Assembly (NCBI GenBank): GCA_028287135.1
Contig: JAQBQE010000036.1
Location: forward strand, 1 to 64,000
DNA length: 64,000 nucleotides
Source of the DNA: Myxococcales bacterium
Lineage (GTDB): Bacteria; Myxococcota_A; Polyangia; Haliangiales; Haliangiaceae
Reading direction: 5' to 3'
Below the pieces are notes generated by a model. It did no database searches. It saw only the letters and a program-made list of their open reading frames with translations, and had not been told where the DNA came from. Position numbers and translations under genes: made by a program. Every line of letters begins with the position of its first letter. Positions within the stretch are counted from its first letter, which is position 1. Positions 1 through 64,000 of the stretch are shown piece after piece.

Positions 1-1
1 C

Positions 2-1963
2 GCTCCGGCGCCGCCGGCTCCGGCCGCTGCCTACGCACCTCCCACCCCGCAGGCGCCGCCCGCGCCGATGGCGCCGCAGCCGCAGTTCGGCTCGGGCCCC
101 GCGCCGATGGCCGGCGGTCCCGCCGCCTACGCAGCCCCGATGGCTCCCGCGCCGTCGGCGTACGCCGTCGGCGGTCTGCACAACCAGCAGTCGCAGGGCG
201 TCCGCCCGCCTCCCGGCATGGCCGGTGGTGGCGCGATTGGTGGTGGCCCTGCGCTGTACGGCACCGCGACGGCTTCGCCCGCTGGGTTCCAGCAGGCGAT
301 GGCGAGCGAGGCAGATGACCTCGGTGGCGCACGCGCCGTCGAGATCGCCGCGATGCTCGGCGACTCCGTCGTCAACGTGAAGCACTGCATGGACCCCCGC
401 GGTGGCAAGGTCAGCCCGACCACGTACGCGCTGTTCGCGATCGCCGCCGCGATGCTCGTGATGTCGGCCGTGTCGTTCTACATGGGCGTCGACAACGCGG
501 CCTACAACAAGGGTCGCTACGACTACGAGACCCAGGTCCTGAAGAAGCCCGGCTTCTCGGTCCGTCCGCGCCAGCTTCCGTTCGCGTACGACTGGATGAT
601 GCTCGGCGGTCTGTTCGTCGGCATCGGCCTCGCGACGTACGGCATGTCGCGCCGCCACTCGGAGAAGAAGAGCCCGTTCTATCGGATCGGCACCGCGCCG
701 GGTAACGAGTTCTCCACCGAGGGCGCGCCTTCGGCCGACTTCGCGCTCGTCTCGCCGCACGGCGACGACTTCGCGTTCAACTTCGCCCCCGGCATGGAAG
801 GCGAGATGATCGTCGGCGGTCAGTCGACGACGCTCCAGGAGCTCGCCTCGCAGGGCCGCACGACGATCTCGCCGATTCCATCGGGCGCGAAGATTCGCGT
901 TCGCGCCGGCAAGACCACGTTCCTCGTCTCCGCGGTTCCGCAGCCGCGCCGCCACGCGATGCCGCTGTTCGCTGCTCTCGAGAGCCGCGTGATGGCGTAC
1001 TTCGCCGGCTCGCTCGCCGTTCACCTCGGGTTCTGGCTCGTGCTTGAGCAGATCCCGGTCGAGGACAGCGGCGCGAACATCGACCTCGCCTCGCTCGAGG
1101 ACACGTCGACCCGCACCAACAGCGCATCGCAGGACGATCCGCCGCCCCCCGAGGAGGAGGACAAGCCCGAGGACGACAGCAGCGACGAGTCGGGCGGTAC
1201 GGGTACGGCCATGGCCCTCGAAGAGGGCAAGATGGGCAAGAAGGAGTCTGACCGCGCCGAGGGTCAGTACAAGATGAAGAAGGAGCAGGAGGACCCGCAG
1301 CTCGCGCGCCAGCAGGCGATCGACCAGGCGCGGAACGCCGGTATCCTCGGTTCGACCGCTCTGCAGCAGGGCGGAGCGTTCGCCTCGCTCACCGGCACCG
1401 GTGACATCTCCTCAGGCTTCGACGACGGCAACATCTACGGCGGTCTCCTCGGCAACGAGGCAGGCGAGATGAACGGCGGCTTCGGCTTCGGTCGCTCGGG
1501 CTTCGGTCCTGGCGGCGGCGGCACCGGCTGGGGCACGATCGGTACCGGCCGTTACGGCACGATCGGTCACGGCTCGGGTACGGGCTCGGGCTACGGCGTC
1601 GGTGGTGGTCGCGGTGGTATGCGCGGTCGCTCGGCCGCGGTGCCGACCGTCTCGATCGGGCAGCCGAACGCGCAGGGTGACCTCGATAAGGCGATCATCC
1701 GTCGCTACATCAAGCGCAACATCCAGAAGATCCAGTACTGCTACGAGAAGGAGCTGCTCGCGAAGCCGGGCCTCGCAGGCACGGTCATGACGCAGTTCTT
1801 CATCACGCCGAACGGCAACGTGCAGCAGTCGTCGGGCTCTGGCGTCGACGGCAACGTCGCGAGCTGCGTCGCTGGCGTCATCAAGGCCATCGAGTTCCCG
1901 AAGCCGAAGGGCGGCGGCGGCGTTCAGGTCAACTACCCGTTCACGTTCCGTCCCGCGGGCTGA
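2..1963 (+). CDS. AgmX/PglI C-terminal domain protein (5' truncated by window edge)
   Basis: Frame open from base 2 (APAPPAPAAAYAPP...), Pro/Ala/Gly-rich, TM segment, C-terminal IIRRYIKRNIQKIQYCYEKELLAKPGLAGTVMTQFFITPNGNV typical of AgmX/PglI/TonB-like C-terminal domain. Confidence 0.8.
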   Translation, partial: APAPPAPAAAYAPPTPQAPPAPMAPQPQFGSGPAPMAGGPAAYAAPMAPAPSAYAVGGLHNQQSQGVRPPPGMAGGGAIGGGPALYGTATASPAGFQQAMASEADDLGGARAVEIAAMLGDSVVNVKHCMDPRGGKVSPTTYALFAIAAAMLVMSAVSFYMGVDNAAYNKGRYDYETQVLKKPGFSVRPRQLPFAYDWMMLGGLFVGIGLATYGMSRRHSEKKSPFYRIGTAPGNEFSTEGAPSADFALVSPHGDDFAFNFAPGMEGEMIVGGQSTTLQELASQGRTTISPIPSGAKIRVRAGKTTFLVSAVPQPRRHAMPLFAALESRVMAYFAGSLAVHLGFWLVLEQIPVEDSGANIDLASLEDTSTRTNSASQDDPPPPEEEDKPEDDSSDESGGTGTAMALEEGKMGKKESDRAEGQYKMKKEQEDPQLARQQAIDQARNAGILGSTALQQGGAFASLTGTGDISSGFDDGNIYGGLLGNEAGEMNGGFGFGRSGFGPGGGGTGWGTIGTGRYGTIGHGSGTGSGYGVGGGRGGMRGRSAAVPTVSIGQPNAQGDLDKAIIRRYIKRNIQKIQYCYEKELLAKPGLAGTVMTQFFITPNGNVQQSSGSGVDGNVASCVAGVIKAIEFPKPKGGGGVQVNYPFTFRPAG

Positions 1964-1990
1964 TCGCTTCGTACGAGAAGCGGACAGCTG

Positions 1991-2030
1991 AACGCCAGCC
2001 ACCGAGAGGTCGCTGGCGTTCTCGTTTTTC
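1991..2030 (+). terminator. rho-independent terminator
   Basis: Stem aacgccagc/gctggcgtt followed by tctcgttttt, just after the 1963 stop. Confidence 0.8.
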
Positions 2031-2102
2031 GGAGTGTCACTGCAAGCGTTTGCAGCATGAGATGACTGGAAACCAATGCCGAAGCGATTTACCGTCTCGC
2101 CC

Positions 2103-3161
2103 ATGAAGCTCGGACTCCGTCTCGGCCTCCTGCTGGCACTCGTCGTGTCCCTCGCGGGTTGCCCCAACAAGTCGCGCAACGAGTCCGTCAAGAAGTCCAA
2201 CGAAGGCACGAAGGCCTACGGACAGAAGCAGTTCGAGACCGCGATCGAGAGCTACCTGAAGGCTGTCGATCTGTGGAAGGAAAACCACGTCGCCTGGTAC
2301 GGCCTGACCGGTGCGTACGTCGGCAAGAAGGACTGGGTCAAGGCATCGGACGCGATGCAGAACGCCGTCACGATCGCGCCCGAGCAGGCGATGTATCAGA
2401 TGGTCTACGGCTACACGCTGTACGAGAAGGCGATCTTCCAGGCGCGCGAGGATCAGGCGCGCCGCGAGAACAAGAAGCCCGAAGAGGTCACGCCCGACCT
2501 CACCGCGGTCAACTTCGAGAAGCCGCGCCAGTACCTGCAGAAGGCGGTCGAGCTCAACCCCGAGCTGTGGCGCGCGCACTACTACCTCGGTCGGATCTAT
2601 CGCGACACCGACAAGCCGAAGGAGGCCGCGGAGGCCCTGACCAAGGCGGTCTCGTTCGCGCCTTCGATTCCGGAGCCGTGGATCGCGCTCGGCGAGCTCT
2701 ATCGCAAGTGGGACTACTCGGAGCAGGCGCTCGCGGTCGCGCAGCAGGGCGCTGCGGTCGTGCCCGGTGCGAACGAGGTCTCGGACATCTGGTACGTCGT
2801 CGGCATGGCGTATGACGACAAGCGCCTCGACGACAAGGCGATCGAGTCGTTCGACAAGGCGCTCGAGAGCCGCCCCGATAACCACAAGGCGAAGTTCCAG
2901 CGCGGCCAGGCGTACTTCCGCAAGGGCGAGTACACGAAGGCGAAGAAGGACCTCGAGGACTTCTCGAAGTCGGGCGGCGCGTCGGTCGAGTTTGCCAAGC
3001 AGCAGGCGAGCAAGATGCTGCTCGATATCGCGGCGAAGTCCTTCACGCAGCAGAACACGCCGGGTGGCGCGGAGAAGCCGTCGGGCCCGTCGGGCGCAAA
3101 GATGACCCCCGAGCAGATGCTCGAGGACGCGAAGGCCAAGAAGGCCGCCGCCGGAAATTGA
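2103..3161 (+). CDS. TPR-repeat lipoprotein
   Basis: ORF 2076-3161; internal ATG gives lipobox MKLGLRLGLLLALVVSLAGCPNK, then several TPR motifs. Confidence 0.85.
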   Translation: MKLGLRLGLLLALVVSLAGCPNKSRNESVKKSNEGTKAYGQKQFETAIESYLKAVDLWKENHVAWYGLTGAYVGKKDWVKASDAMQNAVTIAPEQAMYQMVYGYTLYEKAIFQAREDQARRENKKPEEVTPDLTAVNFEKPRQYLQKAVELNPELWRAHYYLGRIYRDTDKPKEAAEALTKAVSFAPSIPEPWIALGELYRKWDYSEQALAVAQQGAAVVPGANEVSDIWYVVGMAYDDKRLDDKAIESFDKALESRPDNHKAKFQRGQAYFRKGEYTKAKKDLEDFSKSGGASVEFAKQQASKMLLDIAAKSFTQQNTPGGAEKPSGPSGAKMTPEQMLEDAKAKKAAAGN

Positions 3162-3194
3162 TCCACGGGCGCGCTCCGCGCCGTGATCGCGACA

Positions 3195-3226
3195 ACGCCT
3201 CGGCCTCGGCCGGGGCGTCTTTTTTT
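3195..3226 (+). terminator. rho-independent terminator
   Basis: Stem acgcctcggc/gccggggcgt with 4-nt loop followed by ctttttttg. Confidence 0.85.
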
Positions 3227-3308
3227 GCCCGGGCGTTGCGGCATGGCGGAACCGCCAAGGCCCCGCAGCGCAGGGCGTTCCATCCCGGATTCCGGATTTC
3301 GCTCCTGG

Positions 3309-3340
3309 GAGATCAACCGCCAAGGCGCCGCGGACGCCAG
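3309..3340 (+). repeat. 32-bp repeat copy R1 (gagatcaaccgccaaggcgccgcggacgccag)
   Basis: Identical to 3466-3497; inverted copies at 3907-3938 and 3987-4018. Confidence 0.95.
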
Positions 3341-3414
3341 CGGAACGCAATCCAGGCGCTCTCGGCGCGCCGGAGCCTCTGGATTGGATCGGCTCGAAGG
3401 GCCAGCAGCGCCAC

Positions 3415-3882
3415 GTGTGCAGATCTCAGCAACCGGGAGCCTCTGTCTTCGATAGGGCTCAGATGGAGATCAACCGCCAAGGCGCCGCGGACGCCAGAGA
3501 ACCGAGAGCCGAGTTGGATCAGTGGGCGCGAGCAGTCATCACTGCCGCGATCGAAGTTCACCGCGCGCTCGGGCCCGGATTTCTCGAATCCGTCTATGAG
3601 GACGCCATGATCATCGAGCTCGCGACATTGAACCTCGCGACCGAGCGACAGGTGGTCTTCCCCATCGCCTACAGAAACCGGGTGATCAGCGAGGCACGTC
3701 TTGATCTGTTGATCGAGGGAGAGCTCGTCGTAGAGCGCAAAGCAGTGAGCGCCTTGGTGCCGCTACACACGGCGCAGATGATCTCGTATCTCAAGGCCGG
3801 AGCGTTCCAGCTCGGGCTCCTCATCAACTTCAATGTGACGTTTCTCCGGCAGGGCATCCGCCGCGTGATCTGGAATCGCTGA
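3415..3882 (+). CDS. GxxExxY family protein (PD-(D/E)XK-like)
   Basis: AAIEVHRALGPGFLESVYEDAMIIEL...DLLIEGELVVERKAVSALVPLHTAQMISYLKAG; true start may lie inside the ORF. Confidence 0.85.
   Translation: MCRSQQPGASVFDRAQMEINRQGAADAREPRAELDQWARAVITAAIEVHRALGPGFLESVYEDAMIIELATLNLATERQVVFPIAYRNRVISEARLDLLIEGELVVERKAVSALVPLHTAQMISYLKAGAFQLGLLINFNVTFLRQGIRRVIWNR
3466..3497 (+). repeat. 32-bp repeat copy R2
   Basis: Same 32-bp sequence, at the 5' end of the GxxExxY ORF. Confidence 0.95.
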
Positions 3883-3906
3883 CGTTTCGATCTCAGAGCC
3901 GATCCT

Positions 3907-3938
3907 CCGGCGTCCGCGGCGCCTTGGCGGTTGATCTC
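3907..3938 (-). repeat. 32-bp repeat copy R3, inverted
   Basis: ccggcgtccgcggcgccttggcggttgatctc, one mismatch to the reverse complement of R1. Confidence 0.9.
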
Positions 3939-3986
3939 AGAATCCGCGCGGTCCGGAATCCCAAAGCTCCTGCAGTGCACCGTCTC

Positions 3987-4018
3987 CTGGCGTCCGCGGC
4001 GCCTTGGCGGTCGATCTC
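3987..4018 (-). repeat. 32-bp repeat copy R4, inverted
   Basis: ctggcgtccgcggcgccttggcggtcgatctc, one mismatch to the reverse complement of R1. Confidence 0.9.
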
Positions 4019-4143
4019 CGAACCCGCGCGGTCCCGACCGATGATTGCTGCGAAACGCTCCCCCCTGGCGTTGCATCTGTCCTGGCGGTTGATGGCTCGG
4101 GGAGCCACGACGACGGCCTTGGCGGTGCGATGATGGCGGCCAC

Positions 4144-6276
4144 GGGATCGGCGAGATCATCAAGGACTTCAAGATCACCAGCCTCCTCGGTCGAGGCGGG
4201 ATGGGCGAGGTCTACGTCGGCACGCAGCAGATCGTACAGACCCGCGTCGCGATCAAGGTCCTGCGCGAGGACATCTCGAACGACCGCAAGCACGTGCAGC
4301 GGTTCTTCAACGAGGCGATCACCGCGAGCAAGATCAAGCACGCGGGGATCGTGAACATCTTCGACGTCGGCTTTCACGGCGAGCGCGCGTTCCTGATCAT
4401 GGAGCACCTCGAGGGCGAGTCGCTCGCCTCGCGGATCAAGCGACCGCCGCGGATCGCACTCGGCGAGATCATCGACACCAGCGCGCAGCTCGCGAGCATC
4501 CTCGAGGCGACACACGCGGCCGGCATCACGCACCGCGACCTCAAGCCCGACAACATCTTCGTCACGACGGACGCCGAGCTCGCGAGCAAGCGCCGGATCA
4601 AGGTCCTCGATTTCGGGATCGCGAAGCTCAGCGCGACCGCGGCGGCCGGTCCCGAAGCGACCGCGATGACGTTGACCAACAGCTCGATGGGCACGCCGGC
4701 GTACATGGCGCCGGAGCAGTGGGTCGATGCCGCGAGCGCCGATGCGCGCGCCGACATCTACGCGCTCGGCTGCGTGATCTTCGAGCTGTGCTGTGGTCGG
4801 CCGCCGTTCGTGGCGAGCACGCACGCGGAGGCATGCGCGAAGCACCTCCACGAGGTCGCGCCCCGCGTCCACGATCTGGTCGCCGAGCTGCCCGCCTCGA
4901 TCGACGCGCTGGTCGTGCGGACGCTCGCGAAGAAGCCCGACGAGCGCCCGCCGATCCGCGAGGTCGTCGCCGTGGTCGCCGCGCTGCGCGTCCAGCATGC
5001 GCCGGCGGGGAAGGGGGCCGCGGCCGCGGAGGGCGAGCTGGGGAGCGCTGCCACCGTGGCGCCGTCGGGCGCGCCGCAAGGAGGAGTCGATGCCCGTTCC
5101 ACGCCACCCGCGTCGAGCGCCGTAGCGAACGCGGTCACGGCGAAGGGCGGACCCGACTCGCGGCCGGTCGGCGTGGCGGTCGTCGATGAGGGCAGCGCGG
5201 CGGCTGCGGTGACCGTGCGCGGAGGTGACGCCGATGGTGCTCCTTCGCGCGCGCCCGCGATGTTCAGCCGGTCGATGACGATCGCGGGGCTCGGCGCGCT
5301 CGCCCTCGCAGGTGCGGTCGTGTTCACCACGCTGCGCAGCCACGAGCGCCCGGCCCCGCCCACGCCGCCGACGAAGCCGGTCACGACCACGACAGCCACC
5401 GCCGGTTCGACGGGGACCGCGGTGGTACCGGTCACCGCGATCGATGCCACCGCGGCGATCGCGCCTCCACCGGGGTGCCCCGACGGCATGGTGCGGGTCC
5501 CCGCGAGCGAGCTCGCGATGGGCACGGACAACGGCATGGACTGGGAGAAGCCGGTCCACAGCGTCACGATCTCGGCGCCGTACTGCATCGATCGCACCGA
5601 GGTCACCGTCGGCGCGTACGCCGCGTGCGTGGCGCAGGGCGCGTGCAGGCCGGCGCCGACGGCCGTGAACATCGAGACGATGGACGCCGAGAAGCACCAG
5701 AAGTACTCGATGTTCTGCACCGGCAGCCGCGAGGACCGGCTCGACCATCCGATCAACTGCGTCGCGTGGGAGCACGCGAACGCGTACTGCACGTTCGCGA
5801 GCAAGCGACTACCCACGGAGGCGGAGTGGGAGCTCGCCGCGCGCGGCACCGACGGGCGTCGCTATCCGTGGGGCAACGAGCCACCGAACGCGACCAAGCT
5901 CAACCTCTGCGGCGCGGAGTGTCGCGCGTATGCCAAGCGGATCCACGGCTTCAACTGGTACGTCGCCTACGAGGACGATGACGGGTGGGGTGGCACCGCT
6001 CCGGTCGGTAGCTTCCCGGGTGGGGCGAGCCCGTTCGGCGCGCTCGACATGGCGGGCAACGTCGCCGAGTGGACCGCCGACTGGTACGAGCCGTACGACG
6101 AAACGCCGGTGACCGATCCGCGGGGGCCGCGCGCCGGCATCCACCGGGCGGTCCGGGATACGTCGTGGCGCGACGCCAAGATCGACTTCGCTCGGTCGAC
6201 CCACCGGATCCGTCCCCCACCGACGAGGATCGACGATCAGATCGGGTTCCGCTGCGCCCGCGCGACCGACCCTTGA
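4144..6276 (+). CDS. Ser/Thr protein kinase with C-terminal SUMF1/FGE-like domain (5' end uncertain)
   Basis: Kinase motifs VAIKVL, HRDLKPDN, DFG, APEQ; TM segment; C-terminal GCPDGMVRVPASELAMGTDNG...DMAGNVAEWTADWY...IGFRCARATD. ORF track starts at 4201, inside the glycine loop LLGRGGMGEVY. Confidence 0.85.
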   Translation, partial: GIGEIIKDFKITSLLGRGGMGEVYVGTQQIVQTRVAIKVLREDISNDRKHVQRFFNEAITASKIKHAGIVNIFDVGFHGERAFLIMEHLEGESLASRIKRPPRIALGEIIDTSAQLASILEATHAAGITHRDLKPDNIFVTTDAELASKRRIKVLDFGIAKLSATAAAGPEATAMTLTNSSMGTPAYMAPEQWVDAASADARADIYALGCVIFELCCGRPPFVASTHAEACAKHLHEVAPRVHDLVAELPASIDALVVRTLAKKPDERPPIREVVAVVAALRVQHAPAGKGAAAAEGELGSAATVAPSGAPQGGVDARSTPPASSAVANAVTAKGGPDSRPVGVAVVDEGSAAAAVTVRGGDADGAPSRAPAMFSRSMTIAGLGALALAGAVVFTTLRSHERPAPPTPPTKPVTTTTATAGSTGTAVVPVTAIDATAAIAPPPGCPDGMVRVPASELAMGTDNGMDWEKPVHSVTISAPYCIDRTEVTVGAYAACVAQGACRPAPTAVNIETMDAEKHQKYSMFCTGSREDRLDHPINCVAWEHANAYCTFASKRLPTEAEWELAARGTDGRRYPWGNEPPNATKLNLCGAECRAYAKRIHGFNWYVAYEDDDGWGGTAPVGSFPGGASPFGALDMAGNVAEWTADWYEPYDETPVTDPRGPRAGIHRAVRDTSWRDAKIDFARSTHRIRPPPTRIDDQIGFRCARATDP

Positions 6277-6346
6277 TCACTCGCCCACACATGTCTGCTG
6301 GGTCTTTCATTTCGGCCCTCGCGACCCCGCGTATAGACTGACAGGG

Positions 6347-7501
6347 ATGAAGTCATGTTTCGCTGTCGCACTGTTCGGGCTCCTGGTCGGGTGTGGCGGG
6401 AAGTCCGGGGGAAACGTCGACGGCGGCGGCGATGACGTCGACGCGAGCGCGGCGTGCACCGACAGCTCGGAGTGCAGCGCCGAGACGCCGGTCTGTCACT
6501 CGAGCGGAAGCTGTGTGCAGTGCGAGACCAGCGCCGACTGCTCCGATCCGACACCGGTGTGCAGCAACACGACGTGCACCGCCTCGTGCGCGGGTACCGA
6601 GGTCGCCGCCGACTTCGTCACGGTCCCGTCGGACATCATCTTCGTCGTCGACCAGTCGGGGTCGATGAACCAGGAGACGCAGTACGTACAGGCGAAGATC
6701 AACGACTTCGCGGCGCTGATCAACGCGAGCAGCATCGACTATCGCGTGGTCATGATCGCCCGGTCCACCGGCGGCAACGCGATCTGCGTTCCCCCGCCGC
6801 TCGGTGGCCCGTCGTGTGGCAACAACACGCGGTTCCGGCTCGTCAACCAGTACGTCGATAGCAACAACGGCCCATCCCTCGCGATCAGCCGCTACTCGAT
6901 GTACTCCGACTTCCTGCGGCCCGAGGCGGGCAAGCATTTCGTGTTCGTCACGGACGACAACAGCAACACCTCGGCCGCGAGCTTCATGTCCCAGCTCCAG
7001 GCGCTGCAGCCGGCGGGGATGTTCACCGGCGCCAAGATCCACGGCATCTACGCGTTCGGCACCGCGGGTGTCGGGTGCACCGGGGCGTTCGGCTCGGGCG
7101 CGGCGGACGGCACGGTCTACACGACGTTGATCTCGCAGACCGGCGGTGCCTCCGGCGTGATCTGCACCGGCGACTGGACGCAGGTGTTCAACGACATCAC
7201 CGCGGCGGTCGTCTCGGGCTCGCAGGTGTCCTGTGACCTGACGCTGCCGACGCCGCCGATGGGCGAGACGCTCGATCCGACCAAGGTCAACGTGAAGTAC
7301 CAGATGGGCGGCGTCGCGCCGGGCCAGACCCTGCCGCAGGTCCCGACCGCGGGTGACTGCGCGGCGGCCGGCGGCTGGTACTACGACGACAACACCACGC
7401 CGACGACGATCACGCTGTGCCCGGCGACCTGCACGAATGTGCAGAACGATCCCGCAGCCAACGTGAAGGTCGAGTTCGGCTGCTCGACCCAAATCTTCTA
7501 G
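6347..7501 (+). CDS. lipoprotein with VWA-like domain
   Basis: Lipobox GLLVGCGGKSGG; MIDAS-like SDIIFVVDQSGSMNQE; Cys-rich N-terminus. Confidence 0.8.
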   Translation: MKSCFAVALFGLLVGCGGKSGGNVDGGGDDVDASAACTDSSECSAETPVCHSSGSCVQCETSADCSDPTPVCSNTTCTASCAGTEVAADFVTVPSDIIFVVDQSGSMNQETQYVQAKINDFAALINASSIDYRVVMIARSTGGNAICVPPPLGGPSCGNNTRFRLVNQYVDSNNGPSLAISRYSMYSDFLRPEAGKHFVFVTDDNSNTSAASFMSQLQALQPAGMFTGAKIHGIYAFGTAGVGCTGAFGSGAADGTVYTTLISQTGGASGVICTGDWTQVFNDITAAVVSGSQVSCDLTLPTPPMGETLDPTKVNVKYQMGGVAPGQTLPQVPTAGDCAAAGGWYYDDNTTPTTITLCPATCTNVQNDPAANVKVEFGCSTQIF

Positions 7502-7837
7502 CGGGCGGCCGGGACGATCTCGGCAGCTCCGGCACCACCCCGCGGGTGAAATCGACCTGCCGGGACGCCGCCTACCGTCGTTTGCCTAGGGAATGCTCGC
7601 GCAACGGGCTCGCCGCGAACGAATCGGGTTTTACCCCGCCCAGCGACGACGTTGGCGTGTTTCACTGAGGGCGCTACACGGCTTCTTCCGTCGCGGAGCG
7701 TGACGGATGTGGGGACCGCCGATCACGGCGAAAAGAAAGCGCGCGGCGCCTCCGCCAACTGGCTAACGTGCCGTGATATAAGCCTCAGAGGATGTGGGTA
7801 GGGGTTTTCTCTTTGTTTGCGGGAGGATAGTCCGCAG

Positions 7838-19816
<11,979 letters not shown>

Positions 19817-19836
19817 TCGATCACGTTGGTGACCTC

Positions 19837-19870
19837 ACGGCCTCGGCATCTGCCGGGGCCGTTGTCGTTT
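19837..19870 (+). terminator. probable rho-independent terminator
   Basis: acggcctcggca-tc-tgccggggccgt hairpin followed by tgtcgttt. Confidence 0.6.
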
Positions 19871-19943
19871 GGTGGCGCGAACTGGTCACGCGATGTCGCA
19901 TCGTGGACGCGACCCTCCCTGGGAGGCCTTCGTCCGGACCGAC

Positions 19944-20258
19944 ATGAAGATCGCTGGCATCCTCCTCATCCTCGCCGCCCTGATCGGAGGCGGCATCATC
20001 CTCTCGGACACCATCCCGGGCTGGATGCGCAACCGTGACTACCTCACGCGCGCCCGCGCCGAGGCTGCAGTGAAGCAGCAGAAGCTCGAGTCGCTCGGCC
20101 CCACCGCCAACGAGAGCCAGATCCGGAACGCGATGTCGTCGGCGGAGCACGCGGTATCGAGCATCCGCAGCGCGGAGGACGGCATCGTTCGTCGTCGCAA
20201 CGAGACCCTGCTGTTCGGCGGCGGCGCGCTCGCCGTGCTCGCGCTCGGGGCGGCCTGA
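19944..20258 (+). CDS. small membrane protein, hypothetical
   Basis: MKIAGILLILAALIGGGIILSDTIPGW..., TM at both ends. Confidence 0.6.
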   Translation: MKIAGILLILAALIGGGIILSDTIPGWMRNRDYLTRARAEAAVKQQKLESLGPTANESQIRNAMSSAEHAVSSIRSAEDGIVRRRNETLLFGGGALAVLALGAA

Positions 20259-20259
20259 C

Positions 20260-20868
20260 ATGTTCCTCGACGGGAACCGGTTCCTCGCGCTCGCTCTCTC
20301 GCTGTGCGTCGTCACGGGCTGCAAGGACGGTGACGACAAGGCCGGCTCCGAGGCCGCCGAGGCCGTCGAAGCGCCGTCGCCGCCGCGAGCCATGGGACAG
20401 GGCTGGACACTCCGGCAGGAGGGGACGCAGTACGTCGCATCCAACGACGCGTACTCCCTCCGCTTGCCGACCAAGCCTGACGTCAGGGCCACTGCCACCG
20501 AGCTCCACGTCCGCAGCAAGAGCGCGGACGGCAAGACCGAGTACGGCTTCTACTTCGCGGTCGCTCCGAAGGACCGCCCGTTCGATGGCGATCGCGCGGC
20601 CGAGATCGGGATCACGGCGTTCGGTCAGACCTTCGATCTCATGCTCGGTCCGGCGGCGGAGAAGACGAAACGACTCGGCGTCCCGGCCCGCGACTTCAAC
20701 GGCGCGTACTCGGGCGGCGGTGCGATGCAGGAGATCCACGGCACCTCGCTCGCAGATCCGGCGAGCAAGACCGTGCTCGTGGTGTTCGCGTTTCGCCCCG
20801 AGAAGACGGATCCCAGCACCACGCAGCCCTTCCTCGACTCGCTCGCGGCCGCGACCAGGCGCCCGTAG
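20260..20868 (+). CDS. putative lipoprotein, hypothetical
   Basis: Signal/lipobox LALSLCVVTGCKDGDD; adjacent to the upstream ORF. Confidence 0.65.
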   Translation: MFLDGNRFLALALSLCVVTGCKDGDDKAGSEAAEAVEAPSPPRAMGQGWTLRQEGTQYVASNDAYSLRLPTKPDVRATATELHVRSKSADGKTEYGFYFAVAPKDRPFDGDRAAEIGITAFGQTFDLMLGPAAEKTKRLGVPARDFNGAYSGGGAMQEIHGTSLADPASKTVLVVFAFRPEKTDPSTTQPFLDSLAAATRRP

Positions 20869-20880
20869 CGTCGTTTTCCG

Positions 20881-21162
20881 TCAGCGCCGGGCGCGGATCT
20901 GTTCGCACAGCGCTGCCGGTTCGCGAACCAGGGGAACCCGCGTGCCGATGTGGGCGCCCAGCGTGAACGGGTTCTCGCGTGGCACCACGATGTAGCGGTC
21001 GAGGCCGCAGTGGAGGATCTCGGGGGAGACCTCTGCATCGAGGCGCGCGGTCGTGGTCACCGAGCGACCGTGGACATCGACCACATGGACCGGGGTGCTC
21101 GACGACGTGGTCGCGCAGCCAGCGGTGACGGAGGCGACGAGGGCGAACAGGAGGGTGCGCAT
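20881..21162 (-). CDS. small lipoprotein, hypothetical
   Basis: MRTLLFALVASVTAGCATTSSS lipobox. Confidence 0.5.
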   Translation of the reverse strand: MRTLLFALVASVTAGCATTSSSTPVHVVDVHGRSVTTTARLDAEVSPEILHCGLDRYIVVPRENPFTLGAHIGTRVPLVREPAALCEQIRARR

Positions 21163-21310
21163 CCCTCGAGTATGCGGGACCCGCGGGCCGGGCGGCGAGG
21201 GTGACGTTTCAGGACCTCCTGACCACGCGAGGCCCGACCTTCTCGGTGCGACAGGGGCTAGCGAGGCTTCTTGGCGCCGGCCCGGGCGACCCGCTTGGGA
21301 GCCGCTCAGC

Positions 21311-22933
<1,623 letters not shown>

Positions 22934-23124
22934 CGAAGACTCAGAACCGCTCGACGATGGTAGACCCGACCCCGGCGATGAGTAAAGCAACGATCCAGAC
23001 CAACTCCTTGCCCTAATTCGGAAAACTGCGCCGGGAGTGGTGGGGATCCAACAGCCCCCTCTTGTGATCCAGCCGCTCCTGTGGCATTTGTTTCGCCCCG
23101 ACCAGCTGCCGGTCGGGACCACAC

Positions 23125-23209
23125 GCGATCGTGGCGGAATTGGTAGACGCGCTGGTCTCAGGTGCCAGTAGGTAACTCTGTGGGGGTTCGAGTCCCCCCG
23201 ATCGCACCA
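23125..23209 (+). tRNA. tRNA-Leu (CAG)
   Basis: Acceptor gcgatcg/cgatcgc, anticodon loop ctCAGgt, T-arm gggggttcgagtccccc, encoded ACCA. Confidence 0.95.
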
Positions 23210-23246
23210 CGGGGAGTGAAGTAACCCTTCACTCCCCGTTCTTTTT
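23210..23246 (+). terminator. terminator after tRNA-Leu
   Basis: cggggagtgaag/cttcactccccg hairpin followed by ttcttttt. Confidence 0.9.
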
Positions 23247-23251
23247 GCCCG

Positions 23252-23626
23252 ATGACTGACCTCGTCCTGATCGGACTCCTGCAGGGGATCGCTCTGGCGG
23301 CGGTGGCGGGCAGACTGGTCTGGGATCTGCGCCGGCTCCGGGGGATCGACCGGGTCGATCTCGCCGGGATCGCGCGGCGCTGGCCCGGCTGCGAGCTGGT
23401 GGAGGTGCGCCTGGCCACGACATCGTCCTGGGCGGCCGACCCGGCCGGAACCAGGGTCGGCCGCTACGAGGTCGCGACCGCGCTCACGGGAGTGCAGATC
23501 ATGGTTCCTCCGGACGAGCTGGGTGATGCCTCGACGGCACGATCGCGGGGAGCGCGGCGAGCACACCGGCGACGAAGCTTTTGCGAACGCGTTGCGCGCG
23601 CAGTGCACCTTCGACGAGCGACTTGA
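23252..23626 (+). CDS. hypothetical protein (weak)
   Basis: ORF with hydrophobic N-terminus MTDLVLIGLLQGIALAAVAGRLVWD; 3' part is antisense to the sigma-factor gene. Confidence 0.3.
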   Translation: MTDLVLIGLLQGIALAAVAGRLVWDLRRLRGIDRVDLAGIARRWPGCELVEVRLATTSSWAADPAGTRVGRYEVATALTGVQIMVPPDELGDASTARSRGARRAHRRRSFCERVARAVHLRRAT

Positions 23627-24149
23627 CGCCCGTCGCCAGCGCATCACGACCACGCGCCAGACGTTGCAGCACGGCGGCCTCGCTGATCGCGAGGAGAACC
23701 GCGATCTCCTTGGCCGATCGCTGCTCGCGGTACTACAGCACGAGCACGTCGCGATACGTCTCCGCCACCCGGCCGAGCGCATCACCGACGAGCCGCTCGG
23801 CCTCCGATGCGCTGGCAGCCTCGAACGGATTGTCGGTCGCGACGAGCTCGGGCTCCGCGGTCAACGTCTCGCGGTCGCTGCGCCGCTTCGCCTTGCGGGC
23901 GAGGTTGCGTGCGATGCCGCACAACCAGGCCCCGAGCTTGTGAGGCTCGCGGACCTGGTCGAGCGTTCGCCACGCGGCGAGGAAGGTGTCTTGCGCGACA
24001 TCCTCCGACAGCGCGTTGTCCCGCGTCCGGCTGTAGCTGACGGCGCAGACCGCGCGCTGATAGCGTTCGACGAGCTCCCCGAACGCCTCGCGCTCGCCGC
24101 GCCTGGACGAGGCGAGCAGCTCGGCATCGGTTGCGATCGTGTGTCCCAT
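23499..24149 (-). pseudogene. RNA polymerase sigma-70 family (ECF-like) factor interrupted by in-frame TAG
   Basis: Region 2 AFGELVERYQRAVCAVSYSRTRDNALSEDVAQDTFLAAWR; stop at 23733-23735, then same frame continues YREQRSAKEIAVLLAISEAAVLQRLARGRDALATG (region 4) to tga at 23499. Confidence 0.8.
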
Positions 24150-24212
24150 GTCGTCCTGCAGTGCCGCGGCGGGCCGTTCACATGACAAACAAAAGGTGGC
24201 CTGACCCCATTT

Positions 24213-25166
24213 TCAGCGCTCGTGGAGGAACCGGTACGCCCGCGGCCCGATTCCGAGCTCGCGCTCGAACGCGCGCTTCATCCGCGCCGGGGACGTGAAG
24301 CCGCAGGTCGAGGCCAGGGTCTTGGCCGGGAGCTCGGTCGTGGCGAGCAGGTCCCGGGCCCGCTCGACGCGCAGCTTGTCGAGGAGCTTGGCGGGCGTGG
24401 TCGACAGCTGATCGAGGCACCGGCGGTGAAAGGTCCGGACCGAGAGCCCGGCGCGATGGGCGAGGGTCTCGATGTCGGCCTTGCCCAGGTTCGCGCGGGC
24501 CCACGCGATCGTCGGCCCGAGCGGATCGGCGCCGGCGCGCGCGACCAGCGCATCGCTCCACTGCGACTGATAGCCGGGGCGGCGCATGTAGAGCACGAGG
24601 TTGGCGGCGACCGCATCGGCGACCTCGCGACCCAGATCCTCCTCGACGATCGCGAGCGCCATGTCGATGCCGGTGGTGACCCCGGCCGACGTCCAGACCT
24701 GGCCGTCGGTCACGAAGATCGCGTTGCGGTCGACGTCGACGGCCGGGAACATCGTCGCGAGCCGGTCGCACGCCGACCAGTGCGTGGTGGCGCGCTTGCC
24801 GTCGAGCAGGCCCGCGGCGGCGAGCACGAACGCGCCCGAGCACACCGAGCCGATCCGGCGGACCGTTTTCGCCGCGCGGCACAGCCACGCCCGGAGCTGG
24901 CGATCGGCGACCGCCGCGACGATCGCCGCGGACGGCCCACCCGCGACGAGCACGAGGTCGTCGCGGTGGGGGCGGAGCTTCCGCAGGTCGCGGGTGCCGA
25001 TCGGTACGCCGCACGTCGTCCGCAGGTTTCCGCCGCCGATCGACGCGACCTCGACCGTGTACGGACGATCTGCGTGGGCGCGCGCCGCATTGGCGAACAC
25101 CTCGGCGGGGCCGGTGACATCGAGCGTCTGGACGCCCTCGAACACGACGATCACGACGCGGGCCAT
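24213..25166 (-). CDS. GlxA-family transcriptional regulator (DJ-1/PfpI + AraC HTH)
   Basis: VIVVFEGVQTLDVTGPAEVF...VCSGAFVLAAAGLLDGKRATTHW...AHRAGLSVRTFHRRC...CGFTSPARMKRAFERELG. Confidence 0.92.
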   Translation of the reverse strand: MARVVIVVFEGVQTLDVTGPAEVFANAARAHADRPYTVEVASIGGGNLRTTCGVPIGTRDLRKLRPHRDDLVLVAGGPSAAIVAAVADRQLRAWLCRAAKTVRRIGSVCSGAFVLAAAGLLDGKRATTHWSACDRLATMFPAVDVDRNAIFVTDGQVWTSAGVTTGIDMALAIVEEDLGREVADAVAANLVLYMRRPGYQSQWSDALVARAGADPLGPTIAWARANLGKADIETLAHRAGLSVRTFHRRCLDQLSTTPAKLLDKLRVERARDLLATTELPAKTLASTCGFTSPARMKRAFERELGIGPRAYRFLHER

Positions 25167-25227
25167 TGGCAGAAATTAGATGAAAGTTGTCATGGCTGCC
25201 ACTCGCATCGAGCGCCACGATGCCGGC

Positions 25228-25881
25228 ATGACGATCCACATCGGCCTGCTCCTCTATCCACGGCTGACCCAGCTCGACCTGACCGGTCCGTACGAGGTGT
25301 TCCACCGCATCCCCGACGCCCAGGTCCATCTCGTCTGGAAGACGACCGAGCCGGTCCACGCTGACTCGGGGCTCGGCCTCCTGCCCACGACGACCTTTGC
25401 CGACTGCCCGAAGCTCGACGTGCTGTGCGTCCCCGGAGGCTTCGGCCAGCGCCTGCTGATGACCGACCCCGCGGTGCTCGGATTTCTTCGGGCCCAGGCC
25501 GAGACCGCGCGCTACGTGACGTCGGTGTGCACGGGGGCGCTGCTGCTCGGCGCCGCCGGCCTGCTCGGTGGATACGCGGCGACCACGCACTGGGCGTACA
25601 CGGATCTATTGCCGATGTTCGGCGCGACCCACCGCCCCGGGCGTGTGGTGGTCGACCGCACCCGGATCACCGGCGGCGGCGTCACCGCGGGCATCGACTT
25701 CGGGCTCCGGGTCGCCGCCGAGCTCGCTGGCGAGCAGGTCGCCCAGGCGATCCAGCTCGGCCTCGAGTACAACCCGGCGCCGCCGTTCGCGTGCGGCCAC
25801 CCCGATGTCGCCGACCCGGCGCTCGTCGCGCTGGTCCGCGGCCGACTGCGCGGCGCCGACGGTTCCGTGCTGGCCGACTGA
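25228..25881 (+). CDS. DJ-1/PfpI family protein (isonitrile hydratase-like)
   Basis: MTIHIGLLLYPRLTQLDLTGPYEVF...VTSVCTGALLLGAAGLLGGYAATTHW. Confidence 0.85.
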   Translation: MTIHIGLLLYPRLTQLDLTGPYEVFHRIPDAQVHLVWKTTEPVHADSGLGLLPTTTFADCPKLDVLCVPGGFGQRLLMTDPAVLGFLRAQAETARYVTSVCTGALLLGAAGLLGGYAATTHWAYTDLLPMFGATHRPGRVVVDRTRITGGGVTAGIDFGLRVAAELAGEQVAQAIQLGLEYNPAPPFACGHPDVADPALVALVRGRLRGADGSVLAD

Positions 25882-25936
25882 CGCGCCGGGCGGCGGCGAA
25901 AATATCGTCATCAAATTGTCACCCTGGCGATCTAGG

Positions 25937-26347
25937 ATGGTCGCCACCGTGGTCACCGTTCGAGCTGTTGTCTCTCGCGAACCGTCTGCTTGCTGGCGCG
26001 CCTTCACCGATGCCGCCCTGTTCGGAGCATGGGTTCCCGGTCTGCGCACCGCGCGTGTGATCCAGGCAGGCGCCGATGGCCTGCCCACCGAGATCCTGTT
26101 CGAGTTCGGCGCGTCGCGGACGTACTCGCTTGTCTACGACTACGACCTCGCCGCGCGCGAAGTTCGCTGGCATGCGCGCTCGGGCAAGCGCGATGCGGTC
26201 ACCGGGTTCGCTCGGTTCGATGCGCTGGATGACGGCACGAGCGTGACCTACGGACTCGAGCAGAACGACGGCCGCGTCGAGGAAGCCGAGGTCGAGACGA
26301 TGCTCGGCGCGTTCGTGCAGTGGATGCAGACGTCGCAGCGCCGGTAG
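25937..26347 (+). CDS. SRPBCC/polyketide-cyclase-like protein
   Basis: VVTVRAVVSREPSACWRAFTDAALFGAWVPGLRTARV...VQWMQTS layout typical of SRPBCC. Confidence 0.65.
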   Translation: MVATVVTVRAVVSREPSACWRAFTDAALFGAWVPGLRTARVIQAGADGLPTEILFEFGASRTYSLVYDYDLAAREVRWHARSGKRDAVTGFARFDALDDGTSVTYGLEQNDGRVEEAEVETMLGAFVQWMQTSQRR

Positions 26348-26538
26348 CGGCGCGATCGAATCGATAGCAGCGGCGCGTTCGCTTTACCGCCGCGCTACCA
26401 CGGAACCGGACGGGATTCGACTCCCGCTATCTCCGCGTTCAGCTGGCGCAATTTGCGTCAGCAACTCTGGCCCGCCGCCACCGATATGCGGGTGACCAGT
26501 GAGCGTCACCAGTCGTAGGATGAGCAGGAGGGCGGGGG

Positions 26539-29500
26539 ATGGGCGACTACGACGATCGTGATCGCGCGCGTTCTGGCGAGCAGGCGTCGCATGGTCCCTC
26601 GCGCGGATCAGCGAGCGCCACGCCCGGAAAATCAACGCGTATCGAGCCTGCCCCGGATCCGATCGAGGGTTCGCAGCAAGCGACGCCGGCGAACGCCGCC
26701 ATGGCAGCGTTGTCCGGCGTCCCGGCGCCCTCGGTCGCGAACACGCAACTCAAGCGCCTGCAACTGGGTCGCGGCGGCCGTCGTAGCCCCTTCGCGTTGT
26801 ACCTGTCCATGCATGGTGGCGGTCTCGGCGCAGCGATCCGAGAACACTTCGCGGATACGCAGTGGCCCGATCCCGCCGCTGATGTACCGTTTGAAGCCGG
26901 CGGCGATCGACTGTTTGCTGCGTACCTCGCCAGCTCGATCCGCGATCAGCTCGATGACGGTGACGCAATTCCTGCGTTGCTGCATCCCAGCACCATCGTC
27001 GAGCAGCTCCGTCAGTTCGTACCCGATCTCCATCGCAAGCGGCCCTGGTCGCCGGAGTTCGGGCGGGTGCTCGGACAGCTCTCCGAGCGAGCAGCCATCG
27101 CGTCCTTGAAGAGCGTAGGAGCGCGATACCGGTCTGCACTCGCGCAGACCGTTCGCCTCCCGACCGCAGACGATCTCCTCGCGTCTCATCCAATGGATCT
27201 GCTCGTCGCACGAGCTCTGACGCAGCCGACCGTCGTGGACAATTCACGCGTTGCTCAGACCGAGCAGCGCAACAAGCCGGTCGCCGTGAAGGCCCAGTGG
27301 CTGGGACGCAGCCATCCAGAGCTCTGGAACTTCGTGAAGGTCACACCGGCAACTGCCACGACGGAGGACGTGGCAGTTGCTGTGTGGGGAGATCCGAAGA
27401 AGGCGGCAATGGCCTTCGCGATCCGTAAGTACGGCGACGTCTTCCGCATCGCGCCTTCCTATGCACGCAAGGTGCTCGCGCAGCGCTACCGCGGCGAGTT
27501 GGTGGGAAGCACGGACACAGACGCGAGCAATGCGACGCAAATCCTCGCGCTCGCTCGTTCCAGTCTCGGTCAAGGAGATGCGCCCGTCCGGCAGTTCAAG
27601 CAGGACGGCGCACGGGGACACGGCGCGAAGGGCAAGGAGCCCCTTGCGGCCGGTGCAGCGCCGACCGTCGAGCAGCTGATGGGAATCGAACGTTCGATCG
27701 GTGCCCTGCTCGACACCATCCGTTCGCTCATCACTCGCCTTGGCATGGCCTCCGATCTGAATCCCGCCTACGGCGCGCGAACGACCCGCGTGATGTTGCT
27801 GAGCGATGCAGACGCCAAGACGCGGACCGAGTGGCTACCCGTGCTCCAGTTTCAGCACACGCAGCTCCTGACCATCGCGCCAAAGATTGCGCCGATCGTT
27901 CAGCAGCTGCAGCCGATCAAGTTCATGCCCGCGGTGACGCTGGATGCCGCCAAGCGGCAGCAGCGCGCACAGCTCGAGCGCACGATCACCGCCATGGTGC
28001 AGGCAGCCGCGGTTTCGCACCTGCGGGACGAGAGCACCTCGATTCTCCGAGGAATCGTCGATGCCGAGCGAGCGGCGGAGCAAGACCGGCTCGACGCCGC
28101 ACAGGTGGACCTCGATGAGGGGACGCGCGAGGCGATCTCGACTCCGCAGGGCTCGGTTCGGGGTGCGCGCGAGGCAGGCCAACGTATCGCCCAGCAGCGG
28201 CAGGACACGCTGAACGCCAAAACCGTTGGCAAGTCGCCGTACGAGCAGCAGAAGGCCATCACACAAGCCGGCGCCGTTGCCTTGAGCTCGCGGATGCGTG
28301 CGGCAGAGCATGGCCTGGAGCAGCTGCGCGCCGCAGCACTCGAAGTTTTCGGCGACCCCGAGGCGCTGCGCAAGCTCGTGCCGAAAGCAAAGGCGTGGCC
28401 CGAAGTGATCCTCGACGTGAAGGATCATCTCGCGGATGTCCAACGGGCGTGGGACGCGGGAGAACGTGATGGAACGCCGGCGGTTCAGAGCGATCCGAAC
28501 GCTCCGGATGATTGGGCGGAGTGGCAGGGCAAGGCCGCAGGTCTGAAGGCTGCGCGCGAGGCATTCGCGAAGATTGCGGGTGATCAGAGCCTGGTCGACT
28601 TCTTCAATCAGGTCAGATCAAAGATTGCAGATCAGCGGATCATCAACGCTGTTGTCTCGTTCGCTGCAACACTTCTGATTACCCTCGGTACCGGGATGGC
28701 GGCTGCCGCTCTCGGCGCCAGAGCGGCAGGGATGCTGGCGACCGAAGCTTCGAGTCTTGCCGCGCGTGGCTTCGCGTTCGCGGTGGATGTTTCGATCAAC
28801 GCTTCCATCAACTCCATCGTGCAGCTCGCGCAGGCCGACACGCAACAAGGGTCGTTCGGCTGGGTGATGCTCGAGAACACACTGATGGAGATGTTCACGC
28901 GCGGTCTCATGAAGCCGCTGCGCGACGCAGAGCAAACGGCGCGACTGCAGGCACATCAGCTGGCGCAGTTGCCACATCTGGCGCCTGCCGAGCGGCGCGT
29001 TCTGATGGCCGTGGATGTGGCTGGTCGAAACGTGATCGTCGAGATGGTCGGCAACATGGCCACGCAGTGGACCGCGCACAGACTGGTCCAGGTTTTTCAC
29101 AAGGATCCTCAGCAGGTCTCGGAGGCGTTTGCACTGACCGTCCTGCAGCAGGGCGCGGCAATTGGTCTGGGCAAGTTCTTCCATGGCCGACTCGAAGGCT
29201 GGAAGAAGTACCGCGCGGCCTTGGCCAAGACGCGCGTCGGAGGGCTGCCGGAAGCGGCGGCATTGTTCGCCGCGCGCGACGAGTTCTTCGCTCTTGCAGA
29301 GCATCTCGCCAACAGCCCCTCACCGAATCCGGCAGAAGCTACTCGGTTGCTCGAGCTTCACAACACGCTGCTCGCCCAGGAGCGCGCGCTGTTCGAGGGA
29401 GGCCTGCAGCAGGGTGCTCACGCAGCCCCGCATCCTGCCGGCTCACGCGAGGTCGCGCCGCATGCCGGTGCGGGTGATGCGCCCGTCCACGCCGTTGCGC

Positions 29501-32439
29501 CTGCGAGCAAACGATCGGGTGGAGGCGATGGACCTGACAACACGCCACACCCAGCGACTGACAATGCCACCGGGGAGATTGCGCACCGAGGCCTCATGTT
29601 CGCCGCATCGGTCGGGAACGCCACGTACGAACGCGGCGGCTTCTTCCGTATCGGGACCGCCGATGGTTCGTTGCTCGTGGAAGTGCAACGAAGCAGCCGT
29701 GACGAGCCGCATCTTCGTCGCAAAGGCGAGCATGTCATCCTCGAGATCCCGCGCGGCCTGACCGACGTCGAGCTCGAGCGCGCAGTGGTCGGGAAGCTCA
29801 CCGAGCTTCAGCATCAGGAGCTGCGCCGCGCGCGCGGTGAGAAGGCGACCGCTGCGTCTGGGCTCGGAAAGAAGGGAACCGGCGAGCGGCTGTCGCCTGC
29901 AGATATGGGGCACGTCGCCGAGCTGCGCGTGCTGCGCGAGCGCGCCGCCGAGCAGGACGCTCGCGGTGCCGCGGGGCACGAGCAGGGCGCGGCGCTGCGC
30001 GCGGAGATCTCACGGCTCGAGGAGCGGCTCGGGCTTTCGGGTGATTCGGAGAATGCGCAGCGTCGCAGGCACGCGGTCGAGGTTCAGGTCGCTGTCCAAG
30101 GCGATGCGACTCGGCGCGCGCGTGTGGCAAAGGAGCTGAACGGGGAGCGTGGCCATCCCGGGCTCGAGCTGCACAACCACTTCAACGGGATCGTTCAGGC
30201 CGAGGTGTTTCGTCAGCGCGCTGCCACGGCTGATGGCGGCAAGGACACCGGGTCGTGGATTCCCCTCCTGGAGCGGATCGCCTCGTTCCGTGGCAAGGAA
30301 TTCGAACACGCTCACAAGGATGGGACGATCACGACGCGGGCGACGGCAGGGGATGCGGTGCGCATCGCTAAAGAAGCGCGACGTCAGGTCCATGAGCTGC
30401 TCGGCCGGGCCAACGACCTCGACGTTAGCGACGTCGATCGAGGAGCCTTTCGTCGCGCTGCCGAGGCTGTCGCGACCGAGGCTGGCCGCGTCGCGCTAGT
30501 GGCGTCCCCGGAGACCGACTTCAACAGCGCGTACGAGGTGCGGGATCAGCTTGTGAAGGAGACCTTCGGCGGCGAGGCAAAGCCCGGGGAGCGCGCCGAT
30601 GTGGCGAAGCAGCGCGCCTACGACGACTACATCCGCGAAGCGATCCTCCAGCTCGCGGCGGATGGCGTCGGCTACTCCGAACAGTCCATCAGCGTGAAGA
30701 AGCTGGGCGGCGTCCTGAGTCCGGAGCGGATCGAGATGGTCATCCAGCAGCTGATTGCAGAGGGCAAGATCGCGCCGGGCGAGATCGATATCCGGGTGCT
30801 CGGCATGCTGCACACGGCACAGTTCGGGGAACGCGACGCGGATCTGCCGTCCGTGGAGACGCCGGAGCGCTCAGAGCCCGCGCTCAAGCGCGACACCCGA
30901 TCCACGAAGCGTCAGATGGGAAAGCCAGGAGTCGTGGGACGGGACATCGCTGGGCCAGAGCAGCTGCACTTCGACGAGCGAGGTGGCGAGGCACTCGAGA
31001 ACCTGTATTACCAGGACCTCGCCGAGGCGAAGCGGACGGGGACTTCCAAGATCTTGCGTCCGCATGTCGGTGAAGGCGCTGTCGATTCGATCGAGGGAAA
31101 ATCCTTCCACACCGACAAGGACCGGGTGATCAGCAGGGAAGGCGAGCCGTCCCACTACGCGCGTTCACGCAGCAACATCGACGTCGTGCTCGCAGCTCTC
31201 GAGCGAATTCACGCCAAAGGTGGGCTAGATTCGAGCAAGGTGATCGTGCGGTTCGGGCACGTCACGCACGCAACCCCCGCGCAGGCGGCCAGAATGGCCA
31301 AGCTGGGCGTGGTCGCAGAGGTCAACCTCGGCTCCAACGTCGCGAGTGGCGCAGTCAGCCAGACCGAGGGCGTGCATGGTAAGCGCGCCTCGGTCGAACA
31401 ACTGGACGAGCACTCGTTCGCGACTCTCCTCTACTACAACGTCTCGATCGTGCTCAACACGGACGCTGGCGGCGTGATGAGCACCAGTCTGCGAATTGAA
31501 TATCAACGTGCCCGGCAAGCGATCGAGGACGTCCTCGCGGGTGCGAGGCCCATCCGGGTCCAGAGCAATGACGCGCAGGTTGAGCTTTCGGCTGCGGACC
31601 AACCCGCGAGGATGCGAGGGCGCGAGGTCCCGGGACGTCCTGATCTCCGCGAGCTCGGGATCGGCGACCTCACTCCGTTCGAACGCGATCGGTTCCTTCA
31701 TGGCTACGAGAAGCTGTACGCGGATGCCGAGAGCTACTACCTGCGGCGCCCGAAGCCGCGTGGAGCCACTGGGAACCCGACCACCGCCGCTGCGCCGTTT
31801 GGCGGTGCGCACCACATCAAGCTTGCCTCCGACCATGGACTGATTCCGAGCAAGGGGACGGCGCTGCTCGAAGGATCGGGTTCCGACGTGAAGGCGGCGG
31901 CTCGTGCATACCGTCGTGGCAGCTATGGCGTGACCGAGACGGAGCTCGCTGGCGGTGTCGTTGTGGTGGAGGTGCGCTCCTCGGACGGCGACTTCCACAT
32001 GACCCTTCGATCGTGGGCCGGCGACGCGCCCGGGTACCTACCTGTGCACGACGCGTCGGCGCTCGACCGCCCGAAGACCGGCAAGGAGGTGAGGTCCTGG
32101 TACAAGGAGCAGGTCAAGCGCGTGTCCGCGCTGAACCAGGATTGGGTCACGTCGGGCGTCCCACTCGCGGAGCGTGCGCGGCGCGCCTACGAGGTGCGTC
32201 GACACGCCCGGCTCGCAGCACGCGAGCAGATGCAGAGCTCCGGTGATGTGCAGTCGCTGTCGGCTCGCGACCTCCTGGAATATGGCCAGACCGACGGGCC
32301 CACCTTCGAGCAGCTCGTGGACCAACAGGTCGCCAGTGGGACGACGCTCGAGCAAGCGTACGAGTCGATCATCGACTCGTCACAGCGTTCGAACAAACGC
32401 TATGATCAAAAGCACGGCGGCGCGGGGAACAAGACATGA
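26539..32439 (+). CDS. 1966-aa polymorphic-toxin-like protein with adenosine-deaminase-like metal-hydrolase domain
   Basis: Low-complexity N-terminus, central hydrophobic helices, then LELHNHFNGI (HxH, 30172-30180), VRFGHVTHATPAQAARMAKLGVVAEVNLGSN (31258) and VLNTDAGG (31462), in ADA order. Confidence 0.75.
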   Translation: MGDYDDRDRARSGEQASHGPSRGSASATPGKSTRIEPAPDPIEGSQQATPANAAMAALSGVPAPSVANTQLKRLQLGRGGRRSPFALYLSMHGGGLGAAIREHFADTQWPDPAADVPFEAGGDRLFAAYLASSIRDQLDDGDAIPALLHPSTIVEQLRQFVPDLHRKRPWSPEFGRVLGQLSERAAIASLKSVGARYRSALAQTVRLPTADDLLASHPMDLLVARALTQPTVVDNSRVAQTEQRNKPVAVKAQWLGRSHPELWNFVKVTPATATTEDVAVAVWGDPKKAAMAFAIRKYGDVFRIAPSYARKVLAQRYRGELVGSTDTDASNATQILALARSSLGQGDAPVRQFKQDGARGHGAKGKEPLAAGAAPTVEQLMGIERSIGALLDTIRSLITRLGMASDLNPAYGARTTRVMLLSDADAKTRTEWLPVLQFQHTQLLTIAPKIAPIVQQLQPIKFMPAVTLDAAKRQQRAQLERTITAMVQAAAVSHLRDESTSILRGIVDAERAAEQDRLDAAQVDLDEGTREAISTPQGSVRGAREAGQRIAQQRQDTLNAKTVGKSPYEQQKAITQAGAVALSSRMRAAEHGLEQLRAAALEVFGDPEALRKLVPKAKAWPEVILDVKDHLADVQRAWDAGERDGTPAVQSDPNAPDDWAEWQGKAAGLKAAREAFAKIAGDQSLVDFFNQVRSKIADQRIINAVVSFAATLLITLGTGMAAAALGARAAGMLATEASSLAARGFAFAVDVSINASINSIVQLAQADTQQGSFGWVMLENTLMEMFTRGLMKPLRDAEQTARLQAHQLAQLPHLAPAERRVLMAVDVAGRNVIVEMVGNMATQWTAHRLVQVFHKDPQQVSEAFALTVLQQGAAIGLGKFFHGRLEGWKKYRAALAKTRVGGLPEAAALFAARDEFFALAEHLANSPSPNPAEATRLLELHNTLLAQERALFEGGLQQGAHAAPHPAGSREVAPHAGAGDAPVHAVAPASKRSGGGDGPDNTPHPATDNATGEIAHRGLMFAASVGNATYERGGFFRIGTADGSLLVEVQRSSRDEPHLRRKGEHVILEIPRGLTDVELERAVVGKLTELQHQELRRARGEKATAASGLGKKGTGERLSPADMGHVAELRVLRERAAEQDARGAAGHEQGAALRAEISRLEERLGLSGDSENAQRRRHAVEVQVAVQGDATRRARVAKELNGERGHPGLELHNHFNGIVQAEVFRQRAATADGGKDTGSWIPLLERIASFRGKEFEHAHKDGTITTRATAGDAVRIAKEARRQVHELLGRANDLDVSDVDRGAFRRAAEAVATEAGRVALVASPETDFNSAYEVRDQLVKETFGGEAKPGERADVAKQRAYDDYIREAILQLAADGVGYSEQSISVKKLGGVLSPERIEMVIQQLIAEGKIAPGEIDIRVLGMLHTAQFGERDADLPSVETPERSEPALKRDTRSTKRQMGKPGVVGRDIAGPEQLHFDERGGEALENLYYQDLAEAKRTGTSKILRPHVGEGAVDSIEGKSFHTDKDRVISREGEPSHYARSRSNIDVVLAALERIHAKGGLDSSKVIVRFGHVTHATPAQAARMAKLGVVAEVNLGSNVASGAVSQTEGVHGKRASVEQLDEHSFATLLYYNVSIVLNTDAGGVMSTSLRIEYQRARQAIEDVLAGARPIRVQSNDAQVELSAADQPARMRGREVPGRPDLRELGIGDLTPFERDRFLHGYEKLYADAESYYLRRPKPRGATGNPTTAAAPFGGAHHIKLASDHGLIPSKGTALLEGSGSDVKAAARAYRRGSYGVTETELAGGVVVVEVRSSDGDFHMTLRSWAGDAPGYLPVHDASALDRPKTGKEVRSWYKEQVKRVSALNQDWVTSGVPLAERARRAYEVRRHARLAAREQMQSSGDVQSLSARDLLEYGQTDGPTFEQLVDQQVASGTTLEQAYESIIDSSQRSNKRYDQKHGGAGNKT

Positions 32440-34220
32440 CCGAGGTACAGAACGAGTCGATCGGCGTGGCGCGTGATTCCCACGAAGTCCACGTCTGTTT
32501 GGAGATCCGCGGATGTCCGAACTGCCGCTGCCGAGACATCGGGTGCCAGACGTCGGACTACTGGCGCGACGAGCACGACCGACAAGTCGCGTGCTTCGAC
32601 CTGGTGTGCCCTGGGTGCGGGAACGAGCGACGGATCGAATTTTTCCGGCACTCGGAGTACGACAGCACGAAGCCTGACGGTCATCTCGGCGGTCCTGAAC
32701 CGTCGATGTTGATCGAGCCCCACGAGCTCGTGATCGAGCTGCTGTACGACTTCGCGGGGATTGCAGAGGCGCTAGCGGTCGTCCCGCCCCCGAAGGGATG
32801 GGGACACTTGCTCCAGGTGGCTGAGGAGTGTCTGAACGAGCTGCGGAAGTTCTTCCCCGAGGGCGCCGACGAGATTCCGCTCGAGTACTTCCGCACCGAT
32901 GCCGCGAAGGCGGCGCGCGCCGCGCACCCGGAGTGGTTCCGGGTGTCGTATCTCGAGGAGCAGGAGCAGCGATTCAAGGAGCTGTGGGAGGCGGGGCAGC
33001 GTGAGGTCGCACGCCGCGACGCTGCGGGTGAGACGTCCCAGGAACCGCTTCCTCCACTTGTCGCCCCGCTCAGTCCAGCTTCGGTCACGCTTCACGCAGC
33101 CTGGCTCGCGGACAAGGAGGGCGGCCAGCGTCTCGAGGTCAAGGGCATCGACGCGACCGGCAAGCGGCTCTCGGCGATCGATCTGACGGGCGCGACGTTC
33201 GAGGACGTGACCCTGGATCGCGCGGACCTGTCCTATACGCATCTGCATGGCGCGACGCTGACGGACGTCCGTGCGAGGGGCGCGGGGTTCGCGAGCACGA
33301 TGCTTGCCGGAACGACGATGATGCGCTGCGACTTCACCGCTGCCGGCATGCCGATCGCGAAGCTCGGCGACGCCACGATCGAGGACTGCCTGTTCACGGG
33401 CGCGAACCTCGAGCGCACGACGTGGTACCGGTCGACGGTCTCGCGGACGTCGTTTGCGGATTGCGTGATGCACGACGTCGGAGTCGACAAGGCGGTGTTC
33501 ACCGACTGTGATTTTCGGGGCGCGGACCTCGGTATCGTGAAGGAAGGTCTGCTCGGGACGACCATGGACGCCGAGTTCATTCGGTGCGATCTCCGCGACA
33601 CGAACTGGCAAGGCCGCGAGCTGTTCCGCGTGCGGTTCATCGAGTGCAAGCTCGCCGGCACACGCGGGACCCCGCAGCCCGAGAAGACCGTGATCGAGCG
33701 ACCGGATCTGTCACCGAAGGGCGATGGCAGCACCATTGGGACCGATCGCGACGTGTTCGCATTGTGGAGGTTTGACCCGGACGCGCCACCGCCCGCGCCG
33801 CCGCCACCGACGCATCGCGAGCTCGTGTACGACCTGACCGATGACGAGGGCGACTACCTCGAGGACTTCCTGAAGGTCAAAGGCTTCTCGGTGGTCAAGC
33901 GGATGTTCCGCCGCGGGACCGAGCTGCGGTTCGAGCTGCGGACGTGGGAGCCGCTCTCCGAGCCGATCGCGCCGCTGATCGAGACGCAGCTCGCGAAGTA
34001 TCGATACGTGCAGGACCGCCGGCGTGCCGAACCTGACCTGTACGTGAATCCCGATGGGAGCACCAAGCACTACGCGCAGCTGGTCGCCGAGGATGCGATC
34101 GCGCGCTCGATCGATAGCGGGGAGACCGTCGACCAGCTGGTAGCGCGTCTCGTCGGCCTCGGCTTCACGCCTGAACAGGCGCAGGAGGCGATCATCGACC
34201 CGTCGAAGGCGCGGCGGTGA
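32436..34220 (+). CDS. zinc-ribbon plus pentapeptide-repeat protein, coupled to the upstream gene
   Basis: N-terminal CPNCRCRDIGC...CPGCGNER; pentapeptide-like ATFEDVTLDRADLSYTHLHGATLTDV...; 4-bp overlap with upstream CDS. Confidence 0.75.
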   Translation: MTEVQNESIGVARDSHEVHVCLEIRGCPNCRCRDIGCQTSDYWRDEHDRQVACFDLVCPGCGNERRIEFFRHSEYDSTKPDGHLGGPEPSMLIEPHELVIELLYDFAGIAEALAVVPPPKGWGHLLQVAEECLNELRKFFPEGADEIPLEYFRTDAAKAARAAHPEWFRVSYLEEQEQRFKELWEAGQREVARRDAAGETSQEPLPPLVAPLSPASVTLHAAWLADKEGGQRLEVKGIDATGKRLSAIDLTGATFEDVTLDRADLSYTHLHGATLTDVRARGAGFASTMLAGTTMMRCDFTAAGMPIAKLGDATIEDCLFTGANLERTTWYRSTVSRTSFADCVMHDVGVDKAVFTDCDFRGADLGIVKEGLLGTTMDAEFIRCDLRDTNWQGRELFRVRFIECKLAGTRGTPQPEKTVIERPDLSPKGDGSTIGTDRDVFALWRFDPDAPPPAPPPPTHRELVYDLTDDEGDYLEDFLKVKGFSVVKRMFRRGTELRFELRTWEPLSEPIAPLIETQLAKYRYVQDRRRAEPDLYVNPDGSTKHYAQLVAEDAIARSIDSGETVDQLVARLVGLGFTPEQAQEAIIDPSKARR

Positions 34221-34226
34221 GAGTGG

Positions 34227-34655
34227 CTACGGCGTGAGCTTGCGCGCGAGCACGATCGCCCGCGATGGTCGCTGATACGGATCGGCCATCTCGAGCACGA
34301 GCTCCCATCCGAGCGCCTGACCGGTGCGCGCTGCATCGGCGGCGGGGCCTGCGTGATGACGGTTGAGCCCGAGCTCGACGCGCTCACCGTCGCGTTCGAC
34401 GATCAAGTTGGCTGCCGACAGATTCTGGCCATCGGTCATGTGCGCGTACACCACGTGGTTGATGTCGATCGTCGTGCCGTCCGGCAAGCTCGCCGGCGTG
34501 CCCTCGGTGATCTCGAGCTTGATCTGAGATGCCGCGATGCTCGACGACCGCTTCACGTTGGACCCGGCGGGCTCTCGTGGCGGCGGCGGCTCCGCGGGGG
34601 ACGAGCCACTCCAGCAACCGCCGATCAGGATCACCGCGAGCAACACGCGCTTCAT
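34227..34655 (-). CDS. putative lipoprotein, hypothetical
   Basis: MKRVLLAVILIGGCWSGSSP lipobox. Confidence 0.6.
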   Translation of the reverse strand: MKRVLLAVILIGGCWSGSSPAEPPPPREPAGSNVKRSSSIAASQIKLEITEGTPASLPDGTTIDINHVVYAHMTDGQNLSAANLIVERDGERVELGLNRHHAGPAADAARTGQALGWELVLEMADPYQRPSRAIVLARKLTP

Positions 34656-34864
34656 CCACTCACAGTAGCAGGCCGTCGCAGCGCGATCGCGCACGGAGCG
34701 ATGCGCGGTGCACGAACTGCGCACGGTGCTGGGCAGGATGCGCAGCGCGTTGCATCTCGTCGAGATCATGCGGTCCGGCGTCCGGACGTTTGATGTGTGC
34801 CGCGTTCACTTCACGCTTGTTTCGTCGACGAGCGAATCAGTACGGTGCGCGCGAGGGAAATGAC

Positions 34865-36724
34865 ATGACGCGAACGTTTCGACAGGTCGTACTGGGTGCG
34901 GTCGTGATCGCTGCTGTGGGTTGCGGGCCCGGAGCGCGAAGCGGTGGAGGTGACGACGTTGGCGGTGGCGACGACGGTCCGGGGACGTGCCCGGTGTGCA
35001 GCGACGACAAGTCTGCCGTCGTCGACTGCGACGGCAACGCGGTCGCGTGTCCGCTCGATCAGCAGTGCAACGCCGGCATGTGCATGAACGCGTGCGAGGC
35101 CGCCGAGAAGAATCACTCGTCGGTCGGTTGTGACTACTACGCGGTCGACATGGATGCCGCGCAGGGCCCGCCGATGGATGCGTGCTTCACGGTGTTCGTC
35201 GCGAACACGTCGCCCGCGCAGGTCCACATCGATGTCGAGTGGAACGGCCTGGCCCTCAACCTCGCGCAGTTCGCGAAGCTCCCCGTCGGCGCGGGGCAGA
35301 ACATCACGTATGCGCCCTTCGATCCGGTCGCGGGGCTCGCGCCGGGCAAGGTCGCGATCCTGTTCCTCGCGTACGCGCCGGGTGGCGGCGGTCCGCTGAT
35401 GCCGAACGTCAACTGTCCCGTACCCGCCGCGATCGGCACCGACGCACAGATCAGCGGCAACGGCTTTGGCAAGGCGTTCCACATCACGACCGATCTTCCG
35501 GTCGTCGCGTATCAGATGCTGCCGTTCGGTGGCGGGCGTGCTGCGGCGACCGGCGCATCGCTGCTGCTGCCGACCAGTGCGTGGGGCACGCAGTACGTTG
35601 CCGTCAGTGCCTACGATCCGCCGGCGGGCAGCCAGCCGCCGATCCAGGTCGCGCAGGGCCCGTCGTACAACATCGTCGCCAAGGAGGACGGCACCAACGT
35701 CACGATCCGGCCGAACCAGGCGATCATCGGCGGTGGCGGCCTGATGTCGGGCACCGCGAACGCGCCGTACTCGGTCACCCTCGACAAGGGTCAGTACGCG
35801 CAGATCACGCAGCTCAACGGTCTGTCGGGGAGCCCGGTCACCTCCGACAAGCCGATCGGCATGTTCGGTGGGCACCAGATCATGTCGATCGATCGCTGCT
35901 GCGGTGATCACGGCGAGCAGATGCTCGCGCCCGTGCGCGCGCTCGGCTACGAGTACGTCGCGGCGCCGCACGCCGATCGTCGCGCGCCCGGCGAGGCGCG
36001 GATCTACCGGCTGTTCGGCGCGGTCAACGAGACCCACCTCGTGTACGACCCGCCGGGCATCGGGCCGCCGGTCCTCAACGCCGGCGCGTTCCACGAGATC
36101 CGCAGCGCGACGCCGTTCACCGTGCGCAGCCAGGGCTCGACGCATCCGTTTTCGATGTTCACGTACATGAGCGGCGCCGGCGATCAGGGCGAGGGCGGGC
36201 AGGGCGATGCCGACTTCGTGCGGCTCGTACCGCCCGAGCAGTTCCTCAAGCACTACGTGTTCTTCACCGACCCGACCTATCCGTTCACCACGCTGACCGT
36301 CGTGCGCAAGGCGAACAACGGCGCGTTCGAGGACGTCACGCTCGACTGCATGGGTGGCCCGATCACCGGCTGGACCCCGGTCGGCACCGACGGCCAGTAC
36401 GAGATCACGTTCGTGAAGACCGTCGATCACTTCACCGGCATGAACGGCTGCAACAACGGCGTCCAGGTCATGAACAGCCAGGGCGGCTTCGGCGTCTGGG
36501 TCTGGGGCTGGGGCAGCGAGGACACCTCGACCGGCTGGGTCAGCTACGGCTATCCCGCGGGCGAAGGCGTGCTGCCGATCAACGACGTCGTGATCTTCAA
36601 GGAGGAGCCGCTGCCGCCCCCGGCGATCTTCACGCCGGCCGACGAGGTCGGTGACGTCTGGATCGACGAGCTCTCGCCGCGCGCGACCTGGTGGACGAAC
36701 GCGCCGGATCTGCTCCGCGACTAG
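34865..36724 (+). CDS. IgGFc-binding-like lipoprotein
   Basis: Lipobox VVIAAVGCGPG; FHITTDLPVVAYQMLPFGGG...SLLLPTSAWGTQYVAVSAYDP...SDKPIGMFGGHQ. Confidence 0.8.
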   Translation: MTRTFRQVVLGAVVIAAVGCGPGARSGGGDDVGGGDDGPGTCPVCSDDKSAVVDCDGNAVACPLDQQCNAGMCMNACEAAEKNHSSVGCDYYAVDMDAAQGPPMDACFTVFVANTSPAQVHIDVEWNGLALNLAQFAKLPVGAGQNITYAPFDPVAGLAPGKVAILFLAYAPGGGGPLMPNVNCPVPAAIGTDAQISGNGFGKAFHITTDLPVVAYQMLPFGGGRAAATGASLLLPTSAWGTQYVAVSAYDPPAGSQPPIQVAQGPSYNIVAKEDGTNVTIRPNQAIIGGGGLMSGTANAPYSVTLDKGQYAQITQLNGLSGSPVTSDKPIGMFGGHQIMSIDRCCGDHGEQMLAPVRALGYEYVAAPHADRRAPGEARIYRLFGAVNETHLVYDPPGIGPPVLNAGAFHEIRSATPFTVRSQGSTHPFSMFTYMSGAGDQGEGGQGDADFVRLVPPEQFLKHYVFFTDPTYPFTTLTVVRKANNGAFEDVTLDCMGGPITGWTPVGTDGQYEITFVKTVDHFTGMNGCNNGVQVMNSQGGFGVWVWGWGSEDTSTGWVSYGYPAGEGVLPINDVVIFKEEPLPPPAIFTPADEVGDVWIDELSPRATWWTNAPDLLRD

Positions 36725-36795
36725 CCGGACACGCCAACCGTGTGATCGCAGCAGCTTCGGAGTAGGGGGCAGGCGCACGTTCCGCAAGTTCGGAC

Positions 36796-38649
36796 ATGGC
36801 AGTGCACGTAGTGTCGGACCCGCCGCTTGTGACTGCCGCGGGCGCAGGCGACGCTGGGGCCATGGACGACGACGACACGTCTCGGGCATCGGTGCGGTGG
36901 ATGACGCCGCCCGAACGCGTGAGCACGGTGGGGATCGAGGAGATCGTGGTGCCGGGGCAGCGCTACCAGCTGGGCGACATGCTCGGGCGCGGCGGGATGG
37001 GCGAAGTGTTCGACGCCGAGGACAAGCAGATCGGTCGCGGCGTGGCGATCAAGCGGCTGCGGTCCGAGGCGCCGAGCGAGAAGCAGATCGCGCGGTTCAT
37101 GCGCGAGGCCCGGATCCAGGGGCGGCTCGAGCACCCGGCGATCGTGCCGGTCCACGAGCTCGGTCGCGATGCCGATGGCCGGCCGTACTTCGCGATGAAG
37201 AAGCTGGCGGGCACCACGCTGGCGGACATCCTCAAGCTCGGCGACGGTCGCGATGCGAAGTATCCCCGCCAGCGCCTGCTCCGTGCGCTCGCGGACGTCT
37301 GCCTGGCCGTCGAGCTCGCGCACACCCGCGGGTTCGTTCATCGCGATCTCAAGCCCGACAACATCATGCTCGGCGACTTCGGCGAGACCTACGTGCTCGA
37401 CTGGGGTGTCGCCAAGGTCAACGGCGAGGATGACACCACCGATGCGTCGAGCGTCGACGAGGGCGCATCGACGCTGGTGACCGCGGCGGGCGCACTGGTC
37501 GGCACGCCGGGCTACATGGCACCCGAGCAGGTCCACGGTGTGCGCGACATCGACGGGCGCGCCGACGTCTACGCGCTCGGCAGCGTGCTGTTCGAGATCC
37601 TGGCCGGCGAGCGGCTGCACGCGACCGGCAAGTCCGCGGCCATGTCGACCACGGTCGCCGGCATCCCGAGCCGACCGTCGCTGCGCCGCCCCGACGCCGA
37701 GATCCCACCGGAGCTCGACGAGCTGACGGCCGCCGCGCTCCACGTCGATCGCGAGGCACGGATCGCGACCGCACGTGCGCTCGGCGAGCGGATCCAGAAG
37801 TACCTCGACGGCGATCGCGATCTCGCGCTCCGTCGATCGCTCGCCAAGGAGCACCTCGACCACGCGACCGTCGCGTTCGCGGGCGGCGATCGGAGCAGGG
37901 CGATGCGCGAGGCGGGCAGGGCGCTCGCCCTCGATCCCACGCTGCATGCCGCCGGCGAGCTGATCACGCGGATGATGCTCGAGCCTCCGAAGATCCTGCC
38001 GCCCGAGGTCAAGAAGGCGTTCGATCACGAGAGTGCGGACGTCGTGCGACGGACCACCACCGTGGGTGCGATCGCGAGCGCGACGTACCTGGGGTTCGTG
38101 CCGTTGCTCGCGATCGTCGGCAACGCGACTGCGCTCCAGCTCGCGATCATCACGTTCGCCGCCGGCGCCTCGGTCGTGATGCTGCTGTGGATGCGCCGGC
38201 CCGGCACCAAGTTCATCACGCCCGCCCTGATCGCTGCGCAGCTCCTGCTGCTCGTCCTGATCACGCGGCTGTTCTCGCCGTTCTTCCTCGGCCCCGGCCT
38301 CGCGGCCGTCACCGCGATCGGCTTCATGACCGGACCGCAATATGCGAAGCGGCAGGCGAGCTGGGTGTTTGTGGTCACCGCGCTTTCCGTGATCGGTCCC
38401 TGGCTCCTCGAGCAGGCCGGCCTCGTCGCCTCGACGATCACCGTGTTCTCCGGTGGCCTGACCGTCCACAGCTCGCTGGTCCAGTCCGAGAGCTCGTTCT
38501 ACATCGTGATGATCGCGTACACGCTGACCCTGATCTTCTCGGGCGTCCTGCTGACCCGGGGCCTGCGACTCGCCGAGCGCCACGCGCGCCAGCACATGCA
38601 CCTGCAGGCCTGGCAGCTCAGCCAGCTCGTCGCGCGCCAGGCGGACTAG
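36796..38649 (+). CDS. Ser/Thr protein kinase with C-terminal multi-pass membrane region
   Basis: LGDMLGRGGMGEVF, VAIKRL, HRDLKPDN, APEQ; several C-terminal hydrophobic helices. Start may be 36862. Confidence 0.88.
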   Translation: MAVHVVSDPPLVTAAGAGDAGAMDDDDTSRASVRWMTPPERVSTVGIEEIVVPGQRYQLGDMLGRGGMGEVFDAEDKQIGRGVAIKRLRSEAPSEKQIARFMREARIQGRLEHPAIVPVHELGRDADGRPYFAMKKLAGTTLADILKLGDGRDAKYPRQRLLRALADVCLAVELAHTRGFVHRDLKPDNIMLGDFGETYVLDWGVAKVNGEDDTTDASSVDEGASTLVTAAGALVGTPGYMAPEQVHGVRDIDGRADVYALGSVLFEILAGERLHATGKSAAMSTTVAGIPSRPSLRRPDAEIPPELDELTAAALHVDREARIATARALGERIQKYLDGDRDLALRRSLAKEHLDHATVAFAGGDRSRAMREAGRALALDPTLHAAGELITRMMLEPPKILPPEVKKAFDHESADVVRRTTTVGAIASATYLGFVPLLAIVGNATALQLAIITFAAGASVVMLLWMRRPGTKFITPALIAAQLLLLVLITRLFSPFFLGPGLAAVTAIGFMTGPQYAKRQASWVFVVTALSVIGPWLLEQAGLVASTITVFSGGLTVHSSLVQSESSFYIVMIAYTLTLIFSGVLLTRGLRLAERHARQHMHLQAWQLSQLVARQAD

Positions 38650-38798
38650 GAGCGAGGGACGCTTTCCACGTTCTCAACTCTCGATCCGCAAGACGGCGAG
38701 ATCACGGACGAGGCCGGGGACGGTCTCCACTTTTTCCGCGGTTCGCTGTGGCGACGCTCGACGTTGGAGTCGCTCCCACATGCGGCCTGTAGTTCGGG
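38650..38798 (+). repeat. 149-bp tandem repeat unit 1
   Basis: gagcgagggacgctttccacgttctcaactctcgatccgcaagacggcgagatcacgg... directly repeated at 38799. Confidence 0.95.
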
Positions 38799-38947
38799 GA
38801 GCGAGGGACGCTTTCCACGTTCTCAACTCTCGATCCGCAAGACGGCGAGATCACGGACGAGGCCGGGGACGGTCTCCACTTTCTCCGCGGTTCGCTGTGG
38901 CGACGCTCGACGTTGGAGTCGCTCCCTCGTGCGGCATGTAGTTCGGG
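38799..38947 (+). repeat. 149-bp tandem repeat unit 2
   Basis: Near-identical to unit 1 with a few substitutions near its 3' end. Confidence 0.95.
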
Positions 38948-38999
38948 GCGTCCGCGCAACCTGGGCCTCCCTGGTTCCGCGAGACCCTCGTTGCTCTCG

Positions 39000-39081
39000 A
39001 GACAGTGGAGACCGTCCCTTTCTCACTCAATCGTTGCGCGGGGTTGGCGCGCGAGAGTTGAGAGAGTGGAAAGCGTCCCTA
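39000..39081 (-). repeat. inverted partial copies of the 149-bp unit sub-motifs
   Basis: agtggagaccgtccc and cgagagttgagagagtggaaagcgtccct are reverse complements of motifs in both 149-bp units (15/15 and 27/29). Confidence 0.85.
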
Positions 39082-39639
39082 GGCGGCTTCGCGGTTGCTC
39101 GGGGCGTCGACGGTGGTGACGAGCGCCGAGGTGCTGACGACGGTGTTCGGGGTGGCTTCGCCGGTGAGGGCGGCGAGGCGCGCGAAGTGGGCGCGATGGA
39201 AGATCGCGGGGAGGCCGGGGGAGCTGGCGTGGTAGCTCGCGAGACCGCCGGCCGAGACGCTGAGGGTGCGGGACGCTGCGATCTCGTGGGAGTCGGCGAA
39301 CGCGGCGAGGAGGTTCTCGACGTGCGCGGTGGTGAGCAGCGGATCGCCGGTGAGCAGCGGCTCGTCGCAGCTGGTGAGCAGGAGGCCGTCGCAGCCGGTG
39401 CGCAGGGCCCAGGCGACGGCGCAGCGGATGGCGGAAGAGGGGCCGTCGGCCCAGAGGACGTTGGTGACGATCGCAACCGGCAGGCCGGTCATCGCGGGTG
39501 CGATCGAGCCGGCATTGGCGCCGAGCACGACCGCGACGCGTTCGCACGAGGCCGCGCAGATCTGCGTGGCGAGGGCGCGGAGCTGTGGCGGCGTCGATGT
39601 TCCGGTGGCGAGGAGCGCGGCAACGACGCGCGGCCTCAC
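39079..39639 (-). CDS. MobA-like nucleotidyltransferase family protein
   Basis: GTG start overlapping the upstream stop by 4 bp; VAALLATG...VVLGANAGSI...LLLTSCDEPLLT...GLPAIFHRAHFARLAALTGE. Confidence 0.75.
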   Translation of the reverse strand: MRPRVVAALLATGTSTPPQLRALATQICAASCERVAVVLGANAGSIAPAMTGLPVAIVTNVLWADGPSSAIRCAVAWALRTGCDGLLLTSCDEPLLTGDPLLTTAHVENLLAAFADSHEIAASRTLSVSAGGLASYHASSPGLPAIFHRAHFARLAALTGEATPNTVVSTSALVTTVDAPSNREAA

Positions 39640-40778
39640 AGGGCAGCCACCGCCGCGAAGATCGCCGAGGGGCGGCTCGCCACCGGACGCTCGTGATGCG
39701 GCGTGATCTGCTCGCGCATCCGCGGGGTGGCGATCGCGGCCTGTCCCTGCGCGATCATCGCGAGTGCGAGCTCCTGCGGGGTCTCGCCCTGATCGACCGC
39801 GTGGATCCGGGCGTCGTCGTCGAGATGCAGGTCCGTCAGCATCTTGAGCGCGCGGGTCTTGGGCCCGAGCACCGCGATGTGGCGGACGCTGGTGCCGAGC
39901 AGCATGCCGAGATGGCCACGCTCGAGCGCGATGTCGTGACCGATGACGACCGCGAGCGCGCGATCCGCCTCGTTGATCCGCGCGGCGATCTCGGCCGGCG
40001 AGCCGACGAGGATCTCGTCCGCGGTGGCGAACCGGTCGCGCAGCGAGAACCGGGGCTCGGTCGCGCAGATCACGACCTCCCAGCCGACCTGGTGCGCGAG
40101 CTGCGCGACCGGGACCGCATCGTGGCCGGCGCCGAACACGAACAGCCGCGGCGGCGGAGCGATCGACTCGATCAGCACGTCGATCGATCCCTGCGGCGTG
40201 GCATAGGTCCGGTTCGCCGAGACGCCGGTCTCGAGCACGATCCGGAGGTCGGCTTCCATCGAGCCCTGCACCGTCGGATCGATCGCCCCGGACTCGATTT
40301 CCAGCTCGCCGCCTGCGATCAGGCCGAGCCGCGCACCGACGCGAACGCCTGCATGCTCGGAGCGGAACACCGTGATCACGGCGCCGCGCTTCTGCGTCTT
40401 GTAGCAACGCGCCGCGAGCTCGAGCGCATCGATCCGGCCGGCCATCCCGGCACGCTCGAGCAGCACCTCGACGGCGCCGTCGCAGCCAAGACCGAACGCC
40501 GAGCGCAGGTCCTCGTCGACCGTGGACGTCGGATCCGCGGCGTCGTAGCGCACGATCACCGGCGCTTCCTTGGTCCGCGTCCAGCCGGTGTTCGAGATGT
40601 CACCCTCGAGCACACCGCCGGTCACCGTGCCGGCGACCCAGCGAAACCGGGTCAGCAACATGCGCGCGCCCGGGCGCCGGTACGCGCCGCCCTGGGTCGA
40701 GACGACGGTGGCAACCAGGTACGGCTCGCCATGACGACGCAACCGCGCAGCCGCCTCGATGATCGATCGCTCGGTCAT
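39636..40778 (-). CDS. XdhC family protein
   Basis: RRHGEPYLVATVVSTQGGAYRRPGARMLL...GTVTGGVLEGDI...LGCDGAVEVLLE...LFVFGAGHDAVPVAQLAHQVGWEVVIC. Confidence 0.9.
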   Translation of the reverse strand: MTERSIIEAAARLRRHGEPYLVATVVSTQGGAYRRPGARMLLTRFRWVAGTVTGGVLEGDISNTGWTRTKEAPVIVRYDAADPTSTVDEDLRSAFGLGCDGAVEVLLERAGMAGRIDALELAARCYKTQKRGAVITVFRSEHAGVRVGARLGLIAGGELEIESGAIDPTVQGSMEADLRIVLETGVSANRTYATPQGSIDVLIESIAPPPRLFVFGAGHDAVPVAQLAHQVGWEVVICATEPRFSLRDRFATADEILVGSPAEIAARINEADRALAVVIGHDIALERGHLGMLLGTSVRHIAVLGPKTRALKMLTDLHLDDDARIHAVDQGETPQELALAMIAQGQAAIATPRMREQITPHHERPVASRPSAIFAAVAAL

Positions 40779-41254
40779 ACACGACTCCTGTAGGACGTGA
40801 CGGAAGAGGTCTCGGGACGCCACGACACCGACGGCGTCGCAGCGATGTTGGAATTTGCGCTCGCCGCAGACGCGACCACCAGCCGCCGCCGGATCAGCAG
40901 CTCGGCCGCGGCATCGAGTGCCTCGGCCAGGTTCTGCGCGGTGTGACCGACGCGAACCGCCGCGCCGCCGCAGATCACGAACACGGCATCGCCGCCGCTG
41001 CGCGCCGCGTACAGCGTGGCGGCGGTGGCGATGTCGCCCGCGAGCCGGTCGGTGTACGCGCCGAAGTCTTCATCATCCGCACGAAACGACCACACACCAC
41101 GCTCGCCGAGGACGATCAGCTCGGTGCCGAGGCTGCGAACGCGCTCGCGAATCGCCTGCATACACTTCGCGTCGAGCGAATCGACCGACCAGCTACGTGC
41201 AAAGCAGAGGACGCGAGCGTCGTCTGCCGAGAACAGAACAGGGGAGGTCATCAT
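40775..41254 (-). CDS. hypothetical protein, first gene of XdhC operon
   Basis: 160-aa ORF with ATGA overlap to the xdhC-like start. Confidence 0.55.
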   Translation of the reverse strand: MMTSPVLFSADDARVLCFARSWSVDSLDAKCMQAIRERVRSLGTELIVLGERGVWSFRADDEDFGAYTDRLAGDIATAATLYAARSGGDAVFVICGGAAVRVGHTAQNLAEALDAAAELLIRRRLVVASAASANSNIAATPSVSWRPETSSVTSYRSRV

Positions 41255-41283
41255 GGGCGTTCCGCGGGGATGACGAGCTGGGG

Positions 41284-42357
41284 TTAGAGCTTGATGACGC
41301 GGATGTAGTTGTAGGGGACGTCCTCGCCGCCGCCGCCGTCGGCGACGAACACCTTCGAGCCGTCGGGCGACACGCAGAGGCCTTCCATCGCGTAGAACTC
41401 CGACGCCAGCCGGTTGTCGTCGTCGATGTGACCGGCGGTGCCATTGCCCGCGATGGTGTCGACCGTGGTGCCCTGGATGCGGCGGACGCGGAAGTTCTTG
41501 GTGTCGGTGACGAACATGTCGCCATTCGCGGCGATCGCGAGACCCTGCGGGTTGTTGAACATCGCCGCGCCGGCCGCGCCGTCCGCGAAGCCCGCGGTGC
41601 CGCTACCGACGAACGTGCTGACCGTGCCGTCCATGCCGACGACGCGGAGGCGGTGGTTCTCCCAGTCGGTGACGATCAGGCTGCCGTCCGCGCGCTGGAC
41701 CATCGAGTACGGCTGCGCGAACTGCGCCGACGTGCCCTGCGCATCGACCATGCCCTTGGCGCCCGCGCTGCCCGCGAGCGTCGAGATCGAGCCGTTGCCG
41801 GGCTCGACGATCTTGATGACGTGGCTCTGGTAGTCGGCGAACGCGATGCGTCCATCCGCGAGCGCCGCGAGGCCGCGTGCGCGACCGATGTTCTCGGCAA
41901 CCACGGTGGCGGTCTTGGCCGACACATTGACCTTCCAGATCGTGCCGCTGATCGGCAGGTGCTGGCCCATCGTGTCGTTGTCGGTGCCGACGTAGAGGTT
42001 GCCGTCCTTGCCGAACACCATGCCGAACGGGCGGCGGAACTTCTCCTGCGAGATGAGGGTGCTGGTGGAGCCGTCGTCGGCGTCGACCACGCGGATCTTG
42101 CCGTTGTCGAAGTCGGCGACGTAGACGTTGCCGTCCTTGAACGCGCAGTTCACCGGGTTCGCGAACCGAGCAGTGCCGCGCTTTCCATCGACATACCCAG
42201 GCTCGTCGCTACCGGACAGCGTGCTGACGCCATCGGTGAACGGAGGGGCGTCGTCGCCGCCGCCGCCGTCAGAGCCACCGGGGTCCGACGTGCCACAGCC
42301 GACAAGGCCCACAAGGCCCGAGAGAAGGAACAGAGCTGCGAGGTTGATACGCGACAT
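41284..42357 (-). CDS. NHL-repeat lipoprotein
   Basis: MSRINLAALFLLSGLVGLVGCGTSD; repeated NPxGLAxxxxGxxxVxDxxNxRxRxI motifs. Confidence 0.85.
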   Translation of the reverse strand: MSRINLAALFLLSGLVGLVGCGTSDPGGSDGGGGDDAPPFTDGVSTLSGSDEPGYVDGKRGTARFANPVNCAFKDGNVYVADFDNGKIRVVDADDGSTSTLISQEKFRRPFGMVFGKDGNLYVGTDNDTMGQHLPISGTIWKVNVSAKTATVVAENIGRARGLAALADGRIAFADYQSHVIKIVEPGNGSISTLAGSAGAKGMVDAQGTSAQFAQPYSMVQRADGSLIVTDWENHRLRVVGMDGTVSTFVGSGTAGFADGAAGAAMFNNPQGLAIAANGDMFVTDTKNFRVRRIQGTTVDTIAGNGTAGHIDDDNRLASEFYAMEGLCVSPDGSKVFVADGGGGEDVPYNYIRVIKL

Positions 42358-42501
42358 AGTGGTTTCTCTTGTTGGTTGGAGAGCTACGGGCCCAGCTAGT
42401 AGCAAGAACGTTGCCTGCAGTACCGAACGCGGAAGTTGCGAAAATCCCTCGAGGTTCCGTGCGCGGGCGCCCACTGCGGGCAAACCGTGCTGCGCATCCG
42501 C

Positions 42502-42891
42502 TCACCGCTGAGCGGCAGCCGCGCGCTTGCGAGGCTCGATCACGTTGAGCGAGGCCAGGTGGTCGTGAATCTGGGGCGAGGTCAGCCGGGTGAGATCGCG
42601 CAGCACCTCGTCGACCCGGATCCCGTGGCGGGTCAGCCGGGTCTCATAGGTGTGGAGGTGCGCGAGCATGGTCGGGCTCGCGACCAGGATCACGTGGTCA
42701 AAGCCCTGCGAGGTCGCGATCGTCTCGAGCTCGCTGACCACCTCGTTCGCGAACTGGGCGTCCTTGGTTCCGCGACCTGCATCACTGAGCCGCTTCTCCT
42801 CGACGAGAGTCGGCAGATCCTCATCGACGCGCTGGTAGGCATAGAGCCGGGCGCTGGTTCCGTCGACGATGGCAATGCACGCGCGATTCAT
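42502..42891 (-). CDS. host attachment protein (AtsA)-like
   Basis: MNRACIAIVDGTSARLYAYQ...FANEVVSELETIATSQGFDHVILVASPTMLAHL. Confidence 0.6.
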   Translation of the reverse strand: MNRACIAIVDGTSARLYAYQRVDEDLPTLVEEKRLSDAGRGTKDAQFANEVVSELETIATSQGFDHVILVASPTMLAHLHTYETRLTRHGIRVDEVLRDLTRLTSPQIHDHLASLNVIEPRKRAAAAQR

Positions 42892-43016
42892 GGGGCTCCG
42901 AGGGGTCGGGGCCGGACACTGCAACCCGTGAGCCCCGTTTTGCGCGGGATCTGAACCGAGTTACCTGCACGACGAGCAAACCCGCCCGCGCGCTGTCGCA
43001 CGGCGGGCGCCGGTGG

Positions 43017-43652
43017 TCAGAACGAGGCGTCGATCACGGGCAGCACGAGCGGCGCCGGATCGGTGCGCGACTGCACGAACGTCTCGCGATAGCCCTCGGC
43101 GACGACGCGCGCGAGCCCGACGATCATCCCCGCATAGACGAGCCGCGCCGGGATCTGCCGCCACCCGGTCATGCACCAGCCCTTGAAGATCTTCACGACG
43201 TCGTTCGCCGGGTGAAACAGCACCACGTCCTTGGCGAAGTCGACCCACAGGCCGGTCGCGAACACGGTCAGCCCGAGCCGCGCGTACGGATTGCTCGGCC
43301 ACGCATCCGTGAACACCAGCGCGGCAAACCCACCGAGCAGCAGCGCATCCGTGATCTTGGGCGCCAGGTAGAAGAACTGCTTGTCACTCCGCGTCTTCAG
43401 GCCGCGGACGTACGTCCAGCCGAACCGGAACTTGTTCGCGCGCGGATCCCGACCGGGCGGAAAGATCCGCACGCTCATCACCTCCGCGCCGACCAGCTTG
43501 GCCGCGAGTGCGTGACTGCCCTCGTGGAGCCCGACGCCGATGATGTACGTCGGCGGCGCGAGCGCGAGCCCGACGTAGAACAGATCGCGATGGTCGGGCT
43601 CGGCGTGCGCGGGACCCGCGAGCAGCACGAGCACGATGAGCCAGGCCCGCAC
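43017..43652 (-). CDS. membrane protein with M50-like HEGSH motif
   Basis: Signal peptide; YIIGVGLHEGSHALAAKLVGAEV; several TM helices. Confidence 0.6.
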   Translation of the reverse strand: MRAWLIVLVLLAGPAHAEPDHRDLFYVGLALAPPTYIIGVGLHEGSHALAAKLVGAEVMSVRIFPPGRDPRANKFRFGWTYVRGLKTRSDKQFFYLAPKITDALLLGGFAALVFTDAWPSNPYARLGLTVFATGLWVDFAKDVVLFHPANDVVKIFKGWCMTGWRQIPARLVYAGMIVGLARVVAEGYRETFVQSRTDPAPLVLPVIDASF

Positions 43653-43690
43653 CGCGTTGATTCTACCTGTACTGATATGGTCGCGCGGCG

Positions 43691-44113
43691 ATGCCCCGTG
43701 GAAAGAACAAGAAGCCGCGCTCCGAGCGCAAGAAGCAGCAACCCGTGCTCACGGACGAGCAGCAGTACCAGATGGAGCTGCTCGAGAACCTGTGCTGTCC
43801 GACCGCGACCGCCGAGCGCGTGGTCGAGGTGGCAGGCCTGCAGGTGGAGGCGTTCACGCTGCTCAACTCCGCGAGCTACGTGTGGCGCGACCAGCCCAAG
43901 CACGCCGAGATCCAGGAGGTGATCGTCGAGATGCGGCGCCTGATCGAGGTCAACCTGTCGGCGATCGTCGAGCTCGGCAAGAAGGCCGGCGACCTCATGC
44001 AGGCGGAGACCGAGCACGAGGACCTCGAGCCCAAGGACGTGGTCGCCCGGCTCGAGCCGATGTTCAAGGAGATGGAGGCCGAGCTAGCCGCTGACGGGGA
44101 TAGCAACCCATAG
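43691..44113 (+). CDS. hypothetical protein
   Basis: MPRGKNKKPRSERKKQQPVLTDEQQYQMELLENLC..., charged/helical. Confidence 0.5.
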   Translation: MPRGKNKKPRSERKKQQPVLTDEQQYQMELLENLCCPTATAERVVEVAGLQVEAFTLLNSASYVWRDQPKHAEIQEVIVEMRRLIEVNLSAIVELGKKAGDLMQAETEHEDLEPKDVVARLEPMFKEMEAELAADGDSNP

Positions 44114-44758
44114 CTCGTCGACCGCGTGAAACCCGAGCCGGGCGGCGAGCCGGAGCGAGGCGATGTTGTCCTCGGTCGCGCCCCACACCGGCTCGCGACC
44201 GGGGGAGCGTTCCGAGTGAATCAGCTGCGCCGCGACGATCGTCGCGAGCCCGAGCTGGCGGGCGCCTGGTGCGGTGTCGACGCCGATGTCAAACCAGCGC
44301 TCGCTGCGCGACGCCGCGTACGCGAACGAGACGGGTAGGCCGTCGACCCACGCGGTCCACACCGTGGTGTGGGTCAGCGCGTACGTGATCTCGGCGCGGA
44401 GATCCTCGGGCAGGTGCGTGAGGTCGGTGCCGGCGGGCAGCGGCTCGGCGCCCTCGTAGTCGGGGAGCTCGGCCGGATCGGTCAGCGTGTGGAGGATCGC
44501 GCGCACGCAGATCCGGGGCAGGGCAGCGACCAGATCGTCGCGCTCGCTTGCGAGCAGCAGCGTGTGATCGGGGAGCTCGGCGGCGAGCGCGATCACGTCG
44601 GCGACCGGGGCCTCCCCCCAGACCACGATCACCGGATCGGGACCGGTGCTGTCGCCGATGCAGCCGCCGGCACCGAGCGTGCGGCGCCAGGCGTGTGGAT
44701 CGGTCGACAGGCCATGGGCCTCGACCCAGCGCGGGAGGTCGGGGAGCCCGTCGATCAC
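44084..44758 (-). CDS. GNAT family N-acetyltransferase
   Basis: GTG start at 44758 overlapping the kinase stop; C-terminal FDIGVDTAPGARQLGLATIVAAQLIH...WGATEDNIASLRLAARLGF. Confidence 0.8.
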   Translation of the reverse strand: MIDGLPDLPRWVEAHGLSTDPHAWRRTLGAGGCIGDSTGPDPVIVVWGEAPVADVIALAAELPDHTLLLASERDDLVAALPRICVRAILHTLTDPAELPDYEGAEPLPAGTDLTHLPEDLRAEITYALTHTTVWTAWVDGLPVSFAYAASRSERWFDIGVDTAPGARQLGLATIVAAQLIHSERSPGREPVWGATEDNIASLRLAARLGFHAVDELWVAIPVSG

Positions 44759-46851
44759 TTCGGCTTCTTCTCGAGTCCTCTCAGCGCGCCGATCGCAGCC
44801 TTGGCGTCGTCGATCAGGCACGGATTGAACGGCTTGCGGTTCTTCGCCTTCTTGATGATCGCGCGCTCGAGCGGCTGAACGGCGCGTGGATCGTTGAGCG
44901 CGCGCAGCTTGGCGACCGCCTCCTTGCGCAGCTCGCACGATGCTTCCTGCTCGAGATCGAACGCGTAGGCGACGAGCAGATCGACCTCGCCGACGAGGTT
45001 CAGCTTCTCGATCACCTCGCGCACCGCATGGCGACGGTTGAGGTCCTGGCTGATCGCGGCCTTGAGCAGCAGCGGCTTGGCTTCCGGATCGGTCGTGTGA
45101 CCGGCCCAGACCTCGAACGCGTCCTTGACCACCGCGAGGTCCTTGTCGGCGCCCATCGCGCGGAGGTTCGCGCGCAGGGTGGGATTGGCCTCGAGCCGCG
45201 GGTCGTACTTGAGCGCGGTCTCGTAGGCGAGCAGCGACGGTCCGCTCTCGTGGCGCGCCGAGTACGCGTGGCCGAGGATGAGCTGCGCCATCGGATCCTT
45301 GGCGATCGCATCCTTCTCGGCCTCGAGGATCGCGATCGCTTTGCTCGGATCGCCCTGATCGACGAGCGCGATGTTGGCCTTGCCGGCCGGCGTGTTCGGA
45401 TCGAGCCCCGGCTCGCCGGTCGGTCCCGACGGCCGCGAGGTCAGCACCGCGATGATCACGCCCGCGATCGCCGCGGCCGCGACGATGCCGCCGTAGATCG
45501 CCCACTTCTTCTTCGAGCCCGCGGCCTTGACCCGGCGCATCGAGCCCGACGCATCGGGCTCGAGCGAATTGGCCACCCCCGACTCCTTGCCGATCGCCTG
45601 CGCGAGCCGCTGCTCCGGCGTCAGCCCGAAGATCGGCTCGCCGGTCGGCCCGGTGTACGGCAGGCCGAGGCCGACGCCGCCCTGCGGGATCTTGCCCGAC
45701 GGGCGCGAGCCCTGCGCGAGGCCGGGTGGGAGCCCCTTGGCCGGCGTTGCAACCTTCTTGTGGGTCGCCGACGACAGCTCCTCGTCGATCGCCGACATGA
45801 TGTTCTCGGACGCCTGCTCGTCGACGAAATCCGACGATCCGGTGATGTGGACCTCGCCATCGACCGAGACCAGCGGCTGGCTGCCGGTGTCCTGCGACTC
45901 CGGGCGCTCGAACTGGACATCCGTCCGGCCGCCATCGGGCGTGTGCAGCGCTTCCTCGACGGCGGCGAGGAAGACATCGGCGTTCGCATACCGATCGCTC
46001 GGCTTCTTGGTCAGCCCCTTGGCGATCAACCGCTCGATCGAGCTCGGCACCGGGCGGCCGTTCTTGATCAGGCGCTGGCGCATCGGCGGCACCGGCCGCG
46101 CGGTGTGCATCGACATCACCTCGAGCTTGTCGTCGCTGTAGAACGGCGGCTGGCCGGTCAGCATCTCGAAGCCCATCACGGCGGCGGCGTAGAGGTCGGC
46201 GCGGCCGTCCATCGGATTGCCGAGCGCCTGCTCGGGGGCCATGTAGATCGGGGTGCCGAACGCCATCCCGGCCTGGGTCAGCTTGACGCCGTCGTCGAGG
46301 TCGGCCGACGTCATGCCCTTGGCGATCCCGAAATCGAGGATCTTGGCGAAGTCGAGATCGTCGCCCTGGCGGATCAGGAAGATGTTCTCGGGCTTGATGT
46401 CGCGGTGGATGAGGCCCGCGTTGTGGATGTGCGAGAGCCCGCGGAGGATGTGGCCGAGGATGTGGAGCGCGCGGCCGGGGGCGAGCTGGCCCTCGGCCTC
46501 CATGACGTCGGCGAGCGACTTGCCGTCGAGCAGCTCCATCGCGAGATAGAGCGAGCCGTCAGGCAGCCGGCCCGAGTCGTAGACCGAGACGCAGTTGGGG
46601 TGGTCGATCTTGCCGACCGCGAGCGCCTCGCGCTCGAACCGGTTCCGGACCTCGGGGGAGGCGGCGAGCGAGGGGTGGAGGATCTTGACCGCGACCTGGC
46701 GGCGCAGGCCGACGTGGTGGGCGCGGTAGACCAGGCCCATGCCGCCACGGCCGAGCGTACTGTCGAGCCGGTAGCGGCCGTCGACCAGCATCCCGATCAG
46801 CTCCTCGCCGTCGCCTTCGACGGGAACCGGCGTGTCGCGCGGCGAGGCCAT
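44755..46851 (-). CDS. Ser/Thr protein kinase with TM and C-terminal helical region
   Basis: YRLDSTLGRGGMGLVYRA, VAVKIL, HRDIKPENIF, DFGIAKG, APEQALG; TM KWAIYGGIVAAAAIAGVIIAVL. Confidence 0.92.
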   Translation of the reverse strand: MASPRDTPVPVEGDGEELIGMLVDGRYRLDSTLGRGGMGLVYRAHHVGLRRQVAVKILHPSLAASPEVRNRFEREALAVGKIDHPNCVSVYDSGRLPDGSLYLAMELLDGKSLADVMEAEGQLAPGRALHILGHILRGLSHIHNAGLIHRDIKPENIFLIRQGDDLDFAKILDFGIAKGMTSADLDDGVKLTQAGMAFGTPIYMAPEQALGNPMDGRADLYAAAVMGFEMLTGQPPFYSDDKLEVMSMHTARPVPPMRQRLIKNGRPVPSSIERLIAKGLTKKPSDRYANADVFLAAVEEALHTPDGGRTDVQFERPESQDTGSQPLVSVDGEVHITGSSDFVDEQASENIMSAIDEELSSATHKKVATPAKGLPPGLAQGSRPSGKIPQGGVGLGLPYTGPTGEPIFGLTPEQRLAQAIGKESGVANSLEPDASGSMRRVKAAGSKKKWAIYGGIVAAAAIAGVIIAVLTSRPSGPTGEPGLDPNTPAGKANIALVDQGDPSKAIAILEAEKDAIAKDPMAQLILGHAYSARHESGPSLLAYETALKYDPRLEANPTLRANLRAMGADKDLAVVKDAFEVWAGHTTDPEAKPLLLKAAISQDLNRRHAVREVIEKLNLVGEVDLLVAYAFDLEQEASCELRKEAVAKLRALNDPRAVQPLERAIIKKAKNRKPFNPCLIDDAKAAIGALRGLEKKPK

Positions 46852-47007
46852 GCTGCGCGCCTATTGTGCCATCTGGAGGGCAGCCGTCCCACCGGCACGG
46901 GGCGTAGAAATATCGGGTAGTTGGATCGAGCGTACGAAGAGGAGATCGAACGCGCGCCTGCGAGTTGCCAGGTGAGGGGCGCATGTGTAGATTCGTCGCC
47001 CCAACAA

Positions 47008-47083
47008 GCCCAGATAGCTCAGTTGGTAGAGCAGGGGACTGAAAATCCCCGTGTCGGCGGTTCAACTCCGTCTCTGGGCACCA
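47008..47083 (+). tRNA. tRNA-Phe (GAA)
   Basis: gcccaga/tctgggc acceptor, anticodon stem-loop ggggactGAAaatcccc, T-arm, encoded CCA. Confidence 0.97.
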
Positions 47084-47794
47084 CGGAACTAGCGGAGATC
47101 GCGGATTCCTCGACGGAATTCACGATCGAGAGGGGAGCGGAGGCCGTGCCTCCAGCGGCTCCGTTGCCATGGTCCGGCACGTCGCGCGTTACACCGGCGT
47201 GCGACCCACCCGGCAGGCGCGCGATCGCGTCGGCGAGGACCGCATCGTCGAGTCGTCCGTACACGAGCTCGACCATCCGCGTGCTCGCGTGACCGAGCAG
47301 CGTGGCGACGACCCAGAGGCTGACGTGCTTCTGCACGAGCCACGACGAGAACGTGCGGCGCAGGTCGTTGCACGTCACCCGGGGGACGCCTGCGCGGCGA
47401 CACGCGGCGGTCAGGTCGCGGGTGATGCTGCCCCACGGTTCGACCACGGGCCCTGCCAGCCGGCGCGCTCGCCCATCAGCTCCAGCCACGGCAAGAGCTC
47501 GTCCGCGATCGGGACCGAGCGGCTCACCGTCTTGCCTTCGGGATCTGCAGCCGCTTGCGCTGCATGTCGACGTGGTCACCCCACCGCATCCGCTCGAGCT
47601 CGCCGCGGCGCGGGCCGACGAACGCGATCAGCATCAGCTAGAAGACGCGCCGGGTGCGAGCCCTCTTCGATCCGGGTCGCGATGTAGCGCTCGATGTTCT
47701 CGCGCGTGAGGCTGTCCAGCAAGCGATGCCCAATCACGCGCGGGAAGTGCCGCGCCTTGTTGCCGTAGCTGTCGCGTGTTCCTTCCGCCTTCAC
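47019..47794 (-). pseudogene. tyrosine recombinase/integrase, frameshifted
   Basis: Three frames: EGTRDSYGNKARHFPRVIGHRLLDSLTRENIERYIATR; IAFVGPRRGELERMRWGDHVD; CNDLRRTFSSWLVQKHVSLWVVATLLGHASTRMVELVYGRL. Confidence 0.85.
47033..47085 (+). repeat. att-like direct repeat, left (inside tRNA-Phe)
   Basis: 53 bp matching 54723-54775 with 2 mismatches. Confidence 0.9.
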
Positions 47795-47861
47795 GCCATG
47801 TGGGTCATCCGGCCGAGCCCGCTCGACATGCTCCGAGATGCCTAACGCTCGCCAACGCGGC

Positions 47862-48143
47862 TCAGCGTGCGAGCGCTTTGATGCCGGTCGCCGGCGTGGC
47901 CCTGGCGAGGTCGTACTGCGTCTGTAGGTTCATCCAAAACTCTGCCGACGTCTTGAACGCCGCAGCGAGCAGCTTGGCGGTGTCGGCCGTGACCCCGCGC
48001 TTACCCTTCACGAGCTCGTTGATGCGCTGCACGGAGACCTTCAGGTGCTCGGCCAGCTTGGTCTGCGGAATCTCCAGAGGGACGAGGAACTCCTTGAGTA
48101 GAATCTCGCCGGGGTGGGTTGGGATGCGGTTCTTGGGAGTCAT
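47862..48143 (-). CDS. higA: HigA-family antitoxin
   Basis: NRIPTHPGEILLKEFLVPLEIPQTKLAEHLKVSVQRINELVKGKRGVTADTAKLLAAAF. Confidence 0.92.
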   Translation of the reverse strand: MTPKNRIPTHPGEILLKEFLVPLEIPQTKLAEHLKVSVQRINELVKGKRGVTADTAKLLAAAFKTSAEFWMNLQTQYDLARATPATGIKALAR

Positions 48144-48151
48144 AGTGCCTC

Positions 48152-48451
48152 CTAGTGGTAATCAACGATTTGAACTTCGGTGGGACCAGCATCGGTCCAT
48201 ACGAAGAGGATGCGCCACTGCGAGTTGATTCGGATGCTGTGATAGCCGGCGCGGTCACCCTTGAGTGCCTCCAAGCGATTGCCCGGTGGCATCATGAGAT
48301 CGGTCAGGAAGTGCGCCGCGTTGAGCATATCGAGCTTGCCGATAGCAGCGACGAGAACATCGTTGGGCAGGCCGCGAACGCGAGCATTCTTCGTGCCGTG
48401 GAAGACATCTTCCGTCGTTGCGTCTCCGAAGCTCTGGATGCCCACAACCAA
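48152..48451 (-). CDS. higB: RelE/HigB-family toxin
   Basis: PPGNRLEALKGDRAGYHSIRINSQWRILFVWTDAGPTEVQIVDYH. Confidence 0.92.
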   Translation of the reverse strand: MVVGIQSFGDATTEDVFHGTKNARVRGLPNDVLVAAIGKLDMLNAAHFLTDLMMPPGNRLEALKGDRAGYHSIRINSQWRILFVWTDAGPTEVQIVDYH

Positions 48452-48530
48452 AACTTAACTGTTACACGGTATCCATGCAAGAGTTGATTTACGTCAGGCG
48501 AGAGCAGGCTACGCCGAACGACCAAGCGCT

Positions 48531-48944
48531 TCAGGGACAACCCGTCTCGCCATGCCCGCCCCGCATGCATCGCTCCCAGCCCGGGCCGCATGCGCTGCTG
48601 ACGATCGAACCTTGCGCGAGCGACACCGTATGCGCCGCGTTGACGTCCTGCTCACGTTGCAACAAATCGGCCTCGTCTCGATCGAGGTCTGCTTGTGACA
48701 GCACGCCCTGCTCCGTCAGCGCGCGGGTGCGGGCCGTCGAACGGGCGGCCATATTTCGCGCGGTCATGGCTCGCGTCTGATTGAACTCCGAGACACGTAA
48801 CGAGCTGGCTACACGCAAGCATTGCTCGCTCCATGTAACAGCCGTGGGTGCGACATGGTCGCCTACCCTGGCCGTTTCCGGCGTCGTCGATTTCTTGGAG
48901 CACGCGACGAAGAGCAGCACGACAACGAGAGCAGCCTGTCGCAT
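48531..48944 (-). CDS. small lipoprotein, hypothetical
   Basis: MRQAALVVVLLFVACSKKS lipobox. Confidence 0.45.
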   Translation of the reverse strand: MRQAALVVVLLFVACSKKSTTPETARVGDHVAPTAVTWSEQCLRVASSLRVSEFNQTRAMTARNMAARSTARTRALTEQGVLSQADLDRDEADLLQREQDVNAAHTVSLAQGSIVSSACGPGWERCMRGGHGETGCP

Positions 48945-49040
48945 CGGGTGGACGCTACCAGATCGATCCGCCACCGCCACGACTCCACTGCGTCGGAATC
49001 CCGCGGCGATACGAAGACGGAGGCGGGTGCCTCCAGACCC

Positions 49041-50612
49041 TCAGTGCATCGTGGGCTGCGGCTGCTCCGGGTGCGAGGGTTCCTCGGCTTCCGCCCCCCC
49101 ATCCGGACCTACCGTTTCCGGCGCGAGCAGCTTTTGCTTGTCGCGTGCCCGCTCGAGCGCCTGATCGATGCTGAAGCTCGCCGGTTTCTGTCGCGGCGGA
49201 AACTCCTCGAACGTCTGCAGGTACTCCGCGACGATCGCCTGTGCCGGCACCAGGACGAACGCGTGATCCATCATCCACTTGTCGTAGTACATCGAGGCGT
49301 CGACATCGCCGCGCTCGAACGGATCTGACCGCAGGTTGAAGAGCTTCGGCACGCGCAGCGCGACCATCGGTTCGCGCCAGACGTCCATGCCGTGGGCCCG
49401 CTGCTCGAGGAAGTGAACCTTCCACTGGTCGACGCGTAGCGCCATGAGGTCGCCATCGTCGCTCCAGTAGAGGAAGCCTCGACGAGGATTGGGTGCTTCG
49501 CCCGCGAGGTGCGGTAGCAGGTTGTAGCCGTCGATGTGGACCTTGAACGTCTTGTCGCCGACCGTGTGCCCCTGCTTGAGCTTCTCGACGATGTCGGGCT
49601 CGCCGGCGACCGCGACCAAGGTCGGCAGCATGTCGACGTGGGAGAACATCTCGTTCGACACCGTGCCGGGCTTGATCCTGCCGGGCCACCGGATCGCACA
49701 CGGGACGCGCCAGCCGCCTTCCCAGTTCGTGTCCTTCTCGCCGCGGAACGGGGTGGAACCACCATCCGGCCAGGTGAACACCTCGGCACCGTTGTCGGTC
49801 GAGTACATGACGATCGTGTCGTCGGCGATGCCGAGCTCGTCGAGCTTCGCGAGCAATTGCCCGACGTGTGCATCGTGCTCCACCATGCCGTCCGGGTACA
49901 CGCCGAGCCCGGTCTTGCCGACGGACTCCGGGCGCAAATGCGTGTTGACGTGCATGCGGGTCGCGTTGAACCAGATGAAGAACGGCTTGCCGTCCTTCTG
50001 CGTGCGGTCCATGAAGTCGAGCGTGGCGGCAACGAACTCGTCGTCGACGGTCTCCATGCGCTTCTTCGTGAGCGGCCCGGTGTCCTCGATCCGCTGCGTG
50101 CCATCGGCGTTCGCGTAGGTGTGCAGCACGCCGCGCGGACCGAACTTCTTGCGGAACTCTGGATTCTTCGGGTAGTCGGGCAGCTCGGGTTCCTCTTCGG
50201 CGTTGAGGTGGTAGAGGTTGCCAAAGAACTCGTCGAACCCGTGGGCGGTCGGGAGGAAGTCATCGCGATCGCCGAGGTGATTCTTGCCGAACTGCCCGGT
50301 CGCATACCCGAGTGGCTTCAGCAGATCGGCGATCGTCGGGTCCTCCGCCTGCAGTCCGATCTTGGCGCCCGGCAACCCGACCTTGGTCAGGCCCGTGCGG
50401 ATCGGGGACTGGCCGGTGATGAAGGCTGCGCGCCCGGCGGTGCAGCTCTGCTGCCCGTACCAGTCGGTGAACCGCACGCCTTCCGCCGCGACCCGATCGA
50501 TGTTGGGCGTGCGATAGCCCATCGCGCCCTGGTGGTAGCAGCTCGGGTTGAACCAACCGATGTCATCGCCCCAGATGATCAGGATATTTGGTTGTTTCGG
50601 TTTCTTGTTCAT
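49041..50612 (-). CDS. type I arylsulfatase
   Basis: NILIIWGDDIGWFNPSCYHQGAMGYRTPNIDRVAAEG...QQSCTAGRAAFITGQ (formylglycine Cys motif)...STDNGAEVFTWPDGG. Confidence 0.95.
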   Translation of the reverse strand: MNKKPKQPNILIIWGDDIGWFNPSCYHQGAMGYRTPNIDRVAAEGVRFTDWYGQQSCTAGRAAFITGQSPIRTGLTKVGLPGAKIGLQAEDPTIADLLKPLGYATGQFGKNHLGDRDDFLPTAHGFDEFFGNLYHLNAEEEPELPDYPKNPEFRKKFGPRGVLHTYANADGTQRIEDTGPLTKKRMETVDDEFVAATLDFMDRTQKDGKPFFIWFNATRMHVNTHLRPESVGKTGLGVYPDGMVEHDAHVGQLLAKLDELGIADDTIVMYSTDNGAEVFTWPDGGSTPFRGEKDTNWEGGWRVPCAIRWPGRIKPGTVSNEMFSHVDMLPTLVAVAGEPDIVEKLKQGHTVGDKTFKVHIDGYNLLPHLAGEAPNPRRGFLYWSDDGDLMALRVDQWKVHFLEQRAHGMDVWREPMVALRVPKLFNLRSDPFERGDVDASMYYDKWMMDHAFVLVPAQAIVAEYLQTFEEFPPRQKPASFSIDQALERARDKQKLLAPETVGPDGGAEAEEPSHPEQPQPTMH

Positions 50613-50753
50613 GACCGCGGCGGCTGCACAACGCAGACCCGCGCCTGCGTGGCGCACCCGAGGGGGCGGCCGCTCGTGCGCGCGCTGCGATCGCGCGGTG
50701 CGGGTTGAAGCGCGCGCCGACGCCGAGCGACCGCGGCGCACACAGCGAGCGGC

Positions 50754-51226
50754 CTAGCGGTCGCGGACGACGCAGCGGAATCCGAGGTGACACGTCGCGG
50801 TGTCGATCGGCTGCGCCATCCGCGCGTCGGGCCGATCGCGATGACAGTGGCTCGCTGCGCACAGGAACGAGCCACCCTTCATCACGCGGCGCGGAATCGG
50901 GATGTTCGGCATCCGCGGATCGACGCTGTTCTCGGCCGTGCCGCCGCGCGGATCGTGAACGGCGCAGCATCCACGAACGCGCCGTTGTGCCTTGTACCAG
51001 TCGCTCGTCCACTCCCAGACATTGCCGATCGTGTCGTAGTCCTCGGCGCGGACGGGAAGCTCGACGTGTCCTCGACGAACCGCGCGAACTGCGCGTTGGT
51101 CACCGCGTACGGATCGATCCAGAACGCGCGCACGCTCACGCAATGCGCCGGTGCTTCCTCCGCGTAGTGGCGGTCGGAGCCCATCAGAAACTCGCTTTCG
51201 GGGATCCGGACCAGGTCGTCCTTCAT
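50754..51226 (-). pseudogene. formylglycine-generating enzyme (SUMF1-like), internally deleted and frameshifted
   Basis: Frame 1 VRIPESEFLMGSDRHYAEEAPAHCVSVRAFWIDPYAVTNAQFARFVED; frame 2 IGNVWEWTSDWY...RRVMKGGSFLCAASHCHRDRPDAR...LGFRCVV; middle of the domain missing. Confidence 0.8.
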
Positions 51227-51290
51227 CACGATCGTCGCTACAGGCTCCGCGCCACGCAGGCCCCACCGTTGCACCGCTACGGACAAGGTC

Positions 51291-52466
51291 GTGATGACAA
51301 CGCAGCCCTCAGGTGATCTCGAAGACCCCCATCCGTTCTCGCTCGCCGAGGGTCCGTTCGTCCGCGTCCTCGAGCGCTGCCATCTGACGCGCGCCGATCG
51401 AACGCCGCGTGCCTGGGTCTTCGTCGTGGTCGCCTGGGGCCCGCTGTTCGTGGGCGCACTCTACAAGTACGCCGTCGGTCAGCCACCGGCGCGGATCCTC
51501 CTCGACCTCTCGGTTCACGTCCGACTGCTCGTCGGCATCCCCCTCGTGATCCTGGCGGAGCGACTCCTCGAAGCGCGCTGCCGGGGCTCGGTCCGTCAAC
51601 TCTACGACGGGGCGTTCGCGGACCCTGCGCAGCTCGACCCCATCCTCCACCGCGTCGAGCGCCTTCGTGACAGCCGCTGGATCGAGCTGGCGATGCTGGT
51701 GGCGGTAATCGCCGTCGCCCAGAGCATGTTGTGGGGACTCATGGCGCCCACCGGTTTCTTCTCGGGGGTGAAGGACGCGGGATCGCTGTCGTTCGGGCAC
51801 CTCTGGTACGTCTGCGTCGCGTTGCCGATCGCGCAGTTCCTGATGCTGCGCTGGCTGTTCCACTGGGTTCTGTGGTCGTACATCGTCGTGGGGGTCTCCC
51901 GTCTGCCGCTCGCCACGATCGCGACCCACCCGGATCATGCGGCGGGACTCGGGTTTCTCGCGTCACCCGTCTCGGCATTCGATACATTCGTGCTCGCGGT
52001 GTCCGCGACGATCGCGGGTGCGTGGGTGACCCAGCTGATCGCAGGGACCGCAGAGCTACCGCAGTTCGTGCCCACCTTCGTCGCGTTCGTCATGCTGGTC
52101 GCCCTCGTGGGCCTCGGTCCCCTGCTGGTCTACGTCCCTGTCCTCTACCGGGCGCGACATCGCGAGCTGAGCAAGTACAACGGCCTGGCCCTCGACTACG
52201 TCCGCGAGTTCCACCGCAAGTGGATCGAGACGCGGCGGGATCGCCGTGACCTCCTCGGAACCCAGGATCTGCAGGCACTCAACGATCTGGGTGGCTCGTT
52301 CGAGACGCTGACCCGCGTGCGACTGGTTCCGTTCGGACCTCGACCGCTCGTGGGGATCTGGGTGGTGGCGCTCCTCCCGATGTTGCCCCTGGTGGCGACC
52401 ACCATGCCGCTCAACAAGCTGCTCGCCACCATCGGTCACGCACTCCTCGGCGGACTGCCCGCCTAG
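51291..52466 (+). CDS. multi-pass membrane protein, hypothetical
   Basis: 391-aa ORF with about five hydrophobic helices. Confidence 0.75.
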   Translation: MMTTQPSGDLEDPHPFSLAEGPFVRVLERCHLTRADRTPRAWVFVVVAWGPLFVGALYKYAVGQPPARILLDLSVHVRLLVGIPLVILAERLLEARCRGSVRQLYDGAFADPAQLDPILHRVERLRDSRWIELAMLVAVIAVAQSMLWGLMAPTGFFSGVKDAGSLSFGHLWYVCVALPIAQFLMLRWLFHWVLWSYIVVGVSRLPLATIATHPDHAAGLGFLASPVSAFDTFVLAVSATIAGAWVTQLIAGTAELPQFVPTFVAFVMLVALVGLGPLLVYVPVLYRARHRELSKYNGLALDYVREFHRKWIETRRDRRDLLGTQDLQALNDLGGSFETLTRVRLVPFGPRPLVGIWVVALLPMLPLVATTMPLNKLLATIGHALLGGLPA

Positions 52467-52494
52467 AGCAAACTGCTAGGCTGCGGGAGCCCCC

Positions 52495-53040
52495 ATGGGA
52501 TTTCGCTGCCGATGGCTCGCCACCCGAAACCGCGATCGCGACGACGTGCTCGGTCAGTTGCGGTTCAAGGTCGTCGGCGAGCTCGTCGAGGAGGTCTACG
52601 ACCCGGGGCTCTACGCACTCGAGGTCGACGACTGGCTGGTCGTGATCGGTGACGGCTTCGACCACATGGACAAGGTGAAACGAGCCGCGGCGGCGAAGCT
52701 GTCCGAGGGTGGCGACGTTCTCTATCTGTTCACGGACGACGCGGCGATGGCCTTCGAGCTCGCCCTGTTCGGAGGCGGCAACGAGCTGTGGTCGATCTCC
52801 TACGAGGGCCGCGATGGGGTCACAGCGCCGACCTTCGAGGGGGCCGTGCCCTGGGGGGCGCGCACGCTGCTCGCGAAGCTCGAGAAGGAGCAGGCGAAGG
52901 CAGGCGGCCCGAAGGCGGACGTCGATCACATCTACGCATTCGCGCCGACGTACGCGATGGAGGTCGTGGGGTTTCGTCACGACGAGACGTTGGCCAGCGG
53001 CGAACACGTTCCGATCTGGCAGATCGCTCCGAAGCGTTAA
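52495..53040 (+). CDS. hypothetical protein
   Basis: 181-aa ORF MGFRCRWLATRNRDRDDVLGQLRFKVVGELVEEVYDPG... Confidence 0.65.
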   Translation: MGFRCRWLATRNRDRDDVLGQLRFKVVGELVEEVYDPGLYALEVDDWLVVIGDGFDHMDKVKRAAAAKLSEGGDVLYLFTDDAAMAFELALFGGGNELWSISYEGRDGVTAPTFEGAVPWGARTLLAKLEKEQAKAGGPKADVDHIYAFAPTYAMEVVGFRHDETLASGEHVPIWQIAPKR

Positions 53041-53513
53041 CCGCGCAAGTTCTCGAGCATCGCTGCGATCCGCTTGGCCCGGGTCTCTGGCTTCTTCGCG
53101 TCGGTGATCGCCTGCACGTGCTCTTTCTGATGCGTGTACGCCAGCGCGTCGAACGTCTTGCGCAGCTTCGCCTTGGCGAGGGCCTTCGCCGCGTCGTCGG
53201 GCACCTCGATGGTGCGGGGGGCCTCATCGAGCTTGATCGTGGCGGCGACCGTATCGCCGATCTCGACGCCGAGCGCCTCGCGGTTCGCCCTCGAGATGCC
53301 GATCAAGTTTTGCCCGCCCATCACGGCGAGCCGGAGGCGAACGGTCTTCTTCCCGATCGTCACGGTCACGGCCGCGCGCTTGCCACCGCCCAGCTCCTCG
53401 ACCTGGGCATCGGTGAGGATGATCGCGGTGGCGGGTCCCCACGGCTTCAGCGTTTGCTTGACCTTCACGAGGCGAGACCTTCGCACGCGAACACGTGGCA
53501 GGTCGTCATGCAT
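53037..53513 (-). CDS. YdeI/DUF1905-like protein
   Basis: LVKVKQTLKPWGPATAIILTDAQVEEL...VPDDAAKALAKAKLRKTFDALAYTHQKEHVQAITDAKKPETRAKRIAAMLENL. Confidence 0.8.
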   Translation of the reverse strand: MHDDLPRVRVRRSRLVKVKQTLKPWGPATAIILTDAQVEELGGGKRAAVTVTIGKKTVRLRLAVMGGQNLIGISRANREALGVEIGDTVAATIKLDEAPRTIEVPDDAAKALAKAKLRKTFDALAYTHQKEHVQAITDAKKPETRAKRIAAMLENLRG

Positions 53514-53533
53514 GCTCGGATGAGCATGGCGCT

Positions 53534-53611
53534 CACCGCGTCATGGCCAGGTGCTAGGCTGCTTCACAAAGCCGCTCAAGGCGCAGCCTAGCACCTGGCC
53601 ATGACGCGGTG
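53534..53611. repeat. perfect 29-bp inverted repeat, 20-nt spacer
   Basis: caccgcgtcatggccaggtgctaggctgc (53534-53562) / gcagcctagcacctggccatgacgcggtg (53583-53611). Confidence 0.97.
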
Positions 53612-53691
53612 GGAAAAGATCAATTCGTCCGACCACTTACAGACCCGCCTTCCGTATGCACACCGCATGTCTTAGGCTAGTAGCAGACGCC

Positions 53692-53865
53692 ATGGCTCCC
53701 AAGGTCTACGACCCCGCCGAACGTGCCCGCGAGAAGGCTGCTTCTCGTGCAGAGGACGCCCGAGCGATTGCGTCCGGCGAAAAGAGTTCCCTGGCTGTTC
53801 GTCGCGACAACGCGTCGTTCGCGTTTCCTGACGCTCGGATTCGATTCCCCGCTCACGAGCGGTGA
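53692..53865 (+). CDS. 57-aa small protein (putative antitoxin-like partner)
   Basis: MAPKVYDPAERAREKAASRAEDARAIASGEKSS...; 4-bp overlap with next CDS. Confidence 0.55.
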   Translation: MAPKVYDPAERAREKAASRAEDARAIASGEKSSLAVRRDNASFAFPDARIRFPAHER

Positions 53866-54662
53866 GTCCCGCGGCACCGCCGCCCCCTCTCACACCCGAG
53901 GACACGCGGGTTGTCTTAGGGCAACTCGGCGACCTGATGGAACGCCTCGTGCTGGTCGGTGGGCAAGCGCTGTCCTTCTGGGCGGAGCACTACGCTGCGA
54001 GATTCGCGATCGGCGAGCCGGTCAACAGTACGGACATTGACTTCTGCGGCTTGAGCGACGCCGTCAACATTGCAGCGGCGCGATTGGATGGCGAGGGACG
54101 CGTGCCCAAGCCATTCTCGAACACCCCGAACACGGGCATCGTCGAATTCGTGGATGCGAACGGTTACGCCCGGGTCATGGACTTCCTCTTCGATCCCTTC
54201 GGTCTTCAATACGACGAGGTTCACCATTGGGCTGTGAACGTCGATGTCCCGCATCTTGGGGGTACGCTCTCGTTCAAAGTGATGCACCCGGTCCACTGCC
54301 TGGAGTCTCGCATTGCGAACGTGGGTGGCTTGCCCGGATACCAGAGTGCTCACGCGATCCGGCAGGCGCGCGCCTCTCTGCTCTGCGCAAAGGAGTATCT
54401 CCGGGACGTCCTAAACTCAGGTAGTCCGCGGGCTCCTCGAGTGGTGCGCCGACTCAATGAAAGAATTTATCGCTTCGCGTGGGGCAAACTGAACGCGAAG
54501 GTCGCGTTCCAACAGTATCAAGTCGACGCGTTTGAGGCAGTCCTAGTCGACGACGCTCTGGGGCATGAGTTTAACCAGATCCGCTATCCGCAGATGTGCG
54601 CAAACCTCGAAAGGAAGCGCGTACGCTGGGCATCGCGTGCATCGACAGTGACACCGGCGTGA
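53862..54662 (+). CDS. nucleotidyltransferase-fold protein (AbiEii/type IV TA-like)
   Basis: LVLVGGQALSFWAEHYA...STDIDFCG...RVMDFLFDPFG, NTase GG...DxD layout. Confidence 0.65.
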   Translation: MSPAAPPPPLTPEDTRVVLGQLGDLMERLVLVGGQALSFWAEHYAARFAIGEPVNSTDIDFCGLSDAVNIAAARLDGEGRVPKPFSNTPNTGIVEFVDANGYARVMDFLFDPFGLQYDEVHHWAVNVDVPHLGGTLSFKVMHPVHCLESRIANVGGLPGYQSAHAIRQARASLLCAKEYLRDVLNSGSPRAPRVVRRLNERIYRFAWGKLNAKVAFQQYQVDAFEAVLVDDALGHEFNQIRYPQMCANLERKRVRWASRASTVTPA

Positions 54663-54722
54663 CACCCCCTACCTGACGATCAGAGTTTACGGCTGTGCAG
54701 CCGGCAGCTTGAGTCCCTTGGA

Positions 54723-54775
54723 AGGGGACTGAAAATCCCCGTGTCGGCGGTTCATCTCCGTCTCGGGGCACCACG
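54723..54775 (+). repeat. att-like partial tRNA-Phe copy, right
   Basis: 53 bp, 2 mismatches to 47033-47085; lacks the tRNA 5' half. Confidence 0.9.
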
Positions 54776-54784
54776 AAGCGGCGC

Positions 54785-55486
54785 TCAGGCGAGGGCGGCG
54801 GTCCGCGCCGCGATCACGTGGCGGACGATCTCCTCGATCCCGACCGCCTTGGTGACCTGGGCGAAGATCGTCGGACCGTCGCCGCGCATCGCACGCGCAT
54901 CACGATCCATCACGCCGAGGTCGGCCCCCACGTGGGGCGCGAGGTCGGTCTTGTTGATCACGAGCAGGTCACTCTGGGTGATGCCGGGTCCGCCCTTGCG
55001 GGGGACCTTGTCGCCGCCGGCGACATCGATGACGTAGATCGTGTAGTCGACGAGCTCGCGGCTGTACTGCGCGGCGAGGTTGTCGCCCCCGCTCTCCACG
55101 AACAACAGATCGGGTTTCACGGCGGCCATCAGCTCCTCGAGCGCGAGCAGGTTCGGGCTGATGTCCTCGCGGATCGCGGCGTGGGGACAGCCGCCGGTCT
55201 CGACGGCGCGGATCTGGGTGGCGGGTAGCGCCTCGTTGCGGGTGAGGAACTCCGCATCCTCGCGGGTGAAGATGTCGTTGGTCACGACGCCGAGCTTGAG
55301 CTGATCGCGGAGCGCGCGGCACAGCGCGAGGAGGAGCGCGGTCTTGCCGCTGCCGACCGGCCCGCCGATCCCGACGGTGAAGGCGCGCCGGGTGAAGTCA
55401 CGCCGGTGGTGGGCGTCGCGCTCGTGGAAGTGGCCCGCGTGCTCGAGGTGCTCGTGGGTGTGCGGGTGTTCGTGATCGTGGCCCAT
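54785..55486 (-). CDS. ureG: urease accessory GTPase UreG
   Basis: His-rich N-terminus; [17 protein letters not shown]...[15 protein letters not shown]...[17 protein letters not shown]...[16 protein letters not shown]. Confidence 0.97.
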
Positions 55487-55497
55487 GGTGTCCTCCG

Positions 55498-56160
55498 TCA
55501 GCTCTGGAACAGGCGCGAGTAGAGTCGGTCGTGCGTGCCTTGCACGAGCTCGGTGATCGGCGAGGTCTGCGCGAGGTCGTCGAGGGTCGCGGTGCGTGCG
55601 AACGCGAGCGCTTCCTCGAGCGCAGGATGGAGGGCGTGGTGAACGCCTTGTGCCTCGGTCGGGCCGAGGGCGCCGAGGCGGACGGCGGCGGAGAGGAGGC
55701 TGCGGAGGGTGAGGTGGAGGTAGCTCGCGAGCGCGTCGTCGCGGGTGACACCGAGGGTGGCGGTGACAAAGCCGAAGCACGGGGCGAGGTGACCGACCAG
55801 CTCGTTGCGGGTGAGCTGCTCGCGCGCGGTGATTAGTGCGGGGAGCTGGAAGGCGCGGGCCGCGGTGTCGAGCAGCGATCGGCCCTGGCCGCGGCTCGCG
55901 CGCACCGCGACGTGGCTCCACAGGATCGCGCTCTGGAGGGCGTCGAGCTCGACGAGGCGGGCGGGTTCGGCCTGGACGGCTGCGACGAGCGGGAGCGATC
56001 CGTGGGCCGTCTGCATGATGGTCTCTGCGCAGAACGCCTCGACCTCGCGCGCGCCTTTGAGCTCGCCGCCCTGGATCATCGCCTCGAGTCCGCCCGAGTG
56101 CGCGAAGCCGCCGGTCGGAAACGCGGAGTCGGTGAGCTGGAGGACGAGCCAGGAGGTCAT
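55498..56160 (-). CDS. ureF: urease accessory protein UreF
   Basis: [22 protein letters not shown]-type N-terminus ([26 protein letters not shown]); operon context. Confidence 0.92.
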
Positions 56161-56161
56161 G

Positions 56162-57877
56162 TCAGAACAGCGAGTAGCGCTGCGCGAGCGGCAGCACGGT
56201 GGCCGGCTCGCAGGTGAGGAGCTCGCCGTCCGCGCGGACCTCGTAGGTCTCCGGATCGATGTCGAGCTTTGGCAACGCGTCGTTGAGCTTCATGTCGCGC
56301 TTGCCGATGTTCCGGCACCCGCGCACGACGGAGAGCTGCTTCGTCAGGCCGAGGGCGGTGACGTTGCCTTCGTGGGACGCGCGCTGAGAGATGAACGCGA
56401 TCGAGGTCGCGCCGAGGGCCCGGCCGCGCGCGCCGAACATCGGCCGCATCCGCACCGGCTGCGGGGTCGGGATCGACGCATTGGCGTCGCCCATCTGCGC
56501 CCACGCGACGAAGCCACCCTTGAGCACGAGCTCGGGGCGGATCCCGAACAGCGCGGGCTTCCACAGCACGAGGTCCGCGAGCTTGCCGACCTCGACCGAG
56601 CCGATGTCGTGCGACATCCCGTGCGCGATCGCCGGATTGACGGTGTACTTCGCGACGTAGCGCCGGATCCGCTGGTTGTCATGGTCGCCGTGCTCGCCCG
56701 GCAACCGGCCGCGCTGCTCGCGCATCTTGTGCGCGGTCTGCCACGTCCGGGTGATCACCTCGCCGACGCGACCCATCGCCTGGCTGTCGCTCGAGATGAT
56801 GCTGAGTGCACCGAGGTCGTGGAGGATGTCCTCGGCCGCGATCGTCTCGCCGCGGATCCGGCTCTCCGCGAACGCGACGTCCTCGGGAATCTCGCGATCG
56901 AGGTGATGACACACCATCAGCATGTCGAGGTGCTCGTCGAGCGTGTTGATCGTGTACGGCCGGGTCGGGTTGGTCGAGCTCGGAATCACGTTGGGCTCGC
57001 CGCACACCCGCATGATGTCGGGGGCGTGACCGCCGCCTGCACCCTCGGTGTGATAGGTGTGAATCGTCCGGCCCTTGAACGCCGCGATCGTGTCGTCGAC
57101 GTAGCCCGATTCGTTGAGCGTGTCGGTGTGGATCGTGACCTGGATGTCCTCGTCGTCGGCGACCGACAGACAGCAGTCGATCGCGCTCGGCGTGGTGCCC
57201 CAGTCCTCGTGCAGCTTGAGGCCGATCGCGCCGGCGCGGATTTGATCGACGAGGCCGTTGGCCAGCGACGTGTTGCCCTTGCCGGTCAGCCCGATGTTGA
57301 CCGGCAACGAATCGGTCGCCTGCAGCATGAGCTCGATGTGGCGCACGCCGGGCGTGCACGTCGTGGCCTTGGTCCCGGTCGTCGGCCCGGTGCCGCCGCC
57401 GACGAGCGTCGTCACGCCGCTCGCGATCGCCTCGTCGGCGAGCTGCGGACAGATGAAGTGGATGTGGGTATCGATGCCGCCCGCGGTGACGATCAGCCCC
57501 TCGCCGGCGAGCGCCTCGGTCGTCACGCCGACGATCATGTTCGGGCTGACGCCGACCATCACCATCGGATTGCCGGCCTTGCCGATGCCGACGATCCGTC
57601 CGTGCTTGATCCCGAGGTCGGCCTTGAAGATGCCGGTCCAGTCGATCACGAGGGCATTCGTGATCACGAGGTCGAGCGCCTCGGCGTCGTCGGCGCCCGC
57701 GAACTGGCCCTGCCGATCGCGCAGCACCTTGCCGCCGCCGAACTTGCACTCGTCGCCGTACACCGTGAAGTCGTTCTCGACGGCCGCGACGAGGTTAATA
57801 TCGCCGAGCCGCACGCGATCGCCGACGGTCGGTCCGTACATCGCGGCGTACGCACGGCGATCGAGCGGGTGACTCAC
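56162..57877 (-). CDS. ureC: urease subunit alpha UreC
   Basis: [14 protein letters not shown]...[13 protein letters not shown]...[12 protein letters not shown]...[16 protein letters not shown]...[21 protein letters not shown]. Confidence 0.98.
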
Positions 57878-57878
57878 G

Positions 57879-58517
57879 CTACTCTTTACCTACGAGCCGG
57901 ACGGTCTTCTGCTCGCCGGGCTCGAACCGGACGGCGGCGCCGGCGGGAATGTCGAGCCGCATGCCGGTCGCGGCGTCGCGATCGAACGCGAGCGCGCGGT
58001 TGGTCTCGGCGAACGGGTAGTGGCTGCCGACCTGGATCGGGCGATCGCCGGTGTTGATGACGGAGAGATCGAGCGTGGGGCGGTCGGCGTTGAGGAGGAT
58101 GGGGTCGTCTGCGAGGAGGAGCTCGCCGGCATGCAGCGGTTCAGGTTTCTCGGTGAACGGCGGTGGGACGGGGAGGAAGCTGCCGTAGAGCGCGAGCTCG
58201 AGATCGCCGTGGTCGGCGACGATCGGGTGGTGCACGGTGACGAGCTTGGTGCCATCGGGGAACGTGCCCTCGACCTGGACGTCGTCGATCATGTCGGGCA
58301 CGCCGTCCATGACCTGGTAGCGGCCGAGCAGGGTGCGGCCGAGATCCATCAGCTCGGCGACCGAGCGGCCGTCGCGGATGAGCTCGAGCAGCTGGGTCGC
58401 GATCAACGCGATCGCCTCGGGGTAGTTGAGGCGAAGGCCGCGCGCGAGCCGCTTCTGCGCGAGGAACCCCGCGTTGTGGAGGATCAGCTTGTCGAGATCG
58501 CGAGGGGCGAGCCGCAC
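57879..58517 (-). CDS. ureAB: fused urease gamma-beta subunit
   Basis: Gamma [35 protein letters not shown]; beta [26 protein letters not shown]...[18 protein letters not shown]. Confidence 0.95.
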
Positions 58518-58539
58518 CGCCCGTGGGTACCATGATCGG

Positions 58540-59328
58540 TCACCACTTGCGGGACCACGGATCCTCGCCGGCGAGGGTGCACGCGGGAGCGAGGAAGGCG
58601 CGGAGGGTGGAGACGACGCGCGAGAGGTCGGTGCCGGCGATCCGGAGGATCACGCCGTCGGCGAGGGGGCTGGCGGCGATCACGAGGTCGCGATCGAGGG
58701 AGGTGATCTGGGGGAGGGTGGAGGCGAAGCGCGGGCCGAGGAGGAGGGCGGTGCCGAGCGCGGTGAACCGGCGCATGCGAGTGGCGTGGTCGAGGACAAC
58801 GCGATCGAGCAGGCGGGTGGTGCCGGCGATCGTCAGTGTGAGCTTGGTGTCGATGCGGGCGGCGGACCAGCGCTCGCCGAAGGCGATCCGGCCGGCGGTC
58901 AGGACGTCGGCGTAGACGAGGGAGGTTGTGGCGTCGAGGGTGAGGGAGGTGGTCTGGGTGAAGTGGGCGTCGCGGTAGGGGACGACCGGGTCGGGGAGGA
59001 TGAGGACGGTGGCGTCGCCGTGGGCGCGGACCCTGAGGTGCTGTCGCGAGGTGCCGCGGTAGACCTTCGTCGAGGATTGGGTGGTGAGCAGGGCGGTGGC
59101 GCCGGGATCGACGGTCACCGCGAGGGAGACGTCGTCGCCATCGACGAGGCCGCTGCCGAGGCTGCTGGTCACGATCCAGGCGGCGCGTCCCGCGGCGCGG
59201 GGGAACAGGAGGCGCAGCGGGCCGGCGCTGCGGGCGCGGTGGACGTCGCTGCGGCGGTCGCCCGCGCGGACGACCGCCGAGGCGATCGCAGGAGCGCGGC
59301 GCGCGGAGCGTTCCAGCGGCGCTACCAT
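58540..59328 (-). CDS. ureD: urease accessory protein UreD
   Basis: PLRLLFPRA...[35 protein letters not shown]; upstream of ureAB. Confidence 0.9.
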
Positions 59329-59374
59329 TTCCCCGGGGTAGCCCGGCCATGCGCTGACTTGCCGTCCATCACAC

Positions 59375-60169
59375 TCAATAGCCCGACCCGGCGCCGCTGA
59401 GCCGCTGACGTTGTTCAGTCTCAATGATGCGTTTACCGTCGACCAGTACCAGTTTGCCTTTGCGCTTCCGGAAGAAGAAGAGTGACATGCATTCCCTGAA
59501 CATGAGTGGGAATGAAAGCCAACGCTCCATGTCGCAGCCTTTGGCAATCAGAACGGGACGTACTCGCCGAATATCGCAACCGTGATACTGATGATCGCAC
59601 AGATTGCGCGCGAGATTGTAATAGCGAAGCATCTGCCCGACAGCGCGATCGTCAACATCGCCAATCTTCACTTCGACGACCACAAGTTCGCCGTGGGACG
59701 GCCGGCTGAATCCAACGATATCGAAATAAGAACCCCGGCGTCGGATTTCCATCACAACATTCTGGGCGAAACCAGATGAGGACTCGCTTGCGTCACATTC
59801 CAGGTACTTCTCGCCCAGCCTTATCGGCTCTTCGTCGCCCCAGAGGTCGGGTTCGTCCCATGCTGCGTATAAATATAGATGGAGGTGTTCCTCCTTCTTG
59901 AGGACCCCACGCTCAAATGCTGTCGCTAGGAACGCACCGATTTCCCTTCGTTCCGGATCGGACACCTCCGTCTTCAGCGCTGCTCGGACCCCCTCCAGTA
60001 CATGCCCCAGGTATTCCGCATCACGCAGAGTGACCTCGGCACCCGCTGAATACAGACTCCCACAACTCGCGTGAGAAAGTAGATTCTCACCATCGGTGAG
60101 CGGTCGGCTCGTGCGTATGCAGATCCGCTTCCTGGCCGCTTCCAATACGCGTTGAGGCAGTAGGATCAT
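59375..60169 (-). CDS. PD-(D/E)XK/NucS-like nuclease domain protein
   Basis: SYFDIVGFSRPSHGELVVVEVKIGDVDDRAVGQMLRYYNLARN (D...ExK); ATGA overlap with upstream gene. Confidence 0.7.
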   Translation of the reverse strand: MILLPQRVLEAARKRICIRTSRPLTDGENLLSHASCGSLYSAGAEVTLRDAEYLGHVLEGVRAALKTEVSDPERREIGAFLATAFERGVLKKEEHLHLYLYAAWDEPDLWGDEEPIRLGEKYLECDASESSSGFAQNVVMEIRRRGSYFDIVGFSRPSHGELVVVEVKIGDVDDRAVGQMLRYYNLARNLCDHQYHGCDIRRVRPVLIAKGCDMERWLSFPLMFRECMSLFFFRKRKGKLVLVDGKRIIETEQRQRLSGAGSGY

Positions 60170-61947
60170 TTCGAAGCGAGAAGTAGAAACTTAACCTTCT
60201 CTACCTCGCCGCCAAAATCGGGATAGTTCAGGGTGATCTTGACGTCAGCAGTTGCCTCTACGAGTTCACTCCCCGAAGGCAGTTCAAGGTTGAACGACGC
60301 CATTCTACGTCCGATGTCCGGGTAGGATGGGTCTTCATAACTTTGGTCCCAATCTAGCTTTGTGGGCGCTAGTTTCTTTGCAGCCTTGGGAATCAATTGC
60401 TTCCAGTTGCTGTCGATAGAGAGCATTGGTGGTTCATCGACGTCCACCGCCTTGATTGCGTCGTAGAACACGCGAAACGTCAGAATGCGTTTAGCATCGT
60501 CTAGTAGTGAAATCTTATGCTGGGTGTCGCCTAGTTGGTGCCATTGCCCATCGACCTGAATACGAAACTCAGGACGTCGGACGAGATCCAGCTTTCGGCA
60601 GAGATAATCGTAGAGTTTGTTGATGTTCTTGGTCTGAACTTGCAAATTCAAGCCGCCATCGTTGGTCTTGAGTGCAATTGGGACGTCGCCAGCGTGTGCC
60701 GAGAGCAAATCCTCATTCTCGGCCTGGAAGAACTTGCCGTTTGAGCCGACCAGGAGGTCGTTCTGGAGCCGGTCGATGACGCTGTTCCAGGATGGAAATC
60801 GGCGGATCAGCCGACCGATGCGGAAGAGTGCCTTAATCGTGCCGTTGTTGTTCGCGAGGTCGACGTGCCTTAGCGCTAGGTTGGTTGTCCTCGCAGCCGC
60901 ACGAGCAGCCTCGAGTCGCTCGTCGGAGCCTACCGGGTTCTCTGCATCGAATTGCGACTCAACTGGTTTGATTACTTTTTGGTACAGGTTCCTGAACGGT
61001 GCGTAGTCTTCGTCCTTGCCGTCTTTGTCTAGATCCGCGCGCACTCGAAGAGTGGTGAGGGAGAGTAGAAATGCACAGTAGTACTCGGCCATTTCGTCGC
61101 GTGCGTCGGAGTCATCGCGCGCGAGTTTGATCTCGTCCGAGGAGAACATCTCCGCGATCGATGCGACGAAGACGGACATGGTAAGTAGGGTGTGTTGTGT
61201 ATTTTGATTCGACGAAACCTCGATATTGTTTTCGAGGATTCGGTTCTCTTGCATGTCGCACGCAAGAATTGCGTCCTTGAGCGCGCCGATGGGGCTAGAA
61301 ACGTCTAGTTCCTTCTGTTTCGCAGCCGAAATCTTCTTTTGCTTTCCGTTGAGTTCCGAGAAGAGCTCCTTTTCGCCCTGGAAATCTAAGTTGTAGATTT
61401 CAACGGAGAACTCGAAGTTCGGTCTGAACAGCGGGAAGGTGAGGTTTGCTTCCTTGTCAGATTTGTAAGCCCGCACAGCCTCGCAGATTCCAAAGTGCCG
61501 ATGAGCGGAATCGGTGAGGTGGATCTCGGTAGTGTCAATGACAAGCCTCCACTTTGGGGGCTTATTTTCGATTTCCTGTTTGGCGACGGAAAGCACAGCC
61601 GGTGGCCTGATGTTCCAAACAAGTGTGCCCAGGTAGATTCTCGGCACCGTGGCATTTTTCTCTTGCAGTAGAATTGACTTGATCTCTCCGATTTTTGCCG
61701 CGTTTTGACCGTGGTATCCATTGGAGTCATCACCGCGTTGAATCTTCGGATCGATCTTGATGAGTGAAGTCCCCAGCGTCTTGAACGAGGCACTCTTCTT
61801 GGAACTCTCGCGTTCGTATTGAAACCACGTCGCCAATTGCTCTGCGGTGACCTTGACGATCCATTTCTTGCGAACCGGTTGGTTGGGGCCGGTCTCATCA
61901 TTGATGGTGCCGAGGAGAGGAAGATCAAGTTCCATTTCGAACTCCAA
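60166..61947 (-). CDS. DndB/DGQHR-like protein (candidate DpdB)
   Basis: GTSLIKIDPKIQRGDD...HLTDSAHRHFGICEAV (DGQHR-like)...FSVEIYNLDFQGEKELFSELNGKQKKISAAKQKELD. Confidence 0.7.
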   Translation of the reverse strand: MEFEMELDLPLLGTINDETGPNQPVRKKWIVKVTAEQLATWFQYERESSKKSASFKTLGTSLIKIDPKIQRGDDSNGYHGQNAAKIGEIKSILLQEKNATVPRIYLGTLVWNIRPPAVLSVAKQEIENKPPKWRLVIDTTEIHLTDSAHRHFGICEAVRAYKSDKEANLTFPLFRPNFEFSVEIYNLDFQGEKELFSELNGKQKKISAAKQKELDVSSPIGALKDAILACDMQENRILENNIEVSSNQNTQHTLLTMSVFVASIAEMFSSDEIKLARDDSDARDEMAEYYCAFLLSLTTLRVRADLDKDGKDEDYAPFRNLYQKVIKPVESQFDAENPVGSDERLEAARAAARTTNLALRHVDLANNNGTIKALFRIGRLIRRFPSWNSVIDRLQNDLLVGSNGKFFQAENEDLLSAHAGDVPIALKTNDGGLNLQVQTKNINKLYDYLCRKLDLVRRPEFRIQVDGQWHQLGDTQHKISLLDDAKRILTFRVFYDAIKAVDVDEPPMLSIDSNWKQLIPKAAKKLAPTKLDWDQSYEDPSYPDIGRRMASFNLELPSGSELVEATADVKITLNYPDFGGEVEKVKFLLLASK

Positions 61948-62062
61948 TGTTGCGGACGCAATTTCAGACGTAGCGAGTGGATGTGCAGGCCGTTCTGCCG
62001 GCGGCGGCGTTCGCGCTTATAGAGGCGTGGTCGGCATCTGGCGGCAGCGTGGCGCGCGTCGG

Positions 62063-62085
62063 CTGGGCTAGAGGAACTAGCCCAG
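62063..62085. promoter_or_regulatory. 9-bp perfect inverted repeat (ctgggctag-aggaa-ctagcccag)
   Basis: Palindrome in the long intergenic region upstream of the DndB-like gene. Confidence 0.4.
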
Positions 62086-62356
62086 GGGGCTGACATACGC
62101 CACGAGGGGCCAACCGGCTGGCGACGCGGGGCGGCCGAACGGGACTGCAACCCACCACCCCAGACTGCATAGCGTTTCCAGTATCGGTGTATTGATCCGC
62201 GATGCCAAGCCATGGGGCCGATATCCCACGTGCCGGTAGCGCGTCTAGGTCGAAGCGGGGACCAAGAAGCGGAGCACGTAGCCCGTTCGTGCTTGGAGTC
62301 GTAGTGCGTTTTGAGGATGCCCGTTCTCGAGCAGAAATCGTTGGAACCAAGGCTGC

Positions 62357-62716
62357 TTATTCTGGCTCCGTTGCGAGCAGTGCCTGGAGTACCGCCTCGA
62401 AACGGCGAAGACTCGCTTCATCCGCTCGTTCGAGGAGCGCCACGATGCGCATGTACTCCGGCGCCCGATCCCGCGGCGCGATCTCGGACCATCCAAGGAG
62501 TTGGTCAGGAGTTACGCGGAGCACGGTCGCGATATTTACGAGGGTGATAACGCTGGGCATGAACTCGCCACGCTCGATGCGGCCGTAGACCTCTGGAGCC
62601 ATCCCCAGCACCTCCGCCACCGCGGATTGCGTCAGCCCAAGGCTGGTGCGCGCGTGGCGTGCCGTTTGGGTGATGGCTCGTCTAAGTCGTAGTTCGGGCG
62701 CCTCTTTATCACCCAC
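62357..62716 (-). CDS. XRE-family HTH regulator
   Basis: ITQTARHARTSLGLTQSAVAEVLGMAPEVYGRIERGEFMPSVITLVNIATVLRVTPDQLLG. Confidence 0.92.
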   Translation of the reverse strand: MGDKEAPELRLRRAITQTARHARTSLGLTQSAVAEVLGMAPEVYGRIERGEFMPSVITLVNIATVLRVTPDQLLGWSEIAPRDRAPEYMRIVALLERADEASLRRFEAVLQALLATEPE

Positions 62717-62887
62717 GCTTGTAGTTGACGGTGCGCGTGCCGCGCGGTAAAGGATGTATCACGGGTGCTCGCGGAAGGATGTGCAGCGTCCTTCGAGGTG
62801 GGCAGGTCGAATTCAGTTCGGGCCTCGATCCCGGCCAGCTGGGCCGGGTGTCACACCAAGAAGGTATCGAGGGGGTGGAGGTAAGGC

Positions 62888-63580
62888 ATGCGCTCGGCGA
62901 TCGTCCTCTTAAGTGGTGGTCTTGATTCAGCGACTGTAGCGGCCGTTGCACGTCGCGACGGCTACGCCATCCACGCGATCAGCTTTCGCTACGGACAACG
63001 GCATGCGGTCGAGGTCGCAGCCGCGGAACGCGTGGCCCGGCACCTTCGCGTGACAAGTCATAGGACGATCGAGTTGGACCTTCGGGCGATGGGGGGCTCG
63101 GCACTGACCGCGGACATTGACGTGCCCAAAGGCCGAAGCGGTGACGAGATGTCCAACAACATCCCGAGCACCTACGTACCAGCACGGAACACCATCTTCC
63201 TCTCCCACGCACTGGGGTTTGCGGAGGTCATTGGAGCGCGAGACATCTTCATCGGCGTGAACGCGCTGGACTACAGCGGCTATCCCGATTGCCGCCCGGC
63301 ATTCGTGTCCGCCTTCGAGCATCTCGCGAATCTTGCGACAAAAGCCGGCGTAGACGGCTCGGCGTTCAAACTGCACGCACCGCTGATCTCCATGTCGAAA
63401 GCAGAGATCATTCGACTGGGCATCTCGCTCGGTGTCGACTACGGGGTCACTTCGAGTTGCTACGATCCGACCGCGGACGGGAAGGCTTGTGGTCAGTGCG
63501 ACTCGTGCCACCTTAGGCTTCGAGGCTTTGCTGAGAATCAGCTCGCAGATCCAATCCATTACGTCGGGCGTGCGGCATGA
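62888..63580 (+). CDS. queC: 7-cyano-7-deazaguanine synthase QueC
   Basis: [39 protein letters not shown]...[44 protein letters not shown]...[24 protein letters not shown]. Confidence 0.97.
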
Positions 63581-64000
63581 GGTACGCAGTCAAGGAAATT
63601 TTTTACACGCTGCAAGGCGAAGGGATTAACGCTGGTCGTTCGGCGGTCTTCTTGCGGTTCAGTGGCTGCAATTTGTGGTCGGGACGGTCAGAGCATCGCG
63701 ACAGCGCGATCGGATCATGCAGTCGATGGTGCGATACCGATTTTCTTGGCATGGACGGGACGAACGGAGGTCGCTACACGCTTAGCGAACTCACCGACGC
63801 TGTCGACTCCTGTTGGCCGCACGCTGACGGGAAACGGTTCGTCGTCTGTACCGGCGGCGAGCCCCTGCTACAGGTGGACGAGCCTCTAATCGAAGCTCTT
63901 CACGCTCGCGGCTTCGAAATTGCGGTTGAGACCAACGGTACCATTCAGGCGCCGGCAGGGATTGATTGGGTGTGTGTCAGCCCAAAGGCCGGCACGAAGC
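63577..64000 (+). CDS. queE: 7-carboxy-7-deazaguanine synthase QueE (3' truncated; absent from ORF track)
   Basis: [36 protein letters not shown]...[14 protein letters not shown]...[35 protein letters not shown]; 4-bp overlap with queC. Confidence 0.95.

Follow-up and report, generated by a model that had tools for sequence, protein, structure and literature searches.

The stretch of DNA that we analysed (64,000 nucleotides, hereafter the window) comes from a soil bacterium of the Myxococcota, and near its end begins an island that runs well past the coordinates first noted for it, to about contig position 72684 in window numbering (contig C65). Beyond position 64000 the contig completes the gene order queC-queE-queD-dpdC-dpdB-dpdA-dpdB, a full 7-deazaguanine DNA-modification operon, and this operon is flanked by two translationally coupled gene pairs, the second of which forms the other border of the island:

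59375..60169, minus strand: putative PD-(D/E)XK-like nuclease, 264 aa; lies downstream of the DndB-like gene, its partner, and overlaps it by 4 bp (ATGA)
60166..61935, minus strand: divergent DndB/DGQHR-superfamily protein, motif DSAHR, probably 589 aa from ATG 61935 (593 aa from TTG 61947)
62357..62716, minus strand: XRE/HTH_3 regulator, 119 aa (PF01381 50.1 bits, cut-off 23)
62888..63580, plus strand: queC, encoding preQ0 synthase; opens the dpd operon (TIGR00364 213 bits, cut-off 150)
63577-64215, plus strand: queE, first 424 bases in the window (63577..64000) (TIGR04508 326 bits, cut-off 240)
64224-64589, plus strand: queD (TIGR03367 110 bits, cut-off 89)
64640-65578, plus strand: dpdC (PADLOC DpdC 4.7e-66)
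65575-66696, plus strand: dpdB1 (NF041060, cut-off 300)
66699-68003, plus strand: dpdA (NF041059 544 bits, cut-off 200)
68006-69148, plus strand: dpdB2 (NF041060, cut-off 300)
70172-71086, minus strand: HNH nuclease (PF01844 22.5 bits, cut-off 21.4)
71083-72684, minus strand: DGQHR protein, 533 aa (TIGR03187 44.7 bits, below the cut-off of 58.85)

Much of what a first-pass annotation had read from the window alone is borne out by the longer contig. It had placed the edge of a Dpd-like island here, and past 64000 lie queD, dpdC, two dpdB genes and dpdA, the last 2.7 kb beyond the window end; the presence of dpdA rules out the alternative that only ordinary tRNA queuosine genes follow. The ATGA coupling of the first pair (the minus-strand ORFs 59375-60169 and 60166-61947 share 4 bp), the 4-bp overlap of queC and queE, with queE starting at 63577, queC ending at 63580 and queE running off the window, and the lower GC content of the block (53.3% in the couple, against 66.4% for the whole window and 71% for the adjoining urease genes) likewise hold. 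The XRE regulator, described as divergent, is so relative to queC and lies on the same strand as the nuclease and DndB-like genes; it is a probable regulator of the island and has no counterpart in the other dpd loci examined. For the supply of preQ0, queC, queE and queD all score above their cut-offs, and a FolE-like gene elsewhere in the genome (contig C36) falls below its own (147 bits against 181.6). The two DpdB proteins reach 400 and 467 bits with NF041060 and retain a DGQQR motif. The neighbouring putative UreD was present in one of ten relatives in a genus-level search, and no empty site could be defined.

The larger protein of the window couple had been taken for a DpdB with a variant motif, an identification that did not survive the model tests: its 593-aa form gave no NF041060 match at E<=1 and scored -0.6 bits against a DpdB profile on which the two true DpdBs score 466 and 537. 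It belongs instead to the wider DndB superfamily, matching Pfam DndB (PF14072) at 33.1 bits, above the cut-off of 29.1; with TIGR03187 it reached 29.8 bits, below the cut-off of 58.85, and the equivalog for DndB of dnd operons (TIGR03233) was absent from its matches at E<=1. We prefer ATG 61935 as the start because GGAG lies 7 nt upstream and because it aligns with the start of the Nannocystis pusilla relative. The DSAHR motif recurs in N. pusilla and takes the form DSHHR in S. meliloti; it differs from DGQHR, and NTP hydrolysis by the window protein is putative. No relatives were found among the viral contigs or phage records searched. Its coupled partner is assigned as a putative PD-(D/E)XK-like nuclease by motif, since an FDIVGF-x(9)-VEVK-x(11)-Q pattern of the D...ExK active-site type is kept in the N. 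pusilla orthologue and all HMM matches stay below cut-off (YhcG_C 16.9 bits, cut-off 32.5; NucS 22.2, cut-off 216; PADLOC PDC-S02 15). Searches of PDB sequences returned chance matches or none, and none for the nuclease, and the AlphaFold models (pLDDT 36 for the nuclease, 39.5 for the DndB-like protein) are too poor for use. Among 379 Myxococcota the nuclease occurred in the present genome only, and the window-type couple was found in two of about 400 Myxococcota genomes searched, adjoining dpdA in both; in N. pusilla the couple genes are broken across frames, which may reflect assembly error or decay.

The second couple joins the HNH nuclease to the 533-aa DGQHR protein, and conservation of both sequences was seen in our comparisons. 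A profile-profile comparison between the window protein family and the DGQHR+HNH family was not significant, and we therefore link the two couples by shared superfamily, coupling and slot and not by close homology. In this direct comparison the two kinds of couple are weakly linked as families. The window type is known from two loci.

The usual restriction half of a Dpd system is the eight-gene set dpdD-K, which is carried by most islands, though not by all. At this locus none of the eight was found from the urease genes through an AddA-like gene, and DpdH had no match in the genome assembly, which is 59.5% complete. We scanned genomes for dpdA and scored 63 loci for a DGQHR+nuclease couple and for dpdD-K: 8 carried only a couple, 1 carried both, 50 carried only dpdD-K and 4 carried neither (p about 1e-6), and this near exclusion persisted when loci were collapsed by genus (p=2e-4). 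A third DGQHR gene was present in 12 dpdA loci, the present locus and two plasmids included, and had a co-directional HNH neighbour in 12/12 (at the A. vitis locus an IS lies between the two genes), whereas this HNH family occurred in 0 of the remaining dpdA loci surveyed. These distributions bear on the possibility, which we regard as unlikely, that the DndB-like proteins act as further factors in modification or its control, much as DpdB or DndB do, and set the site or amount of the mark, with the nucleases preparing DNA or being incidental. DndB itself has been described as a regulator of phosphorothioation in dnd systems (PMC4507180), which counts against a role in reading and restriction, DpdB has been described as the ParB-like ATPase of insertion (PMC12839542), and dpd islands often hold additional copies of dpdB (PMC11888242). 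However, two canonical DpdBs are already at the locus, the additional DGQHR gene goes together with a nuclease, frequently lies on the strand opposite to the dpd operon and tracks the absence of dpdD-K, and the same type of couple also adjoins a dnd operon that already has its own dndB.

Comparison of two Nannocystis species provides a second line of evidence. Nannocystis exedens and N. pusilla carry their dpd genes at the same site, with flanks 85-95% identical and dpdC-A-B 83% identical, and the dpdB-hflX interval holds DGQHR+HNH in one species and a couple of the window type in the other (N. pusilla). Judged from these sequences, the difference is a natural cassette swap. Cultured relatives that share the architecture of the present island include Nannocystis exedens DSM 71 and Myxococcus sp. 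RHSTA-1-4. The DGQHR+HNH couples also adjoin dnd phosphorothioation operons. In a search with the 533-aa protein that did not use dpdA, two of the six non-DpdB plasmid records lay beside dpdA and one beside dndEDCB; the two A. larrymoorei records had the same score, and the one inspected lies about 4 kb from dndE. Similarly, the two best non-DpdB matches in Myxococcota adjoin dpdA and dndD, respectively. This clustering, together with the near mutual exclusion with dpdD-K, argues against the idea that the couples work on their own, as defence or abortive-infection cassettes sitting in defence islands with no functional tie to the mark. We hold that idea to be improbable, even though a Leptospira weilii plasmid (DGQHR with an unassigned 299-aa gene) and another genome (G076; DGQHR with GIY-YIG) carry couples with neither dpd nor dnd in view, and an S. 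meliloti plasmid match pairs the DSHHR relative with a HELSH-motif protein that was not recognised as a nuclease.

Taken together, we favour the view, to which we give a probability of about 0.63, that this is a compact Dpd island whose restriction half consists of two-gene cassettes of a DndB-like protein and a nuclease that read the mark, in place of dpdD-K. We ascribe this replacement role to the couples because the modification operon is complete, the couples flank it, dpdD-K is absent, the two arrangements nearly exclude each other and the Nannocystis cassettes have been swapped. The first-pass suggestion that the coupled nuclease is an unusual restriction component stands as the best inference from the near exclusion and the swap. 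From gene content and family function, QueD, QueE and QueC would produce preQ0, DpdA with DpdB would exchange guanine in DNA for preQ0, and DpdC would turn the inserted preQ0 into the amido form. We further infer that the DndB/DGQHR-like protein, a member of the ParB superfamily, reads the 7-deazaguanine mark in an NTP-driven manner and governs the nuclease coupled to it (the PD-(D/E)XK-like enzyme or the HNH enzyme): on marked self DNA the complex would disengage, whereas on unmarked incoming DNA the nuclease would nick or cut. The same principle is shown for DndI in phosphorothioate defence; here it would be divided between two genes and tied to another chemical mark. The couples would offer a compact candidate mechanism by which cells with marked DNA destroy viral DNA that lacks the mark, and the two-gene replacement, the Nannocystis swap and the same design beside phosphorothioate operons would make the self/non-self step directly testable.

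The best reading of the couples is that they may be swappable, modification-sensing restriction modules of two genes, split analogues of DndI and SspE. In DndI a DGQQR ATPase is joined to an HNH nickase, and PT-marked DNA is spared (PMC11662687). The IscS-DndBCDE-DndI system shares the logic proposed here, in which a D-x-x-x-R NTPase of the ParB superfamily senses the mark and controls a nuclease that hits unmarked DNA. It differs in that a single polypeptide, DndI, carries both the DUF262 (DGQQR) and the DUF1524 HNH domain and the mark is sulfur (PMC11662687), whereas here there are separate genes, a DndB-type domain, a PD-(D/E)XK-like enzyme in the window and a base mark. The DGQHR and DUF262 domains are related, and GmrSD and SspE (DUF262 with DUF1524) likewise pair a related ParB/Srx-type domain with a nuclease (PMC4619093), but neither couple gave a Pfam match to DUF262 or DUF1524, and GmrSD targets modified DNA. 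The last point raises the possibility that the couples are type IV-like enzymes attacking DNA with a foreign 7-deazaguanine variant, such as phage dG+, and not unmarked DNA. Phages are indeed protected by such bases (PMC6884629), and GmrSD cleaves modified DNA with a related ParB-like domain and an HNH nuclease (PMC4619093); this reading would, however, require discrimination between foreign and resident 7-deazaguanines and leaves unexplained both the replacement of dpdD-K and the couples beside dnd, and we consider it very improbable.

If the couples are mark-sensing modules, they could belong to a broader class that pairs a DndB/DGQHR-type NTPase with interchangeable nucleases (HNH, PD-(D/E)XK, perhaps GIY-YIG) for 7-deazaguanine or phosphorothioate marks, in which the window couple, its active site being DSAHR, would represent the PD-(D/E)XK form; we put this forward tentatively, at somewhat less than even odds. 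The two-gene replacement, the Nannocystis swap and the couples beside phosphorothioate operons suggest an exchange of mark-reading nucleases among modification systems whose chemistries are unrelated. With the Dpd system the present locus shares dpdA, dpdB, dpdC and the preQ0 genes, differing in the two couples that stand where dpdD-K is absent. Among the dpd islands lacking a restriction operon in the GATOR-GC account, an HNH gene (PF01844) near the Hydrococcus rivularis dpd genes is comparable, whereas the passages of that account consulted mention neither a DGQHR partner nor its coupling, and neither a swap nor a PD-(D/E)XK form (PMC11888242). Dpd-like YprA systems are centred on large YprA helicases, none of which is seen here, but resemble this locus in having a 7-deazaguanine cluster and a nuclease that is sometimes PD-(D/E)XK instead of PLD (PMC12458937).

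The first-pass annotation had proposed that the window ends on the edge of a Dpd-like island, and the contig past 64000 (85 kb in all, the window being its first 64 kb, in a genome 59.5% complete) bears this out with queD, dpdC, dpdB1, dpdA and dpdB2. The window features listed there, namely the ORF pair, the XRE gene and the 4-bp overlap of queC and queE, were all confirmed; they are listed here with the genes past the window end, whose contig positions carry on from those of the window:

59375-60169, minus strand: PD-(D/E)XK-like candidate nuclease gene, 264 aa, 4-bp overlap with the 593-aa gene
60166-61947, minus: DndB-like gene, 593 aa, Pfam DndB match
62357-62716, minus: XRE regulator
62888-63580, plus: queC, 4-bp overlap with queE
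ending at 64215, plus: queE, running past the window end
64224-64589, plus: queD
64640-65578, plus: dpdC, PADLOC call
65575-66696, plus: dpdB1, over the NCBIfam DpdB cut-off
66699-68003, plus: dpdA, over the NCBIfam DpdA cut-off
68006-69148, plus: dpdB2, over the NCBIfam DpdB cut-off
70172-71086, minus: HNH gene, 4-bp overlap with the 533-aa DGQHR gene
71083-72684, minus: DGQHR gene, 533 aa, followed by an AddA-like helicase gene

The Dpd island is real, since the NCBIfam cut-offs are exceeded by DpdA (544 bits against 200) and by the two DpdBs (400 and 467 bits against 300), DpdC is called by PADLOC, the motifs expected of a zinc-binding transglycosylase are conserved in DpdA, and a FolE-like gene is present elsewhere in the genome. 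What makes the island of interest is its pair of couples, each of a DndB-like and a nuclease gene; GC is 53% in the window couple against 66% in the window. The roughly 1 kb from dpdB2 to the HNH gene (contig 69149-70171, L002:11149-12171 in our locus numbering) contains unassigned ORFs only, possibly a degraded gene. A GC dip by the urease cluster holds a nucleotidyltransferase-like gene (53862-54662, plus strand; NTP_transf_8 16.4 bits, below the cut-off of 26.3).

The 593-aa protein, which had been taken for a DpdB candidate, belongs to the DndB superfamily (Pfam DndB 33.1 bits, cut-off 29.1); the DpdB model search returned no match and the DpdB profile gave -0.6 bits, which rules out a DpdB identity. 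Its likely start is the ATG at 61935, with GGAG upstream, which yields 589 aa and coincides with where the Nannocystis orthologue begins. In true DpdBs VDGQQR is invariant, and the flanking non-DpdB proteins have a DGQHR motif; the 593-aa protein and its N. pusilla orthologue carry DSAHR, and a Sinorhizobium meliloti T073 relative DSHHR. The latter, on psymA (L008:13380-15440), is coupled to an unannotated 164-aa HELSH-motif protein and adjoins tyrosine recombinases. The 264-aa partner is a probable, not a proven, nuclease, because its PD-(D/E)XK pattern (D-x-V-G-F ... V-E-V-K ... Q) is kept in the N. pusilla copy, but its HMM matches are all sub-threshold and its structure model was unusable.

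A genome-wide scan with the DpdA profile gave 80 dpdA loci. Together with the window genome and plasmid loci, we found a third, non-DpdB DGQHR gene in 12 loci (two Myxococcus, Nannocystis exedens, Pirellulaceae, Rhodopirellula, Occallatibacter, Cyanobium, two actinobacterial MAGs, a Bradyrhizobium plasmid, an Agrobacterium vitis plasmid and the window genome), and a co-directional HNH gene adjoins it in all 12, split from it by an IS element in A. vitis. The Rhodopirellula partner lacks a Pfam HNH match and matches the HNH-partner profile, whose building set included it; no member of this family occurs in the remaining dpdA loci. The window couple was found in 2 of about 400 Myxococcota genomes searched, both times adjoining dpdA; strong dpdA matches occur in just 5 of 379. 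Its one other occurrence, in N. pusilla, is in pieces owing to frame breaks.

The two Nannocystis islands have collinear flanks (85-95% identity) and a dpdC-dpdA-dpdB block 83% identical, yet the stretch of 2.7-3.1 kb from dpdB to hflX (named from reading the ORF) does not align: this slot holds DGQHR and HNH genes in N. exedens and the window-type couple in N. pusilla. That one slot holds either couple argues that both do the same job. In N. pusilla, a 70-bp direct repeat (L055:8807-8876 and 15245-15314, 94% identical) flanks dpdC-A-B and the cassette, possibly a trace of cassette or island insertion.

Couples and the usual restriction genes dpdD-K nearly exclude each other. Of the scan loci, 63 have 5 kb or more on each side of dpdA (flanks up to 10 kb). 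In 8 of these there is a couple but no homologue of dpdD-K, in 1 there are both, in 50 only dpdD-K or DpdE/F-like helicases, and in 4 neither (Fisher p ~1e-6, under a generous helicase criterion introduced after an earlier count without helicases had given 9e-5; 2e-4 with each genus counted once per class, the genera being not entirely independent). A. vitis, which is not among the 63, has a couple plus dpdD, dpdK and dpdJ. The Paraliomyxa miuraensis dpd locus lacks both couples and dpdD-K; by its dpdC/dpdA lies a gene (L054:7793-8965) for a 390-aa protein without Pfam match, whose C-terminal stretch resembles an endonuclease core (RLIIESK).

DndI, of phosphorothioate systems, combines a DGQQR ATPase domain and an HNH nickase; ATP hydrolysis and release are both stimulated by the mark, which leaves only unmarked DNA to be nicked (PMC11662687); DGQHR and DUF262 domains are recognised relatives (PMC4619093). 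We propose that the Dpd couples are split versions of this design, two genes where DndI is one protein, reading a 7-deazaguanine mark instead. The DndB-like protein and its nuclease would form a complex, sense the mark in an NTP-driven manner and cleave unmarked DNA. Dpd islands without a restriction operon, HNH genes near some, and extra dpdB copies are already on record (PMC11888242), and in YprA-type Dpd-like systems a PD-(D/E)XK nuclease occasionally replaces the PLD nuclease (PMC12458937). We found no account of DGQHR-nuclease couples serving Dpd systems as their restriction half in a literature search that covered the main Dpd papers incompletely, so prior notice is possible.

Dnd-tied DGQHR proteins were noted by phylogenetic profiling and curated as TIGR04172 (PMC3226654). 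Searches that started from the 533-aa protein or from its family, independent of dpdA, reached such couples on the dnd side. In a Myxococcota genome (G043:C29, L137:9449-12075), DGQHR (561 aa) and HNH (312 aa) genes lie directly beside a dndD/dndE operon (DndD 617 bits). Other HNH and DGQHR couples adjoin dndEDCB on Pseudomonas aeruginosa plasmid ppae01 (L142:4881-6792) and, annotated only as hypothetical, lie about 4 kb from dndE on the A. larrymoorei Ti plasmid pTiAF3.44 (L141:4089-6773). In addition, a more distant DndB-family gene overlaps a GIY-YIG gene by one base (G076:C9, L138:9581-11112), with no known modification operon in view; this adds a third fold to the nucleases that accompany DGQHR-type proteins. 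On Leptospira weilii plasmid pLiSL18 (L143:5713-7642), a DGQHR gene is followed by a 299-aa gene without Pfam match, in a neighbourhood that includes phage genes and a gene for a restriction endonuclease.
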